Shown: in pieces, positions 1 through 57,870 of the stretch
Position numbering within the stretch: position 1 is the first letter of the stretch
Layout of the letters: every line of letters begins with the position of its first letter
NCBI GenBank assembly: GCA_900343135.1
Contig: OPYK01000011.1
Location: forward strand, 1-57,870
Direction of reading: 5' to 3'
DNA from: Atopobium massiliense
GTDB taxonomy: Bacteria; Actinomycetota; Coriobacteriia; Coriobacteriales; Atopobiaceae
Length of the DNA: 57,870 bases
Translations under genes and position numbers: made by a program
Notes under the pieces: generated by a model
What the model was told of the DNA's origin: nothing
Databases searched by the model: none
The model's input: only the letters and a program-made list of their open reading frames with translations

Positions 1-199
1 CTCAAAGACGAGAAAGCATATACCCCGATACATATGGAAACGCTGTGGTGTGGTCAGAACTACATCACAGCGATCCTTATCCTTATACAACAGAATAACT
101 TATTTACACACTTTTTGTCCTATAGCTCTCATGTTGGTAGCAGCATGACGCTTAAGTTCAAAGTTCAAAATGCTGTGTTACTGGCAGACGCGTGTGCTG
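1..199. other. Left-edge non-coding stretch downstream of the aldo/keto reductase
   Basis: No convincing gene is seen here; short open frames lack a ribosome site and family resemblance. An imperfect inverted repeat at 41-72 (CGCTGTGGTG and CATCACAGCG, 12-nt loop, one wobble) has no T-run on either side, so a terminator call is weak. Positions 103-128 carry, in inverted orientation, the GGACAAAAAGTGTGTA motif that also occurs twice at the right edge of the window. Confidence 0.5.
103..128 (-). repeat. Copy 1 of the GGACAAAAAGTGTGTA motif (inverted)
   Basis: Read on the minus strand, 105-128 is GAGCTATA followed by GGACAAAAAGTGTGTA, and it continues to AA at 103-104. The same 24 bases occur on the plus strand at 57744-57767, and an 18-bp core recurs at 57840-57857. 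The copies here and at 57744 match from the GAGCTATA flank through the core. Function is unknown. It could be a protein-binding site or a dispersed intergenic repeat. Confidence 0.75.
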
Positions 200-1060
200 T
201 TACGCAAGTGGTTCATGTTCACAATGGGCAAGCCACTGTGCATCGTCCATAGGATGGCCAATTTTTCCCGTTTTGCTGCTAAGTTCATTAATAGCAGCAA
301 TTTCATCTTTAGTAAGTGTAATGTCAAAGATGCCTGCATTTTCGTACAGGCGCGCGGTGTGCACCGTTTTTGGAATAGGTGCAATACCTCTCGCAATATG
401 CCAGGCAAGGACAATTTGCGTAGGTGTTTTATGATATGTGTGCGCGAGCCTTTGAATAATGGGACTTTCCATAACCTGTGCTTGTGCACGCGCAATAGGG
501 CAGTATGCCACAGGCTGAATGCCGCGCTCTTTAAGGTAGGAAACATACGACACTTCAGGCCACAGCGGATGTACTTCAATTTGATTGCATGCAGGCTGTA
601 CATTGGCTACTGCATCTAATTGGTGCAGATTCTCTTTGGTAAAATTGCTCACCGATATCGTGCGAATAATACCCTGCTCGTGATAGCTTTCGAGCACCTT
701 CCAAGCTTCTAGAGCATGTGTGCCCCACCAGTGCAGGTACATCATGTCGATATAGTCGCAGCGTAAATCGGTAAGAGTGCGCTCGATAGACTGTTTGCAC
801 AAATCGGCTTTAAAGTAGTTTGGCCACACTTTACTTACCAGAAAGATTTCGCTGCGTGGCGTGTTGCTTTGCGCAATAGCAGCTCCAACGTCGGCTTCGT
901 TTTTGTATATCCACGCGGTGTCGATAAGTCGATACCCCATATCAAGTGCTTGGCGCGTAATGTCAAGTTCGCTTCCATGAGCCTTATAGGTGCCAAGGCC
1001 AAGGATAGGCATAGCATATCCGCTTGAAAGTGTAACGGTTGGAATTGATACCGTACTCAT
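200..1060 (-). CDS. Aldo/keto reductase
   Basis: This 286-aa protein is an NAD(P)H-dependent aldo/keto reductase of the 2,5-diketo-gluconate reductase type, a cytosolic TIM-barrel enzyme that reduces aldehydes or ketones. The N-terminus carries the strand and turn MPILGLGTYKAHG. The catalytic tetrad can be followed: Asp in DTAWIYKNE, Tyr in the same motif, Lys in LVSKVWPNYF and His in YLHWWG. SNFTKENL and the late IPKTVHTARL segment fit cofactor binding. I chose the ATG at 1060, preceded by an AAGGGA-like site. An upstream in-frame ATG at 1144 would add 28 residues with no family match. It is transcribed away from the maltodextrin operon, and the 433-bp gap between them holds the LacI-type palindromes. 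Substrate cannot be told from sequence. Confidence 0.9.
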   Translation of the reverse strand: MSTVSIPTVTLSSGYAMPILGLGTYKAHGSELDITRQALDMGYRLIDTAWIYKNEADVGAAIAQSNTPRSEIFLVSKVWPNYFKADLCKQSIERTLTDLRCDYIDMMYLHWWGTHALEAWKVLESYHEQGIIRTISVSNFTKENLHQLDAVANVQPACNQIEVHPLWPEVSYVSYLKERGIQPVAYCPIARAQAQVMESPIIQRLAHTYHKTPTQIVLAWHIARGIAPIPKTVHTARLYENAGIFDITLTKDEIAAINELSSKTGKIGHPMDDAQWLAHCEHEPLA

Positions 1061-1277
1061 GGTAGTCCCTTCGACAATATATACGTGCGCTAAGCAGCCT
1101 GCGTTTATATGCGCATATTCCTGCTGTGTAGTATGATACTCCAATTTTTTTGCATAGCGCGCAGCCGTAGCATTTTTGCATATCGCACCACATAGCGTGC
1201 TGCTCTGTATACCTCTGTTCTTTCCTGTGGCTTGCGTTATGCGTTTCGCAATGCATTACACAATGTAATACACATTG

Positions 1278-1291
1278 TGTAAACGTTTACA
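1278..1291. promoter_or_regulatory. LacI-type operator, distal palindrome
   Basis: TGTAAACGTTTACA is a perfect 14-bp palindrome with the central CG typical of LacI-family operators. The LacI-type regulator at 4748-5761 is the obvious candidate binder (inference). A global regulator of the CcpA kind could also use it. Confidence 0.65.
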
Positions 1292-1347
1292 AACTCGCCG
1301 GTTTACGTGGCAAGAATTATGTATACAAAACACCGATTATGCTTGTA

Positions 1348-1361
1348 ATTTACCGGTAAAT
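1348..1361. promoter_or_regulatory. ATTTACCGGTAAAT palindrome
   Basis: This is a perfect 14-bp palindrome with an ACCGGT centre, midway between the two AACGTT-centred operators. Related CGCCGGT half-sites flank it. It differs from the other two in its core, so it may bind another regulator. No binder can be assigned from this window. Confidence 0.45.
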
Positions 1362-1441
1362 GGTAGCAAAACGCCGGTGAATGACAAAAATGCCAATCTC
1401 GCATCGTTTTGCGAAACAGAGCGGTAACATAGTGATAAAGA

Positions 1442-1457
1442 TTGGAAACGTTTCCAA
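1442..1457. promoter_or_regulatory. LacI-type operator, proximal palindrome
   Basis: TTGGAAACGTTTCCAA is a perfect 16-bp palindrome ending 20 bp before the GGGAGGAG ribosome site (1477-1484) of the binding-protein gene. Its position close to the likely transcription start suggests repression by steric block, relieved by maltodextrin (inference from LacI-family MalR regulators). Confidence 0.7.
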
Positions 1458-1493
1458 ATAATTCAAGCCGTACGGCGGGAGGAGTTGTTAGAG

Positions 1494-2822
1494 ATGTTAA
1501 ATCGTAGGAACTTCGTAAAGGCTGGCCTTGGTTTAGGCGCTACCATGATGGTTGCTGGTTGTTCGAACACACCTGCAGCTGATAAAAAGGGAGAGGCTAA
1601 GGGTCACGTATACTACCTTAACTTTAAGCCTGAACAAGATGAGCAATGGCAAGAAATTGCCCAGCTTTACAAAGACGAAACTGGTGTTGAAGTAACTGTT
1701 AAAACTGCAGCAGCAGGCCAGTATGAATCTACGCTTAAAGCTGAGATGGGCAAGAGCGAATTCCCAACAATGTTCCAGGTAAATGGTCCTGTTGGTCTTG
1801 CTTCTTGGAAAGATTACTGCGCCGACCTCGACGGTAGCGATATCGTCAGCAACTGCACCAATGATTCGTTTAAGCTTACCGGCGACGACGGAAAAATTAA
1901 GGGTGTTGCTTACGTAATTGAGTCGTACGGCATCATCTTTAACAAAGAGTTGCTCGAAAAAGCAGGCCACAAACAAGAAGAAATCAAAGACTTTGCTTCA
2001 CTCGAAAAGGTAGTAAAAGACATTACTGCTAATTCTCAAAAGCTTGGTTTCTCGGCGTTTAACGCAGCTGGTATGGATAAATCTTCCGACTGGCGTTTCA
2101 AGACGCACCTGGCAAACCTTCCTATTTACTATGAATACAAGAAGGACAACATCAAGACCACAAAGGCAATTAAGGGAACGTACCTCGACAATTACCGTAA
2201 GATCTTCGATTTGTACATCAATAACTCAACCACCAATCCTGCGTTGCTTTCTACCGTTACGGCAGATATGTGCACCTCAGAGTTTGTAACCAAGAAGGCT
2301 GTGTTCTACCAGAACGGTACTTGGGAATACGAAAAGGTTGCAGATCTTGGCGAAGATAAACTCGGTATGCTTCCTATTTACATTGGTGTTGACGGCGAAG
2401 ACAAACAAGGTTTGTGCACAGGTTCTGAGAACTACTGGTGTGTAAACAAGAACGCAAAAGAAGAAGACGTTAAAGCTACGCTCGACTTCATGAACTGGTG
2501 CGTAAACTCCGATACTGGTGTTAAATGCCTCTGCGGCGGTAAGGGCGCTATGCCTTCAGGTGGCAACGGCTGCGGCTTTACTATTCCATTTAAGAAGAAT
2601 CTTGAGAGCCAGAACCCATTGGTTAACATTGCTAACAAGTATGTTGCCGACGGTAAAACTCCTGTAGACTGGTGCTTCTCAACCATGCCTTCTGAAGCAT
2701 GGAAGAACGGCGTTGGTTCTGCACTTACCAAATATGCAGCAAACCAAAGCGATGCTACATGGGCAGAAGTTGTTAGCGCATTTGTTGACGGCTGGAAGTC
2801 CGAAGCTGAAAAAGCTAAATAA
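1494..2822 (+). CDS. malE: Maltodextrin ABC transporter substrate-binding lipoprotein
   Basis: This 442-aa extracellular solute-binding protein of family 1 should capture malto-oligosaccharides and deliver them to the two permeases that follow. The N-terminus has a twin-arginine-like run NRRNFVKAG, a short hydrophobic segment and a lipobox VAGC with Cys23 as the lipidated residue. The mature part has the family pattern, for example FPTMFQVNGP, YGIIFNKELLEKAG and FMNWCVNSDTG. The ATG at 1494 lies 9 nt after GGGAGGAG; a TTG at 1485 directly abuts that site and is less likely. Sugar specificity is inferred from the downstream glucanotransferase and phosphorylase. The gene is separated from the first permease by two hairpins, which would allow a higher binding-protein level. 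Confidence 0.9.
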   Translation: MLNRRNFVKAGLGLGATMMVAGCSNTPAADKKGEAKGHVYYLNFKPEQDEQWQEIAQLYKDETGVEVTVKTAAAGQYESTLKAEMGKSEFPTMFQVNGPVGLASWKDYCADLDGSDIVSNCTNDSFKLTGDDGKIKGVAYVIESYGIIFNKELLEKAGHKQEEIKDFASLEKVVKDITANSQKLGFSAFNAAGMDKSSDWRFKTHLANLPIYYEYKKDNIKTTKAIKGTYLDNYRKIFDLYINNSTTNPALLSTVTADMCTSEFVTKKAVFYQNGTWEYEKVADLGEDKLGMLPIYIGVDGEDKQGLCTGSENYWCVNKNAKEEDVKATLDFMNWCVNSDTGVKCLCGGKGAMPSGGNGCGFTIPFKKNLESQNPLVNIANKYVADGKTPVDWCFSTMPSEAWKNGVGSALTKYAANQSDATWAEVVSAFVDGWKSEAEKAK

Positions 2823-2832
2823 CATATAACGC

Positions 2833-2889
2833 CATGTGCCGCACACTGCTTGTGCAGCTTGTATTGTTGGGCTGCACAAGCGGCACATG
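2833..2889 (+). other. Large intercistronic hairpin after malE
   Basis: CATGTGCCGC...CTTGTGCAGC at 2833-2858 pairs with GCTGCACAAGCGGCACATG at 2871-2889, giving two 10-bp or near-10-bp helices with a bulge of about 7 nt on the left arm. No T-run follows. It is better read as an mRNA-stabilising or partly terminating element in the malE-malF gap than as a full terminator. Confidence 0.6.
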
Positions 2890-2900
2890 AGTTCTACGAA

Positions 2901-2930
2901 TGCGGAAGAGCCACATGGTGCTTTTCCGCA
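2901..2930 (+). other. Second intercistronic hairpin between malE and malF
   Basis: TGCGGAAGAGC pairs with GCTTTTCCGCA (11 bp, one G-U) around an 8-nt loop. TTATAG follows, so there is no proper U-tract. With the preceding hairpin it probably limits read-through into the permease genes or protects the malE 3' end (inference). Confidence 0.55.
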
Positions 2931-3016
2931 TTATAGTAACGCAAAACACGCTGTGTCAAGCTGCATATGATACTCATTTGAGCATTAAAACTTAAGGTAA
3001 AAGGAGGTTTGTGTAA

Positions 3017-3859
3017 ATGGAGAAATCGATTAAGAAGTATTGGGCCATTTTCTTAATTCCAACCCTCGGATCGTTTGCCATTGGTTTTGTTATCCCATTT
3101 ATTATGGGTTTATGGCTTTCCCTGTGTGATTTCACCACCGTAACCGACGCAACTTTTGTTGGTTTTCAAAACTATGTTGCTGCGTTTAGCGACAATATGT
3201 TCCAACATGCGTTTTGGTACACCGCTGCATTTAGTGTCGTTTCGGTTGTGGTTATAAATGTTATTGCTTTTGCTATTGCATTAGCGCTTACCAACAAATT
3301 GCGTGGTACAAACCTTTTCCGTACGGCATTCTTTATGCCTAACCTTATTGGTGGTATCGTCCTCGGTTACATTTGGCAGCTTATCTTTAACGGTATTTTG
3401 CAACAGTACACACAAACCATTACGCTCAACGAGTGGTATGGCTTTGTTGGCTTGGTAATTTTGGTATCCTGGCAGCAAATTGGTTACATGATGATTATTT
3501 ATGTTGCTGGCTTGCAATCAATTCCAACCGACGTGCTCGAAGCTGCGCAAATCGACGGAGCCGACGCGTGGAAGCGTTTGTGGGACGTAACAATTCCAAT
3601 GATGATGCCTTCCATTACGATTTGCTTGTTCTTGTCGGTAACAAACGGTTTTAAACTCTTCGACCAGAACCTCTCGCTTACCGCCGGTGAACCTGCGCAC
3701 ATGTCTGAGATGCTCGCACTCAACATTTACGATACGTTCTATGGCCGTGCGGGGTGGGAAGGCGTTGGCCAGGCAAAGGCTGTGGTCTTCTTTATCATCG
3801 TTACCATCCTTGGTCTTATCCAGCTGAATATTACGCGTAAACGGGAGGTGCAACAATAA
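3017..3859 (+). CDS. malF: Maltodextrin ABC transporter permease, MalF type
   Basis: This 280-aa inner-membrane permease has about six hydrophobic segments, beginning near residues 8-32. The cytoplasmic EAA loop that docks on the ATPase is clear: EAAQIDGADAWKRLWDVTIP in the second half. The size matches the short Gram-positive MalF/MsmF type, without the large periplasmic loop of the enterobacterial protein. AGGAGG at 3003-3007 precedes the ATG. Its TAA overlaps the next ATG by one base, so the two permeases are translationally coupled. Confidence 0.9.
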   Translation: MEKSIKKYWAIFLIPTLGSFAIGFVIPFIMGLWLSLCDFTTVTDATFVGFQNYVAAFSDNMFQHAFWYTAAFSVVSVVVINVIAFAIALALTNKLRGTNLFRTAFFMPNLIGGIVLGYIWQLIFNGILQQYTQTITLNEWYGFVGLVILVSWQQIGYMMIIYVAGLQSIPTDVLEAAQIDGADAWKRLWDVTIPMMMPSITICLFLSVTNGFKLFDQNLSLTAGEPAHMSEMLALNIYDTFYGRAGWEGVGQAKAVVFFIIVTILGLIQLNITRKREVQQ

Positions 3860-4698
3860 TGCAACAAACAAGAAAGCTCCTATCGACACTTGGCACCGTT
3901 GTGTTTAGTATCCTGAGCGTCATTTGGTTGTGCCCTATCTTCGTTGTTATTATGGACTCATTCAAAAAGCGCGACTACATTCAACAAGCGCCGTTTGAGT
4001 TGCTTACCAACGATACGTTTGCCCAGTTTGCAAACTATATTGCTGCTCTTCGCAAATACCACCTGCTTGAATCGGTAGGCTGGACGGTATTTATTACCAT
4101 TGGCTCTGTTATCGTTATTCTTGTGTGCACCTCTATGTGCGCATGGTTTATTACGCGTGTTAAAAGCAGAGTGTCGCGTTTCATTTACCTGCTATGCGTA
4201 TTCTCAATGGTTGTTCCATTCCAAATGGTTATGTTTACGCTTTCGCTTACCGCCGACCGTCTGCATCTTAATACGCCGTGGGGCATCATTATCGTGTACC
4301 TTGGTTTCGGCGCTGGTCTTGCTGTGTTTATGTTCTGCGGCTTTGTTAAGAGTATTCCTATCGAAATTGAAGAAGCTGCACTTATCGACGGAGCAAGTCC
4401 ACTTCGCGCGTTCTTTAGCATTGTGCTTCCCATCATGAAACCAACGTACATCTCAGTTGGTATTCTCGAAACGATGTGGATTTGGAACGACTTTTTGCTT
4501 CCATACCTGGTGCTCGACACCAACAAATACAAAACCATTTCTATCGTTATCCAGTTTATGAAGGGTAGTTATGGTCGTATTGATATGGGTGCCATTATGG
4601 CAGCGCTCGTTCTTGCTGTTATCCCCGTTATCGTGTTTTACCTGGCAGCGCAAAAGTACATTGTTAAAGGTGTTGCTGCTGGTGCTGTTAAGGGCTAA
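3859..4698 (+). CDS. malG: Maltodextrin ABC transporter permease, MalG type
   Basis: This 279-aa second permease half is the partner of the preceding protein. About six membrane segments are visible, the first in the stretch following TLGTVVFSILSVIWLCPIF. The EAA loop reads EEAALIDGASPLRAFFSIVL. The ATG shares its A with the TAA of malF. A short gap leads to the regulator gene. The ATPase for the pair is probably the MsmK-type protein encoded at 10003-11184. Confidence 0.9.
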   Translation: MQQTRKLLSTLGTVVFSILSVIWLCPIFVVIMDSFKKRDYIQQAPFELLTNDTFAQFANYIAALRKYHLLESVGWTVFITIGSVIVILVCTSMCAWFITRVKSRVSRFIYLLCVFSMVVPFQMVMFTLSLTADRLHLNTPWGIIIVYLGFGAGLAVFMFCGFVKSIPIEIEEAALIDGASPLRAFFSIVLPIMKPTYISVGILETMWIWNDFLLPYLVLDTNKYKTISIVIQFMKGSYGRIDMGAIMAALVLAVIPVIVFYLAAQKYIVKGVAAGAVKG

Positions 4699-4747
4699 TG
4701 GCTTTATGAGTTTGAGTATGTAGCTGGCGTGAAAGGAGCGTGAAACC

Positions 4748-5761
4748 ATGAACATCAAAGATATAGCAAATCTTTCTGGCTATAGTGTTGCAACGGTTTC
4801 ACGCGTCCTTAACGGGCACACGAATGTATCTGCCAGCGCACATGACAAAATCATGAGCGTTGTAAACCAATACAATTTTGAGCCTAATGCCAATGCACGC
4901 GAACTTAAGCGCAACGAAAAAGACCCAATCGCCGTTATCGTAAAAGGCCGCAACAACCTGCTTTTTGCCGACATTATTGAGATTATTCATACAACGCTCG
5001 ATGCTATTGGCGAAGAAGTGTATGTTGCTTATTTAGATGAAGACGAAAACGAGGTGCGGTTTGCGCTTCGCCATCAAATGGCATCCAATCCGCGCGGTAT
5101 TCTGTTTTTGGGCGGAGAGCTCGAATACTTTAAGCAGTATTTTGGCATGATTGCATGTCCGTGTGTGCTTATTACCAACTCAACTACGTCACTGTCGTTT
5201 CCCAATTTATCCTGCGTTCTAACTAACGATGAGCAGGCGTCGTTTGATATTGTAAACGAAATTATTAAAGCGGGTCACCAGTCGATTGGCATTGTAGGCG
5301 GTAACCTCTCACAAGGTCAAATAAGTGCAAGGCGTCTTTCGGGCGCAATTAGATGTATGGCGTGCCACAATATTGGCTTTAACATACATACGCACTACGA
5401 GCCGTCGCGGTTTTCGATGCAGGAAGGCTATGATGCTTTTAAGCGGCTGATTGCTCGCACACCCGATATTACCGCTGTGTATGCACTGGGCGACGTTATT
5501 GCTATTGGCGCTATGCGTGCGGCCATTGATAGCGGCTATTCGCTTCCTTGCGATATGTCGTTTGCAAGTTTTGACGGCATTCAAGGTGCGCGTTTTTGCG
5601 TGCCTCGGCTTACAACGGTGCGACAAGACAGTACATTGCTTGCTCAATATGGAGTAAGTACGCTCCTTAAAATGATGAGCACAGCTGAGCCACTTCCGGT
5701 GTGCTGCATTGTACCGCACGTTATTCAGCAAGGAGAAAGTATCATCAAGCCGCGCACGTAG
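4748..5761 (+). CDS. LacI-family transcriptional regulator of the maltodextrin locus
   Basis: This 337-aa protein begins with a canonical LacI helix-turn-helix and hinge: MNIKDIANLSGYSVATVSRV followed by LNGHTNVS. The periplasmic-binding-protein-like effector domain follows, with FDIVNEIIKAGHQSIGIVGG and DITAVYALGDVIAIGAMRA typical of the family. AAAGGAG precedes the ATG by a normal distance. Placement inside the operon and the AACGTT-centred palindromes upstream of malE suggest autoregulation and a maltodextrin or maltose effector (inference). The last residues GESIIKPRT match the usual C-terminus of the family. Confidence 0.88.
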   Translation: MNIKDIANLSGYSVATVSRVLNGHTNVSASAHDKIMSVVNQYNFEPNANARELKRNEKDPIAVIVKGRNNLLFADIIEIIHTTLDAIGEEVYVAYLDEDENEVRFALRHQMASNPRGILFLGGELEYFKQYFGMIACPCVLITNSTTSLSFPNLSCVLTNDEQASFDIVNEIIKAGHQSIGIVGGNLSQGQISARRLSGAIRCMACHNIGFNIHTHYEPSRFSMQEGYDAFKRLIARTPDITAVYALGDVIAIGAMRAAIDSGYSLPCDMSFASFDGIQGARFCVPRLTTVRQDSTLLAQYGVSTLLKMMSTAEPLPVCCIVPHVIQQGESIIKPRT

Positions 5762-5806
5762 GCTTGGCGTGTCTATACGTTGTAGATTGTGAAAGGATTT
5801 ACGATT

Positions 5807-7348
5807 ATGCGTTCTGCAGGTGTTTTGCTTCCCATTTTTTCACTTCCATCGCCCTATGGTATAGGCACCTTAGGTAAAGCGGCTTATGAATTTGTCGACT
5901 TTTTGCATGATGCAAAGCAAACCTACTGGCAGGTGTTGCCACTGGGGCCTACAAGTTACGGCGATTCGCCCTATCAGGCGTTTTCTACCTTTGCAGCAAA
6001 TCCTTACTTTATTGACCTTGATAGATTAGTTGAAGAAGGCTTGCTTACCTACGACGAAGTGCACGCGCACAACTGGGGTAGCGATCCTTCCAAAATAGAT
6101 TATGGCCTGTTGTATAACACCCGTTTTGAGGTGCTATCACACGCCGCTGACCGTCTTATTGCACAAGACGACGAAGCATTTCATGCCTTCTGTACTGCGC
6201 AAAGAGCATGGCTTGATGACTATAGCCTGTTCATGTCACTTAAAAACAAATTTGGCGGAAAAAGTTGGCAAAAATGGCCAGAGGAATTGCGCTTAAGAAA
6301 GCCACAAGCACTCGCTCAAGCAACCGAAGAACTTGCACCCCAAATGATGTTTTGGAAAGCACTTCAGTATTTCTTTGATTGCCAGTGGAGCGCGCTTAAG
6401 GTGTACGCCAATGCAAAAGATGTAAAAATTATTGGTGACGTTCCCATTTATGTTGCTGAAGATTCGGTTGATGTGTGGAGTCATCCGGAGCTCTTTCAAC
6501 TTGATGCAAACAATCGCCCAACTGAGGTTGCGGGTTGCCCGCCTGATGGTTTTTCTGCGACGGGTCAGCTGTGGGGTAACCCGCTCTTTAACTGGGACGC
6601 TATGAAATATAACGGCTATGCATGGTGGATGGAGCGCATTCGTGCGCAGTTTAAGCATTTTGATGTGCTGCGTATCGACCACTTCCGCGGATTTGATTCA
6701 TACTATGCAATTCCGTTTGGCGCTACAACTGCTATTAATGGTAGATGGCGCAAAGGCCCAGGCAAAGATTTCTTTGACACACTTAACAAAACACTAGGTC
6801 ACAAGCCCATTATTGCCGAAGACCTTGGTTTTCTTACTCAATCGGTATTTGATTTACTTGCGTATTGTCAATATCCTGGCATGAAGGTGCTAGAATTTGG
6901 TTTTGATTCGCGTGACGAAGGTGGTCGTACGTATCAACCACATCGTTACACGCCGCATTGTGTTGCGTATGTTGGAACGCACGATAATAGCACTGCAAAG
7001 GGTTGGCTCGAATCGGTAAACCCTGATGATGCTGCGTACGCCCGTGACTATCTGCACATTGTTCCGCAAGAAGCTGCTAATACCAATGGCTATGAAACTG
7101 AGCTTGCTTCCTGGACAATGATGCGTGCAATTTGGCAAAGTTGTGCCGATACTGCTATTGTACAAATGCAAGATATTCTTAATCTGGGCGACGAAGCGCG
7201 TATTAACGTTCCGTCAACGCTCGGTTCTAACTGGTGCTGGCGTATGCAACCTCAGGTAGACTTGCATGCAGTGGCACCACGCCTCGCGCAGGCAATGCAG
7301 CTGTATGAGAGGGTGCCGCAAACACAAGAGCGTTGCAACTGCGCATAA
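5807..7348 (+). CDS. malQ: 4-alpha-glucanotransferase (amylomaltase)
   Basis: This 513-aa GH77 enzyme transfers alpha-1,4-glucan segments between malto-oligosaccharides in the cytoplasm, releasing glucose and making longer chains for the phosphorylase. Family blocks are present: SYGDSPYQAFSTFAANPYFI near the start, IIGDVPIYVAEDSVDVW, the nucleophile Asp in LRIDHFRGFDSYY, the general acid Glu in IIAEDLG and the His-Asp pair in YVGTHDNST. The length equals the bacterial amylomaltase norm. The ATG at 5807 is preceded by AAAGGA with 9-nt spacing; a GTG at 5789 lies upstream of that site and is not used in my view. Confidence 0.95.
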   Translation: MRSAGVLLPIFSLPSPYGIGTLGKAAYEFVDFLHDAKQTYWQVLPLGPTSYGDSPYQAFSTFAANPYFIDLDRLVEEGLLTYDEVHAHNWGSDPSKIDYGLLYNTRFEVLSHAADRLIAQDDEAFHAFCTAQRAWLDDYSLFMSLKNKFGGKSWQKWPEELRLRKPQALAQATEELAPQMMFWKALQYFFDCQWSALKVYANAKDVKIIGDVPIYVAEDSVDVWSHPELFQLDANNRPTEVAGCPPDGFSATGQLWGNPLFNWDAMKYNGYAWWMERIRAQFKHFDVLRIDHFRGFDSYYAIPFGATTAINGRWRKGPGKDFFDTLNKTLGHKPIIAEDLGFLTQSVFDLLAYCQYPGMKVLEFGFDSRDEGGRTYQPHRYTPHCVAYVGTHDNSTAKGWLESVNPDDAAYARDYLHIVPQEAANTNGYETELASWTMMRAIWQSCADTAIVQMQDILNLGDEARINVPSTLGSNWCWRMQPQVDLHAVAPRLAQAMQLYERVPQTQERCNCA

Positions 7349-7352
7349 AGCA

Positions 7353-7374
7353 GCAACGTTTGAGCAACGTTTGA
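7353..7374 (+). repeat. 11-bp tandem duplication GCAACGTTTGA x2
   Basis: Two exact copies of GCAACGTTTGA abut at 7353-7363 and 7364-7374, just after the malQ stop. Nothing else is recognisable here and the function is unknown. Confidence 0.6.
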
Positions 7375-7491
7375 GCTATGTGCATGAGGCAATGCGCATA
7401 AGCCAACGCACGCTGCACCTGCGCTTTAGCACAATCACGGCTTGCGTGCGCGTGTGCTGTGCGGTGTGTACGCCGCGCATGCACGCAAGCT

Positions 7492-7512
7492 CCAAAGATT
7501 GCCAATCTTTGG
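7492..7512 (+). other. Perfect 9-bp hairpin in the malQ-glgP gap
   Basis: CCAAAGATT and AATCTTTGG pair perfectly around a 3-nt GCC loop. A U-tract is missing, so it may be an attenuating or stabilising element rather than an intrinsic terminator. The rest of the 237-bp gap (7349-7585) has no gene. Confidence 0.5.
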
Positions 7513-7585
7513 CATGTGTATGGTAGTGTACTATATACGCATGCGATGAGCTGTTTTATCCACCTTACAAGGAGGTACTATCTTA

Positions 7586-9868
7586 ATGACTTTTGAAGAG
7601 AATGTTCGCGAATACCTACATACGCGCAGTATCGAGCCTACAAGTGCCAGTGCACATGACCTTATGTGTGCACTTATGAGTGCGCTGTGCTCTGAGCAAG
7701 ACGCGGCGGGTGCTACACGTGGTAGCCGCAAACTCTATTACTTCTCAGCCGAATTTTTGATTGGTCGTTTGCTTCGCGCAAACCTTATTAACCTTGATTT
7801 ACTCGATCGTGCACAAGACTTGCTGCAATCATGGGGAACAAGCTTGTCTGAAGTAGAAGATGCTGAACCTGAGCCATCACTTGGTAACGGCGGATTGGGG
7901 CGTCTTGCTGCCTGTTTTATGGACTCCATTGCAAGCCTCGGCCTTAATGGTTGTGGTGTTGGTCTTAATTACCACTATGGTCTGTTTCGCCAAAACCTCT
8001 CTGAAGGCTATCAGCAAGAAGAGCCAAACCCCTGGATTGAAGACACTTCGTGGCTTCGCGACGAGCACACTACCTTTACTGTGCCGTTTGCCTGCGGCGA
8101 TGTAGTTGCAAAGCTCTACGACATTGAGCTTCCGGGCTATCACAATGGCGTCGTTAACCGTTTGCATCTCTTTGACGTTGAGAATCCTGCACCTGCGCCA
8201 ACAAGCGGTATTTCGTTTGATAAAAACGATATCCAGCATTGCTTAACGTCGTTTTTGTACCCCGATGATTCCGATGAAGCCGGACGTCTGTTGCGTGTGT
8301 ACCAGGAGTACTTCATGGTATGTGCTGGTGCACAGCTCATTATTGCTGATGCACAGCAAGCAGGATGGCAGCTCGATCGTCTCGACGACCACATTGCCGT
8401 ACACATTAACGACACGCACCCCTCGATGATTATTCCGGAGCTCGTGCGTCAACTCACGTTGCACGGTGTTTCGCAGGATAGAGCATGCGAAATTGTTGAA
8501 AACGCGTGTGCATACACGAACCACACCATTCTTTCCGAAGCGCTCGAAACGTGGAACATGTCTTCGATTGAGCGTGTTGCACCGCAGCTTGTTGACGTTA
8601 TTACAAACCTTGATGAGCGCGCAAAAGCTCGCACAAGCGATCCTGCGCTTGCGATTATTGACAGAGATAATCGCGTGCACATGGCTCACATGGACGTGCA
8701 TTTTTCACGCAGCGTAAACGGCGTGGCCAAGCTGCACACCGACATTCTTAAAAACTCTGAGATGAATGGGTTCTACAACATTTATCCCGATAAGTTTAAC
8801 AACAAAACAAATGGTATTACCTTCCGCCGTTGGCTTATGGGCTGCAACCCCATGCTCGCAGCTGCCATTTCTGATGCTATTGGCGAATCGTGGAAAGACG
8901 ATGCTTCGCACCTTATCGACCTGCTTAAGCACATTGATGATGCGGCATTCCGCCAAAAGCTCGATAGCATTAAAGCGCAAAACAAGCATCGTCTTGCCGA
9001 TTGGCTCCAAAAAACGCAAGGTATTACCCTTAATCGCGACGCTATTTTTGACGTTCATATTAAGCGTTTACACCAATACAAACGCCAGCAGCTTAATGCC
9101 ATGTATGCCATGTGGAAATACCTCGACATTAAAAAGGGTCACATTCCTGCACGCCCGCTGGTTATGATTTTTGCGGCAAAAGCAGCACCTGCCTATACGC
9201 TGGCAAAAGACATTATTCACATGCTGCTTTGTCTCTCAAAGCTCATCGAACAAGACGAGCAGGTGCGTCCATACTTGCAGCTTGTTATGGTTGAAAACTA
9301 TAACGTTACTGCAGCTGAGCACCTTATTCCTGCGGCAAATATCTCCGAGCAAATTTCTCTTGCATCGAAAGAGGCGAGTGGCACCGGCAACATGAAGATG
9401 ATGGCAAATGGTGCGCTTACCTTGGGTACGATGGACGGTGCAAACGTTGAGATTGTAAACCTTGTTGGCAAAGATAACGCCTATATCTTTGGTAAAACCT
9501 CACAAGAAGTTATCGATGCATACAAGAACGAAAGTTACCATCCATGGGATTACTGGAAGAGCGATGCGATGATTCGCGAGCTTATCGACTTTATTATTAG
9601 CCCGAGCATGCTTGCAATTGGTAGTAGCGAAAGCTTGGGTCGCGTGTATCGAGACTTGCTGAGCCACGACTGGTTTATGACGTTGCCCGACGTTGCCGAT
9701 TACATTTCGACAAAAGAGCGTTGCTTGGCCGATTTTGAAAATCGTGACGCGTGGATTACCAAAACGATTATTAACATTGCTCATTCGGGCTACTTCTCAA
9801 GCGATAGAACGATTAGTGAATACAATCGTGATATTTGGCATCTTGATGCCACCACTCATGAGGCATAA
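7586..9868 (+). CDS. glgP: Alpha-glucan (maltodextrin/glycogen) phosphorylase
   Basis: This 760-aa GT35 enzyme cleaves alpha-1,4-glucan ends with phosphate to give glucose-1-phosphate. Conserved blocks include LGNGGLGRLAACFMDSIASL, VHINDTHPSMIIPELVRQL, the region FDVHIKRLHQYKRQQLN, and the cofactor site EASGTGNMKMMANGAL, whose Lys604 should hold pyridoxal phosphate. Length is slightly below the 790-800 aa of E. coli MalP. AAGGAGG at 7568-7574 precedes the ATG. It sits between malQ and the transporter ATPase, so a role in maltodextrin breakdown is most likely, with storage glycogen possible. Confidence 0.95.
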   Translation: MTFEENVREYLHTRSIEPTSASAHDLMCALMSALCSEQDAAGATRGSRKLYYFSAEFLIGRLLRANLINLDLLDRAQDLLQSWGTSLSEVEDAEPEPSLGNGGLGRLAACFMDSIASLGLNGCGVGLNYHYGLFRQNLSEGYQQEEPNPWIEDTSWLRDEHTTFTVPFACGDVVAKLYDIELPGYHNGVVNRLHLFDVENPAPAPTSGISFDKNDIQHCLTSFLYPDDSDEAGRLLRVYQEYFMVCAGAQLIIADAQQAGWQLDRLDDHIAVHINDTHPSMIIPELVRQLTLHGVSQDRACEIVENACAYTNHTILSEALETWNMSSIERVAPQLVDVITNLDERAKARTSDPALAIIDRDNRVHMAHMDVHFSRSVNGVAKLHTDILKNSEMNGFYNIYPDKFNNKTNGITFRRWLMGCNPMLAAAISDAIGESWKDDASHLIDLLKHIDDAAFRQKLDSIKAQNKHRLADWLQKTQGITLNRDAIFDVHIKRLHQYKRQQLNAMYAMWKYLDIKKGHIPARPLVMIFAAKAAPAYTLAKDIIHMLLCLSKLIEQDEQVRPYLQLVMVENYNVTAAEHLIPAANISEQISLASKEASGTGNMKMMANGALTLGTMDGANVEIVNLVGKDNAYIFGKTSQEVIDAYKNESYHPWDYWKSDAMIRELIDFIISPSMLAIGSSESLGRVYRDLLSHDWFMTLPDVADYISTKERCLADFENRDAWITKTIINIAHSGYFSSDRTISEYNRDIWHLDATTHEA

Positions 9869-10002
9869 CACTAACCTTTAACGCGACAGCAACCGCTATG
9901 GAAGCTACGAGCGTTGCAGGCAGGTGCTACAGGTACAACAGCCAACAAGACTGCAGGTTCAATAACGAGCGTACGCGCTCAATGCAACAGAAAGGATGCA
10001 TT

Positions 10003-11184
10003 ATGGCCGAGGTGAAATTGCAGCACATTGAAAAGATCTATCCCAACGTAGAGCGTAAGAAAGATCACACTAAGAAATCGAACCTTAAGGTTACCGATGA
10101 AGGTGTTGTTGCAGTAGAAGATTTTAATCTCGATGTTGCTGATGGAGAGTTTATTGTACTGGTTGGCCCTTCGGGCTGTGGTAAATCAACCACCTTGCGC
10201 ATGGTTGCAGGTCTTGAGGACATCACGCGCGGTGATTTGTTCATTGGCGACCAGCGCGTAAACGATGTCCCACCTCGCGACCGCGACATCGCGATGGTAT
10301 TCCAAAACTATGCACTGTATCCGCACATGACGGTACGCGGCAACATGGAATACCCCTTAAAGCTTCGCAAGATGGCAAAAGACGAAATTGATAAGCGCGT
10401 AAACCAAGCTGCAGAAATTTTGGGCATTACCGAATACCTCGACCGTAAACCAAAGGCACTTTCGGGTGGTCAGCGCCAGCGTGTTGCTATTGGACGTGCT
10501 ATTGTTCGTGAACCAAAAGTGCTGCTTATGGACGAGCCGTTAAGCAACCTCGATGCCAAGCTTAGAAACCAAATGCGTGCCGAGATTATTAAGCTTCGTT
10601 CGCGCATTAAAACCACCTTTATGTATGTAACGCACGACCAAACCGAGGCTATGACCTTGGGCGATCGTATCGTTATTATGAAAGACGGTATGGTACAGCA
10701 AGTTGGCACTCCGCAAGAAGTGTTTAACAAACCAGCAAACATGTTTGTTGCTGGCTTTATTGGCGTGCCTCAGATGAACTTCTACGACGGCGTGCTTGTA
10801 CGCGAGGAGAATGGCAACTACCACGTTACTGTTGACGGCCACGATATTACTCCAAGCGAAGACAAGCAAAAACGCCTGCGTGAGCTCAATGTTGAAACGC
10901 AAGACATTACCTTTGGCGTACGTCCTGAGCACATTGGTTTGTATGGCAATGAGCCGGGCATGATTGAGGGTACCGTTGAAGTTGTTGAAACGATGGGTTC
11001 AACGGTAAATCTGCACGTACAAGCCCTTGGTAGCGAAAGCATTATCCTTGCGCAAACTGCAAAGCTCGAAGGCGAAGATCCGTCGGTGTTTAAGCCTGGC
11101 GACATAATTCACTTTACCTTTGGCGGTAATGTAATGCATTTGTTTGACAAGAAAACAGGTAAGAACCTGGAGTTTGCAAACTAA
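10003..11184 (+). CDS. msmK: Multi-sugar ABC transporter ATPase, MsmK/UgpC/MalK type
   Basis: This 393-aa ATPase should energise the MalFG permease. It shows Walker A GPSGCGKST (residues 55-63), Q-loop VFQNYALYPHM, signature LSGGQRQRVAIGRAI, Walker B VLLMDEPLSNLDAKL and the H-loop in YVTHDQTEAM. The C-terminal regulatory domain carries FGVRPEHIG. A lysine-rich insertion of about 20 residues lies between KIYP and VVAVEDF, longer than usual for the family. ATG 10003 follows AAAGGA (9991-9996). An upstream in-frame ATG at 9898 has no ribosome site. Such ATPases often serve several sugar transporters, so its clients may not be only those in this window. Confidence 0.93.
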   Translation: MAEVKLQHIEKIYPNVERKKDHTKKSNLKVTDEGVVAVEDFNLDVADGEFIVLVGPSGCGKSTTLRMVAGLEDITRGDLFIGDQRVNDVPPRDRDIAMVFQNYALYPHMTVRGNMEYPLKLRKMAKDEIDKRVNQAAEILGITEYLDRKPKALSGGQRQRVAIGRAIVREPKVLLMDEPLSNLDAKLRNQMRAEIIKLRSRIKTTFMYVTHDQTEAMTLGDRIVIMKDGMVQQVGTPQEVFNKPANMFVAGFIGVPQMNFYDGVLVREENGNYHVTVDGHDITPSEDKQKRLRELNVETQDITFGVRPEHIGLYGNEPGMIEGTVEVVETMGSTVNLHVQALGSESIILAQTAKLEGEDPSVFKPGDIIHFTFGGNVMHLFDKKTGKNLEFAN

Positions 11185-11243
11185 CTTTGGCGCCTGTATC
11201 GCACATGTGCATGTTGTGTAGCTGTTGTACTGCATGAATCTAA

Positions 11244-11301
11244 ACGCGCTGCGTAGCGTATGTGAAAGCGAACGCTTCCATACGTGCGTGGCGTGTTTTT
11301 T
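11244..11301 (+). terminator. Intrinsic terminator after the maltodextrin locus
   Basis: A long imperfect hairpin folds around AAAGCG-AA-CGCTT, with flanking GCGTATG and CATACG and outer ACGCG/CGTG pairs, followed by six T at 11296-11301. It closes the sugar operon downstream of the ATPase gene. Confidence 0.7.
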
Positions 11302-11386
11302 GTGCTGATTTGCGCTGGTTGCTACCTGCGCACTACCCCCAGGCTACGTGCCGCGATACGCGATGCAGCGCGTCAACTTTTGCGCG

Positions 11387-11422
11387 TTGTGTACAAAATT
11401 GTGTATAAAATTGTGTATAAAA
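11387..11422. repeat. Three tandem 12-bp units TTGTGTAYAAAA upstream of efp
   Basis: The units lie at 11387-11398 (TTGTGTACAAAA), 11399-11410 and 11411-11422 (both TTGTGTATAAAA), perfectly head to tail with no gap. They lie about 30 bp before the TATAAT at 11453. A 12-bp period is about one helical turn, which would suit cooperative protein binding. Function is unknown. Confidence 0.75.
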
Positions 11423-11548
11423 TGAGCCGTAGTACGGTATAGCTTTGCACAATATAATGCATCGATGTTACACTGTATAAGTTAATCACCGTATTGATAC
11501 TTCACAGCATATAGGTAACATGTGCGAGTAATGAAAGCGAGCGTTTAT

Positions 11549-12112
11549 ATGGCAGCTATTTCAACAGCCGATTTCCGCAACGGCATGGGTCTTAAAATTA
11601 ACAGCAAATATTACACGATTGTTGAGTTTCAGCATGTAAAGCCTGGTAAAGGCGGGGCATTTGTTCGCTATAAAATTAAAGATCTTAAAAGCGGTCGCAC
11701 TATCGATCAAACCTGCAACGCTGGTTCTAAATTCGAAAGCGTTCAGCTTATTACGCGCGAAATGCAATATTTGTACAACGATGGCGCAGCATTTTACTTT
11801 ATGGACAACGACACCTACGAGCAAATTCCGGTTGACTCCGATTTTATCGGCGAAAACCAAAAATGGCTCAAAGAAAACGATACCTGCCAGCTGCTTTATG
11901 CAGACACTGAGCTGTTGGGTGTAAATCCTCCTATGTTTATTGAGGTTGAGATTACCCAAACCGATCCTGGCTTTAAGGGCGACACCGTGCAAGGTGGCAC
12001 CAAGCCCGCAACCATCGAAACTGGTGCAACCATTCAGGTTCCTATGTACCTTAACCAGGGCGAAGTTGTTCGTGTTGATACACGCACAGGCAAGTTTGTA
12101 GCGCGCGTGTAG
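11549..12112 (+). CDS. efp: Translation elongation factor P
   Basis: This 187-aa protein relieves ribosome stalling at polyproline runs. Its N-terminal KOW-like domain has the loop KPGKGGAFVR with Lys34 at the tip, the usual site of modification in other lineages. The OB domains follow, with DFIGENQKWLKENDTCQLL and GDTVQGGTKPATIETGATIQ as the family signature. I chose the ATG at 11549 because it gives the normal family start and length. In-frame ATG 11531 and GTG 11522 lie upstream; 11531 has a weak AGGT-like site before it, so a 9-residue extension is possible. No modification enzyme gene is in view. Confidence 0.93.
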   Translation: MAAISTADFRNGMGLKINSKYYTIVEFQHVKPGKGGAFVRYKIKDLKSGRTIDQTCNAGSKFESVQLITREMQYLYNDGAAFYFMDNDTYEQIPVDSDFIGENQKWLKENDTCQLLYADTELLGVNPPMFIEVEITQTDPGFKGDTVQGGTKPATIETGATIQVPMYLNQGEVVRVDTRTGKFVARV

Positions 12113-12152
12113 GTGCACCTAGGCAATACCATACAGGTAACAGCACGTAGGT

Positions 12153-12184
12153 ATCCGTGAAGCGTATACTTCACGGATTTTTTC
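12153..12184 (+). terminator. Intrinsic terminator of efp
   Basis: ATCCGTGAAG and CTTCACGGAT form a perfect 10-bp stem with a 6-nt loop CGTATA, followed by a run of T ending at 12183. It starts about 40 bp after the efp stop. Confidence 0.9.
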
Positions 12185-12259
12185 GTTTGCCACGCGCCTT
12201 TCTACCTTCTATGAGTATACTTAAACAAATAGCCTTAACGTGAGGGTAAAGGGGTTTAC

Positions 12260-12622
12260 ATGAATACAGCTGCCGTGCACATTTCCGGACTAACTATTGC
12301 AAAAAGCGTCATTGCGTCTATTGTTTCTCGTGCATGTGACGAGGTAGAGGGTGTTGTTCAAGTTGGAACAAACGTGCTTGCTTCGAGCCTTATTTCTGTT
12401 TTTTCTCAACATACACCCAGTGATGAAACACCTGTTGAAGTAGACGTTGTGAACGATAAATTGCATGTAGGTGTGCATGTTTCGGTGTTTTATGGTTACC
12501 CGTTTGTAACGCTTGCACAGCAAATCCGCGCAGCTATTGCGCAAAGTTTACAAAGTCAACTGTCGTGTGATATCGACGCTATTGATGTGTACATCGACAA
12601 TCTCGTATTTCCCAAGGAGTAG
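12260..12622 (+). CDS. Asp23/Gls24-family envelope stress protein
   Basis: This 120-aa protein belongs to the Asp23/Gls24 (DUF322) family. The core reads ISGLTIAKSVIASIVSRACD followed by EVEGVVQVG, then VHVSVFYGYPFVTLAQQIRA. Members are small, abundant cytosolic or membrane-associated proteins whose exact job is not settled, and they are often encoded directly before nusB, as here. GGTAAAGGGG precedes the ATG. The stop is 10 bp before the nusB start, so they form one operon. Confidence 0.85.
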   Translation: MNTAAVHISGLTIAKSVIASIVSRACDEVEGVVQVGTNVLASSLISVFSQHTPSDETPVEVDVVNDKLHVGVHVSVFYGYPFVTLAQQIRAAIAQSLQSQLSCDIDAIDVYIDNLVFPKE

Positions 12623-12632
12623 TGGTTAGCTC

Positions 12633-13229
12633 GTGAGCAAAGAAATTCGTTTTATAGGTCGCACGCGTGCCCGTAGTCATGCATTGCAGCTGCTCTTTCA
12701 AGCAGAGTCGCGCTCGATGCGTGTTGCCGACATAATTAATGCGCATTACCTTATAACCGAAGGTCCTCTCGAAGAGTTTGCCCGTACACTCGCGCTTGGC
12801 GCTGATGCTGTTCGCGATAAGCTCGACGCGCTTATTGCTGATACGGCTACCAACTGGAATGTGACGCGTCTGCTTTCTGTCGACCGCAATATTATCCGCC
12901 TTGCTCTCTTTGAAATGCTGCACGTTGATGATGTTGACGTGGCAGTTACTATTAACGAATTTGTTATTTTGGCAAAAGCGTATGGCACCGACGACTCTGC
13001 CGCGTTTGTAAACGGTGTTTTGGGTCAGGTAGCTCGCCGTCTGTCTGCGGGCGAAGACATTGCGCACATATACGGCATTGTGTCACCTCAAAGCGCAGAG
13101 AATGCTTCAGCTGCAGCTAACACAGATGAAGATGCATCTGATGCTTCTGGTGCTTCTGATGCTTCTGGTGCATATGCGAGTGCAGATAAGCACATGGATG
13201 TAGACGACATGCTGGGTTTAAGCGATTAG
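12633..13229 (+). CDS. nusB: Transcription antitermination factor NusB
   Basis: This 198-aa RNA-binding protein of the rRNA antitermination complex partners with NusE (S10). It starts with GTG after AAGGAG at the end of the preceding gene. The helical NusB fold is visible in RARSHALQLLFQAESRS near residues 10-27, VDRNIIRLALFEMLHVDD and VTINEFVILAKAYGTDDSAA ending with FVNGVLGQV. The fold ends near residue 145. A tail of about 50 residues follows, rich in Ala, Ser and Asp and including the tandem repeat ASDASGASDASG, absent from ordinary NusB proteins. That tail looks disordered and may have grown by DNA slippage. Confidence 0.92.
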   Translation: MSKEIRFIGRTRARSHALQLLFQAESRSMRVADIINAHYLITEGPLEEFARTLALGADAVRDKLDALIADTATNWNVTRLLSVDRNIIRLALFEMLHVDDVDVAVTINEFVILAKAYGTDDSAAFVNGVLGQVARRLSAGEDIAHIYGIVSPQSAENASAAANTDEDASDASGASDASGAYASADKHMDVDDMLGLSD

Positions 13230-13337
13230 TTTCGCCGTTTTTGTACCTCGCTATACAGCTGCCTTTACAGTCGCATGCCCGCGCTGCCGTGTGGGTTTTA
13301 CGCAGGAGCGCATGAAATTACACAGGAAATGAGTGGT

Positions 13338-13667
13338 ATGAGTTCTCCAACACATGCATACGAGCATTTTTCGGATATTACGCATCGCTTAGACGAAATA
13401 GCGAGCACTGTTAAATCGAAGGACATATCGCTTGAAGCTACGCTCGATTTGTTTGACGAAGCTATTGCCCTTGGTGCGCGCGCAGTAACGCTGGTTGATG
13501 TTCCCAAAGACCTAGACGACGCTGCTGTTGATGCATCTACCAGCGATGATGCAGAAAAAACTGCACCCGACGCAGATGCCGCAGATGCCGCAGATACGCA
13601 TGCTTCATCCGCTTCTTCTAGCTCTTCGTTATCCACGTCATCTTCATCATCCATGGAAGTCCAATGA
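13338..13667 (+). CDS. xseB: Exodeoxyribonuclease VII small subunit
   Basis: This 109-aa protein starts with a normal XseB helical hairpin: YEHFSDITHRLDEIASTVKS then DISLEATLDLFDEAIALGA. The rest is a low-complexity tail of Asp, Ala and finally Ser. I prefer ATG 13338, about 10 nt after AGGA. ATG 13329 abuts that site and the open frame extends further up without support. The stop overlaps the tlyA ATG in ATGA. The large subunit gene xseA, the usual partner, is not in this window, so it lies elsewhere or is missing. The assignment is by the helical motif and by context next to nusB and tlyA. Confidence 0.75.
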   Translation: MSSPTHAYEHFSDITHRLDEIASTVKSKDISLEATLDLFDEAIALGARAVTLVDVPKDLDDAAVDASTSDDAEKTAPDADAADAADTHASSASSSSSLSTSSSSSMEVQ

Positions 13668-14464
13668 AACCTCGGCTCGACGAAGAACTCGTTGCACAGG
13701 GTTTTTTTGATACTACGCAGCAAGCGGCAGCCGCCGTTATGGCAGGAGATGTTTCGACCAATTCTGAGCGCCTTGTGCACCCGGGCGCACGTGTGAAGCC
13801 GGGTCTTTTTTTACACGTAAAAAAGAAAATCAATTATGTGAGCCGCGGCGGGCTTAAGCTCGAACGCGCACTTGAGGCGTTTTGCATTAATCCGCACGGG
13901 CGCGTATGTCTCGATATTGGGGCATCAACCGGCGGATTTACCGATTGTTTGCTTCGGGGTGGGGCTCGGAGTGTAACGAGCGTGGATGTTGGCTACGCGC
14001 AGTTTAGCTGGCAGCTTCGCTGTGATCCGCGCGTTACGCTGTATGAGCGCACTAATATTTGTGAACTTCCGCGCCTGTACCCTTCGCTTGCTTTCGATCT
14101 TATTGTGTGCGACGTGTCGTTTACCAGCATCGGCACCATTATTGACGCAGTGCGCGCGCTGTGTGCACCCGATGCCACGTTTGTAACGCTTATTAAACCC
14201 CAGTTCGAAACGCCTAAGGAACTGGTTGAGAAGGGCGGTGTTGTGCGCGAGCCGCAGCTTCATACCAATGCAATTGTGCGCGTTATTGCTATGTGCACCA
14301 ACGCCGGTTTTGACGTACGCGGCGTGTGCAACAGCCCCATTCATGGTGCAAAAGGTAATAGTGAATTTTTGCTGTGTTGCACCGCTTCTGCTGAGCATTG
14401 CGGAACTTCCTCAATTTCTGATGAGGATATTTCTCGCGTAGTACACGCCGCACATGCAGAATAG
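13664..14464 (+). CDS. tlyA: TlyA-family rRNA 2'-O-methyltransferase
   Basis: This 266-aa protein methylates ribosomal RNA riboses; the family is also known as haemolysin A. An S4 RNA-binding domain occupies about residues 1-60 (RLDEELVAQGFFDTTQQAAA then VMAGDV). An FtsJ-like Rossmann domain follows with the SAM-binding motif VCLDIGASTGGFTDCLLRGG, then SVDVGYAQFSWQL and IVCDVSFTSI. The motif LIKPQFETPKELVEKGGVVR is diagnostic. Translation is coupled to xseB through ATGA. In mycobacteria TlyA loss gives capreomycin resistance; whether that applies here is unknown. Confidence 0.92.
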   Translation: MKPRLDEELVAQGFFDTTQQAAAAVMAGDVSTNSERLVHPGARVKPGLFLHVKKKINYVSRGGLKLERALEAFCINPHGRVCLDIGASTGGFTDCLLRGGARSVTSVDVGYAQFSWQLRCDPRVTLYERTNICELPRLYPSLAFDLIVCDVSFTSIGTIIDAVRALCAPDATFVTLIKPQFETPKELVEKGGVVREPQLHTNAIVRVIAMCTNAGFDVRGVCNSPIHGAKGNSEFLLCCTASAEHCGTSSISDEDISRVVHAAHAE

Positions 14465-14776
14465 CAGGCGTAACGTGTAAGAATGTTCTCATCGTGCTGG
14501 AGGCATGGGGTGCATGAGGGCATGTATAACTTATATGCATCGCGCGCGTGCATGCAGTATAGCTTTTATAGCGTGGTACCATTTTTATACGACTAGTTCA
14601 AGCAACTGGTTTAACGTTGAACTCAATCTAAAGTTCAACCAAGAGTTCAATATTGAGTTCAACCTTAGGTTCAAGCAACTGGTTCAACTAGCTTGCACAA
14701 CAGGCGAGCACAACGGTTGTGTTTTGAACATGTCGTTCGCGCAGGTTCATACAACGCAAGAAGGTGGGTGTTAGCT
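14465..14776. other. Non-coding leader of nadK with phased GTTCAA repeats
   Basis: This gap is just over 300 bp. An open frame across 14505-14774 is an artefact: it translates the short repeats into a periodic FN.EFN peptide. The main content is the GTTCAA array at 14596-14687. No clear -35/-10 pair was found. Confidence 0.55.
14596..14687. repeat. GTTCAA repeats phased at 12 bp
   Basis: GTTCAA occurs at 14596, 14633, 14645, 14657, 14669 and 14682, so the last five are spaced 12, 12, 12 and 13 bp. One inverted copy, TTGAAC, is at 14617. A longer repeat GTTCAAGCAACTGGTT appears at 14596-14611 and again at 14669-14684. The regular spacing near one helical turn suggests a multimeric protein-binding site or an expanded repeat. 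Confidence 0.8.
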
Positions 14777-15634
14777 GTGCACGTATTACTCGTACCTAAT
14801 TATTCACGCTCCGAGGCGCTTCAAGATGCATCGCAGCTCACAGATTTTTTGGAGCAGCAAGACATTTCGGTAACGTGGGCGCCCGACAAAAAACGGCAGC
14901 CAAACGCCCAGGTAGATGTTACGTCTGCCAATTTAGTTGTTGCACTTGGCGGCGACGGCACTCTTCTTCGTGCAGCACACATTGTTGGGTACACCGAGGT
15001 GCCGCTTATGGGGCTTTCGTACGGTCATTTAGGCTTTCTTACCTGCGCAGGTCCAAATCATCTTAAAGACATTGTTATGCGCGCGCTTGCAGGCGAGCTT
15101 CATGTTTCGCGCCGTGCTACGCTCGATATTGCTGGTACATACATCGACAACAGGGGAGAAGAGCAAACGGTGCACGCGTTTGCGCTCAACGATTTTGCAC
15201 TCAGTCATGGCTCGCACGGCGACATCATCGAATTTGATATTGCGGTATCGGGACACCATATCGACAGGCTTCGTGCTGATGGTTTTGTTGTAGCTACAGC
15301 TACGGGCTCTACCGGCTATGCGCTTTCGGCGGGCGGTCCTATTGTTACGCCGCATTTTTACGGCATGGTTTGTGTACCTGTTGCGCCGCACACCATTATG
15401 GCACGTGCGTTTTTAAGTTCGCCTTCCGATGTGGTGGAACTTGCTATCTGCGAAAACCGCAGTGTTGAGCGGCTCTTTTTTGCCGACGGCCAGCCGTTTC
15501 TTGCCGATAAAAAACCAACACGTGTGGCTATTACGCGCGGTCAAGGCGACATTTTATTGCTCGATACCAGCGCTTCTAGCTTTTATCAGTCGGTTTCACG
15601 AGTATTTTATGGACAGGATGGCCATGATAGATGA
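14777..15634 (+). CDS. nadK: NAD kinase
   Basis: This 285-aa enzyme phosphorylates NAD to NADP in the cytoplasm. Signature motifs are LVVALGGDGTLLRAAH (the GGDGT loop), LSYGHLGFLT, and the nucleotide-binding block TATGSTGYALSAGGPIV. The usual NE motif is ND here (LNDFALSHGSHGDI). It starts with GTG 14777, spaced 9 nt from AAGGTGGG; the open frame extends upstream to 14693 without family match. Its 3' end overlaps the recN start by 11 bases, indicating co-transcription. NADK next to tlyA and recN is a common actinobacterial order. Confidence 0.93.
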   Translation: MHVLLVPNYSRSEALQDASQLTDFLEQQDISVTWAPDKKRQPNAQVDVTSANLVVALGGDGTLLRAAHIVGYTEVPLMGLSYGHLGFLTCAGPNHLKDIVMRALAGELHVSRRATLDIAGTYIDNRGEEQTVHAFALNDFALSHGSHGDIIEFDIAVSGHHIDRLRADGFVVATATGSTGYALSAGGPIVTPHFYGMVCVPVAPHTIMARAFLSSPSDVVELAICENRSVERLFFADGQPFLADKKPTRVAITRGQGDILLLDTSASSFYQSVSRVFYGQDGHDR

Positions 15635-17381
15635 GATTGTTGTTACGAATGTAGCGCTCATACGTCATGCATCGTTTCAGCCAAGTAGCGGCCTTACCGT
15701 GCTTACGGGCGAAACGGGCGCAGGCAAAACTGCACTGCTCTCAGCAATTTCGCTGCTTATTGGCCAAAAAGCGGATGTATCGCGTATACGTGAAGGTGCC
15801 GATGCGCTTTGTGTTGAAGCACGATTGTATGGTGTAGTACCAGCTCGTGATGCTAAAAACACTTCAAACAACACGTCTTCACCTTCGCAAAACTCCTCCA
15901 CAATTCCAAGTGCGAGCCCTTCTGGTGCAAATGACTCATCTGCCGATACTGAAGAAACCATCGTGATGCGCAAAGTTGATGCGCGCGGGCGCAGTAAAAG
16001 CGAGCTTAACGGGCACATGTGCACGCTGCAGGCGCTAAGCGCTACTGTGGGCGAAACAATCGACATATGTGGCCAGCACGCACACCAGCGCCTGCTTAAT
16101 GCTGCGTATCACGAACAGCTTCTCGATAGTTGGCAAAAGCACAGTATAGAGCCCCTATTGCAGCAGTACAAAAGCGCTTTTATGCGCTACCACGCCGCCT
16201 GTGACAATCTTAAGCGCATAACAGCGCGCGCAAACGTAGCTCAAGAAGGCATTGATGCTGCAACGTATGTCATTCAGCAAATCGATGCCATAGCACCGCA
16301 ACCGGGCGAATATGAACAGCTTGAAGCATGTTATGCAAAAGCGTTGCATACAAAAGAGCTACTGACCAATTTGCAAGCGGTACACGCTGCAATTCTTGGC
16401 GATAATCACATTCATGATGAGCTTGTTTCGTGTTCGCAAGCGCTGTCTTCGATAGCGTCCTTTGATGCGTCGTATAAGGAGCTTATTGAGCGCTTGGATG
16501 CGTGCTGTATTGAAGTAGACGATATCGCAGAAGCAGTGCGCAAACACATCGACAACATTTCGCTCGATCCACAGCAGCTCGAAGACATGCGCCTTCGCCT
16601 GCAAAGTTTTCAGAGCCTTATGCGCAATTGGGGCCCTGCCATGGAGCACGTGTTTGCACGCTACCAAAAAGCGCAAGATTTGCTCGCGCGTGCTCACACA
16701 TCAAAAGACGACATTGCGCACGCCAAAAACGAACAAGAAGAAGCAACGCAGGCGCTTATGGTGGCTGGCCGCGCGCTTGCAGCCGAGCGAAAACGCCTTG
16801 CACCCTTGCTTTCGCGTGCTATTACCCACGAGCTTCGCGCGCTTGATATGCCGGCATCAACGGTGCAAATAAGCTGCGAGGATATGCCATTTGACGCGTG
16901 GACAAATCATGGTTCTACACGGGTTGAAATTATGTATCAATCGGGGCATGAGCTGGCTTGCCGCCCGCTTAAAAAAATTGCGTCAGGCGGTGAAATTTCG
17001 CGCGTAATGCTTGCTATAAAAGTGGTACAAGGTGCCAGTGACGACAGTGCAACGCTGATATTTGACGAGGTAGATGCAGGTATTGGTGGTGCTGCGGCAC
17101 ATGCTGTTGCGCGTGTGCTTGGCCGTCTTGCAAAAACGCATCAGGTTATTGTGGTAACGCACGAAGCGCAGGTTGCCGCGTATGCATCCGTTCATATTCG
17201 CGTTGAAAAACATGGGCTTGACGTGCCTGAAACTCGTATTTGCACGCTCGATGAAACGCAGCGTGTACGCGAGCTTGCGCGTATGCTTTCGGGCGATAAC
17301 TCACCAGTTGCACTCACGCATGCACAAAAGATGTTGGATGATGCAAAAGCGGATACGCTCACCGATGAGCACGTTTTATGA
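15624..17381 (+). CDS. recN: DNA repair protein RecN
   Basis: This 585-aa SMC-like ATPase acts in double-strand break repair. Walker A is LTGETGAGKTALLSAISLLI; the ABC signature is KKIASGGEISRVMLAIKVV; Walker B is ATLIFDEVDAGIGG; and the H-loop is VIVVTHEAQVAAYA. Long helical arms lie between. A Ser/Asn/Pro-rich stretch of about 35 residues near residues 75-115 interrupts the N-terminal ATPase lobe, which explains the length above the usual 550-570. ATG 15624 (MIDEIVVTNVALI) follows ACAGGA and matches family starts; ATG 15609 and 15618 are alternatives. No LexA box was identified. Confidence 0.93.
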   Translation: MIDEIVVTNVALIRHASFQPSSGLTVLTGETGAGKTALLSAISLLIGQKADVSRIREGADALCVEARLYGVVPARDAKNTSNNTSSPSQNSSTIPSASPSGANDSSADTEETIVMRKVDARGRSKSELNGHMCTLQALSATVGETIDICGQHAHQRLLNAAYHEQLLDSWQKHSIEPLLQQYKSAFMRYHAACDNLKRITARANVAQEGIDAATYVIQQIDAIAPQPGEYEQLEACYAKALHTKELLTNLQAVHAAILGDNHIHDELVSCSQALSSIASFDASYKELIERLDACCIEVDDIAEAVRKHIDNISLDPQQLEDMRLRLQSFQSLMRNWGPAMEHVFARYQKAQDLLARAHTSKDDIAHAKNEQEEATQALMVAGRALAAERKRLAPLLSRAITHELRALDMPASTVQISCEDMPFDAWTNHGSTRVEIMYQSGHELACRPLKKIASGGEISRVMLAIKVVQGASDDSATLIFDEVDAGIGGAAAHAVARVLGRLAKTHQVIVVTHEAQVAAYASVHIRVEKHGLDVPETRICTLDETQRVRELARMLSGDNSPVALTHAQKMLDDAKADTLTDEHVL

Positions 17382-17550
17382 TGCGGCTGCTCGCGCACTC
17401 TTGAGCCAACCTATGAGCCAACCCATTCGCGCACACAAATATATAACTTCAGTGCGTGTTTTATATTATGCGCCGTATGTGCCGCGTGATGTTGTATTAT
17501 AAAATCTCGTAGAATAACAATCATGTTACTTGCGAAAGGCTCAAATCACC

Positions 17551-19218
17551 ATGACAAAACACATTTTTGTAACAGGCGGCGTGGTTTCCTCGTTAGGTAA
17601 AGGTATTACCGCAGCTTCTCTTGGTCGTTTATTAAAGTCGCGTGGCTACAAGGTAATGATGCAGAAAGCCGACCCATATCTTAACGTCGACCCTGGCACA
17701 ATGAGTCCATTTCAACATGGTGAGGTGTTTGTAACCGAAGACGGTAAAGAAACCGACCTCGACCTTGGTCACTACGAGCGTTTTATCGACGAAAACCTTA
17801 CCGCAAACTCAAACTTCACTACGGGTGTTATTTATCAATCGCTTATCTCGCGCGAGCGAGCAGGCGATTTTTTGGGTGGCACCGTACAGGTTATTCCTCA
17901 CGTTACCAACGAAATTAAAGAGCGCTTTCGCCGTATTGAAGAGCAAACGCAGGCAGATGTTGTTATCACCGAGCTTGGTGGTACCATAGGCGATATCGAA
18001 GGTCAGTCGTTTGTTGAAGCCATTCGCCAATTCCGTAAAGAAAAAGGCGCAGGTAACACCCTTGTTATTCACGTAAGTTTGGTTCCGTATATTTCTGCTG
18101 CACACGAAGTAAAAACAAAGCCAACGCAGCATTCCGTAAAGGAACTGCGCTCGATGGGCATCACACCCGATCTCATTGTGTGCCGTGGTGATCACGAAAT
18201 AAACGCAGCTATTCGCGCTAAAATTGCGCATTTTTGTGATGTGGACGAAGATTCAGTATTTGAAAACTCCGACTGTGCGTCTATTTACGAAGTACCTGCT
18301 CATTTAGCAAAGCAGGGTTTTGATGACAAAGTGTGTGAAAAGCTTGGTCTTGAAGCCCGCACACGCGATATGACTCAGTGGAACAGTTTTGTTGATGCTA
18401 TGCACAACGCAAATGCGCAGCAAGATGTTACCGAAATTAAGGTTGTTGGTAAGTATATTCAGCTTCCCGATGCATATCTGTCGGTTATCGAAGCCTTGCA
18501 CCACTCGGGCGTATTTTATGCTCGTCATATTCACATTACGCTTATCGACGGTGAGGACCTTACGGTACAAAACGTAAGCGATGTGTGCGCTGATGCCGAT
18601 GGTATTTTGGTGCCCGGCGGCTTTGGCAAACGTGGTGTTGAAGGTAAAATTTTGTCTGCGGAATATGCACGTACGCACGCCATTCCTTACCTGGGCGTAT
18701 GCCTTGGTTTGCAGGTAGCAGTAAGCGAGTTTGCACGTCACGTATGCGGGCTTACCAATGCAAATTCGTCTGAGTTCGACCCCGATACGCTGTATCCCGT
18801 TATCGACCTCATGGAAGATCAAGAGGATGTTACCGAAAAGGGTGGCACTATGCGTTTGGGCACCTATCCTTGCAAGGTGTTAGGTGCACTTGCGCACGAA
18901 GCCTACAGTCAAGATTTGGTGTACGAGCGCCATCGTCATCGCTATGAAGTAAATAATGCATTTAGAAAACAGCTGGTAGATGCTGGTTTGGTGATTGGTG
19001 GCCTTTCGCCCGACGATAGGTTGGTTGAAATGGTTGAGCTGCCTGAAGATGTTCACCCATGGTTTGTGGCAAGCCAGGCGCACCCTGAGTTTAAGAGCCG
19101 TCCAACGCATCCAGCACCTTTGTTCCGCGAGTTTGTGCGCGCGGCAATTGCACGTCACGAAGGTGTAAATCGTCACGACGTAACGCCGCGTAAGTCTGCG
19201 TGTACAAACGCCTCATAA
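17551..19218 (+). CDS. pyrG: CTP synthase (glutamine hydrolysing)
   Basis: This 555-aa enzyme makes CTP from UTP, ATP and glutamine. The N-terminal synthetase begins HIFVTGGVVSSLGKGITAAS. The C-terminal class I glutaminase domain has the nucleophile Cys384 in YLGVCLGLQVAV and the His/Glu pair in SQAHPEFKSRPTHPAPLF. Length matches the family. ATG 17551 follows GAAAGG. The leader between recN and pyrG (17382-17550) has a 12-bp near-duplication TGAGCCAACCTA/TGAGCCAACCCA at 17402-17425. I do not see the G-start and terminator arrangement used for pyrG attenuation in Bacillus. Confidence 0.95.
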   Translation: MTKHIFVTGGVVSSLGKGITAASLGRLLKSRGYKVMMQKADPYLNVDPGTMSPFQHGEVFVTEDGKETDLDLGHYERFIDENLTANSNFTTGVIYQSLISRERAGDFLGGTVQVIPHVTNEIKERFRRIEEQTQADVVITELGGTIGDIEGQSFVEAIRQFRKEKGAGNTLVIHVSLVPYISAAHEVKTKPTQHSVKELRSMGITPDLIVCRGDHEINAAIRAKIAHFCDVDEDSVFENSDCASIYEVPAHLAKQGFDDKVCEKLGLEARTRDMTQWNSFVDAMHNANAQQDVTEIKVVGKYIQLPDAYLSVIEALHHSGVFYARHIHITLIDGEDLTVQNVSDVCADADGILVPGGFGKRGVEGKILSAEYARTHAIPYLGVCLGLQVAVSEFARHVCGLTNANSSEFDPDTLYPVIDLMEDQEDVTEKGGTMRLGTYPCKVLGALAHEAYSQDLVYERHRHRYEVNNAFRKQLVDAGLVIGGLSPDDRLVEMVELPEDVHPWFVASQAHPEFKSRPTHPAPLFREFVRAAIARHEGVNRHDVTPRKSACTNAS

Positions 19219-19230
19219 AGGTGGCATCGG

Positions 19231-20205
19231 TTGTTAGTACGCGAAGCGATAGACGAATATCTTCGTTATATACGGTTTGAGCGTAACTTTTCGGCTAACA
19301 CGCTTGAGGCGTATGCTCGCGACCTTAATGCCTATTGCGAGTTTTTAACAGATAAGCATATTGATACTCCTGTACACATCACGCGTCGTGTAGTAGAGGA
19401 GTATCTTTCGTATGTAGCAACGCTCGACAAAGCGCCCTCGTCGGTGCAGCGCTGCGTGTCTGCCATTAAAAGTTTTCACCGTTTTATGGTTATCGAGCAA
19501 ATTTGTACCGCGCATCCAACAGCTGATATTGCACTTCCTAAAAAGCCCGCGCTCCTGCCGCAGGTGCTTTCCCATACTGAAGTAGAACGCCTGTTAGATG
19601 AGCCATTTTTGCAAGAGTTGCAGCCTGCTGCGCACACCACCAAACAAGGTAAAACAACCATGACTAAAGCAGCATGCTTTTGGCGCGATAAGGCTATTTT
19701 GGAGCTTTTGTATGGCTGCGGACTTCGAGTAAGCGAGCTGTGCAACCTTACCTGCGATAATGTTTCGCGCACCGATGAAGTGCTGCGTGTGATAGGCAAG
19801 GGCTCAAAGGAGCGCGTCGTGCCGCTTATTGGAAGCGCGCTTGCTGCATATACGCGGTATGTTGATACGTGGCGAGCCGAGCTTTATAATCCGCAACGTA
19901 GCAATCACGCCGTATTTTTGAGCGTGCGGGGGAGCGCTATATCGCGCCAAGCAGTGTTTGCGCTCGTTGAAAAATATGGTCGTATGGTGGGTATTCGCGG
20001 TCTTCACCCACATACGTTGCGACATACTTATGCTACGCATTTGCTTGAAGGTGGTATGGATTTGCGTATTGTACAAGAGCTGTTGGGACATGCGAGCATT
20101 GCAACAACGCAGCTATACACACACATTGATATTTCCCACATTCGAAGTGAATACTTGCTCGCGCATCCGCGTGCACACGTGTCGCGCGAACATACTGCGC
20201 TCTAG
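19231..20205 (+). CDS. xerD: Site-specific tyrosine recombinase, XerD type
   Basis: This 324-aa protein resolves chromosome dimers at dif with its partner. The SAM-like N-terminal DNA-binding domain is at residues 1-95. The catalytic residues are all present: Arg166 (GCGLRVSEL), His261 and Arg264 (HTLRHTYATHLLEGG), His287 (LLGHASIA) and Tyr296 (TTQLYTHID). The start is TTG 19231, 8 nt after AAAGGTGG. It lies directly after pyrG with 12 bp between, as in many actinobacteria. With one Xer gene in view, the XerC or XerD identity is by context only. No dif site was found here. Confidence 0.88.
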   Translation: MLVREAIDEYLRYIRFERNFSANTLEAYARDLNAYCEFLTDKHIDTPVHITRRVVEEYLSYVATLDKAPSSVQRCVSAIKSFHRFMVIEQICTAHPTADIALPKKPALLPQVLSHTEVERLLDEPFLQELQPAAHTTKQGKTTMTKAACFWRDKAILELLYGCGLRVSELCNLTCDNVSRTDEVLRVIGKGSKERVVPLIGSALAAYTRYVDTWRAELYNPQRSNHAVFLSVRGSAISRQAVFALVEKYGRMVGIRGLHPHTLRHTYATHLLEGGMDLRIVQELLGHASIATTQLYTHIDISHIRSEYLLAHPRAHVSREHTAL

Positions 20206-20487
20206 TACAAGGTAGATATCGCACCTCGCGCCCCGTGTATCGTGCCTCGCACCGTGGCACACGGCAACCTAGCGACCGGGCGTTTTCACGCGTGCAACCT
20301 CACGCGACATCATATCTGCATCGTCTTATGCACTTTTAGCATACCATCTGCACAACTTCATAGTATATGCACAATTCATGCGGCATCTTCGGTTGTATTG
20401 TGCAGACAAACGCCTGTTCTTACAAGATGTAGTGCGCTTTTAGCGTAAATGTGCGGGCCGTAGCTTCGCTTTCGTTTTCCTCATAAA
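20206..20487. other. Non-coding region before the division cluster
   Basis: No gene is seen between the xerD stop and the MraZ boxes. GC-rich, weakly self-complementary sequence near 20230-20270 might terminate xerD but has no U-tract. Confidence 0.5.
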
Positions 20488-20526
20488 AAAATGGGAGAAA
20501 GTGTCGGAAAGTGTTGCGAAGTGGGG
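20488..20526 (+). promoter_or_regulatory. MraZ operator: four boxes phased at exactly 10 bp
   Basis: Boxes start at 20488 (AAAATGGGAG), 20498 (AAAGTGTCGG), 20508 (AAAGTGTTGC) and 20518 (GAAGTGGGGC). MraZ octamers are known to bind repeated (A)AAGTG or GTGGG-type boxes one helical turn apart upstream of mraZ. The last two boxes cover the likely -35, so autorepression of the whole cluster is expected. Confidence 0.85.
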
Positions 20527-20543
20527 CGTTTTTACGCTATAGT
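20514..20543 (+). promoter_or_regulatory. Promoter of the mraZ/dcw cluster
   Basis: TTGCGA at 20514-20519 and TATAGT at 20538-20543 are 18 bp apart and overlap the MraZ boxes. Transcription would start near 20550, about 40 nt before the mraZ GTG. Confidence 0.65.
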
Positions 20544-20591
20544 TATAGGCACTTGCTAGGAGAATGCCACCCGAGCGTAAAGGAGGAAGTT

Positions 20592-21029
20592 GTGTACTTA
20601 ACAGGAACGTATAAACACAGTTTAGACGCAAAGTTTCGTATCACGCTTCCTTCCGTGTTTCGCAAACAGCTGGGCGACGTCATTTGTTTGGTTCCGCTCA
20701 ACAATGCTGTGTATGGTTTTACTCCAGAAAGTCATCGCGCTTGGATACAGTCTTTTTTCCCGCAAGGAGTTAATCCTCGCGATCAAAGGGCTGTTGGTTT
20801 ACGTACGGCATTACTGTCACGCACGCTTACGCTCGATTTGGATAGTGCGGGGCGTCTTGCATTAGGTAAGCTCGATCCCAAGCAGCTCGAAGCTGTAAAC
20901 ATCAAAAAAGATGTTGCCGTTGTTGGTGTAGACGACCACTTTGAGATTTGGGATGCGGCTACCTTTGATGCTCAAAGCGCCATGTTTGACGCGAATCTCG
21001 ACGACTTAATGTATGGCGTAAGTCAATGA
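20592..21029 (+). CDS. mraZ: Transcriptional regulator MraZ
   Basis: This 145-aa AbrB-like protein has two tandem DNA-binding folds. The first begins VYLTGTYKHSLDAKFRITLP; the second has SRTLTLDLDSAGRLALG. It represses its own promoter and hence the division operon in other bacteria, in line with the four phased boxes upstream. The GTG at 20592 follows AAAGGAGG (20579-20586) and matches the family start. The stop overlaps the rsmH ATG (ATGA). Confidence 0.93.
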   Translation: MYLTGTYKHSLDAKFRITLPSVFRKQLGDVICLVPLNNAVYGFTPESHRAWIQSFFPQGVNPRDQRAVGLRTALLSRTLTLDLDSAGRLALGKLDPKQLEAVNIKKDVAVVGVDDHFEIWDAATFDAQSAMFDANLDDLMYGVSQ

Positions 21030-21991
21030 GTGCGAGTAATTTGACAAGCGAATATCGGCATATTCCTGTTATGTTGCAAGAGACGCTCGCGTATCTTAAC
21101 CCCAAACCGGGTGAGATTGTGTGCGATTGCACGTTGGGAGCAGCAGGGCATACGGTGGCACTTGCCGAGCGTATTTGTCCTGATGGATTAAGCATTGGCA
21201 TCGATCAAGATGATGCTGCTATTGCCGCTGCAACACAGCACATTACCCGTGCGTGTCCTACAGCGCAGTATCGCTTTTTACAAGGGAATTTCTCGCAAAT
21301 CGACGAGCTTTTGCTCAAGGCAGAAGTAGTTGGTGTCGATTGCGTCTTATTCGATTTGGGAGTGTCATCACCTCAACTTGATATTCCTAGCCGAGGGTTT
21401 TCATATCACGAAAACGCCCCTCTTGACATGCGCATGGATCCGAGGAATAACACCTTAAACGCAGCAGAGGTCATAAACACCTATAACGAAGCCGACCTCA
21501 CTCGGATTTTACGCGTATTTGGCGATGAGAAATTTGCCCCGCAGATTGCGCGCCGGATTGTAAAAGAGCGGCAAACCAAAGCGATTGAAACAACGTTTGA
21601 GCTGGTAGACATCATTAAAGCGTCGATACCTGCGGCCGCGCGCCGTCACGCAAAACATCCCGCACGCAAAACATTTCAGGCGATTCGTATCGAAGTAAAC
21701 CACGAACTTGATGTGCTCCAAGTTGGGTTAGAGCGCGCCATCGCGTGGCTCAACACAGGCGGACGCATGTGTGTTATTTCGTATCATTCGCTTGAGGACA
21801 GGCTTGTTAAACACGTCTTTGCGCAGTATGCGCGCGGGTGTGTGTGTCCTGTTGATTTGCCCGTGTGCGTCTGTCATAAAAAGCCGATAATCGACGTCAT
21901 TACAAAAAAGCCGCTGTATGCAAGCGACGAAGAAGTTGCGCGTAATCCGCGCGCGCGAAGTGCCTGCATGCGCGTATGCAAAAAGCTCTAG
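21026..21991 (+). CDS. rsmH: 16S rRNA m4C1402 methyltransferase RsmH (MraW)
   Basis: This 321-aa SAM-dependent enzyme methylates N4 of C1402 in 16S rRNA. The SAM-binding loop is CDCTLGAAGHTVALAERI. Other conserved blocks are VLFDLGVSSPQLD, RGFSYHENAPLDMRMD, ARKTFQAIRIEVNHELDVL and CVISYHSLEDRLVK. Length is in the usual 300-320 range. It is coupled to mraZ by ATGA overlap. A 165-bp gap to the next gene shows no further gene. Confidence 0.95.
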   Translation: MSASNLTSEYRHIPVMLQETLAYLNPKPGEIVCDCTLGAAGHTVALAERICPDGLSIGIDQDDAAIAAATQHITRACPTAQYRFLQGNFSQIDELLLKAEVVGVDCVLFDLGVSSPQLDIPSRGFSYHENAPLDMRMDPRNNTLNAAEVINTYNEADLTRILRVFGDEKFAPQIARRIVKERQTKAIETTFELVDIIKASIPAAARRHAKHPARKTFQAIRIEVNHELDVLQVGLERAIAWLNTGGRMCVISYHSLEDRLVKHVFAQYARGCVCPVDLPVCVCHKKPIIDVITKKPLYASDEEVARNPRARSACMRVCKKL

Positions 21992-22156
21992 CACACATGT
22001 GCAAGAGCGCAGGCGGCGGGGGTTTCCTGCAAAGTGCCTGCTACAAGGATGGGTGCTCTCTTATGCACCCGCAACGTACGTGTCCAGCACGTATGAATTG
22101 CTCGTTGTGTTGCTGACGCTGCTTTTTCGCAGCTGTGGTTTTAGGGGAGATAAGGT

Positions 22157-22669
22157 ATGTCGTATCGAGGCAATCTTGCATATAGTACTGAGCCTCAGCG
22201 CTATGATGCTCCATTTAATGGATTGCCTTATCGCAGTAATGAAGCCTACCCTTCTTTTCGTCCTTCATTTGAAGTTGTTGAAGGTGGCGGCCTTGATGCC
22301 AAGGTGCGCGCTGGTGTAAGTGAGCATTTTCTTCATTCAATTAAACTCGTTCTTGCGGTTACCATTGTGTTTGTTGCTATTGGTATGGTGCGCGTTGGTA
22401 TTTTAGCTGCCTGCGTATCTACGCTGCAAAGCAACAACGCTATTGTGCATAATATTGAAAAAGCCCAGCTTAAAAACGGTGAACTTAGGGTTGAGCGTTC
22501 TATCTTGTCGAGTACATCGCGTATTGCTCGCATTGCAAGTCAAAGTTATGGCATGCAACTTCCTTCAACTACTGATACTATAGATATAGCGCAGCAAGAT
22601 AGTCCAAAAGCCGGTACGCAAGATGCGCAAGATGCGCAAGGCGAGCAGGACGTGCAAGCTGCATCTTAG
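22157..22669 (+). CDS. FtsL-like septum protein (divergent)
   Basis: This 170-aa protein occupies the ftsL slot between rsmH and ftsI. It has an N-terminal cytoplasmic part of about 55 residues, one membrane segment near residues 57-80 (IKLVLAVTIVFVAIGMVRVG), and a following helical stretch with coiled-coil character (NNAIVHNIEKAQLKNGELRV). This is the bitopic FtsL layout. The last 30 residues are Gln/Asp/Ala-rich with QDAQDAQGEQD. FtsL proteins diverge strongly, so the call rests on topology and position. GATAAGG precedes the ATG. Confidence 0.7.
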   Translation: MSYRGNLAYSTEPQRYDAPFNGLPYRSNEAYPSFRPSFEVVEGGGLDAKVRAGVSEHFLHSIKLVLAVTIVFVAIGMVRVGILAACVSTLQSNNAIVHNIEKAQLKNGELRVERSILSSTSRIARIASQSYGMQLPSTTDTIDIAQQDSPKAGTQDAQDAQGEQDVQAAS

Positions 22670-22764
22670 TAGCACGCGCTGCTTAAGGTGTGCAGACGTA
22701 CGCCCGCCGGCAGCGATTAGCTGCGTTTTGTTTGCGTGCATAACACGATATGCTAAGGTAGATC

Positions 22765-24528
22765 ATGTGGTTTTCTAAAAACTCTCTTCGTGGCTCATCC
22801 TATGACCCAAATCCTCGTTCGTATACAAATGCACGTCGCACGCCTATAAACCCTGCTGAAGCGCGGTTTAGTTCTGCCACTACAAAACTCGTTGTTGGTC
22901 TATCGTGCATTGTGCTTATTATTATTGCACAGCTCGTGCGCTTTCAAATTGTAACGGCATCAGATCTTTCGCATAAAGCCCAAGCTCAACGCAACAATAT
23001 TGTGACGCTGTTTGCCCGCCGCGGCACTATTTATGATAGAAACGGCAACGTGCTTGCTATAAGCCGCGAATGTCGTACGGTATATGCAAATCCTAAAAAA
23101 GTTAATGACCCTTCAGGTGCAGCCCAAATTATTGCCGATACGGTGGGCGGCACTACCGACAACTACACACAGGCGCTTACGGGCGATACCACCTTTGCAT
23201 ACGTGGTAAAACGTATTAGCATCGAAGACGCAAAAACCATTCAACAAAAACTTGGTGATGCAAAAATTACCGGCATTTATCTGCAGCAAGATATTAAACG
23301 TGAGTATCCTTACGGCGCGGTTGCTGCTCAGGTGCTGGGTGTTGTAGGTGCCGATCAGGAAGGCCTTACCGGTCTTGAGTTGTATTATAACGATACGCTT
23401 AAAGGCACCAACGGCAAAATGATTTTTGAAGCGGGTAGGGGCGGCACGCCTATTGCAGGTGAACATCCGGCTATTGAGCCTGCGTCGCACGGCCAAGACA
23501 TTATTTTGGGCATTGATGTAAATGTGCAGCGTACCTGCGAAGAAACTATTACGCAAGCCATTAAAGACTACAGCGCTAAGGCGGGCTCGGTGATGGTTAC
23601 CGATCCTTTGACGGGCGAAATTTTAGCAGCATGTTCAACGCCGCTCTACGATCCGGCTGATGTTGCCGAAATTCCCGAAGGCGCGCTTAACTTAAAGTCG
23701 ATAAGTGCCACCTTTGAGCCGGGTTCTATTTTTAAGCCCATTACGCAGGTAATTGCGCTCGATACCAAAAGCGTGTCACCAAACCAGAGCTTTGACGTTC
23801 CCGTTGAGCTTAAGGTGGGCGATAGCATGGTGCACGATGCTGAAAAGCGCAAAGAAGCCATGACTATGACCTTGCGTGATATCCTTGTGCACTCGTCAAA
23901 TGTGGGAAATGCACTTATAGCGCAACACTACATTGGCGCAGATAAATTTAGTAGTGGCGTGGCTGCGTTTCAGTTTGGTACTAAAACCGGCATTGATTTT
24001 CCGGGCGAAATTGCCGGTATGGTAAAACAGCGCGTTGAGTACGACGGCTCTACCTTGGGCACCATGTCGTTTGGTCAGGCCTTATCCATTCCGCAGGTAC
24101 AAATGGTGCAGGCGATTGGCGCCATTGCAAATAGAGGCTCTTTGTATACGCCGCATTTCCTTATTGCACGTGGCGGCTCAGAAGTAAGCTGGCCTGCGAA
24201 AGGAAATCCGCTTTCAAGTGATACGGCAGATGAAATTGCCAGCTACATGCGTGATGTAGTAAAAGATAAACACAACGCTGCCGCTGCTGTTGAAGGTTAT
24301 GATGTTGCCGGTAAAACGGGTACTGGTGAAAAGCCAGGTGAAAACGGACGGTACCTATCCGATTCGTTTACCAACTCGTTTATTGGCTTTGCGCCTGCGT
24401 CCGCGCCGCGCATCCAGGTATCCGTTATGCTCGATGGCACACCATACTCTGCGTATGCATCAGCCGCACCCACATTTTCGAAGATTATGAAGAACTCTCT
24501 TGGCGATTTAGGAATTGCCCCCCAATAG
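22765..24528 (+). CDS. ftsI: Septal peptidoglycan transpeptidase FtsI (class B PBP)
   Basis: This 587-aa membrane-anchored penicillin-binding protein cross-links septal peptidoglycan. One N-terminal membrane segment (residues about 34-54, KLVVGLSCIVLIIIAQLVRF) is followed by a pedestal domain with FARRGTIYDRNGNVLA and the transpeptidase domain. Active-site motifs are Ser321-Ile-Phe-Lys324 (EPGSIFKPIT), Ser377-Ser378-Asn379 and Lys517-Thr-Gly. No PASTA repeats are present. AAGGTAG precedes the ATG. In most dcw clusters murE follows, but here the next gene is murF. Confidence 0.95.
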   Translation: MWFSKNSLRGSSYDPNPRSYTNARRTPINPAEARFSSATTKLVVGLSCIVLIIIAQLVRFQIVTASDLSHKAQAQRNNIVTLFARRGTIYDRNGNVLAISRECRTVYANPKKVNDPSGAAQIIADTVGGTTDNYTQALTGDTTFAYVVKRISIEDAKTIQQKLGDAKITGIYLQQDIKREYPYGAVAAQVLGVVGADQEGLTGLELYYNDTLKGTNGKMIFEAGRGGTPIAGEHPAIEPASHGQDIILGIDVNVQRTCEETITQAIKDYSAKAGSVMVTDPLTGEILAACSTPLYDPADVAEIPEGALNLKSISATFEPGSIFKPITQVIALDTKSVSPNQSFDVPVELKVGDSMVHDAEKRKEAMTMTLRDILVHSSNVGNALIAQHYIGADKFSSGVAAFQFGTKTGIDFPGEIAGMVKQRVEYDGSTLGTMSFGQALSIPQVQMVQAIGAIANRGSLYTPHFLIARGGSEVSWPAKGNPLSSDTADEIASYMRDVVKDKHNAAAAVEGYDVAGKTGTGEKPGENGRYLSDSFTNSFIGFAPASAPRIQVSVMLDGTPYSAYASAAPTFSKIMKNSLGDLGIAPQ

Positions 24529-24668
24529 CAGAGAAATTGCTCCATAATAGTGAAGGCACATGCCACCATGGTTGTTTTTTGTTCCATAATGGATGTGCAC
24601 TGTTTTATGCTGGATATGCACGTTGTCATGGTGTGCCCAGTAAATACGTACAAAAGGATTGTAACTTC

Positions 24669-26306
24669 ATGATATCAGCAACCGTACAAGACATATGCAG
24701 CGCAACATCTGCGCAGGTTATAGCCCCACTGGCTGCGGGTGCGTCGTGCACGCTGCGCTCGGTGGACGTGGTTATCGACTCTCGACGTGTACAAAAAGGC
24801 AGTATGTTTGTAGCTTTTATTGGCGAGCACACTAATGGCAATGACTATGCGCTGCGTGCCATCGAAGCAGGTGCTGCGTGCATCTGCCTTACGCAAGATG
24901 CATCGCAGGATCTTATCTGCGCAGCCGAGCAAAACGGCTGTGTGCTTCTTCGCGCGCAAAACGATGATGCGGAAACGTTTTTGCTGCGTCTTGCTAGCTG
25001 GTGGCGCACTCAAAACATGCACTGGATTGTTGTTGGTATTACCGGTTCGTGCGGCAAAACCACTACAAAAGATCTCTGTGCGCAGGCGCTTGCCACGCGC
25101 TATCGTGTGCACGCTACACAGGGCAACTTTAATAATCTTATTGGCGTGCCTCTTACAATCTTGTCTGCATCTGCCCAAGACGAGGTTATTGTGTGTGAGA
25201 TGGGCATGAATCACCCAGGCGAGCTCGCTACTCTCTCACGTGTTGCGCTTCCGTGTCTGTGTGTTATCACCAATATTGGTACAAGTCATATCGGCATACT
25301 TGGGTCGCGCGAGGCAATTGCCACGGCCAAGCTCGAAATAATTACAGCTATACGCGGATATACAGGTTCATCCAAGACGCACGCGTCTGAGCATGCGTCT
25401 GCGCAGCTGCCCGTACAAAAGCCTCTGCCTGCAGAAATTCCGCCTATGCTGCTGCTTGATGCACATGACGATTTTTGCGCGTATCTTACACGCCACGCGC
25501 AGCAGTATGAGTACGATAAGGAAGCTGGCGCACCTGCTCATGCTGGCAGTGCTCATGGTGGCTCTAACCTGCGTATTTCTTATATTGACCATGGACAACA
25601 CGCTGCTGAACCAACGCCAGCTGCTTCATCTTCGCAGGCTGCCAGTATATCAGCGGGCGCGGTGTGCATTCGCACGCAGGCGCCTATTTCCCTCGATGAA
25701 CACGGTTGTGCTCATACGCAGCTTATATATGCTGATGGCGAGACACATGCGCTATCAATGAGCCAGCCTTCAAAGGCAGCCTGCATCGACGCGCTGTTTG
25801 CGCTTGCTATTGCCGATGAGCTTGCGTGCGATAGATCCGCAGCTATACGTGCTATCGAAGCGTGTTCATGCGTACACATGCGTCTTGAAGAAATTTCTCG
25901 TCCGCACAAACCCTTTATTATCGATGATTCTTATAATGCATCACCCGCGTCTATTGCCCAAGCACTTGCTGTTCTTCATCATTGTACGGGCTATACCAGG
26001 CACATTGCCATTCTTGGCGAAGTTGGTGAGCTTGGAAGCCAGTCGGCGCGTCTGCACGATTACATAGGAGCATATGCGGCGGCAAGTGGGGTTGACATGC
26101 TGGTATTTGTGGGCGGCGAAGATGCAAAACGCATGGTAGAAGCCGCGCGCACAATGGGCTATCCTGCCGAGCAGCTGCATTACGTGCGTGACGTACACGA
26201 AGCGCAGCTACGTATTGCGCCGCTCTTGCGCGAAACCGACGCCGTGCTGGTAAAAGCCTCGCGTGCGTGTATGCTCGATATATTTGTGAAAGGGGTCATC
26301 CAGTAA
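24669..26306 (+). CDS. murF: UDP-MurNAc-tripeptide--D-Ala-D-Ala ligase MurF
   Basis: This 545-aa Mur ligase adds D-Ala-D-Ala to the peptidoglycan precursor in the cytoplasm. The ATP loop is VVGITGSCGKTTTKDL; VCEMGMNHPGEL and the C-terminal-domain motif IIDDSYNASPASIAQAL identify MurF rather than MurE (no DNPR motif). The protein is longer than the usual 450 aa because of a low-complexity insertion of about 100 residues (roughly 230-330, rich in Ala, His and Ser) in the central domain. ATG 24669 follows AAAAGGA and matches the expected start; the frame is open to 24537. The TAA overlaps the mraY ATG by one base. Confidence 0.92.
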   Translation: MISATVQDICSATSAQVIAPLAAGASCTLRSVDVVIDSRRVQKGSMFVAFIGEHTNGNDYALRAIEAGAACICLTQDASQDLICAAEQNGCVLLRAQNDDAETFLLRLASWWRTQNMHWIVVGITGSCGKTTTKDLCAQALATRYRVHATQGNFNNLIGVPLTILSASAQDEVIVCEMGMNHPGELATLSRVALPCLCVITNIGTSHIGILGSREAIATAKLEIITAIRGYTGSSKTHASEHASAQLPVQKPLPAEIPPMLLLDAHDDFCAYLTRHAQQYEYDKEAGAPAHAGSAHGGSNLRISYIDHGQHAAEPTPAASSSQAASISAGAVCIRTQAPISLDEHGCAHTQLIYADGETHALSMSQPSKAACIDALFALAIADELACDRSAAIRAIEACSCVHMRLEEISRPHKPFIIDDSYNASPASIAQALAVLHHCTGYTRHIAILGEVGELGSQSARLHDYIGAYAAASGVDMLVFVGGEDAKRMVEAARTMGYPAEQLHYVRDVHEAQLRIAPLLRETDAVLVKASRACMLDIFVKGVIQ

Positions 26307-27337
26307 TGTTCGGCGATCCTACCTATCCTAGCTACCAAGTGTTTATAGCAATTGGCATTTCGGCATTATTATGCGCTGTACTTATGCCAGCTTTTATTCG
26401 TCTTATGCGCTACGAGGGCTTTGGCCAGCAGGTTCGCGCCGATGGTCCTAAACGCCACCTTATTAAGCAAGGCACACCAACTATGGGCGGTGTTGTTATT
26501 TTGCTGAGTATTGTGGTAACGTGCCTTGTGCAAACCGCGCTTACGCCGCGCCTTGTGCTTGCGCTTGGTACAACGCTTTTGTGTGCGTGTCTGGGTCTTG
26601 CCGACGACTTGGAATCGGTTGCGCATAAGCGCTCGCTCGGACTTACCGCCTCCCAAAAAATGCTCGGTTTACTCATTATTTGCGTTGGATTTACGCTTTA
26701 CGCAACCAATGCCTGCGACGTGTCGCCTATTATCTATTTTCCTGGCGGCTTTTCTGTTAATTTAGGCATATGTACCAGCGTGTTTACGATTGGTACCCTT
26801 ACATTCTCGGTGCCATGGCTCTACCTTGTGTTTGTCTTTTTGCTTATGGCAGGCATGTCAAACGCCACCAATCTTACCGATGGCCTCGATGGACTTTTGG
26901 CGGGGTGCGCACTTGTTGTAATGCTGTGCATGGCAATGGTTGCTTTTTCGTTTGACGATCGCGATTTAGCTGTGTATGCAGCTGCAATAGCGGGCGCGTG
27001 CATTGGATTTTTGTGGCATAACTGTTATCCGGCGTCTATTTTTATGGGCGATACGGGCTCATTAGCACTCGGTAGCGCGTTTGCCGCGCTTGCTACGCTC
27101 ACCAAAACCGAGGTTATTTCGCTTGTGATGGGTGCGTTATTTGTTATTGAAGCGCTGAGCGTTATTATTCAGGTGGTAAGTTTTCGCCTTACCGGAAAGC
27201 GCGTCTTTTTAATGGCACCGCTGCATCATCATTTTGAAAAAAAGGGTTGGGGAGAAACCAAAGTTGTAATTCGATTTTGGATTGTTTCTGCCGCGTTTGC
27301 TGCCCTTGGGTTTGCGATGTATTTTCAGCTGCGCTAG
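26306..27337 (+). CDS. mraY: Phospho-MurNAc-pentapeptide translocase MraY
   Basis: This 343-aa multi-spanning membrane enzyme transfers phospho-MurNAc-pentapeptide to undecaprenyl phosphate, giving lipid I. About ten membrane segments are visible. Catalytic motifs include LGLADDLESV, ATNLTDGLDGLLAG, FMGDTGSLALGSAF and LMAPLHHHFEKKGW with its His triplet. The ATG at 26306 overlaps the murF stop, and AAAGGGG is upstream. Length is normal. Confidence 0.95.
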   Translation: MFGDPTYPSYQVFIAIGISALLCAVLMPAFIRLMRYEGFGQQVRADGPKRHLIKQGTPTMGGVVILLSIVVTCLVQTALTPRLVLALGTTLLCACLGLADDLESVAHKRSLGLTASQKMLGLLIICVGFTLYATNACDVSPIIYFPGGFSVNLGICTSVFTIGTLTFSVPWLYLVFVFLLMAGMSNATNLTDGLDGLLAGCALVVMLCMAMVAFSFDDRDLAVYAAAIAGACIGFLWHNCYPASIFMGDTGSLALGSAFAALATLTKTEVISLVMGALFVIEALSVIIQVVSFRLTGKRVFLMAPLHHHFEKKGWGETKVVIRFWIVSAAFAALGFAMYFQLR

Positions 27338-27397
27338 CTTTTGCGTGCGGAATTGTGCTTGATTCTTGTTGGAGAGCTACAGATAAAGAAGGATACC

Positions 27398-28918
27398 ATG
27401 GCTAATCAATCTCAGTTGCAACTGCCACATTCACTTGGCCGCGTGTGCATTTTAGGGGGCGGTAATACCGGCATCCATCTTGTAACATATTTTGCCTATC
27501 TAAAGCGTCATATGCCGCACATTACCTGGTCGTATATCTGCGTGTATGCTGGTAAGAACAAAGCATGCGCGCAGCTTCTTGAGCGCGCGCAGGGCTTTTG
27601 TGATGTTATCGACAACACCGAAACTGTAAATCAGACATTTGACGTGTGTATCACGTCGCCGGGTATTCCTCTGCGCTCAACGCTGTATAAAACTGCTGCT
27701 GCTCATGCTGAAACCATGATGGGCGAAGTTGAATTTGTGTGGCGCACGCAGCCGCGCTTGTGGCTTGGCATAACCGGTACCAACGGCAAAACAACAACAA
27801 CCACGCTGCTTAACACTATGCTGCATCGCGCACATATTCCGTCGCGCGCTGTAGGTAATATTGGACTTTCGTGCTGCGAAGCTGCATGTAGCCGCAGCGA
27901 CGACGAGTGGTTTTGCGCTGAGCTCTCGAGCTTTCAGCTTGCCGAAACGTCAAACTTTCACCCTGTAGCAGCAGCGCTTTTAAACATAACGCCCGATCAC
28001 ATTGAGTGGCACGGCTCCATGGAAGCCTACGCTGCTGCAAAAGAGCAGATATTTGCCCAGCTTACAGCCGATAATTTGGCAATCATTTCTCGCGATGATG
28101 TGTATTGCCGCGCAATCTATGAGCGCTTATGTGCACGCGGCGTGCCGGTGTTATGCGTAAGTACTGGCGCCGATCCGCATACACAGCAGGCCGCGTATGT
28201 TGAAAACAACATCATGCATATTCGCCTGCATAATCGCACGTACACGTTGTGCGACGTGCGCAACACCAAGCTTCAAGGTGAGCATAATATTCAAAATATG
28301 CTTACTGCGTCTGCGCTGGCACTGTTTGCGGGTGCCGATGTACAAGCTATTACTGATGTGTTACTCCAATTTTCTACCCTAGAACATAGACTTGAATTTG
28401 TGGCACGCATAGGTGGCGTTGATTTTGTAAACGATTCAAAAGCAACTAACACTGATGCCGCTCAGCATGCACTGCGCGTGTATGACGCTGGGAAAATTGT
28501 GGTATTACTTGGAGGACACGATAAACAAACTGATTTAGCTGCTCTTGCGCATGATGTTGTGCGAAAATGTAGTGTAGCTGTTTGTTATGGACAGGCAGGC
28601 TCGCGCATTGCGCAGGCGCTTACCTATGAGCTTAGCTGTGCTAACGCTGAGCATCCCAATACGACGTGCACGATTGTGTGCGAGCCGCATTTGCGCGAAG
28701 CGTTTGATGCAGCCGTGTTGCACGCAAAGCCAGGTGATTGCGTACTTCTTTCGCCCGCGTGTTCATCATTTGATGAGTTTGCCAATATGGAGGAGCGCGG
28801 AACGTTCTTTAAGCAGTGTGTGCGCACGTATGCTGCCAATCAGGCCGCCGTACAGGATTCCGCGCAGGATTCGTCTGTAAACACACGCGAGCGTGCGTTT
28901 AAACCATCTAACAAATAG
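27398..28918 (+). CDS. murD: UDP-MurNAc-L-Ala--D-Glu ligase MurD
   Basis: This 506-aa cytoplasmic ligase adds D-glutamate to UDP-MurNAc-L-Ala. The N-terminal UMP-binding Rossmann motif is GRVCILGGGNTGIHLV; the ATP loop is LGITGTNGKTTTTTLL; ELSSFQLAETSNF and NITPDHIEWHGSMEAYAAAK are typical of MurD; the C-terminal domain has DFVNDSKATNTDAA and VLLGGHDKQTDL. It is slightly longer than the usual 450 aa. ATG 27398 follows AAGAAGGA; the upstream open frame to 27341 has no support. Confidence 0.95.
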   Translation: MANQSQLQLPHSLGRVCILGGGNTGIHLVTYFAYLKRHMPHITWSYICVYAGKNKACAQLLERAQGFCDVIDNTETVNQTFDVCITSPGIPLRSTLYKTAAAHAETMMGEVEFVWRTQPRLWLGITGTNGKTTTTTLLNTMLHRAHIPSRAVGNIGLSCCEAACSRSDDEWFCAELSSFQLAETSNFHPVAAALLNITPDHIEWHGSMEAYAAAKEQIFAQLTADNLAIISRDDVYCRAIYERLCARGVPVLCVSTGADPHTQQAAYVENNIMHIRLHNRTYTLCDVRNTKLQGEHNIQNMLTASALALFAGADVQAITDVLLQFSTLEHRLEFVARIGGVDFVNDSKATNTDAAQHALRVYDAGKIVVLLGGHDKQTDLAALAHDVVRKCSVAVCYGQAGSRIAQALTYELSCANAEHPNTTCTIVCEPHLREAFDAAVLHAKPGDCVLLSPACSSFDEFANMEERGTFFKQCVRTYAANQAAVQDSAQDSSVNTRERAFKPSNK

Positions 28919-28960
28919 CCAGCGTAACGGGCATATAACAAAAGTAAAGTTGAGAACACC

Positions 28961-30955
28961 GTGGCACAACCAACCAAGCGACAACAACGAGCATCACGCA
29001 CTACCACCGGCGCTGTGCATGATTCCGCTGCGCCGGTTGCACCTACAGCGCGTCCGCCGCGCCAGCCACACAGCGTGCGTACTGGTCGTATGCCCAAGGC
29101 ACGCACCCGCAGCACCGCTCGCACGAAGGCCCAATCTCGTGCAACCGACACTTCGTCATCCTCGCGTGCAGCGTTTTCGTTTGGCGGTATAGCTACCCGT
29201 ATGCACGATGCCATTGTTGCAGTACCAGCGCGTATTATGCAGCCGCGCATCCTCTTTGTGCTTGCTGTTGCTGTGCTTACGCTCATTGGTCTTATGATGG
29301 TGTTTTCGGCATCGTCGATAAACGCGCTTAATAACAGCGTGCAAGGCAATAACCCACTTTTTTATCTCATTAAGCAGTCAATCTACCTTGTACCTGCGCT
29401 TATTTTGTTTTTCTGTTTTAGCCGATGCGATTATCACAATTTGTATTCGTCGTTTTTTTGGCCGCTGTATCTTGGCATAGCCTTTATGCTTTTGTTGGTG
29501 CTTACGCCGTTTGCCGGTCATGATGCATATGGTGCTTCACGGTGGATTAGCTTTGCCGGTTTTACACTTCAGCCGTCCGAGTTTGCAAAAGCGATTATTG
29601 TGATTGGCGCTTGCCGGTTATGCACGCTCTATTTTGAGCAGGGTATTTCGCAAAAAGACGCTATGCTTTTTTTGGTGCTGTGGATTGTGGCACCTATGGC
29701 GCTTATCATTAAACAGCCCGATAAGGGCACTACGCTCGTGCTTGGTATTACGCTGCTTATCATGTTTTATTATGCAGGCGGCTCGGGCAAGGTGTGTGCA
29801 GGCGTAAGCGCAGCGGGACTTTTAGGCTTTATTGGTCTTTCGGTAAAAGACAGCTATTCGTATGCGCGTCTGCTTGGTATGATTAATCCCTGGGACAACC
29901 CCGAAACCTTTGGCTACCAGCTTATTCAGGGATTTTATGCCTTTGCCAACGGTGGTATTTTTGGCACGGGCGTCGGCATGGGTAAGCAAAAATATGGCTA
30001 CTTGCCTATGGCGTATAACGACTTTATTTTTTCGGTTATTGGCGAAGAGCTGGGCTTTATCGGTGCATTAGTTATTCTTGCGTGCTTTGGTCTTATCTTA
30101 TATGCCGGCTTAAGCATTGCTAAGCAAGCGCAAGATATGGCAGGTAGGCTCATTGCATTGGGCACTACCACCATCTTTATATTCCAAGCGCTGCTTAATA
30201 TTTGTGGCGTGCTTGGACTCTTTCCACTTTCTGGAAAACCTATTCCTTTCGTTTCGTATGGCGGATCGTCGATTATCTCAAGCTTTATGCTTGCTGGGAT
30301 TCTTGTTTCGGTTTCGCGTCACACGCAGCTTCCACAAACGCCAACAGAGGCAATGCGCAGCTCGTTGAGTATTGCGCGTAATGCGGGCGAGGAGCCCTAC
30401 GATGGAGCTGAACGCTCATACGGCCCGCGCGCGTCGAGGCCTTCGAGCACCTCACCGCGCGGCTCTCGCAAGCTGCAGCCGCGCGCTTCCATCCTGCGTG
30501 GCATATCGGTTAGACAACCTCGCGCTCAAGAGCGTGGCCGCCGCCTCATGTCTGCCGCGTCTGAGAGTGAAACAAGCGATGTATCAATCGTTGCGGTGCG
30601 ACCGCGCAGCCGCACGCTTTCATCACATGAAACCTCTCAATCTGTGAGTGAAACGTCTGATTTAGGGCGCTCGCGTCGTCCAAAAGGAGAGCGTACACGC
30701 ACCATTGATGAGCGGCGCAGATACCGCATGGAGTTGCGTGAACGCACGGTGCGCCTTCAGGATACGTCAAGCGACAGATCGCTTGCAAACCAGGTACCAA
30801 TACGGACACGTACACATCAGCAGGTGCGTGTGCGCAAAGGTGCAAACGGCTATGAGCGCATTGATATTGGTCCTTCGGCAACCGAGCGGCTGCGAGGATC
30901 GCAACAAAAACGAGGAAGTGATACGCGTGATACCACAAACCGATATCACCGATAA
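28961..30955 (+). CDS. ftsW: Septal peptidoglycan polymerase FtsW with long basic C-terminal tail
   Basis: This 664-aa SEDS-family glycosyltransferase polymerises lipid II with FtsI. A basic, Arg/Thr-rich N-terminal cytoplasmic region (about 90 residues) precedes roughly ten membrane segments. SEDS motifs are GASRWISFAGFTLQPSEFAK, IIKQPDKGTTLVLG, GFYAFANGGIFGTGVGMGKQ and FPLSGKPIPFVSYGGSSIIS. After residue 450 comes a tail of about 215 residues rich in Arg and Ser, predicted disordered; typical FtsW proteins end shortly after the last helix. Start is GTG 28961 with a weak ribosome site, so the N-terminus is uncertain. The 3' end overlaps the murG start by 29 bases. Confidence 0.9.
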   Translation: MAQPTKRQQRASRTTTGAVHDSAAPVAPTARPPRQPHSVRTGRMPKARTRSTARTKAQSRATDTSSSSRAAFSFGGIATRMHDAIVAVPARIMQPRILFVLAVAVLTLIGLMMVFSASSINALNNSVQGNNPLFYLIKQSIYLVPALILFFCFSRCDYHNLYSSFFWPLYLGIAFMLLLVLTPFAGHDAYGASRWISFAGFTLQPSEFAKAIIVIGACRLCTLYFEQGISQKDAMLFLVLWIVAPMALIIKQPDKGTTLVLGITLLIMFYYAGGSGKVCAGVSAAGLLGFIGLSVKDSYSYARLLGMINPWDNPETFGYQLIQGFYAFANGGIFGTGVGMGKQKYGYLPMAYNDFIFSVIGEELGFIGALVILACFGLILYAGLSIAKQAQDMAGRLIALGTTTIFIFQALLNICGVLGLFPLSGKPIPFVSYGGSSIISSFMLAGILVSVSRHTQLPQTPTEAMRSSLSIARNAGEEPYDGAERSYGPRASRPSSTSPRGSRKLQPRASILRGISVRQPRAQERGRRLMSAASESETSDVSIVAVRPRSRTLSSHETSQSVSETSDLGRSRRPKGERTRTIDERRRYRMELRERTVRLQDTSSDRSLANQVPIRTRTHQQVRVRKGANGYERIDIGPSATERLRGSQQKRGSDTRDTTNRYHR

Positions 30956-32180
30956 TATGCAAACCACTGAATGTGCAGGTGGTGCAACAACTGAGGCATC
31001 TTTTGACGCTTCGTGTGCTCCAGCAGCGAAGGCTCCTGCTAAGTCTGAACCAGCTACGAACGCGCTGTTTGTTGCTATTGCAGCCGGCGGCACGGCAGGG
31101 CATATTAATCCTGCGCTTGCACTTGCCGAGGAGCTTCGCAACCAGGGTCACCGTGTGGTATTTATTGGTCAAACAACAAAGCTTGAAGGCGAGCTTGTGC
31201 CTGCGAGTGGCTTTGACTTTATTCCCATTTCTGTATCGGGCTTTAATCGTACACGTCCTTGGACGCTCATTTCGAGCGTGCTTCACATTATGCATGCAGC
31301 GCGCGTAATACAGTCTGCGTTTGCACACGATACACCCGATGTGTGTGTTGGTTTTGGTGCGTATGTTGAGCTGCCGCTTCTACTCTGGAGTAAGCAGCAT
31401 CACGTGCCTTTTGTGTTGCACGAGCAAAATTCTGTTGTGGGGCTTGCTAATACCATTGCAGCTCGGTATGCACGCGGCATTTGTGTTGCGTTTCCCCAGG
31501 CAAAAGACATATTGGCAAAGCATGCACCCAACGATGCCCTTATCGAAATAACAGGAAATCCTGTTCGGCGCTGTATTCTTGATGCAAACCGCGAAGCTGC
31601 CCGCGCTGAGCTTGGTGCTACGTCTGAGTCGTGCGTGCTGCTTGTAAGCGGCGGCTCTCTTGGTGCGTCGCACATTAACGAGCAGCTTGTCGCTCGCAAA
31701 GACGCGCTGCTTGCGCATAAAAACCTTATTATTATGCATTCATGTGGTAAGGCCGATTATGAGCATACAAAAGCGCGCCTGGCGCTTTCAAACGAGGAAG
31801 CAACACGCTGGAAGCTCATGCCCTACATTGCTGATATGGGTCGCGCACTTGCGGCGGCTGATGTGGTTGTATCGCGTGCAGGTGCATCGTCGATTGCCGA
31901 AATTGCAGCGGCTGGTCGCGCGAGTATTCTCATTCCATATCCCCATGCTACAGCCGATCACCAGCGGGTAAATGCTCATTTGCTGGTTGACGCCCATGCG
32001 GCGTATTTACTTGACGACGCAGCGCTTAATAGCAAGCAGTTTGATGAGCAGCTGTCCGCGCTTATCGAACAGCCTCAAACGCGCATGGCATTTTCGCAGG
32101 CAGCACGTAGTCTTGCGGGCGATAAGGCGCAGGCTCGCCTTGCAGATGTTGTGCGTAGAGCCTGCCTTGCGCGTGCATAG
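30927..32180 (+). CDS. murG: Lipid II-forming GlcNAc transferase MurG
   Basis: This 417-aa peripheral membrane GT28 enzyme adds GlcNAc to lipid I. Family blocks are AAGGTAGHINPALALAEEL, VLHEQNSVVGLAN, VLLVSGGSLGASHINE and VVSRAGASSIAEIAAAGRAS. The first 40 residues are an extra leader not seen in standard MurG. I chose GTG 30927 because GAGGAAG (30912-30918) lies 8 nt before it; ATG 30957 is an alternative lacking a ribosome site. Either start overlaps or abuts the ftsW stop at 30953-30955. Confidence 0.92.
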   Translation: MIPQTDITDNMQTTECAGGATTEASFDASCAPAAKAPAKSEPATNALFVAIAAGGTAGHINPALALAEELRNQGHRVVFIGQTTKLEGELVPASGFDFIPISVSGFNRTRPWTLISSVLHIMHAARVIQSAFAHDTPDVCVGFGAYVELPLLLWSKQHHVPFVLHEQNSVVGLANTIAARYARGICVAFPQAKDILAKHAPNDALIEITGNPVRRCILDANREAARAELGATSESCVLLVSGGSLGASHINEQLVARKDALLAHKNLIIMHSCGKADYEHTKARLALSNEEATRWKLMPYIADMGRALAAADVVVSRAGASSIAEIAAAGRASILIPYPHATADHQRVNAHLLVDAHAAYLLDDAALNSKQFDEQLSALIEQPQTRMAFSQAARSLAGDKAQARLADVVRRACLARA

Positions 32181-32302
32181 TTTTGCATCCTGCATTATAC
32201 TAAAAGCCAATTTACTCATGCATGTATATGCTTCAGCGTGTTTTGTTGTGCTGGAGTGGTGTGCAGCATGATTGTTCTCTATGTCATAAGAAAAGGACAT
32301 GC

Positions 32303-33814
32303 ATGCTTAATTCATCTTCTCAATCGGTATCTGGTATTTCGTCTGCTGTACCTGCTGCGCTTACACCTGCAGCAACATTTGAGCCTCAACCTCTGCTTGA
32401 TACCGAAGGTTTTTCTAAACTCGAAAAAAGTACGCACATCGCGCGTGCACACTTTATTGGCATTGGCGGTGCGGGCATGAGCGGCATTGCGCTTGTGCTC
32501 CATGAGCGTGGCTGCGTGGTAACTGGAAGCGATCTTAAGTCGTCACACTATGTACGTGAGCTTGAAGACGCAGGTATTCATGTACATATTGGCCATACAA
32601 AAGACACCATCGAAGCTGCCAAGCCCGATGTTGTTGTTGTGTCATCGGCTATTTTGCAAACAAATCCTGAGCTTGTGTACGCAAAAGAACACGGCATTGC
32701 CATTTGGCCGCGTGCAAAAATGCTGTCATATTTGTCGCTGCATGCAAAAACGATTGCTGTTGCAGGTACGCACGGCAAAACTACCACTTCATCCATGATT
32801 GCAACTATGCTCGACCATATGGGCGACGACCCTTCATTTTTAATTGGCGGCATTGTTGAAGAATATAAAACAAATGGTAGAAGTGGTAAATCCGATTACT
32901 TTGTGTGCGAAGCAGACGAATCGGACGGCTCGTTTATGTATCTTAACCCGCACGTTGCGGTTATTACCAATATCGAAGCCGACCATCTCGATCATTACAA
33001 AACATTTGATAATCTCACTCGCACGTTTGCTGCGTTTATGGATTTAGTGGGAAGCGACGGTACGGTTGTTATCTGCGGTGATAATCCCACCTGCCGCGCT
33101 CTTGCACAGGCATCCAGCCGCCATGTTGTAACTTATGGCTTTGATGCAACGTGCGATTATGTATGTACGCTTGGTGCAAATACGCACACAATTACCAACA
33201 GTTTTCAGGTGCGCTGTCCTTCGGGCGAGGAGCTTGCTATTACACTTACGGCAAATCCTGGCACACACAACGCTCTTAACGCAACTGCAGCTATAGCTGC
33301 CGCGGGCGCGCTTGGCCTTGATGTACATGCTGCTGCCAAAGCGCTGTGCACCTTTAAGGGAGCGCATCGTCGTTTTACGCATATGGGCACGTGGAACGAT
33401 ATTTGTGTGGTAGACGACTATGGTCATCACCCAACCGAAATTAAGGCAACGCTTGCAGCTGCTAAAAACCTTCAGTTTAAGCGCATCGTGTGCGTGTTTC
33501 AGCCGCATCGCTACACGCGTACGCAAGCTCTTATGAACGAATTTGCTGATGCGTTTGTTGATGCTGATGTGGTTATTGTAACCGACGTGTTTTCTGCAGG
33601 TGAAACACCAATTCCGGGTGTTACTGGCCAACACGTGGCGCAGCTTATTGCAAAGCGACATCCATCGTGCATTACCGAGAGCATTCCTCAAAAGAAGACA
33701 GTGGTAAATCGCCTCATTGAGCTATTGCAGCCTGGCGATTTGCTCATTACGCAAGGTGCAGGCGATGTAGTTTCGATAGGGTCGAGTTACTTGGAACGCG
33801 TACAGGGGAAATAG
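32303..33814 (+). CDS. murC: UDP-MurNAc--L-alanine ligase MurC
   Basis: This 503-aa cytoplasmic ligase adds L-Ala to UDP-MurNAc. Motifs are FIGIGGAGMSGIALVLHERG, IAVAGTHGKTTTSSMIATML, CEADESDGSFMYLNPHVAVI, NIEADHLDHY and VVDDYGHHPTEIKATLAAAK. Its first 45 residues are a Ser/Ala/Pro-rich extension. ATG 32303 follows AAAAGGA; the frame is open to 32222 without support. Confidence 0.95.
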   Translation: MLNSSSQSVSGISSAVPAALTPAATFEPQPLLDTEGFSKLEKSTHIARAHFIGIGGAGMSGIALVLHERGCVVTGSDLKSSHYVRELEDAGIHVHIGHTKDTIEAAKPDVVVVSSAILQTNPELVYAKEHGIAIWPRAKMLSYLSLHAKTIAVAGTHGKTTTSSMIATMLDHMGDDPSFLIGGIVEEYKTNGRSGKSDYFVCEADESDGSFMYLNPHVAVITNIEADHLDHYKTFDNLTRTFAAFMDLVGSDGTVVICGDNPTCRALAQASSRHVVTYGFDATCDYVCTLGANTHTITNSFQVRCPSGEELAITLTANPGTHNALNATAAIAAAGALGLDVHAAAKALCTFKGAHRRFTHMGTWNDICVVDDYGHHPTEIKATLAAAKNLQFKRIVCVFQPHRYTRTQALMNEFADAFVDADVVIVTDVFSAGETPIPGVTGQHVAQLIAKRHPSCITESIPQKKTVVNRLIELLQPGDLLITQGAGDVVSIGSSYLERVQGK

Positions 33815-33948
33815 GGCTGTCTGTGTCGTGCGTGCCTGCGTGTACCTGGTGTACCTGCACGTAATTGCATGTTTCATGCATGCCCTACGCCTGTGCTTTT
33901 TTCTTTTTTGTTGTACCGTGATTTGTATGAGAGTGGTTACTAACGTTC

Positions 33949-35145
33949 ATGGCATCTGGAAGCTCGCAAAAAAAGCCAACGCCGCGCAAACCAACCGCGC
34001 GTGCGGCTTCGCATAATAGAATAGGTGCACGTGCGAGTGCACGTGCGAGTGCGCCTTCGTCGCGCACCGTGCCGCCTTTGCGTGGGGGATTCTTTCACCG
34101 CAGCAAAAGCAGCGCCTCTTCTACCGCTTCGGCTTCCTTGCGCATGGACTTTCGTGGCGCAGCTGCCAAACCCACAGCTAAACCGACGCCGTCGTTGGCG
34201 CCGTCGCCCGCAGTGGTTGCGCAGGCTGAAGCACGTCGCGCGCAGCGCCGCCGCGGCGCTTTGAGTCAAACACAGCACGCGCAAACGTTTTTTGGCGGCA
34301 TAGCTGCTATAGCTGCCGCACTTGTGACATCTATTCTTCATACACTTGCCGCCCACAAGCTGCGTTTTTTTGCATGGCTCGGTGTTGGCTGTGTGGTGTG
34401 TGCTGCCCTTGTGTGGCTTTCTTTGCGTTTTCTTCCCATATTTCCCATTGAGCATGTAGAAGCACCGGCTACCGATCACTTAAGCAGCCAGGATATTTCT
34501 CAGCTTGCACATATTGAGCAGGGGACAACGCTCTTTAATATCGACGAAGCAGCAATTGAAGCGCGCGTCAAAAAAAGCCCCTGGGTTGCGCGTGTGCAAT
34601 TTCAGCGTACGTTTCCCAATACACTCACGCTGCAGGTAACTGAGAGCCGTATTGATTGTGTTGTTTCAATAGGTACAAGCACTACAGCGTGGTATATGTC
34701 CGAAGGAGGAACTTGGATAGAGCCTGTTACGCTTCCTAGCGACGATAGTATTTCGCTTAAAGAAAAAGTGATGCAAAAGGCAAAGGAGCTCGGCGCTATT
34801 GCTATATGCGATCTTCCCGATACCGTGCAGCCCGCTGCTGCCTCTGCTGCCACCGACGAAACAATTGCTATTATTCAAGAATATCGTCATAAATTGAGTA
34901 GTGAATTTTTGGATGACGTGGTTGCGTTTAGCGCGCCTACGCCCGAAAGCTGCGCACTTACACTTTCGTCGGGCGTTGAAGTGTCGCTTGGTTGCCCTTC
35001 GCAAATTGCCGAAAAAGAGCGCATTATACGGGCACTGATTGCAAAACATCCAGGCAAACTTACCTACATTAACGTGCGTACGGTGCAAAAACCGTCGTAT
35101 CGCATGGTAAATTCTGAGAATCTTCAACCAGGAACAGGTGTGTAA
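33949..35145 (+). CDS. ftsQ: Cell division protein FtsQ
   Basis: This 398-aa bitopic membrane protein is part of the FtsQLB complex. A long basic N-terminal region (about 140 residues, rich in Lys, Arg, Ala and Pro, with a 12-bp internal DNA duplication giving ARASARAS) precedes the membrane segment FAWLGVGCVVCAALVWLSLR. The POTRA domain follows (FPIEHVEAPATDHLSSQDIS to LTLQVTES), then the FtsQ beta domain. The ATG at 33949 has only a weak ribosome site (GAGAGTGG), so the start is uncertain. It lies in the conserved murC-ftsQ-ftsZ order. Confidence 0.85.
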   Translation: MASGSSQKKPTPRKPTARAASHNRIGARASARASAPSSRTVPPLRGGFFHRSKSSASSTASASLRMDFRGAAAKPTAKPTPSLAPSPAVVAQAEARRAQRRRGALSQTQHAQTFFGGIAAIAAALVTSILHTLAAHKLRFFAWLGVGCVVCAALVWLSLRFLPIFPIEHVEAPATDHLSSQDISQLAHIEQGTTLFNIDEAAIEARVKKSPWVARVQFQRTFPNTLTLQVTESRIDCVVSIGTSTTAWYMSEGGTWIEPVTLPSDDSISLKEKVMQKAKELGAIAICDLPDTVQPAAASAATDETIAIIQEYRHKLSSEFLDDVVAFSAPTPESCALTLSSGVEVSLGCPSQIAEKERIIRALIAKHPGKLTYINVRTVQKPSYRMVNSENLQPGTGV

Positions 35146-35447
35146 GCTGTTGCGTGTGAGCCGAGCTACAGCACGTAACGTGCAACACTAATCAGTTATA
35201 CACTCTAAACTCTCAAGTGGAACCTACGACTTTGTTGCAGGATGCATATAGGCATTTACCTGCATGGTTCATAAAGCGTTCACATTGGTTGACAAATATG
35301 TAGTACATGTGCAAATATAGCGCGCTTAAAACAAGCTCTCTATCTCTACCTTACCATGAGGGTTTGAGCGCAGAGTGATGCAGCCGTGCGTGCAACCGCA
35401 CACGTTGCATAATGCACTCTGAGCTTTACACAACATAAGGAGGAACC
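35146..35447. other. ftsZ upstream region
   Basis: This 302-bp gap holds no gene. TTGACA at 35289-35294 is a perfect -35 box; the best -10 candidates (AAATAT at 35313-35318, or TATAGC at 35316) fit only loosely. An internal ftsZ promoter is likely since ftsZ usually needs higher expression. Confidence 0.6.
35289..35318 (+). promoter_or_regulatory. Candidate ftsZ promoter
   Basis: TTGACA at 35289-35294 is followed 18 bp later by AAATAT (35313-35318). The -35 is perfect and the -10 is poor. The leader would be about 120 nt. Confidence 0.4.
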
Positions 35448-36584
35448 ATGCAAGACACTGACATTGCTAGTAACTATCTCGCAGTCATCAAAGTAGTAGG
35501 TGTTGGTGGCGGTGGTACAAATGCCGTAAACCGCATGATCGAAGAAGGCATCCGCGGAGTCGAATTTGTAGCCGTTAATACCGACGCGCAGGCGCTTGCC
35601 ATTTCTGATGCAGACATTAAGGTTCACATTGGTCAAGACATTACGCGTGGTTTGGGCGCAGGCGCAAACCCTGAAGTTGGTGCCGAGGCTGCTGAAGACT
35701 CTCATGACGAAATTAAGCAAGCACTTGCTGGTGCTGATATGGTATTTATTACTGCCGGCGAAGGTGGCGGTACCGGTACCGGTGCAGCTCCCGTTGTTGC
35801 CGATATTGCCAAAAACGACGTTGGCGCGCTTACTGTTGGCGTTGTAACCAAGCCCTTTAGTTTTGAGGGTCGTCCTCGTACGAAGCGTGCACTCGACGGT
35901 ATTGAAGCGCTTCGCAACAACGTTGACGCTCTTATCGTTATTCCTAACGATCGTTTGCTTGATGTGTCCGAAAAGAAAACATCCTTCCTCGAAGCATTTC
36001 GCATGGCTGACGATGTATTGTGCCAGGGTACACAAGGTATTACCGACCTTATTACCGTTCCTGGTCTTATTAACCTCGACTTTGCAGACGTATGCACCAC
36101 TATGCGCGGCGCTGGTAGTGCCACGATGGGTGTTGGCGTTGCTTCAGGTGACAATCGTGCGGTTGATGCTGCTGAGCAGGCAATTTCGTCGCATTTGCTC
36201 GAAAGTTCTATCGACGGTGCAACGCGCGTACTGCTTTCTATTGCAGGTAATAAAGACCTTGGCATTCAAGAAATTAATGACGCTGCCGACTTTGTAGCAA
36301 ATGCTGTTGACCCCGAAGCCAACATCATCTTTGGTACTGTTGTTGACGAATCGCTTGGCGACCAGGTGCGTGTAACTGTTATTGCAACTGGCTTTAAAGA
36401 CCAAGACACATCAAACCCGCTTGCTGCAGTATCGCTTACGCCGCGTACTTCCACGCCGCAAGCGCGCACGAGTGCACCTCAAAATGCACGCCCGCAGCAA
36501 TCGTCTCGCGCGGCAGCTGCGCCAAGCTCAAGCTCTGCAGGTGCGTTTGACATTCCAGAATTTTTGAAGAACAGCCGCTTGTAG
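35448..36584 (+). CDS. ftsZ: Cell division GTPase FtsZ
   Basis: This 378-aa tubulin-like GTPase forms the Z ring. Nucleotide-binding loops are [19 protein letters not shown] and the tubulin signature [29 protein letters not shown] forms the T7 loop. A Pro/Ser/Ala-rich linker leads to the C-terminal peptide [12 protein letters not shown], which is expected to bind SepF (encoded downstream), as no FtsA gene is present. AAGGAGG precedes the ATG. Confidence 0.98.
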
Positions 36585-36600
36585 TTGTGTGAAGTTAGTT

Positions 36601-37515
36601 ATGAGCCAGGAAGAACAGCACAGCTCATATTCGCTTCAACGCGTGTGTGTAGGCGACATTGCGCTCTGGCAGCCTGCACGCGAGCCCTTTGGCATTGCGT
36701 GCGCATTTAGCGAGCGTATAGGTGGCGTGTCTAAGGCGCCCCTCGATAGCTTAAACGTTGGGAGTGCCTGCGGTGATGATATTGCTTGTGTGCAAGAAAA
36801 TAGGCGCCGCTTGGTGTGTGCGCTCTATGCACGTGCACACGGCGATGCTGCACGCGCTGAAGCTAACCAGCTTGCATCACGGCTTGTTATTCCGCATCAA
36901 GTGCATGGTGCATCGTGCTTTGTTATTGATGAGCGCGCGGCAGCTAATCTTACGCACACACGCATGGAGCTTTCGCGCAGCTATGACGCTGTTGTTTGTA
37001 CGGTGCCCGATGTGCCTGTGTTGTTAGGCTTTGCCGATTGCACGCCTATCATTCTTACCTGTCCTGGTGCGTTTGCTGTTGTTCATGCAGGTTGGCGGGG
37101 GTGTATGGCGCGCGTGTGTGCTGTAGCGCTGCGTAGTTTGTGTGCGCATGCTCACGTTGATGCGTCCCTATGCATGGCATATATTGGTCCTCACATTCAA
37201 GCTGATGATTACGAAGTGTCAGCTGAGTTGGCAGATGAGTTTCGTCAGGCGTTTGGCGCCGATGTTGTTGAACATGAGCGCAATTTGTCTATGACGCGCG
37301 TGATTATGCATACACTCACTGCAGCAGGTGTGCCGCAGCGCAACATTGTTGAGCTTGGTATATCTACTGCCGCTGCCCCGCACGCGTTTTACTCATATCG
37401 TAAAAGCAACGGCGTATGTGGACGTCATGCAGCTATTGCCTATATGCCACGTGCGCACGCGGCGAGTAGACAGGACGCGTTAAGTATGAAGGCAACGTGT
37501 GAGAGCTACGTATGA
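36601..37515 (+). CDS. pgeF: PgeF/YlmD multicopper-like (laccase-domain) purine nucleoside phosphorylase
   Basis: This 304-aa protein has the DUF152 (YfiH/YlmD) fold: HQVHGASCFVID, FADCTPIIL, HAGWRGCMARV and a C-terminal YRKSNGVCGRHAAIAYM. The conserved His and Cys residues bind zinc. E. coli YfiH was tied to peptidoglycan fidelity, and relatives show purine nucleoside phosphorylase activity. The gene follows ftsZ with little gap, as in many Gram-positive clusters. ATG 36601 is chosen for a normal start; GTG 36589 would add four residues. The stop abuts the yggS leader. Confidence 0.88.
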   Translation: MSQEEQHSSYSLQRVCVGDIALWQPAREPFGIACAFSERIGGVSKAPLDSLNVGSACGDDIACVQENRRRLVCALYARAHGDAARAEANQLASRLVIPHQVHGASCFVIDERAAANLTHTRMELSRSYDAVVCTVPDVPVLLGFADCTPIILTCPGAFAVVHAGWRGCMARVCAVALRSLCAHAHVDASLCMAYIGPHIQADDYEVSAELADEFRQAFGADVVEHERNLSMTRVIMHTLTAAGVPQRNIVELGISTAAAPHAFYSYRKSNGVCGRHAAIAYMPRAHAASRQDALSMKATCESYV

Positions 37516-37536
37516 GTGCAAGCAAAGGAACGAATG

Positions 37537-38337
37537 ATGGGCAATAACGAAGAATACACGGCATTTTTACAGGCGCGCCGCTGCGAGCTTATGCGCTACA
37601 TTGCGCAGGTTGCAACAGCTGCAGGTAGAAACCCGCAGGATATTACTCTGTGTGCGGTTTCGAAAACATTGCCTGCCGAAAAGCTGCCGTGTGCGCTGCG
37701 TGCGGGCTATCGTGTGTTTGGTGAAAACCGTGTGCAAGTGCTTCAAGAAAAGCTCGATATGCTGCGCACGCCCGCGTGTCAGAGCATTTGTGCCGCTACG
37801 TCCAACGCTGCGGCTGCAGGAAATCCAGCAGGCGCGTGTGCACCGGTTTCATTCGACATGATTGGTACCTTGCAAAAAAACAAGCTTAACAAGCTTATTG
37901 GCGCTGTCCAGCGCATTCAGTCGCTTGCCGACGTTGACATGGCACGCGCACTAAACGAGCGCTGTGCTGCGCATAATGTGCGCATGCACGTGCTGCTTGA
38001 GCTTAACATTTCGGGCGAAGCCAGCAAAAGCGGTTTTTCGGTGCCTGAACTTATGGAGCACATGAGCGGTTTTACTGAGCTTTCGCACCTTGTTATCGAT
38101 GGGCTTATGTGTATGGCGCCCGCACATGCACGAGATGAAGCACGTGCGTGTTTTAAGGAGCTTACGCGCGTGCAAGCGCGTCTTCGTGCCAATTACAATC
38201 TTTCGTGCTCGGTGCTTTCGTGTGGCATGAGCGACGATTTTGATATAGCTATTCAAGAAGGTTCAACACTTATTCGACTAGGTAGGATTCTGTTCGATCC
38301 ACAATACGACATTCAATCGCTTACTCAACGCAGCTAA
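37537..38337 (+). CDS. PLP homeostasis protein, YggS/YlmE family
   Basis: This 266-aa alanine-racemase-like barrel protein binds pyridoxal phosphate through Lys43 in LCAVSKTLPAEKL and buffers free cofactor. Other family blocks are VFGENRVQVLQEKLDML, FDMIGTLQKNKLNKLIGAVQ and LSCGMSDDFDIAIQEGSTLI. An Ala-rich insertion (about residues 84-110) makes it somewhat longer than the 230-aa norm. ATG 37537 lies 7 nt after AAAGGA. It sits in the ftsZ-pgeF-yggS-sepF run typical of Gram-positive bacteria. Confidence 0.92.
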   Translation: MGNNEEYTAFLQARRCELMRYIAQVATAAGRNPQDITLCAVSKTLPAEKLPCALRAGYRVFGENRVQVLQEKLDMLRTPACQSICAATSNAAAAGNPAGACAPVSFDMIGTLQKNKLNKLIGAVQRIQSLADVDMARALNERCAAHNVRMHVLLELNISGEASKSGFSVPELMEHMSGFTELSHLVIDGLMCMAPAHARDEARACFKELTRVQARLRANYNLSCSVLSCGMSDDFDIAIQEGSTLIRLGRILFDPQYDIQSLTQRS

Positions 38338-38368
38338 CAGAACCGTTGAGACGGGAAGGAGAAGCATT

Positions 38369-39106
38369 ATGGGGTTATTGGATGAGCTCAAAGACAAAAT
38401 TCGCGGTATTCGCGGCGAAGAGGTGTACGACGACTACGACGATGAGATGTACGCCGAAGATGATGGTGCACAAGCGCCTCGCGAACAGGTATCGGGCGTG
38501 CTTGGCAATACGCGTCGTCCCGAAGCTGAAAGCGTTAATGTATTTACTCGTTCGGGAAAGCCCATTTCTTCGCCCGTACGTCCTATAACGCCTCCTTCGC
38601 AAAGCTATCCTAATGGATATGCACCTGCGCCTTCTGCCGGCTATGCACAAGGCTACACGCCTGCATACGCCTATCCGCGCGCCGATCAAACCACCCAAAT
38701 GAACCCGGTGTACGATCCTGCTGCAGGCGCTGCGCCTTCACGCTCCAATTTGCCTACGTATGAGTCGCACACGCCCGCAGCTCCTGCTGCGCCCGCAGCG
38801 GCACCTCACGCTGCCGCCGGTGTTTCAGGCCAGCTTCCTGCCTATGTGCTTAAGCCAACGTCATACGACGACGTACAAATGGTTGTGCGCCGCGTTCGCA
38901 CAAATCAGCCGGTAATTTTGGTACTTACGCAAACAAATACCGACATTGCCAAGCGCATACTCGACTTTTCTTTGGGTTTGAGCTGCGGTATTGCAGGTCG
39001 CGTCGACGAGCTTGCCGACCGTGTGTTTGCCGTGCTGCCGTGTGGGGTAGAGTTAAACAGAAGCGATATCGAAAAAGTAACAAGTCGCACGTCGCGCACG
39101 CGTTAA
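38369..39106 (+). CDS. sepF: Cell division protein SepF
   Basis: This 245-aa protein anchors FtsZ to the membrane. An N-terminal amphipathic helix (MGLLDELKDKIRG) should bind the membrane, and a Pro/Ala/Tyr-rich linker of about 110 residues follows. The C-terminal SepF domain (about 165-240) has YDDVQMVVRRVRTNQPVILV and CGIAGRVDELADRVFAVLP. GAAGGAG precedes the ATG. The absence of ftsA makes SepF the likely main anchor (known for actinobacteria). Confidence 0.93.
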   Translation: MGLLDELKDKIRGIRGEEVYDDYDDEMYAEDDGAQAPREQVSGVLGNTRRPEAESVNVFTRSGKPISSPVRPITPPSQSYPNGYAPAPSAGYAQGYTPAYAYPRADQTTQMNPVYDPAAGAAPSRSNLPTYESHTPAAPAAPAAAPHAAAGVSGQLPAYVLKPTSYDDVQMVVRRVRTNQPVILVLTQTNTDIAKRILDFSLGLSCGIAGRVDELADRVFAVLPCGVELNRSDIEKVTSRTSRTR

Positions 39107-39141
39107 TGGTTTCGTGCTGGTTATTGCTGGTTTCGTGCTGG
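39107..39141 (+). repeat. 14-bp direct repeat after sepF
   Basis: TGGTTTCGTGCTGG occurs at 39107-39120 and 39128-39141, separated by 7 bp. It is followed by CAGCACG, which can pair with the CGTGCTG inside either copy. Function is not evident. Confidence 0.5.
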
Positions 39142-39222
39142 CAACAGGTGCATTGCAGCACGTTGCCCATGGCAAGGCAAGCATCGTATTACGGGTTGTA
39201 AGGTAGGTGTATCTCAACGGAT

Positions 39223-39495
39223 ATGAACCAAGTAAGTTTTGTTATTGCGAAAGCATTAGAGTTTTATACATGGCTCATTATCATTCAAACGCTGCTTTCA
39301 TGGGTAGCGAGCCCTGCTATGAGCATGCAGGGGAGCAAAGACTCACTCTTTGTTGATATTTATGAAGTGCTCACACGCCTTACCGAGCCCGTGCTTGCGC
39401 TCATTAGGCGCGTTATGCCCCCTATGGGCGGCCTCGATTTTTCGCCTATGGTTGCTGTGATAGGCTTGCAAATTATCCGAGGTTTTCTTATTTAG
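39223..39495 (+). CDS. YggT-family membrane protein
   Basis: This 90-aa protein has two membrane segments, near residues 8-30 (ALEFYTWLIIIQTLLSWV) and 68-88 (FSPMVAVIGLQIIRGFL), and the family motif LTEPVLALIRRVMPPMGGLD. YggT members are encoded between sepF and divIVA in many Gram-positive bacteria and are linked to division or ion homeostasis without a firm function. AAGGTAGG lies upstream of the ATG with longer than usual spacing. Confidence 0.85.
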   Translation: MNQVSFVIAKALEFYTWLIIIQTLLSWVASPAMSMQGSKDSLFVDIYEVLTRLTEPVLALIRRVMPPMGGLDFSPMVAVIGLQIIRGFLI

Positions 39496-39500
39496 CACGC

Positions 39501-39530
39501 CACATACACGCTATACTTATTGTGTATGTG
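39501..39530. other. Inverted repeat between yggT and divIVA
   Basis: CACATACAC (39501-39509) and GTGTATGTG (39522-39530) form a perfect 9-bp stem with a 12-nt loop, just after the yggT stop. Only a short T4 appears later (39542-39545), so termination would be weak. Confidence 0.5.
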
Positions 39531-39624
39531 CACATGTAGGCTTTTATAGCTTATCTGTATATCGTAGAATGAGTAGTACACTGATGCTGCACCGGTGGCA
39601 TCTGCAAGGTTGAAAGGGATTACA

Positions 39625-40287
39625 ATGGCAATTACTCCGTCAGACATCGAGCACATGACGTTCTCGGAAGATAAAGACCACGGTTACAACACCGATGAAG
39701 TCGATGCTTTTTTGGATCAGCTTTCAGTAGAAGTTGACGCTATGCTTAAGAAGATTGCCGATCTTAAGGGTCGCCTTACGAGCACCGAACAGCAGCTTGC
39801 CAGCGCGCAGGCGCAGGTTGCGCAGCTTCAGGATGCAACTGGTTCTACTGCTACTTCTACCGACAGTGCAAGTGCTCAGCAAATGGCTGCATCTGAGCGT
39901 CAAATTTCGCAGGTACTTATTGTTGCACAACAATCTGCCGATAAAATTGTTGCCGATGCTCGCCAGTCTGCAGACGACATTCGCAACGAAGCCGATCAAA
40001 AAGCGCGTGAGGTTATTCGCCAAGCGTTGGCCGAAAAGCAAACAGAGCTCGACGAAATTGAGCGCCTTAAAGACTCACAAGATTCGTTCCGCGAAGCATA
40101 CAAAAAGATGCTTCAGCACTTTATGGACGATGCCGACGCTGTATTGCCTGGTAAAAAGGGCGAGCAGGTTGATGTGAGTGTTCTTGAGAATAAAGCAAAC
40201 GGCTCATTTGCTGCAAGCACGTCGCAAGACGGCGTGCATGCCGCTGTAAGCGATGCTGCGCTGTCTGATTTCTCCGATCTCGACTAG
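39625..40287 (+). CDS. divIVA: DivIVA-family polar/septal protein
   Basis: This 220-aa coiled-coil protein marks negative membrane curvature at poles and septa. The conserved N-terminal domain reads MAITPSDIEHMTFSEDKDHG, then YNTDEVDAFLDQLSVEVDAM. Long heptad-containing stretches follow (about 35-60 and 90-170), separated by a Ser/Thr-rich linker. ATG 39625 follows GAAAGGG. In actinobacteria DivIVA is closely tied to polar growth; here it closes the division cluster. Confidence 0.93.
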   Translation: MAITPSDIEHMTFSEDKDHGYNTDEVDAFLDQLSVEVDAMLKKIADLKGRLTSTEQQLASAQAQVAQLQDATGSTATSTDSASAQQMAASERQISQVLIVAQQSADKIVADARQSADDIRNEADQKAREVIRQALAEKQTELDEIERLKDSQDSFREAYKKMLQHFMDDADAVLPGKKGEQVDVSVLENKANGSFAASTSQDGVHAAVSDAALSDFSDLD

Positions 40288-40334
40288 GCGACATTTGTTC
40301 TGTGCATATGCTTGTGATGTATAGGTACGTGCGT

Positions 40335-40367
40335 ATACGATAGTAGCCGTAATGGTTGCTATCGTAT
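40335..40367. other. 14-bp hairpin between divIVA and the CHAP gene
   Basis: ATACGATAGTAGCC and GGTTGCTATCGTAT pair over 14 bp with two wobble pairs and a 5-nt loop GTAAT. GTGTTT follows. It may terminate the division operon weakly or act in the leader of the next gene. Confidence 0.55.
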
Positions 40368-40432
40368 GTGTTTATCTGCTGTTTTGCATGTGTGTGCGCC
40401 CAATTTTGTACAAGATACTAAGGAAGCGTTAC

Positions 40433-42154
40433 ATGAAATTTTTTGCTCGTTCTGTAATTTCTCCATTGTATAAACGTCCTCAACCAACAACGTTTGGTCG
40501 TACTGTTGCGCGCTGTGCCATTATTGGTGCACTTGGTTTTGCAGCAAGTATGCCATGTGCCTTTGCTGCTCCAACGTCGGCTGTAGTATCGCAGCAATCC
40601 GCCGCCTCTGAGGGACACTACACATCAGGTAATTCATCAGCAACCAAATCAGGAGCTGCCAAAACTTCCACTATTGCAGGCAATGACAAGGCTGTTGACA
40701 AAGACAGAACAAGCGACAAAACAGAAAAAAGCTCTAAAGACAGCAACAATGAAATCTCTACAAGTGAACGCGCTGCAGCTGATGCAGCACTAACCTCGCA
40801 AACAACCCCCAAACGCAAGTTATTAGCTGTGAGCATATCGTCTATGGACGACGATGACAATTCTTCTTGGGTAGCGTATCCAGATAATCAGTGGTGCTAC
40901 AAAAACCCTGATGGAAGCTGGGCATATAACAAGTGGGTTCAAGATCTTGACGGGTGGCATTACATCGACGAACACGGTTATGCAGCGCGCGGCTGGTATA
41001 AAATGCCAAATGGCAAATGGTTCTGGTTTAGCGATTCAAACCATAATGCTGCGCACATGGGCGACACCCTCCTTAACGGCTATCATTATTACATCGACGA
41101 ATCCAAAGGCCTTTTGTACGATGCCTGGCTAAAGGATAATTCCGGCAACTGGATGCGTACCGACAAATGGGGAATCATTGCGACGGGGTGGTATTATACG
41201 CCCAATCATAAGTGGTTTTACTTCGACCCACAAACAAATATTGCACAGTTTGGCATTGTAAAACTCAATGGGTACAACTATTACATCGATGAAAACAAAG
41301 GCCTTTTGTATAATGCTTGGTTGCACGACAGCATGGGCAATTGGCAGCGCACCGATCAGTGGGGTATTCTGGCATCTGGTTGGCTTAAGCTGCCCAACAC
41401 CAAGTGGTTTTACTTCGATCCAATAACCTATAATGCGCAATTTGGCAAGGTAACGGTTGATGGTAAAGATTACATCATCGATGAGTCGCTTGGACTGTAT
41501 ATGTCGTGTGCGACAACGTACAACGGAACTACATACCTTTGCAACCACTCGGGCGAGGCAACAGAGCGTGACATCTTTTCTAGTAGCTCGAGCTCTTCGT
41601 TCTCCCCAAGCTCAAGTTCGTCGGTTAATTATATCTATGATGTGCCAAACGTTTACGTAGACAGCCTCATTCGTGTAGCTTCGCGTGAAATTGGCTATTA
41701 TGCACCCGACGATCCTGAGCCGGGTAGCAAATATGGTCGCTGGATGGCTCAGCAAACAGGCGAGCAATGGCTTGCCGGCCCATCAGAAAATGTATGGTGG
41801 TGCGCTATCTTTGTGTCCTGGTGCTTTAACCAGGCAGGCATTAATTGGTCGGCATTGCCAAGCTATAACTGCGATCAGATTCTTTCCCGTGCGCGTAGTG
41901 CAAACAGCGCCCGTGAACTTTCGTCGTTTAGCGAAGCACGTGCTGGCGACGTGGTACTGTACGATTTTAATCACGATGGCAGCTGCGATCACATTGGTAT
42001 TGTTGTGTACAATGATGGTTACACGCTTACAACCATTGAAGGCAATACGTCTTCGGGCGAGGCAGGGTCACAACATGCGGGTAATGGTGTATACCGTCGT
42101 ACCCGTCAATACGATGTGGTACGTGCTATCTTGCGCCCAAATGCGCTTGCGTAA
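40433..42154 (+). CDS. Secreted CHAP-domain peptidoglycan amidase with cell-wall-binding repeats
   Basis: This 573-aa exported protein has a long signal peptide ending near ASMPCAFAA (about residue 44). A Ser/Lys/Asp-rich linker follows to about residue 135. Next come aromatic-rich repeats of the choline/glucan-binding kind (about 145-350), for example GWYKMPNGKWFWF, GWYYTPNHKWFYF and GWLKLPNTKWFYF, spaced roughly 65 residues. After a Ser-rich linker the C-terminal CHAP domain has Cys457 (VWWCAIFVSWCF) and His520 (CDHIGIVVYN). The fold predicts an amidase or endopeptidase that cuts peptidoglycan. AAGGAAG precedes ATG 40433; an upstream frame start at 40352 is unsupported. Its place next to divIVA suggests daughter-cell separation (inference). 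Confidence 0.88.
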   Translation: MKFFARSVISPLYKRPQPTTFGRTVARCAIIGALGFAASMPCAFAAPTSAVVSQQSAASEGHYTSGNSSATKSGAAKTSTIAGNDKAVDKDRTSDKTEKSSKDSNNEISTSERAAADAALTSQTTPKRKLLAVSISSMDDDDNSSWVAYPDNQWCYKNPDGSWAYNKWVQDLDGWHYIDEHGYAARGWYKMPNGKWFWFSDSNHNAAHMGDTLLNGYHYYIDESKGLLYDAWLKDNSGNWMRTDKWGIIATGWYYTPNHKWFYFDPQTNIAQFGIVKLNGYNYYIDENKGLLYNAWLHDSMGNWQRTDQWGILASGWLKLPNTKWFYFDPITYNAQFGKVTVDGKDYIIDESLGLYMSCATTYNGTTYLCNHSGEATERDIFSSSSSSSFSPSSSSSVNYIYDVPNVYVDSLIRVASREIGYYAPDDPEPGSKYGRWMAQQTGEQWLAGPSENVWWCAIFVSWCFNQAGINWSALPSYNCDQILSRARSANSARELSSFSEARAGDVVLYDFNHDGSCDHIGIVVYNDGYTLTTIEGNTSSGEAGSQHAGNGVYRRTRQYDVVRAILRPNALA

Positions 42155-42185
42155 GCGTATACCTAGTTTATAAATCTGTGCATGT

Positions 42186-42250
42186 AGCCATACGGTTTGG
42201 TGCTGCGGCGGCCTTTGTTTCGCTGCCGCGCCCGCCGTGTGGCTTTTTTT
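42186..42250 (+). terminator. Intrinsic terminator of the CHAP gene
   Basis: AGCCATACGG (42186-42195) pairs with CCGTGTGGCT (42235-42244), with one wobble. An inner GC-rich stem (GCGGCGGC with GCTGCCGC) lies inside. T's run from 42244 to 42250. Confidence 0.85.
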
Positions 42251-42805
42251 GTTTACTGCTAACCTACAAATTCAAAATGCAAAATGCAAAATGTCGCGCA
42301 AAATACCGAATCTGTCAGGGGTGCAGCGACATCCCGGGGTGCTTTGGTGCTCTAGCGTGGGTTCAAAATGCAAAATGTCGCGCAAAATACCGAATCTGTC
42401 AGGGGTATCCACTCGATTTTTTCTCTTTTGGGCAAATTTTGGAGCACAGACCCCTGACAATTTCACCTTTTTGCGCGACATTTTGGTTCTAAAGCGTCCA
42501 AAAAAGCAACTTTTTGAGACTTGCCGTCCGCCTACCCCTGACAGTTTCACCTTTTTGCGCGACATTTTGAAAATGTACTTTCCCATTTCGACTAAAAGCA
42601 CCAAGCAACAGAGAATGATTATGCTTTACCTGTTGCGTAACATCTGAATTTTATGGGGCTAAATTTCTCCAAATTTACGTTTATCTTGCACGTATCTTGC
42701 ACGCGACTAGCTTATAAATGAATCATACATGTAGGCACATAAAAGAGACATGAAAAAATATACATCGCTCGCCTAAAACACTGAATATTGTGTTATTAAA
42801 TAAGT
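42251..42805. other. Repeat-rich intergenic region left of the nuclease-like gene
   Basis: This stretch holds array 1 (42288-42568). Further on lie two abutting 11-bp units TATCTTGCACG (42682-42692 and 42693-42703), a TATAAA at 42713-42718, and an imperfect palindrome AACAC-N8-GTGTT at 42777-42794, 11 bp before the next ATG. Open frames span the array on both strands but have no credible start signals. Confidence 0.65.
42288..42568. repeat. Array 1: four 35-bp units in A-A-B-B order
   Basis: Units lie at 42288-42322 (A), 42372-42406 (A), 42450-42484 (B) and 42534-42568 (B). A reads AAAATGTCGCGCAAAA, then core TACCGAAT, then CTGTCAGGGGT. B, read on the minus strand, has the same 16-nt left and 11-nt right ends but core AGGTGAAA. 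Start-to-start distances are 84, 78 and 84 bp, leaving spacers of 49, 43 and 49 nt. A transcript could fold A onto B with a symmetrical 8-nt internal loop. The same arrangement recurs at 44193-44473. Confidence 0.95.
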
Positions 42806-44116
42806 ATGGATATTATACTTGACTACATAGAATCGCTTGCTCTTTGGCGCGCACATCGTATCGCCGCTTCGCCTACACGTATGTCTCGAAATCCTATTAT
42901 GCGAGACGACTATGCGGGAGTGGGTGATCCGACGTGCAGGGTTAATGTTCTTGCGACTCCACTCACTGCAGTACCGCCTATTGCGTTCGATGCTTGTTCT
43001 CAAGTGCCCGTACGTGCCATTAATGCCTATATACGTGGCACTCTGGATAGTTTTACTCTAAGCGACGAGTATGTATCCTACGCGGAAAAGAGCCGTCACT
43101 TTACTATATCGGCTCTAAATGTAGCAAATCGTTATATATCGAATGTGAACTCACGGAAGCGATTGCACTCTGTACGTTTTGTTCCCGATTTTGACGATAA
43201 GATTGCGGCACATATTCTTATCTCACGTGCTCATCGTGGATTAGACACCAAGTACAAGGATTTTCGTTGTGTAAGTGGGACAGTGCCGAGCGGAAATTAC
43301 TATAAACTAATAATCAGCTCTTCGCAGTTGAGGCGTTACTGTCTCCCAAAAGAGCTTACCTTGCATATTTTGTCACCAGAGTTGATTGTAACTCGTGCTG
43401 CGTATGTTCTTAAAAAATTGTGTTATGTCGCGCCGTGCTGTGAAACATCGAAAGCGCAGCTGCTGCTTGTTCACAATATTATTGCGCTGGTAGATGAGCT
43501 TTGTGGAACGTATGGATATGACCCGCTTACAGGAACAGCTGTTACGTATGGATTAAATCCTCTTACCAGCCTATCTAAAATTAAGCATCAAGTAAGTAAG
43601 TTCAAATATATCCAGGGAGGCTCGACGCTTCTTGCGGCTCTTAAATATTGTCACAATAATGTAGCGTCTCCTTTTGAGGAGTTTATGGCATCAGCACTGA
43701 TGCTTCCCGAAAAATTGGGCGGCATTGGGTTTCCTCAGCTTGAGATAAATAAAACTCAGAAACTTAATAGCAGTAGTGCACTTATTCCTGAGCATAGCTG
43801 GATTACGCCAGATTTGAGTTCAAAGGCTCTAAAACTTGTCATCGAGTGCAATGGACGGGCATACCACAATAGTAGTGAGGCGTTTTTGGAGGATCAGCGG
43901 CGTATTCGCGACTATGCATCGCTTCACGAGCGGCATGTTCCACTGAGCGTGAGCGATGTAAACAACACTATGGTATTGAGTCGAACTATGCTTGGAATAG
44001 TGGCGGCATGTCAAGATAAGCTGGGTCGCTCAAAGACATATCGAATACGTACACGAATCAACAATCCGGACAACCAAATAGCAAGAAAGATTATGATAGA
44101 TCTTCATCTTTCTTGA
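42806..44116 (+). CDS. Protein of uncertain function, possible Vsr/DUF559-like nuclease C-terminus
   Basis: This 436-aa protein stands alone between two identical-type repeat arrays. The C-terminal third resembles the Vsr/DUF559 branch of PD-(D/E)XK nucleases: SPFEEFMASALMLPEKLGG (candidate first acid), then LVIECNGRAYHN (acid on a strand, followed by a conserved His) and a helix FLEDQRRIRDYASLHE. The N-terminal two thirds are unrecognised; it has a basic patch around FRCVSGTVPSGNYYKLIISS. From memory, similar proteins occur in several copies in Coriobacteriia genomes; this was not checked. No HUH transposase motif or DDE triad is visible. ATG 42806 has no good ribosome site and later starts are possible. 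By eye, codon use is more AT-rich than in the division genes, compatible with transfer. Confidence 0.5.
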   Translation: MDIILDYIESLALWRAHRIAASPTRMSRNPIMRDDYAGVGDPTCRVNVLATPLTAVPPIAFDACSQVPVRAINAYIRGTLDSFTLSDEYVSYAEKSRHFTISALNVANRYISNVNSRKRLHSVRFVPDFDDKIAAHILISRAHRGLDTKYKDFRCVSGTVPSGNYYKLIISSSQLRRYCLPKELTLHILSPELIVTRAAYVLKKLCYVAPCCETSKAQLLLVHNIIALVDELCGTYGYDPLTGTAVTYGLNPLTSLSKIKHQVSKFKYIQGGSTLLAALKYCHNNVASPFEEFMASALMLPEKLGGIGFPQLEINKTQKLNSSSALIPEHSWITPDLSSKALKLVIECNGRAYHNSSEAFLEDQRRIRDYASLHERHVPLSVSDVNNTMVLSRTMLGIVAACQDKLGRSKTYRIRTRINNPDNQIARKIMIDLHLS

Positions 44117-44507
44117 AGCATTGGCAAAAGGCTAACGGCATAAAGAAATGCAGACTAGCGTAAAGCGTCGAAATATGCCAACCTGCAAACTCAAAATGTC
44201 GCGCAAAATACCGAATCTGTCAGGGGTGCAGCGACATCTCGGTGCGCTTTGGTGTTCTAGCGTGGGTTCAAAATGCAAAATGTCGCGCAAAATACCGAAT
44301 CTGTCAGGGGTATCCACTCGATTTTTTCTCTTTTGGGCAAATTTTGGAGCACAGACCCCTGACAGTTTCACTTTTTTGCGCGACATTTTGGTTCTAAAGC
44401 GGCAAAAGAAGCAACTTTTTGTGACTTGCCGTCCGCCTACCCCTGACAGTTTCACCTTTTTGCGCGACATTTTAAAAAACGGGCTCGGTGCCATGTGAGT
44501 AAGCATG
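44117..44507. other. Repeat-rich intergenic region right of the nuclease-like gene
   Basis: This gap between two convergent genes holds array 2 (44193-44473). Open frames cross it on both strands but have no credible signals. The rest is short unrecognised sequence. Confidence 0.65.
44193..44473. repeat. Array 2: second copy of the A-A-B-B array
   Basis: Units lie at 44193-44227 (A), 44277-44311 (A), 44355-44389 (B) and 44439-44473 (B), with the same 84/78/84 spacing as array 1. The 43-nt central spacer is identical in the two arrays; the two 49-nt spacers differ by about four bases each. By my count the arrays differ at about 10 of 281 positions. All four A units in the window are identical. 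Similarity continues about 20 bp to the left (AACCT-CAAA-TCAAAATG), where array 1 has two extra 7-bp CAAAATG units. The offset between arrays is 1905 bp. Confidence 0.95.
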
Positions 44508-44540
44508 AAAAAAGCGCGCGAGCCGAAGCCCACGCGCTTT
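44508..44540 (-). terminator. Intrinsic terminator of the giant surface protein gene
   Basis: On the minus strand AAAGCGCGTGGGC pairs with GCTCGCGCGCTTT (13 bp, two wobbles) around a TTCG tetraloop, followed by a run of T. It starts 12 bp after the stop codon. Confidence 0.88.
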
Positions 44541-44552
44541 AATTACGACAAC

Positions 44553-47500
44553 TTAGTTCTCGTACTCGTTGCCTTTGTCCTCGTGTTTGCGCTTCTTCGT
44601 GCGCGCGCCAGCTACGAGGCTAATCATGCCAGCACCCATACCAAGAATCTCGGCCGCTGTTGCCGCAAGCTGAGAATCTCCCGTTTGCGGTAGTCGTGCG
44701 TGGCGTGCTGCACGTACGCGCGGACGTGCCGGTGCAGGAGTTTCTGCCGGCGCGGGCGCAGGTGCTGGCGCAGGTGCGGCAGGCGCTTCAACGGCAGGGG
44801 TAAGCTCTGTCCATGGAATGCTTTCGCCTCCGCCATAGGAGCCACCACCGTGCGAGCCTCCAGTTGTCACATGCGGACGCTTAACCACGATGCGCACCGT
44901 TATCTCTTTCTTAAGGCCATACGTCGAGCGACCATATTTGTCAGGATCGCGTTTATCAACAGCTTCAAACGTAAGCTCGATAGTGCGCTCCGTATCGCCT
45001 GGCTTCCAATCACTAATATGCGGCGTGCCACTTATGATGCACGTGTTGCCTTTGCTGCAATCAACGCTTATGCCATCGGGCAGCTTCGTGCCTTTTTTAA
45101 GCGTGGGCTTGTTTTGAGTGTCACCCACAAGGCGCGTGCTGAACGACTGCTCGGCTTCGGTTGTGGTTTCTAGCGTAAAGTGCGCTACAGGTAGCTTCGT
45201 AAACTTAGCGAGGTATACAACAGTGTTATTTTTCTCGTCGGAGATTTTCTGCCACTCAAAGAAGGTGTAGCCGGGATTTGCAAGCGTTTGTGGCACGGGA
45301 ACATTTTGGATTCCTTGCACGCGCTTTTCACGGACGGCTGGATCCTGTGCCAGAAGTGCATTAGGATCTACAACGTCTCCTTTGTGCACCCAAAATACGT
45401 TAGATTGAGATCCAATACGCCCATTCTGGAGCGTTGGCATCGACCAAAACACTACTTTGGTGTAGTTCTTCTTGATGAACGCATCTTCAGGCGTACCATC
45501 TGCGGGCGCATTTTGTGCTGCAATCACGCGCGGCAGCACGCGGATATTTACCGCGACGTCTTTCGTTTGAATCTTGCCCGTATCATCCTTGTAGTTCAGC
45601 CCAAAGTGGACAACATACATGCCCGGCCTTGATGCATTGGGATTGAGCTGTAGCTCTGTTGAAGGCGCCGCAAATCCAGCAAAGCGATCAGATTTCATAA
45701 ACGCTTCCAATCCAGGAATCGTACTATTGCCTTGTTTAATGTCGCGGATGAGCTTGTCATAATTTGGCACTTCATCATATACGCCAATAACTATGTCGTC
45801 TTTTGGCTTAATGTCTGGGAGTTCGGATTGTTTTGCGATGAAGGTGTAGGCATGCTTCGGATTCTTGAACGCTTTCTCTCTTTCGGCGGCATCGGTAACA
45901 AGCTGACCCTTATTGTCGTACACGTCCCAATCAACAAAGCTTCCGAGCTGGGCTTGTAAGGCTTGCATATATGGCGAGATGTCGCCTGCTTGCGCATTCG
46001 CGTAGTACACGTACGGACGCGACGAGCCGTTTTGCCAGGTGTGCTTAGGAGCCGGCAGGAACATCACGGGAACGTCGCCGTCGCGCATGGTATCTTGCTT
46101 GCTTGCGTCAATGACGTAAGGCTGCTTGTCATACTTCGCAACAAAGGTGTACGTTGCGTCGGTGAAGGCTTTGCCGTACTTCGCTTCGATTTTCCGTAAG
46201 GTCTTACCAAGGTTTTCGGGCTTGAGATCTTCTGCCGGAACCGTAACGCTTATTGTGGTAGGCGTAGAGCCTCCCTCTGAAGCACCAGGGGTGCTACCTG
46301 GAGTTTCATTTTGGACGAGCGTAGTGAACGGCGTGAACGCGTCGAGGCTTCTGCGGTAACGTAGCGAGCGCATAAGAGTGCTTGCGTGTGCGTTTGCACC
46401 AGGCTGCGGCGCGACACCCGGCTGCGTGCTGCCTGCTTGGGTGCCGCCTTGGCCTGGCGTGTTCTGCGTAATCACTAGTTGCCAACCTGTGAATACGTAC
46501 CTGAACTTCTTACCAGTTTGAGCGTCGATTTGATTTTCCTTCGCAATGACGGTAGGCGTGTCAAGGACGATATCGGTATTCTTCCTTACATAGTATGTAG
46601 CTGTACCAACAAGCGTACCTTTAGGCGTACCTTTAGTATCAATATCCGAAGAGAATACAACCTTTGCATAGTTGTCCTTAAATTGCTTCTCCTCCTCGGT
46701 ATACTGTACCGGCTTGCTTGGATCAGTTTGAGCTTGCTCTTTTTCTTTGATATTATCAGCAACCTTCTTACTATAAGTGTCTGAAAGTACCTTGTCCATC
46801 ACGTGCAGAACGCTTGTGAGCTTGTACACAATAGGATCTGCCATATCGGCATGCTTCACGGTTATGAAAATTGGTACCGTGTACACACCAGCGGCATCGG
46901 AGCTTGGCCTCTTCTTGTCATTCTCGCCGTATTGTACTTTGATTTCGTATTTGCCGTCTTTCTTCGCAATGTTATCAAGCTCAAGGGCGCCCATGTTGTT
47001 GATAAAGTCTTTTGCATCAGGAACATCGCCATACTGCGTAATAAAAATCTCGTTTTTAACGGAAGGCGTGAGCACCTCTTTTTGATGTGCTACAAACTCT
47101 TGGAATGCATCTTTTGAATACCATGCTTTGGGATCGGTCTTGCGCGCATTGTTCATGCTTGGAACAAGTGTTGTATTATCCATTGACGACTTTGTCCAGT
47201 CAGGCGTTGTGCCTGTACCATACAACTGCTTGCTCAAGTACTGCAAAATAGATTCAGTCGTGGTATCGCCTTGCTTAATTGGCACACCGTTCTTATCAAG
47301 CTTAGAAATGTCCATGTCCTTCTTGATGTAGAAGACCTTAGGACCAGTTGAACCATCAGCCCATTTGCGGCCAGGCGCCGGCTTAAAGGACACGACGACC
47401 GAGTCAGCAGGAACAGTGCCATCTACTGGATGCGTCACAATATAGTTGATCTTTTCATATACCGCCTTGTAGATAAGGTCGCCCTTCGTCTTTGAAACCA

Positions 47501-50500
47501 CAAGCGTGTCAGCATCGGGCGTTCCGAACTTAATGTCGCCCGCGCCAAGCTCGTTCTTATCGTCTTGTACAACGGTTTCTTTCGAAGGAACCAGCTTCCA
47601 ACCAACAAATTTGTAGTGGTAACCATCCTTTTCGTAGTCTTGGTTAAGCATCTTAGGGACGCGGACTCGTAGCTCTTGGTCTTTCGCAACATAGTAATCA
47701 ACCGAATTCTTATCCTCGTCGCCAATAATGGTGCCCTTAGGCTGCAGTTTTTCGTTTTTGTCGGTAATAAAGGTAACCTTGCGATAATGGCCGTCAAACA
47801 CCTTATAGTCAATAGGCTGCTTGTCTTGCGCGGGCTTATTCTTGCCGTACAGCACGCCGTATATAACTTTGAGCTGCGAGTTGAGCATAAATACGCTCTC
47901 GCTGTCCATGTCACGGTACTTAATCGTTACCTTAAGCGGCACAAGATAGGTTCCCGCAATTTTGGACTTCGGTGCCTCACCCACAAATTCAACCTTGTAT
48001 GACTCAATGTTCTCTTTACCAGGTATAGCAACACCGTTCTTCATGAGCAGGTCTTTGAGGTCCTGATCATTCTTGATGAAGTCGTTTGCCGTGGGCACCT
48101 GTGTGTTCTGAATGATGGCCTGGTATTGTTCAATCGTCTTAGGCTCGGTGTGCGCCTTTTGATGTGCAACAAACTCTTGGAAGGCGTTATTCGACTTCCA
48201 GCCATCAGCACCAGCGCCATCTTTCATGCTCTTGATGAGCGTAATACCGTCCATCGAGGACTTCGACCAGTCGCTCTCATAGCCCGCGAGCTGCGATCCG
48301 AGCACTTGTAGGATAGACTTGGTGGTAGTGTCGTTATCTTTAATAGGTCTGCCGTGCTCATCGAGGCGGGAGATGTCCATGCCTTTCTTAATGTAGAGCA
48401 CTTTAGGACCAGTTGAGCCATCCGCCCACTTGCGACCAGGCGCCGGCTTAAACGATACAACAACTGAATCTTCGGGTATTGTTCCGTCGGTAACCTTGGT
48501 TACGATGTAGGGAACCTTCTTATATTGTGCTTCAAAGACAATGCTTTGCTGAGCCGTGAAGGTAAGCTGTCTGTCGGCAGCGTTAATGGTTTGAGGAGAG
48601 GTGCTCGTACCTTCTTCTACCTTTTGCTTCCAGCCCGTAAAGACGTAGTGATAGCCGTTAGCTGTGTAATCAAGACCGGATACTTTCGGTATGTTGATGG
48701 TGTAGTTTGCGCCCGTCTTCTTAAAGGTAAGGTATTGAAGCTCGCTTTGCGTATGATCGGCAGACTCGCTTGCGCCTGATACCTGACCAGGCTCTTCTGT
48801 CTGGCTTGTTTCGTGACCTTGTGCATCTACCACCTTTTGCTTCTTGCTTACAAAGGTAATAGTTGTGTACTGGTTCTTGAGCGTTTCATCTTTTGGAGCA
48901 TCCTTAGAAGACAGAACATCACCAAGCACATTTAAGTATCCAACCAGGTTGTATACCTTTTGGTGGCTTTCTGAAGCTGAGTCTTTATAGGTAACTGTTA
49001 CCTTAAGCGGCACGGTGTAATTTGCTGCTTCTTTAGACGAAGGCTCTTTAGAGTAGCTAACTTCTACCTTTTCGACATTATCTTTTTTAAGCTCACTAAT
49101 ATTGCTGATAAACGTCTTTGCATCGGGGATTTGTGTACCCTGAATAATTGTTTGAGCATTTCCAAGTGTTGGTGCTACATAGTCTGTTTGCTTAGCTACG
49201 TATTCTTGGAATGCATTATTTGCAGTCCAGTCGCTATCTTTAACATCACTTATAGAAGCAATGCCTTCCATTGAAGACTTAGTCCAGCCAGTATTATCAA
49301 ATAGCTGGTCTTTGAAGTAATCAATGATGGAGCTATAGTGCTTCTTTTGTCCATTCTCAACAATATCAAAGGCAAGTTTATGGACGTCTTGGCCTTTCTT
49401 TACATAGAAGACCTTAGGTCCGGTTGTACCATCTTTCCACGTACGACCAGCAGCAGGCTTAAATGCTGCAACAACAGAATCATCAGGTACTTTCCCGTCA
49501 TCAGTCTTTGTTGTGATGTAGGGAACCTTCTTATACTGTGCTTCAAAGACGATGCTTTGCTGAGCCGTGAAGGTAAGCTGTCTGTCGGCAGCGTTAATGG
49601 TTTGAGGAACCACACCAGAAGCCGGTGCTGCTACCTTTTGCTTCCAGCCAGTAAAGACGTAGTGATAGCCGTTAGCTGTGTAATCAAGACCGGATACTTT
49701 CGGTATGTTGATGGTGTAGTTTGCATTATCTTTCTTAAATGCAAGATAGGTAAGTGTACCTTGTTCATCTGCACCTGAAAGCTGTCCTTGATCTTCTTTA
49801 GTTTGCGTTTCGTGTCCTTGCTCATCTAGCACGGGCACTTTGTTTGTTACAAAGCTAATTGAGGTGTACTTGTCTTTGAGCGTTTCATCTTTTGGAGCAT
49901 CCTTAGAAGACAGAACATCACCCAGTACGTTTAAGTATCCAACCAGGTTGTATACCTTTTGGTGGCTTTCTGAAGCTGAGTCTTTATAGGTAACTGTTAC
50001 CTTAAGCGGCACGGTGTAATTTGCTGCCTCTTGAGATGAAGGCTGCTTTGTATATTCAACGCTTACATTGGTTACGTTATCTTTTTTAAGCTCACTAATA
50101 TTGCTGATAAACGTCTTTGCATCGGGGATTTGTGTACCCTGAATAATTGTTTGAGCATTTCCAAGTGTTGGTGCTACATAGTCTGTTTGCTTAGCTACGT
50201 ATTCTTGGAATGCATTATTTGCAGTCCAGTCGCTATCTTTAACATCACTTATAGAAGCAATGCCTTCCATTGAAGACTTAGTCCAGCCAGTATTATCAAA
50301 TAGCTGGTCTTTGAAGTAATCAATGATGGAGCTATAGTGCTTCTTTTGTCCATTCTCAACAATATCAAAGGCAAGTTTATGGACGTCTTGGCCTTTCTTT
50401 ACATAGAAGACCTTAGGTCCGGTTGTACCATCTTTCCACGTACGACCAGCAGCAGGCTTAAATGCTGCAACAACAGAATCATCAGGTACTTTCCCGTCAT

Positions 50501-53500
50501 CAGTCTTTGTTGTGATGTAGGGAACCTTCTTATACTGTGCTTCAAAGACGATGCTTTGCTGAGCCGTGAAGGTAAGCTGTCTGTCGGCAGCGTTAATGGT
50601 TTGAGGAACCACACCAGAAGCCGGTGCTGCTACCTTTTGCTTCCAGCCAGTAAAGACGTAGTGATAGCCGTTAGCTGTGTAATCAAGACCGGATACTTTC
50701 GGTATGTTGATGGTGTAGTTTGCATTATCTTTCTTAAATGCAAGATAGGTAAGTGTACCTTGTTCATCTGCACCTGAAAGCTGTCCTTGATCTTCTTTAG
50801 TTTGCGTTTCGTGTCCTTGCTCATCTAGCACGGGCACTTTGTTTGTTACAAAGCTAATTGAGGTGTACTTGTCTTTGAGCGTTTCATCTTTTGGAGCATC
50901 CTTAGAAGACAGAACATCACCCAGTACGTGTAACGAACCTGTAATGTTGTACACGCGCGTGTGCGTAGCATCAGCACTGTCTTTGTAGGTAACTGTTACT
51001 TTGATAGGTACCGTAAGGTTTGCAGCAGCATCAGTTGCAGGCGCATCTACAAACTCAGCCGATATATTCGTAAACGGCTTATCGGTGCCGCCTGTAAAGT
51101 CGCTGATATTTTTAACAAAGTCAATTGCATTAGGCGCCGCAGTACCTTGGATAATGGTCTTTTCTACGCCACCAACAGGGTCAGTATACGGTGTTTGACG
51201 GGCTACGAACTCTTGGAAGGCGTTATTTGACTTCCAACCGTCAGCTCCCGCTCCCGTAGTCATGCTATCGATAAGCGTAATGCCATCCATGGACGACTTC
51301 GTCCAGTCGCCCGTGTAACCATACAGCTGTTCACCCAGTACTTGAAGGATTGACTTTTTAGTTTCACCAGGCTTAATAGGAACGCCATGTTCGTCAAGCT
51401 TGGAAATATCCATGCCCTTCTTAATGTAGAGCACTTTCGGTCCCGTGGATCCATCTTTCCACGCACGACCGGCTGCAGGCTTAAACGATACCACCACGCT
51501 ATCAGGTGGCACGGTACCGTCTTCGCTCTTCTGCACAATGTAGGGGATTTTCTCATACATTGCTACATACGCGGCGTTCTCAGTGGGCGTAATGTCTTTG
51601 TAGTGATCTTTTGGACCAATATCAGGTGTAAATTCTTTCCACATAAAGTGCGCCGGTGCAGCTGCAGGCGTTGAATCGGGCGTGGTAACTTTTTTCCACC
51701 CGCGGAACACGTAGTGATATCCGTTGGCTTCAAAGTCGCGTCCTGCCGCGGCCGGTACGTCGAGTTTGTATGTGCCGGCAGGTGTAGTAGATGTACCTGC
51801 ATATACGTACGCAGCAAGTGTGTCAAAATCACCTTCCTTTTGCGCAGTTTCGCGCCCTGTCATCACACCTTGTTCGCGCTTCGACTTAAAGGTGTACTTC
51901 TTATAATTGGCAGCTACGCTCGCAGGATCGTATTTATCCAGCTCGCCCTGCAAAAATGCGCGGGGCATAATTGTGTAGAAGAACGGCACCTTTTTCTTTA
52001 CGCGGTGGCCATCTCTACCTGCTTCAACTTCAATAAATACCTTGTGCTCGCCAGGCGTTGTATTGTCAAGCGAAGCAACAACGTTGCCTTTTTCGTCGAG
52101 GAAACGGTATGTAGCCAGTTTACCAGGATTGCCGTCTTCTTCATTTTTGTACTGATCGGCATTTTGGATAAGGCTCTTCGCGGTTTCGTCTGCCGCAAGT
52201 ACAGAATTGCCTGGCAGCACATAACGATGCGCCACCGCCACAGGATCAATCATCTCAAAGTGCTTAACGTAAGTACGGTCTTTGGCATCTTTACCATCAA
52301 AGCTAAAGCCCTCGGTAGCAACAAAGCCCTTGTCGGCAACAGGTGTGGGCGCCTTGATAACGTTTACCTTGTATTTGTCCAAAACAACCACGTTGGTAAG
52401 CGTGTCAAGCGTTTCGGTTCTTGTGTTACCATGACCATCAGTTATAACGCGCGACAGGCGGCCATTTTGGTCGGCGGTGTAGTTAACTTTGTAGTAGCCC
52501 TTCGGCGCAGCTGCGTTGGGGTCAGATCCTACAAAGGCATTTTCTGTCTTCTTAAAGTGCGCAATGTATACAATTTTATGGTCGAAGGTTTGCGAATTTG
52601 CAGGTAGGCGGCTTGCGCCTTCGTATTTTTGGCCGTCTGCATAATAATCTTCAGATGTCCAACCTACAAACGTGTAGCCTTCTTTTGCAACAGGCGTAGG
52701 CAGGGGCAGTTGATACGCCTTTGTACCGTTTACTGCATCAAGTACAATTTCAGACACGTTTTGAGCGTGCTCGGTGGGAGCAAATGCAAAGGGCTTAAGC
52801 TCTCCTCCAGGCTGCGCTGAAGTTCTCGAAACAACCTGCTTATTGCTATCAACCACAAGTTCGGTTGATTCCGTTTTAAATACTAAGCGCGAATAATTGG
52901 TAGGTGTTACCTGCGTATCGTCTTTGCGCGAAAGAATACGCACGTCATCATATACAAAGGTATAGTCGTATGTGTCATTATAGCTACCGTCAGTATTTGG
53001 CTTAATCACAAACTGGTGCTGTGTTGGCACGCCTTTTTTCAGCACATAGCCCGGGATTGTTTTGGCTTCAACCACGTTATAATTGAGCTTATTTGTGGTG
53101 TAAATAGACGCATTGCCCTCTTGGGGTTCTGCAGGCGCAATTTCTTTACCCGCTGCATCTACATAATGCACCGTGTAGCTGCGCTTGGCGTAGGGCTCGT
53201 ACACAAATTCAGCGCTGTTTTTGCTCTCGTTGGTATCAACAACAAAGGTGGAGTAGGTGTGATCGGGGAAATACTCATCATCACGATAGCCTGCTTGTAC
53301 CGAGGTAGAAGAGCCGGGGCGTAAATCGTGGAGCGTTTCTACGCGCACGTTGTGGATAAGGCTCTCAAGTTTTGTACGATCACCGGTGCGGTCTGCTTCT
53401 TCCTTTGCGGCTTCGTACTGCTTAATGGTGCAGCCAGGATTGAGGAACACCTGACGTACGGTACCGGTAACACGCTTGTCTTCAATCCATTCGGCACGCA

Positions 53501-56500
53501 CTTCCAAATTGTCTACAACGGGCGTGCTAAAGGCAAACGGCAGCCAGTGTGCATTGCCTTGCTTATCAAGTGTTTTTACTTGCCAGCCATAGAATACATA
53601 TCCGGGGCGCTCCGCCGCAAGCGGGAATTCGTCCTTTGGAATGTCCTTTTTGTCGCGAACAGTGCCGTCATTTTTTGCTTTGTGTGCGCACGCGCCATGC
53701 TTTACAAATACATCCGATGTAGAGCCATCTCCACGGTTCATGTCCACCGTAATTTTGTGTGTAATTTGCGACGGCACCCAGTGCGCATAGAGCGAAAGAC
53801 CTGCGTCGGGAACTACACGCTTAGTGGTTTGCTTCTTGATGTAGTCGATAATGTCCTGTGCGGTCATTGCCGTGCCGTCGGATTTCATGTGCGGGATGAG
53901 TACCTGCGAGCCGTTTGCATCAAGCGCCCAGCCGTCGAACACGTAGTCTTTGGGCAGATTATCGGGTCGTTTGATGAAGTAGTCTTTGCCATTGAGCTGG
54001 AAACGATAGGTACCAGGGAACTGCTCGGGCGCTTTTCCTTCAGGCGTATACGGCGTGATGGTGGGGGTGAGCGTGGTGCCGTCGTCGCTTATGTGTCCGC
54101 CGGCAATAAAGTCTTTTTTGAAGAGATCGGTGTCAAAGGGCGACTGTATGGTAGCAGCATGTCCTTGCGCATCTTCAACATCTGACGATGCGTCGTTGTG
54201 GAAGCGTATGGTAGGCGTTGTGCGATCGTAGGTCCACACAAGAATGGCACTAAAGGGGTACTTAACAGGTACTTCTTTGTGGTTACCCTCCTTATCAACT
54301 ACTTCTTTGTGGTTACCCTCCTTATCAACTACTTCTTGTATGCATTCGCCTTTGTTGTTTTTCTTATAGGTAAAGTCAAATGCATCCTTCCATTTTTCGT
54401 AAACGTACGCCTTAAAGCGCTCTTTTTCGCCTTTATCTTTTTCTGTGTCACCTACAAGTGCAACAGGTGATTCGCCTTTCGCTTTAAGATATGCACAATA
54501 GTCTTGATACAGCAGCTCATACACGCATTGCATGTGCGTTTTTGGTATCGAGGCATTTGGATCGAGTATGGGCTTTTGCTCTGAATTGCCAAAAAAATAC
54601 TCGTCTTCATTATTCCAAATAGAAGGATCTCCACTTGATGCACTTTTGTGCGGCGCATACCCAATAAGCTTTGGTGGTTCAAATCCATCCCAACCAAGCA
54701 AACTCGATTTGTGATAATTTCCATTTCTATATATATAATTATACTGGGTGTAAGACATCACGCTTAGTTTGTACTGCGGTTTTGCGCTGGGATCTTTAAG
54801 TCGTGCCGCAGCAGATTCAGGTGTTTCTACACGTATCACCACATGAAAAGGTCCATTTGATGGTTCACCCGATTCAAATTGCCTCGTGTCCATAGGAAAA
54901 GGCGTAAAAAGCCGCTGGTAGGGGTTGTAGTCGTAGCTACCTACCTCGGTTGTAGAGGTGCCTTGATGGTAATGCTCACTAAAACAGAAGAAATCTTTTT
55001 TGTTGTAAAAGTCTGCGCCTTTTACTTCACGCGTGTAATACACATCTTCAAAACCAAAGCGATAGGGCGGCGTATCAAACACATTATCGCCATCTGATTT
55101 GCCTTTATGCATGTTGGTAGCATCACCAAGTATGTATAAGCCCATATTCGCCTGAGGCTCTTCTTTTGAACCATCGATTTCAGTTCCGTCTATATCATGT
55201 GTTCTATCAACAGGGCTATAGGTAATTTGAGATGTCTTTGGAAATTCTATACCAGGGCGCAGCTCTTCGTTAAAGCGCACTTTAATAGCGTATGCAGAAT
55301 CATGTTTATCTTTATCGTATGTATATTTTTTCCCGCCTATCGTAACCGTGGTGCTGCTGTCTCTTGCATTACCCTTATAGTCGTGATCGCCAGCTATGGG
55401 AGGATTGGCGTAGGGATTTGCATCTGTACTCTTCTTCGACCCATCAGGCTTAGCAAAGTAGTAGGTATACACCTGGCGGTCATACACCGCATTCAGCACG
55501 GTTGTGCCATCGGGACGCAGCTTATACAGCGGACGCATCTCTTTTGCACCAAACCACTCAGGAGCTTCGCCTGCGTTCAGCTTATTTTCTAGCTGGTAGT
55601 TTGGCTTATAAAATCTATCGAACTCTTTATCGCTCGCAAGCACTTTTTCAACGTCAGCTTTTATACGATCATTGGTGGTATCCAGCCCGTCAAAGTGCAC
55701 CTGCTTGCGCTCGTCTGCGGTAAGTGTGCCTTTGATCACACGATATTTCCCGTTGAGCATATCGGTTGGTGCGTCAAACGATTTGTTGTACTTCGTGAAT
55801 TTATTTTCGATATTCTCGTCGCTTTTGCCTGTGCGCTTTACACGGCCCACGTAGTCGTAGTTGTCAAGGCTGTTGGGATCGTCGGGCTTTACCAGGCGCG
55901 CTTTTTGCACCCACACGTTTACCCAGTAGGTTGTTTCCGTGTGTTCTGGTTCCCAGTGCGCCACAAATTTAACGTCGTTATCAGGCAACACCTGCTTAGT
56001 AAAGTTTGGATCGAGCGATGGCGCCTCGTGCTCCTTGCCCTTAATGCCTTTTACGGTCCAGCCCGTAAATTTGTAGCCGTCACGTGTTGGGTTGTTTACC
56101 TCAAGCATCGTAGCGCCAAATTTGTACACATGGCCCTGAATAGCCGTGCCGCCTTGCACGTCGTAGGTTACTTCGTGCTTTTTAAGTAAATAGCGCAGCT
56201 CAAATACCAAATGTTTGGATTCTTTATGAGGCGTTGTTTGCGATGCGTCAGGTGTGGTACTTGATGCCTCATCCTCATCGGCTTCGGTGTAGTTTGCGTC
56301 GTCGGGGATAGAAGAGCCAACCAAATTGGGCTCGGGGCTATAGCCCTCGATGTTTATCGGCTGTGCAAATACCTGCGAACCTACAAGACCAACCGCTTTA
56401 CTTACGCATACAACGTGCTCATGTCCTTCGGCATCTTTCAGCTTAACTTTGTTGGTTAAGTCGGTGTATTCAATAAACTGTTTTGAGCGCTTATCGTTGG

Positions 56501-57617
56501 GATCGGTGATATGCGGATCATAATCGGGGTTTTGCAGCATGTGGCGAATGTAAAACGTAACCTGCTTGGGGTTGTACTCAAGGGTGTACTCGCTTACAAC
56601 TGTGCCATTTTTGCTCAAGCGTTTGTTAATATTTTTTTCGATAAGAGCTTTATCAACTTTAATGTACGTTTGCACCAAACCATTGTGCTCGGTATCAAGC
56701 ACAAACTTGCCGTGCTCGTCTTTTACGTAGTTTCCACGTGGCGCGCGGTAGCCTTTGGTGGTTGGCACCGGAATATACACGCCATCATCTGCGTTATCCG
56801 TAATTTGATTAAGCTTATCTTCGGTAAATGAAAACTCCGTTGGCTGTAAGAGCTGCTTTGTTTGATTGCCTGCAACGCTGTAGTGCACCGTAAAGTTGTA
56901 AATCGTTTTACGCTGGTTTTCAGGGGGTGTAACCTGGCTATTTGCAGTTGGCAGATTTTGAGCTTCCTGGTGTTTAGTATTTGGCTTTACTACCTGCTGG
57001 TTTGATGTGTCGTTTTCTTTTGGGCGTGTTGGTGTGGTGGGTGCCTGGCCTTGTGGTGTTTCGCCAGAAGTCAACGTGCCTGCAGACACGGGATTTTCCG
57101 TTGGTTGGATTGAAGCATGTGTTGTTGCAGCTGTGCTACTCGATTCTGCATTATGCGCGCCCGTGGGCTGTGCTGCGGGCTCATCATTGTTCGCATGCAA
57201 TGGTGCGGAGGCGTTTTGGGTGGCAGGCTCTGCGGTGCGATCCGTGCCTGCTGCGGCGCTCTTACTGCCGTTTGCTGCGGGCGTGCCTTGCGCTGCTTGT
57301 GTGCTTTTAGCGCTGTGTTTTGCTGCTTTCGGGTGGCTTGCGGCGTCTGTTGTACCTGCAGCAGCTTTAGCAGCAGTGTTACCTGCAACGTCAGCTGCTG
57401 GAGATTGCGCACCTTGGTTTGCAGGAGCTACAATTGCATCGTGCAGCGACGCATCAGATTCTTTAGTTTGCTGCGCGGCAAGCGCAGGCGTTGCTATGGC
57501 AAGTGTTGAGACAAGTGCAACTCCCGCTGCAACACCAATCGGCGCTTTTTCTGCCTTGTGTACTTGAGACACTTTTGCATGAGCAGTAAGCTTTTGCATT
57601 CTGTTTTTCTTAACCAT
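44553..57617 (-). CDS. Giant LPxTG-anchored repeat surface protein (4354 aa)
   Basis: This very large exported protein is probably an adhesin or surface stalk. A long signal region (about residues 1-48, ending ATPALAA) is followed by an Ala/Thr/Pro/Ser-rich stretch to about 235. A Flg_new/InlB-type repeat (VTYDVQGGTAIQ to FVAHWEP) is near 483-556, another (ITVDMNRGDGS to RAEWIE) near 1285-1376, and a MucBP-like segment (YTVHYVDAAGKEIAP) near 1476. Six tandem modules start near residues 1883, 2235, 2568, 2901, 3255 and 3610, plus a partial one at 4031. Each combines GYHYVFTGW-type and Rib-like segments (VPLKVTVTYKDSA). The C-terminus has a Pro/Ala stalk, LPQTG at 4309-4313 (DNA 44679-44693), a hydrophobic helix and a KKRKHEDKG tail. 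ATG 57617 is favoured; 57638 (TTG) and 57599 are alternatives. No sortase gene is in the window. Confidence 0.93.
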   Translation of the reverse strand: MVKKNRMQKLTAHAKVSQVHKAEKAPIGVAAGVALVSTLAIATPALAAQQTKESDASLHDAIVAPANQGAQSPAADVAGNTAAKAAAGTTDAASHPKAAKHSAKSTQAAQGTPAANGSKSAAAGTDRTAEPATQNASAPLHANNDEPAAQPTGAHNAESSSTAATTHASIQPTENPVSAGTLTSGETPQGQAPTTPTRPKENDTSNQQVVKPNTKHQEAQNLPTANSQVTPPENQRKTIYNFTVHYSVAGNQTKQLLQPTEFSFTEDKLNQITDNADDGVYIPVPTTKGYRAPRGNYVKDEHGKFVLDTEHNGLVQTYIKVDKALIEKNINKRLSKNGTVVSEYTLEYNPKQVTFYIRHMLQNPDYDPHITDPNDKRSKQFIEYTDLTNKVKLKDAEGHEHVVCVSKAVGLVGSQVFAQPINIEGYSPEPNLVGSSIPDDANYTEADEDEASSTTPDASQTTPHKESKHLVFELRYLLKKHEVTYDVQGGTAIQGHVYKFGATMLEVNNPTRDGYKFTGWTVKGIKGKEHEAPSLDPNFTKQVLPDNDVKFVAHWEPEHTETTYWVNVWVQKARLVKPDDPNSLDNYDYVGRVKRTGKSDENIENKFTKYNKSFDAPTDMLNGKYRVIKGTLTADERKQVHFDGLDTTNDRIKADVEKVLASDKEFDRFYKPNYQLENKLNAGEAPEWFGAKEMRPLYKLRPDGTTVLNAVYDRQVYTYYFAKPDGSKKSTDANPYANPPIAGDHDYKGNARDSSTTVTIGGKKYTYDKDKHDSAYAIKVRFNEELRPGIEFPKTSQITYSPVDRTHDIDGTEIDGSKEEPQANMGLYILGDATNMHKGKSDGDNVFDTPPYRFGFEDVYYTREVKGADFYNKKDFFCFSEHYHQGTSTTEVGSYDYNPYQRLFTPFPMDTRQFESGEPSNGPFHVVIRVETPESAAARLKDPSAKPQYKLSVMSYTQYNYIYRNGNYHKSSLLGWDGFEPPKLIGYAPHKSASSGDPSIWNNEDEYFFGNSEQKPILDPNASIPKTHMQCVYELLYQDYCAYLKAKGESPVALVGDTEKDKGEKERFKAYVYEKWKDAFDFTYKKNNKGECIQEVVDKEGNHKEVVDKEGNHKEVPVKYPFSAILVWTYDRTTPTIRFHNDASSDVEDAQGHAATIQSPFDTDLFKKDFIAGGHISDDGTTLTPTITPYTPEGKAPEQFPGTYRFQLNGKDYFIKRPDNLPKDYVFDGWALDANGSQVLIPHMKSDGTAMTAQDIIDYIKKQTTKRVVPDAGLSLYAHWVPSQITHKITVDMNRGDGSTSDVFVKHGACAHKAKNDGTVRDKKDIPKDEFPLAAERPGYVFYGWQVKTLDKQGNAHWLPFAFSTPVVDNLEVRAEWIEDKRVTGTVRQVFLNPGCTIKQYEAAKEEADRTGDRTKLESLIHNVRVETLHDLRPGSSTSVQAGYRDDEYFPDHTYSTFVVDTNESKNSAEFVYEPYAKRSYTVHYVDAAGKEIAPAEPQEGNASIYTTNKLNYNVVEAKTIPGYVLKKGVPTQHQFVIKPNTDGSYNDTYDYTFVYDDVRILSRKDDTQVTPTNYSRLVFKTESTELVVDSNKQVVSRTSAQPGGELKPFAFAPTEHAQNVSEIVLDAVNGTKAYQLPLPTPVAKEGYTFVGWTSEDYYADGQKYEGASRLPANSQTFDHKIVYIAHFKKTENAFVGSDPNAAAPKGYYKVNYTADQNGRLSRVITDGHGNTRTETLDTLTNVVVLDKYKVNVIKAPTPVADKGFVATEGFSFDGKDAKDRTYVKHFEMIDPVAVAHRYVLPGNSVLAADETAKSLIQNADQYKNEEDGNPGKLATYRFLDEKGNVVASLDNTTPGEHKVFIEVEAGRDGHRVKKKVPFFYTIMPRAFLQGELDKYDPASVAANYKKYTFKSKREQGVMTGRETAQKEGDFDTLAAYVYAGTSTTPAGTYKLDVPAAAGRDFEANGYHYVFRGWKKVTTPDSTPAAAPAHFMWKEFTPDIGPKDHYKDITPTENAAYVAMYEKIPYIVQKSEDGTVPPDSVVVSFKPAAGRAWKDGSTGPKVLYIKKGMDISKLDEHGVPIKPGETKKSILQVLGEQLYGYTGDWTKSSMDGITLIDSMTTGAGADGWKSNNAFQEFVARQTPYTDPVGGVEKTIIQGTAAPNAIDFVKNISDFTGGTDKPFTNISAEFVDAPATDAAANLTVPIKVTVTYKDSADATHTRVYNITGSLHVLGDVLSSKDAPKDETLKDKYTSISFVTNKVPVLDEQGHETQTKEDQGQLSGADEQGTLTYLAFKKDNANYTINIPKVSGLDYTANGYHYVFTGWKQKVAAPASGVVPQTINAADRQLTFTAQQSIVFEAQYKKVPYITTKTDDGKVPDDSVVAAFKPAAGRTWKDGTTGPKVFYVKKGQDVHKLAFDIVENGQKKHYSSIIDYFKDQLFDNTGWTKSSMEGIASISDVKDSDWTANNAFQEYVAKQTDYVAPTLGNAQTIIQGTQIPDAKTFISNISELKKDNVTNVSVEYTKQPSSQEAANYTVPLKVTVTYKDSASESHQKVYNLVGYLNVLGDVLSSKDAPKDETLKDKYTSISFVTNKVPVLDEQGHETQTKEDQGQLSGADEQGTLTYLAFKKDNANYTINIPKVSGLDYTANGYHYVFTGWKQKVAAPASGVVPQTINAADRQLTFTAQQSIVFEAQYKKVPYITTKTDDGKVPDDSVVAAFKPAAGRTWKDGTTGPKVFYVKKGQDVHKLAFDIVENGQKKHYSSIIDYFKDQLFDNTGWTKSSMEGIASISDVKDSDWTANNAFQEYVAKQTDYVAPTLGNAQTIIQGTQIPDAKTFISNISELKKDNVEKVEVSYSKEPSSKEAANYTVPLKVTVTYKDSASESHQKVYNLVGYLNVLGDVLSSKDAPKDETLKNQYTTITFVSKKQKVVDAQGHETSQTEEPGQVSGASESADHTQSELQYLTFKKTGANYTINIPKVSGLDYTANGYHYVFTGWKQKVEEGTSTSPQTINAADRQLTFTAQQSIVFEAQYKKVPYIVTKVTDGTIPEDSVVVSFKPAPGRKWADGSTGPKVLYIKKGMDISRLDEHGRPIKDNDTTTKSILQVLGSQLAGYESDWSKSSMDGITLIKSMKDGAGADGWKSNNAFQEFVAHQKAHTEPKTIEQYQAIIQNTQVPTANDFIKNDQDLKDLLMKNGVAIPGKENIESYKVEFVGEAPKSKIAGTYLVPLKVTIKYRDMDSESVFMLNSQLKVIYGVLYGKNKPAQDKQPIDYKVFDGHYRKVTFITDKNEKLQPKGTIIGDEDKNSVDYYVAKDQELRVRVPKMLNQDYEKDGYHYKFVGWKLVPSKETVVQDDKNELGAGDIKFGTPDADTLVVSKTKGDLIYKAVYEKINYIVTHPVDGTVPADSVVVSFKPAPGRKWADGSTGPKVFYIKKDMDISKLDKNGVPIKQGDTTTESILQYLSKQLYGTGTTPDWTKSSMDNTTLVPSMNNARKTDPKAWYSKDAFQEFVAHQKEVLTPSVKNEIFITQYGDVPDAKDFINNMGALELDNIAKKDGKYEIKVQYGENDKKRPSSDAAGVYTVPIFITVKHADMADPIVYKLTSVLHVMDKVLSDTYSKKVADNIKEKEQAQTDPSKPVQYTEEEKQFKDNYAKVVFSSDIDTKGTPKGTLVGTATYYVRKNTDIVLDTPTVIAKENQIDAQTGKKFRYVFTGWQLVITQNTPGQGGTQAGSTQPGVAPQPGANAHASTLMRSLRYRRSLDAFTPFTTLVQNETPGSTPGASEGGSTPTTISVTVPAEDLKPENLGKTLRKIEAKYGKAFTDATYTFVAKYDKQPYVIDASKQDTMRDGDVPVMFLPAPKHTWQNGSSRPYVYYANAQAGDISPYMQALQAQLGSFVDWDVYDNKGQLVTDAAEREKAFKNPKHAYTFIAKQSELPDIKPKDDIVIGVYDEVPNYDKLIRDIKQGNSTIPGLEAFMKSDRFAGFAAPSTELQLNPNASRPGMYVVHFGLNYKDDTGKIQTKDVAVNIRVLPRVIAAQNAPADGTPEDAFIKKNYTKVVFWSMPTLQNGRIGSQSNVFWVHKGDVVDPNALLAQDPAVREKRVQGIQNVPVPQTLANPGYTFFEWQKISDEKNNTVVYLAKFTKLPVAHFTLETTTEAEQSFSTRLVGDTQNKPTLKKGTKLPDGISVDCSKGNTCIISGTPHISDWKPGDTERTIELTFEAVDKRDPDKYGRSTYGLKKEITVRIVVKRPHVTTGGSHGGGSYGGGESIPWTELTPAVEAPAAPAPAPAPAPAETPAPARPRVRAARHARLPQTGDSQLAATAAEILGMGAGMISLVAGARTKKRKHEDKGNEYEN
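48879..49877 (-). repeat. 999-bp tandem module repeat, copy c
   Basis: This segment and the next (49878-50876) are in-frame, 333-codon, nearly identical tandem copies inside the giant gene. A short patch around 49025-49080 differs from 50024-50079 and changes the protein from NVEKVEVSYSKEPSSKEA to NVTNVSVEYTKQPSSQEA. Most of the remaining sequence is base-for-base the same. Confidence 0.92.
49878..50876 (-). repeat. 999-bp tandem module repeat, copy b
   Basis: This is the partner of 48879-49877; each copy begins at the same GAGCGTTTCATC point and the period is exactly 999 bp. Near-identity over this length points to recent duplication or ongoing gene conversion, since the neighbouring modules (a, d, e, f) are clearly diverged. 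Confidence 0.92.
54271..54330 (-). repeat. 30-bp perfect tandem duplication in the giant gene
   Basis: Two identical 30-bp units at 54271-54300 and 54301-54330 encode the repeated decapeptide VVDKEGNHKE. The repeat keeps the frame and lies in the N-terminal third, outside the large modules. Likely slippage-prone. Confidence 0.9.
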
Positions 57618-57673
57618 TATCCACACCCAATCGAACAAAGATCAAAAAATGTCCACCTATATAAATCATATAA

Positions 57674-57701
57674 ATTATACGCTGTTCGTTTTTTTTTTCA
57701 A
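57674..57701 (-). promoter_or_regulatory. Promoter of the giant surface protein gene
   Basis: On the minus strand TTGAAA (57701-57696) and a perfect TATAAT (57679-57674) are 16 bp apart. The spacer includes a run of A (T10 on the plus strand at 57689-57698), which partly overlaps the -35 and could vary in length. Transcription would begin near 57667, about 50 nt before the ATG. Confidence 0.75.
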
Positions 57702-57743
57702 TGATTTTTGTGCATAAATGTGCAGATTAATGGCATAGTTTGT

Positions 57744-57767
57744 GAGCTATAGGACAAAAAGTGTGTA
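57744..57767 (+). repeat. Copy 2 of the GGACAAAAAGTGTGTA motif
   Basis: GAGCTATA followed by GGACAAAAAGTGTGTA; all 24 bases match copy 1 (105-128 inverted). It lies 43 bp upstream of the -35 of the giant gene, so it could be an activator or repressor site for that promoter (inference). Confidence 0.8.
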
Positions 57768-57770
57768 TAA

Positions 57771-57806
57771 AATCGGTTGTTTGCCCAGGTAAACAGCCGA
57801 TTTTTC
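57771..57806. terminator. Hairpin with T-run upstream of the giant gene
   Basis: AATCGGTTGTTT and AAACAGCCGATT pair over 12 bp with one wobble around an 8-nt loop GCCCAGGT, followed by TTT. It lies between two copies of the GGACAAAAAGTGTGTA motif. It may terminate a gene to the right or work in either direction. Confidence 0.6.
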
Positions 57807-57839
57807 GTAAACAATTCAAAAAAATCGAATTTTTCACCT

Positions 57840-57857
57840 GGACAAAAAGTGTGTAAA
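57840..57857 (+). repeat. Copy 3 of the GGACAAAAAGTGTGTA motif
   Basis: GGACAAAAAGTGTGTAAA near the right edge, in the same orientation as copy 2 and 96 bp from it. Its left flank (TTTTTCACCT) differs from the GAGCTATA flank of copies 1 and 2, so the conserved core is the 16-18 bp motif itself. Confidence 0.78.
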
Positions 57858-57870
57858 AATATCAGCATAT

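Follow-up and report, generated by a model that had tools for sequence, protein, structure and literature searches.

Gene and repeat arrays at the locus

One locus of Atopobium massiliense raises the question of what a lone gene does between two nearly identical arrays of inverted repeats, and how gene and repeats are related. The window, by which we mean the whole stretch of 57,870 bp that was analyzed, contains the following features of this locus.

42282..42573: left array, a 292-bp block with units A1, A2, B1 and B2
42288..42322, plus strand: unit A1 of the left array (pattern match)
42372..42406, plus strand: unit A2 of the left array (pattern match)
42450..42484, minus strand: unit B1 of the left array (pattern match)
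42534..42568, minus strand: unit B2 of the left array (pattern match)
42806..44116, plus strand: lone gene for a 436-aa protein, with a predicted EDxHD/Vsr-fold nuclease and an N-terminal region of unclear fold
43661..44026, plus strand: C-terminal Vsr-like nuclease domain, approximately residues 286-407, predicted from fold and invariant residues
44187..44478: right array, a 292-bp block in the orientation of the left array
44193..44227, plus strand: unit A1 of the right array (pattern match)
44277..44311, plus strand: unit A2 of the right array (pattern match)
44355..44389, minus strand: unit B1 of the right array (pattern match)
44439..44473, minus strand: unit B2 of the right array (pattern match)

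The gene is a free-standing ORF of 436 codons located between other genes. The two 292-bp blocks that bracket it are in the same orientation and are 96% identical, spacers included. Each array contains four 35-bp units in the order A-A-B-B, spaced by 84, 78 and 84 bp over a span of 281 bp. A preliminary description, made from the sequence alone, had claimed this architecture around one gene and had noted that the spacers were conserved between arrays, unlike those of CRISPR. The architecture held exactly and the spacer claim also held. A CRISPR array was excluded, because the spacers are conserved between both arrays and the units lie in both orientations.

The sequence of the A units is AAAATGTCGCGCAAAATACCGAATCTGTCAGGGGT, and that of the B units is AAAATGTCGCGCAAAAAGGTGAAACTGTCAGGGGT with single-base variants. 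A and B units have common left ends of 16 nt and common right ends of 10-11 nt, and they differ in the middle part. The unit ends described earlier (16 nt on the left, 11 nt on the right) were confirmed as common ends. Folded as single-stranded DNA, one array gave -70.4 kcal/mol (z = -7.9 versus shuffles); the predicted fold was a nested double hairpin, much more stable than shuffled sequence. No Rfam match, to either an RNA element or an intron, was found at 41500-45500.

The full unit pattern was matched eight times in the 1.55-Mb genome, all eight at this locus, and a control pattern was not matched at all. Besides the two full arrays, the genome contained no dispersed full copy of this repeat and only two partial remnants, located at C9:7651-7692 (90% identity over 42 bp) and C9:39288-39310. 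Since just two full arrays exist, the window's own repeat family is probably low-copy, either young or waning.

The protein very likely carries a Vsr-fold nuclease domain

Pfam, NCBIfam, PADLOC and PHROGs did not assign the window protein to any family with confidence. The protein itself matched none of the DUF559 (PF04480), Vsr and REase_MTES_1575 (PF18741) models, and a sequence search found no solved structure below E 0.05. Among 29 diverse homologues, weak matches were obtained to REase_MTES_1575 (six homologues, best 8.9e-5), DUF559 (three, best E 0.0016) and Vsr (one, 0.19), and none matched a Y1 transposase. Three family members were weakly similar to the PADLOC model for a methyl-directed restriction enzyme. 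Residues E291, D336, E347, H354, D363 and R366 were invariant or nearly so in the 29 homologues and invariant in a second homologue set (n = 30).

Predicted structures were then compared with known ones. The C-terminal model of the window protein superposed on the catalytic domain of I-Bth0305I with Z 9.8 and 2.3 Å rmsd over 96 of 98 residues, on NGO0050 with Z 9.6 and on Vsr with Z 7.6. A better model, that of a homologue (mean pLDDT 90), gave Z 9.9 with NGO0050, 9.5 with I-Bth0305I and 8.6 with Vsr. Foldseek returned no significant E-values; support for the fold comes from the second structural alignment, the conserved residues and the weak sequence matches. Because superpositions, conserved residues and weak family matches of homologues agree, a Vsr-fold, EDxHD-type nuclease domain is very probable, with nuclease activity inferred from predicted models. 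The earlier suggestion that the gene encodes a Vsr/DUF559-like nuclease was supported by this fold comparison.

The N-terminal part remained less clear. Residues 1-207 of the homologue model weakly resembled the AbiEi antitoxin (Z 6.3, 124 aligned) and Rv2827c (Z 4.3). The model of the window protein is poor at residues 25-160, the AbiEi resemblance is tentative, and no N-terminal fold was established.

Many homologues are bracketed by arrays of their own

Homologues were found in 123 of 140 genomes of the family Atopobiaceae, with up to 12 per genome, and at a stricter cut-off in 190 of 298 Coriobacteriia genomes. A contig search with the window protein alone returned no loci, and a close homologue subset returned 29. 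Flanking sequences of 42 Atopobiaceae homologues were compared with those of 304 control ORFs chosen at a distance of 1.5 kb or more. Two-sided matching arrays (score ≥40) were detected at 21 homologues versus three controls, and strong two-sided arrays (score ≥60) at 16 versus none (Fisher 1e-16). After more loci were added, 42 of 71 homologues had two-sided arrays. The rate was lower in other Coriobacteriia families, with 5 of 18 sampled homologues (among them L267, L279 and L284). About one in two Atopobiaceae homologues, and 13 of the 18 sampled from other families, had no clear two-sided array.

The flanking arrays occur in direct or inverted orientation. Their motif differs from locus to locus, each protein subfamily having its own repeat. 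In a comparison of 42 loci, array sequence was in common in 24 of 34 pairs at 70-95% protein identity, in 9 of 107 pairs at 55-70%, and in none of 711 pairs below 55%. The pairs are phylogenetically non-independent, a few loci entered twice and some came from one conserved locus. As a trend, without a formal test, array similarity follows protein identity and is lost below about 55%. These results showed that Coriobacteriia, which are gut and mucosal bacteria, possess a large family of lone Vsr-like nuclease genes (nuclease by predicted fold), many of which lie between copies of a palindromic repeat of their own.

Three arrays are dispersed as discrete elements

Dispersal was examined for three arrays: a 232-bp element of the window genome, the array of the G039 homologue and that of the G104 homologue. 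All three were dispersed as discrete palindromic elements of 180-230 bp, in a dozen or more copies.

The window genome encodes a second homologue, 48% identical to the window protein and associated with different repeats. This paralogue and an acyltransferase-like gene are jointly bracketed by two copies of the 232-bp element (L011 4000-7592); the chance of two copies bracketing a given gene so closely is about 2e-4. The genome contains approximately 19 copies plus one solo arm, with inverted arms 149-150 bp apart. Fifteen aligned copies have about 230 bp in common, with the ends TTACAAAA...TTTTGTAA, and bear terminal inverted repeats. None of these 15 fetched copies overlapped an ORF of 200 aa or more, indicating intergenic positions. 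In this genome, which is 95% complete, no transposase was found between paired ends, all pairs being 149-150 bp apart. No target-site duplication was recognized around the precise element. As a separate observation, four copies (L041, L063, L065 and L067) lie inside an apparent third inverted-repeat family (GAAGACTGAAGAGCAAT...ATTGCTCTTC).

For the G039 homologue, the array was found at about a dozen places in G039 and G038 and at none in three congeners. The G104 array was searched in one genus of 31 species. It gave 25 hits in G104, 29 in G100, 17 in G094 and 16 in G083, whose homologues are 100%, 93%, 88% and 73% identical to the G104 protein. Of the remaining 27 species, 26 yielded only 0-3 short hits; eight of these 26 have a gene that is 64-68% identical. 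The exception was G099, with 19 hits and no nuclease gene in its assembly. A contig of G099 begins within the array that lies directly downstream of the locus of the nuclease gene (L287 1-200), so a missing contig is the likely explanation. The idea that G099 holds a repeat population without its own gene was dropped, as the assembly breaks in the array at the gene's locus. Within this genus, G104-type repeats are thus limited to species with a closely related gene, except G099. With the G099 break exactly in the downstream array, it is also possible that such arrays hide nuclease genes in draft genomes.

In both G104 and G100, the dispersed copies span about 180 bp, with sharp ends that the copies have in common, and most element sites are common to both genomes. 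One intergenic site is occupied by the element in G104 and G099, whereas alignment showed no element there in G094, G090 and G083, and gap length indicated its absence in G100 and G112 as well. Comparison of orthologous loci revealed presence and absence of an element at one site, with insertion ends not fixed to the base. In G099, the flanks of this site (L205, L211; C3:41884-47783) are about 4.3 kb apart, suggesting that something larger was inserted beside the element.

In one clade, the gene stays at its locus under purifying selection

In the clade of G104, orthologues at 68-93% identity occupy one chromosomal locus and are followed by the same gene, and each species has one closely related gene. 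Their dN/dS between species was 0.12-0.17, indicating purifying selection. No conserved partner gene was found, since no neighbor family was common to more than 7 of 43 loci (the commonest was an ABC transporter ATPase). No match was obtained in phage or plasmid collections. On the strength of the conserved locus, low dN/dS, lack of a conserved neighbor and lack of phage or plasmid matches, the G104-clade gene is likely resident, selected and vertically inherited, with only the repeats multiplying. The window gene itself has no sampled relative in its genus.

Comparison with known systems

The known case in which a stationary, host-maintained enzyme replicates bacterial repeats is REP/RAYT. 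REP/REPIN sequences and RAYTs (TnpA-REP), together called REPtrons, comprise palindromic intergenic elements of inverted units that can form hairpins; the enzyme gene lies beside its own repeats, is chromosomal and vertically inherited, whereas spreading is confined to the repeats; where a genome has several such genes, their repeats differ, and gene and repeats co-evolve (PMC3116915, PMC8049555, PMC8266576). The system described here is alike in that cognate repeats lie beside the enzyme gene (16/42 vs 0/304), that three arrays are dispersed in intergenic space as inverted pairs (intergenic position examined for the 15 copies of the 232-bp element), and that the gene, in one clade, is not multiplied with the repeats. 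It differs in its enzyme, which is a predicted Vsr/EDxHD-fold nuclease and not an HUH/Y1 transposase, in the lack of a GTAG-type tag in the window's A or B units, and in its larger elements (180-300 bp), lower copy number (tens) and occurrence in Coriobacteriia. RAYT identity was ruled out, as both the HUH/Y1 enzyme and the GTAG tag are absent.

The EDxHD homing endonuclease I-Bth0305I has the same catalytic-domain fold and the same order of acidic and histidine residues. In contrast to such enzymes, the nuclease gene here is free-standing and intergenic, not in an intron or intein, and is tied to dispersed palindromic repeats, with the repeat spreading and not the gene. A typical homing endonuclease was ruled out on these grounds (no Rfam intron match). 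Vsr very-short-patch repair endonuclease, DUF559 (PF04480) and REase_MTES_1575 (PF18741) belong to the same nuclease superfamily, but the window protein carries roughly 200 additional residues at its N-terminal end; the literature searched contained no description of a repeat association for these three families. MITEs are likewise short non-coding elements with terminal inverted repeats and many intergenic copies. Here, however, the bracketed gene is a putative nuclease, and no autonomous transposon with these ends was seen in the 95% complete genome. Type IV toxin-antitoxin systems (AbiE) were also considered, and no adjacent toxin gene was found (no neighbor family common to more than 7 of 43 loci).

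The closest description is that the system works like REP/RAYT with an unrelated enzyme. No description of it was found in the open-access literature searched, and it has no defining enzyme in common with the known analogue. Grouped by life style, it could possibly count as a variant of REP/RAYT. The earlier statement that no element with such an architecture had been described held in that literature; subscription journals were not covered.

Proposed mechanism and alternative explanations

The analysis showed bracketing by arrays, a nuclease-type fold, divergence of arrays along with the protein, three dispersed repeat families and, in one genus, restriction to species with the cognate gene. 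On balance, and by a modest margin, we favor the view that the gene and its arrays belong to a large REPtron-like family built on an unrelated enzyme, in which the nuclease promotes repeat copying. Binding, cutting and copying are inferred, and for copying by the nuclease there is no biochemical or genetic evidence. In this view, a chromosomal Vsr-fold (EDxHD-type) endonuclease would recognize its own palindromic repeat, whose inverted units may fold into a long hairpin or cruciform, and would cut or nick there. The cut or nick would promote copying of the 180-300-bp element to further intergenic positions, some of them next to the enzyme's own gene. The gene would not spread with the repeats and would stay at a conserved locus under purifying selection (one clade examined), and the repeat and its recognition would co-evolve. 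A bolder reading, which we consider only slightly more likely right than wrong, is that a class-wide Vsr-fold superfamily in Coriobacteriia arrived independently at the REP/RAYT life style: a nuclease that stays in place and is kept by the host would replicate its own palindromes by a new, HUH-independent chemistry, with fast protein-repeat co-evolution.

According to the preliminary description, a repeat family might be linked to its own nuclease gene, in a parallel to REP/RAYT that uses a different enzyme. This proposal was supported by the nuclease fold, the recurrent two-sided arrays with different repeats, the co-divergence and the genome-wide dispersal of three repeats; mobilization by the nuclease remains inferred. 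Two outcomes that would have refuted it were not seen: arrays without a link to the gene family (in one genus, repeats were limited to cognate-gene species), and the gene at a conserved locus without arrays (orthologues at one conserved locus keep them).

Four other explanations were weighed. The gene and both arrays could form a mobile element, either a composite transposon or a homing cassette, with the arrays as its ends and the dispersed arrays as non-autonomous or solo remnants. Arrays bracketing the gene in direct or inverted orientation and element-sized dispersed copies speak for it. We consider it unlikely, as the 68-93% identical orthologues keep one locus and downstream gene, the two homologues of the window genome are just 48% identical with different repeats, and phage or plasmid matches are lacking. 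It is very unlikely that the repeats represent common MITEs or REP-like sequences whose movement depends on another enzyme (an IS transposase or a RAYT in trans), with the nuclease exploiting or restraining them. The terminal inverted repeats of the 232-bp element are MITE-like, but its paired ends, all 149-150 bp apart, enclose no transposase, and this explanation accounts neither for repeat identity tracking nuclease identity nor for each nuclease lineage having its own repeat. An unseen transposase acting in trans is possible and was not excluded.

We give equally little credit to a DNA-binding regulator with an AbiEi-like N-terminal part, for which the arrays would be operator clusters of a regulon and the nuclease fold would serve for binding only. 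The weak matches of residues 1-207 to AbiEi and Rv2827c and the intergenic position of the arrays fit this idea. Against it, copies have 180-230 bp in common, including spacers and sharp ends, indicating duplication and not independent site evolution; the catalytic-type residues are invariant; a Z of 6.3 may arise from a common arrangement; and arrays also lie downstream of the gene. A defense or toxin-like nuclease using the flanking arrays as self-control sites is suggested by the nuclease fold, the multiple copies, the rapid diversification and the weak PADLOC similarity of three members. It is all but excluded by the lack of a conserved partner gene among the neighbors and by arrays dispersed far from the gene.

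If the favored REPtron-like reading is true, a second, unrelated enzyme fold has the REP/RAYT life style, and the strategy arises by convergence. Open questions about REP/RAYT, namely why the enzyme is kept and how repeats copy, would become testable in a new system. It would also provide a new family of sequence-specific nucleases, with many natural specificities paired to readable targets, and would account for the numerous lone nuclease genes and repeats that common gut bacteria carry.

Neighboring genes in the window

Upstream of the locus, the product of 40352-42154 (plus strand) looks secreted; it contains choline-binding-like repeats and has a CHAP domain at its C terminus (Pfam E 1.7e-9). 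Downstream, 44553-57638 (minus strand) is an ORF for a 4361-aa surface protein that ends with an LPQTG sorting signal. Two antisense ORFs within it (49338-49778 and 50337-50777) translate identically, indicating an internal duplication in the surface-protein ORF, 999 bp apart.
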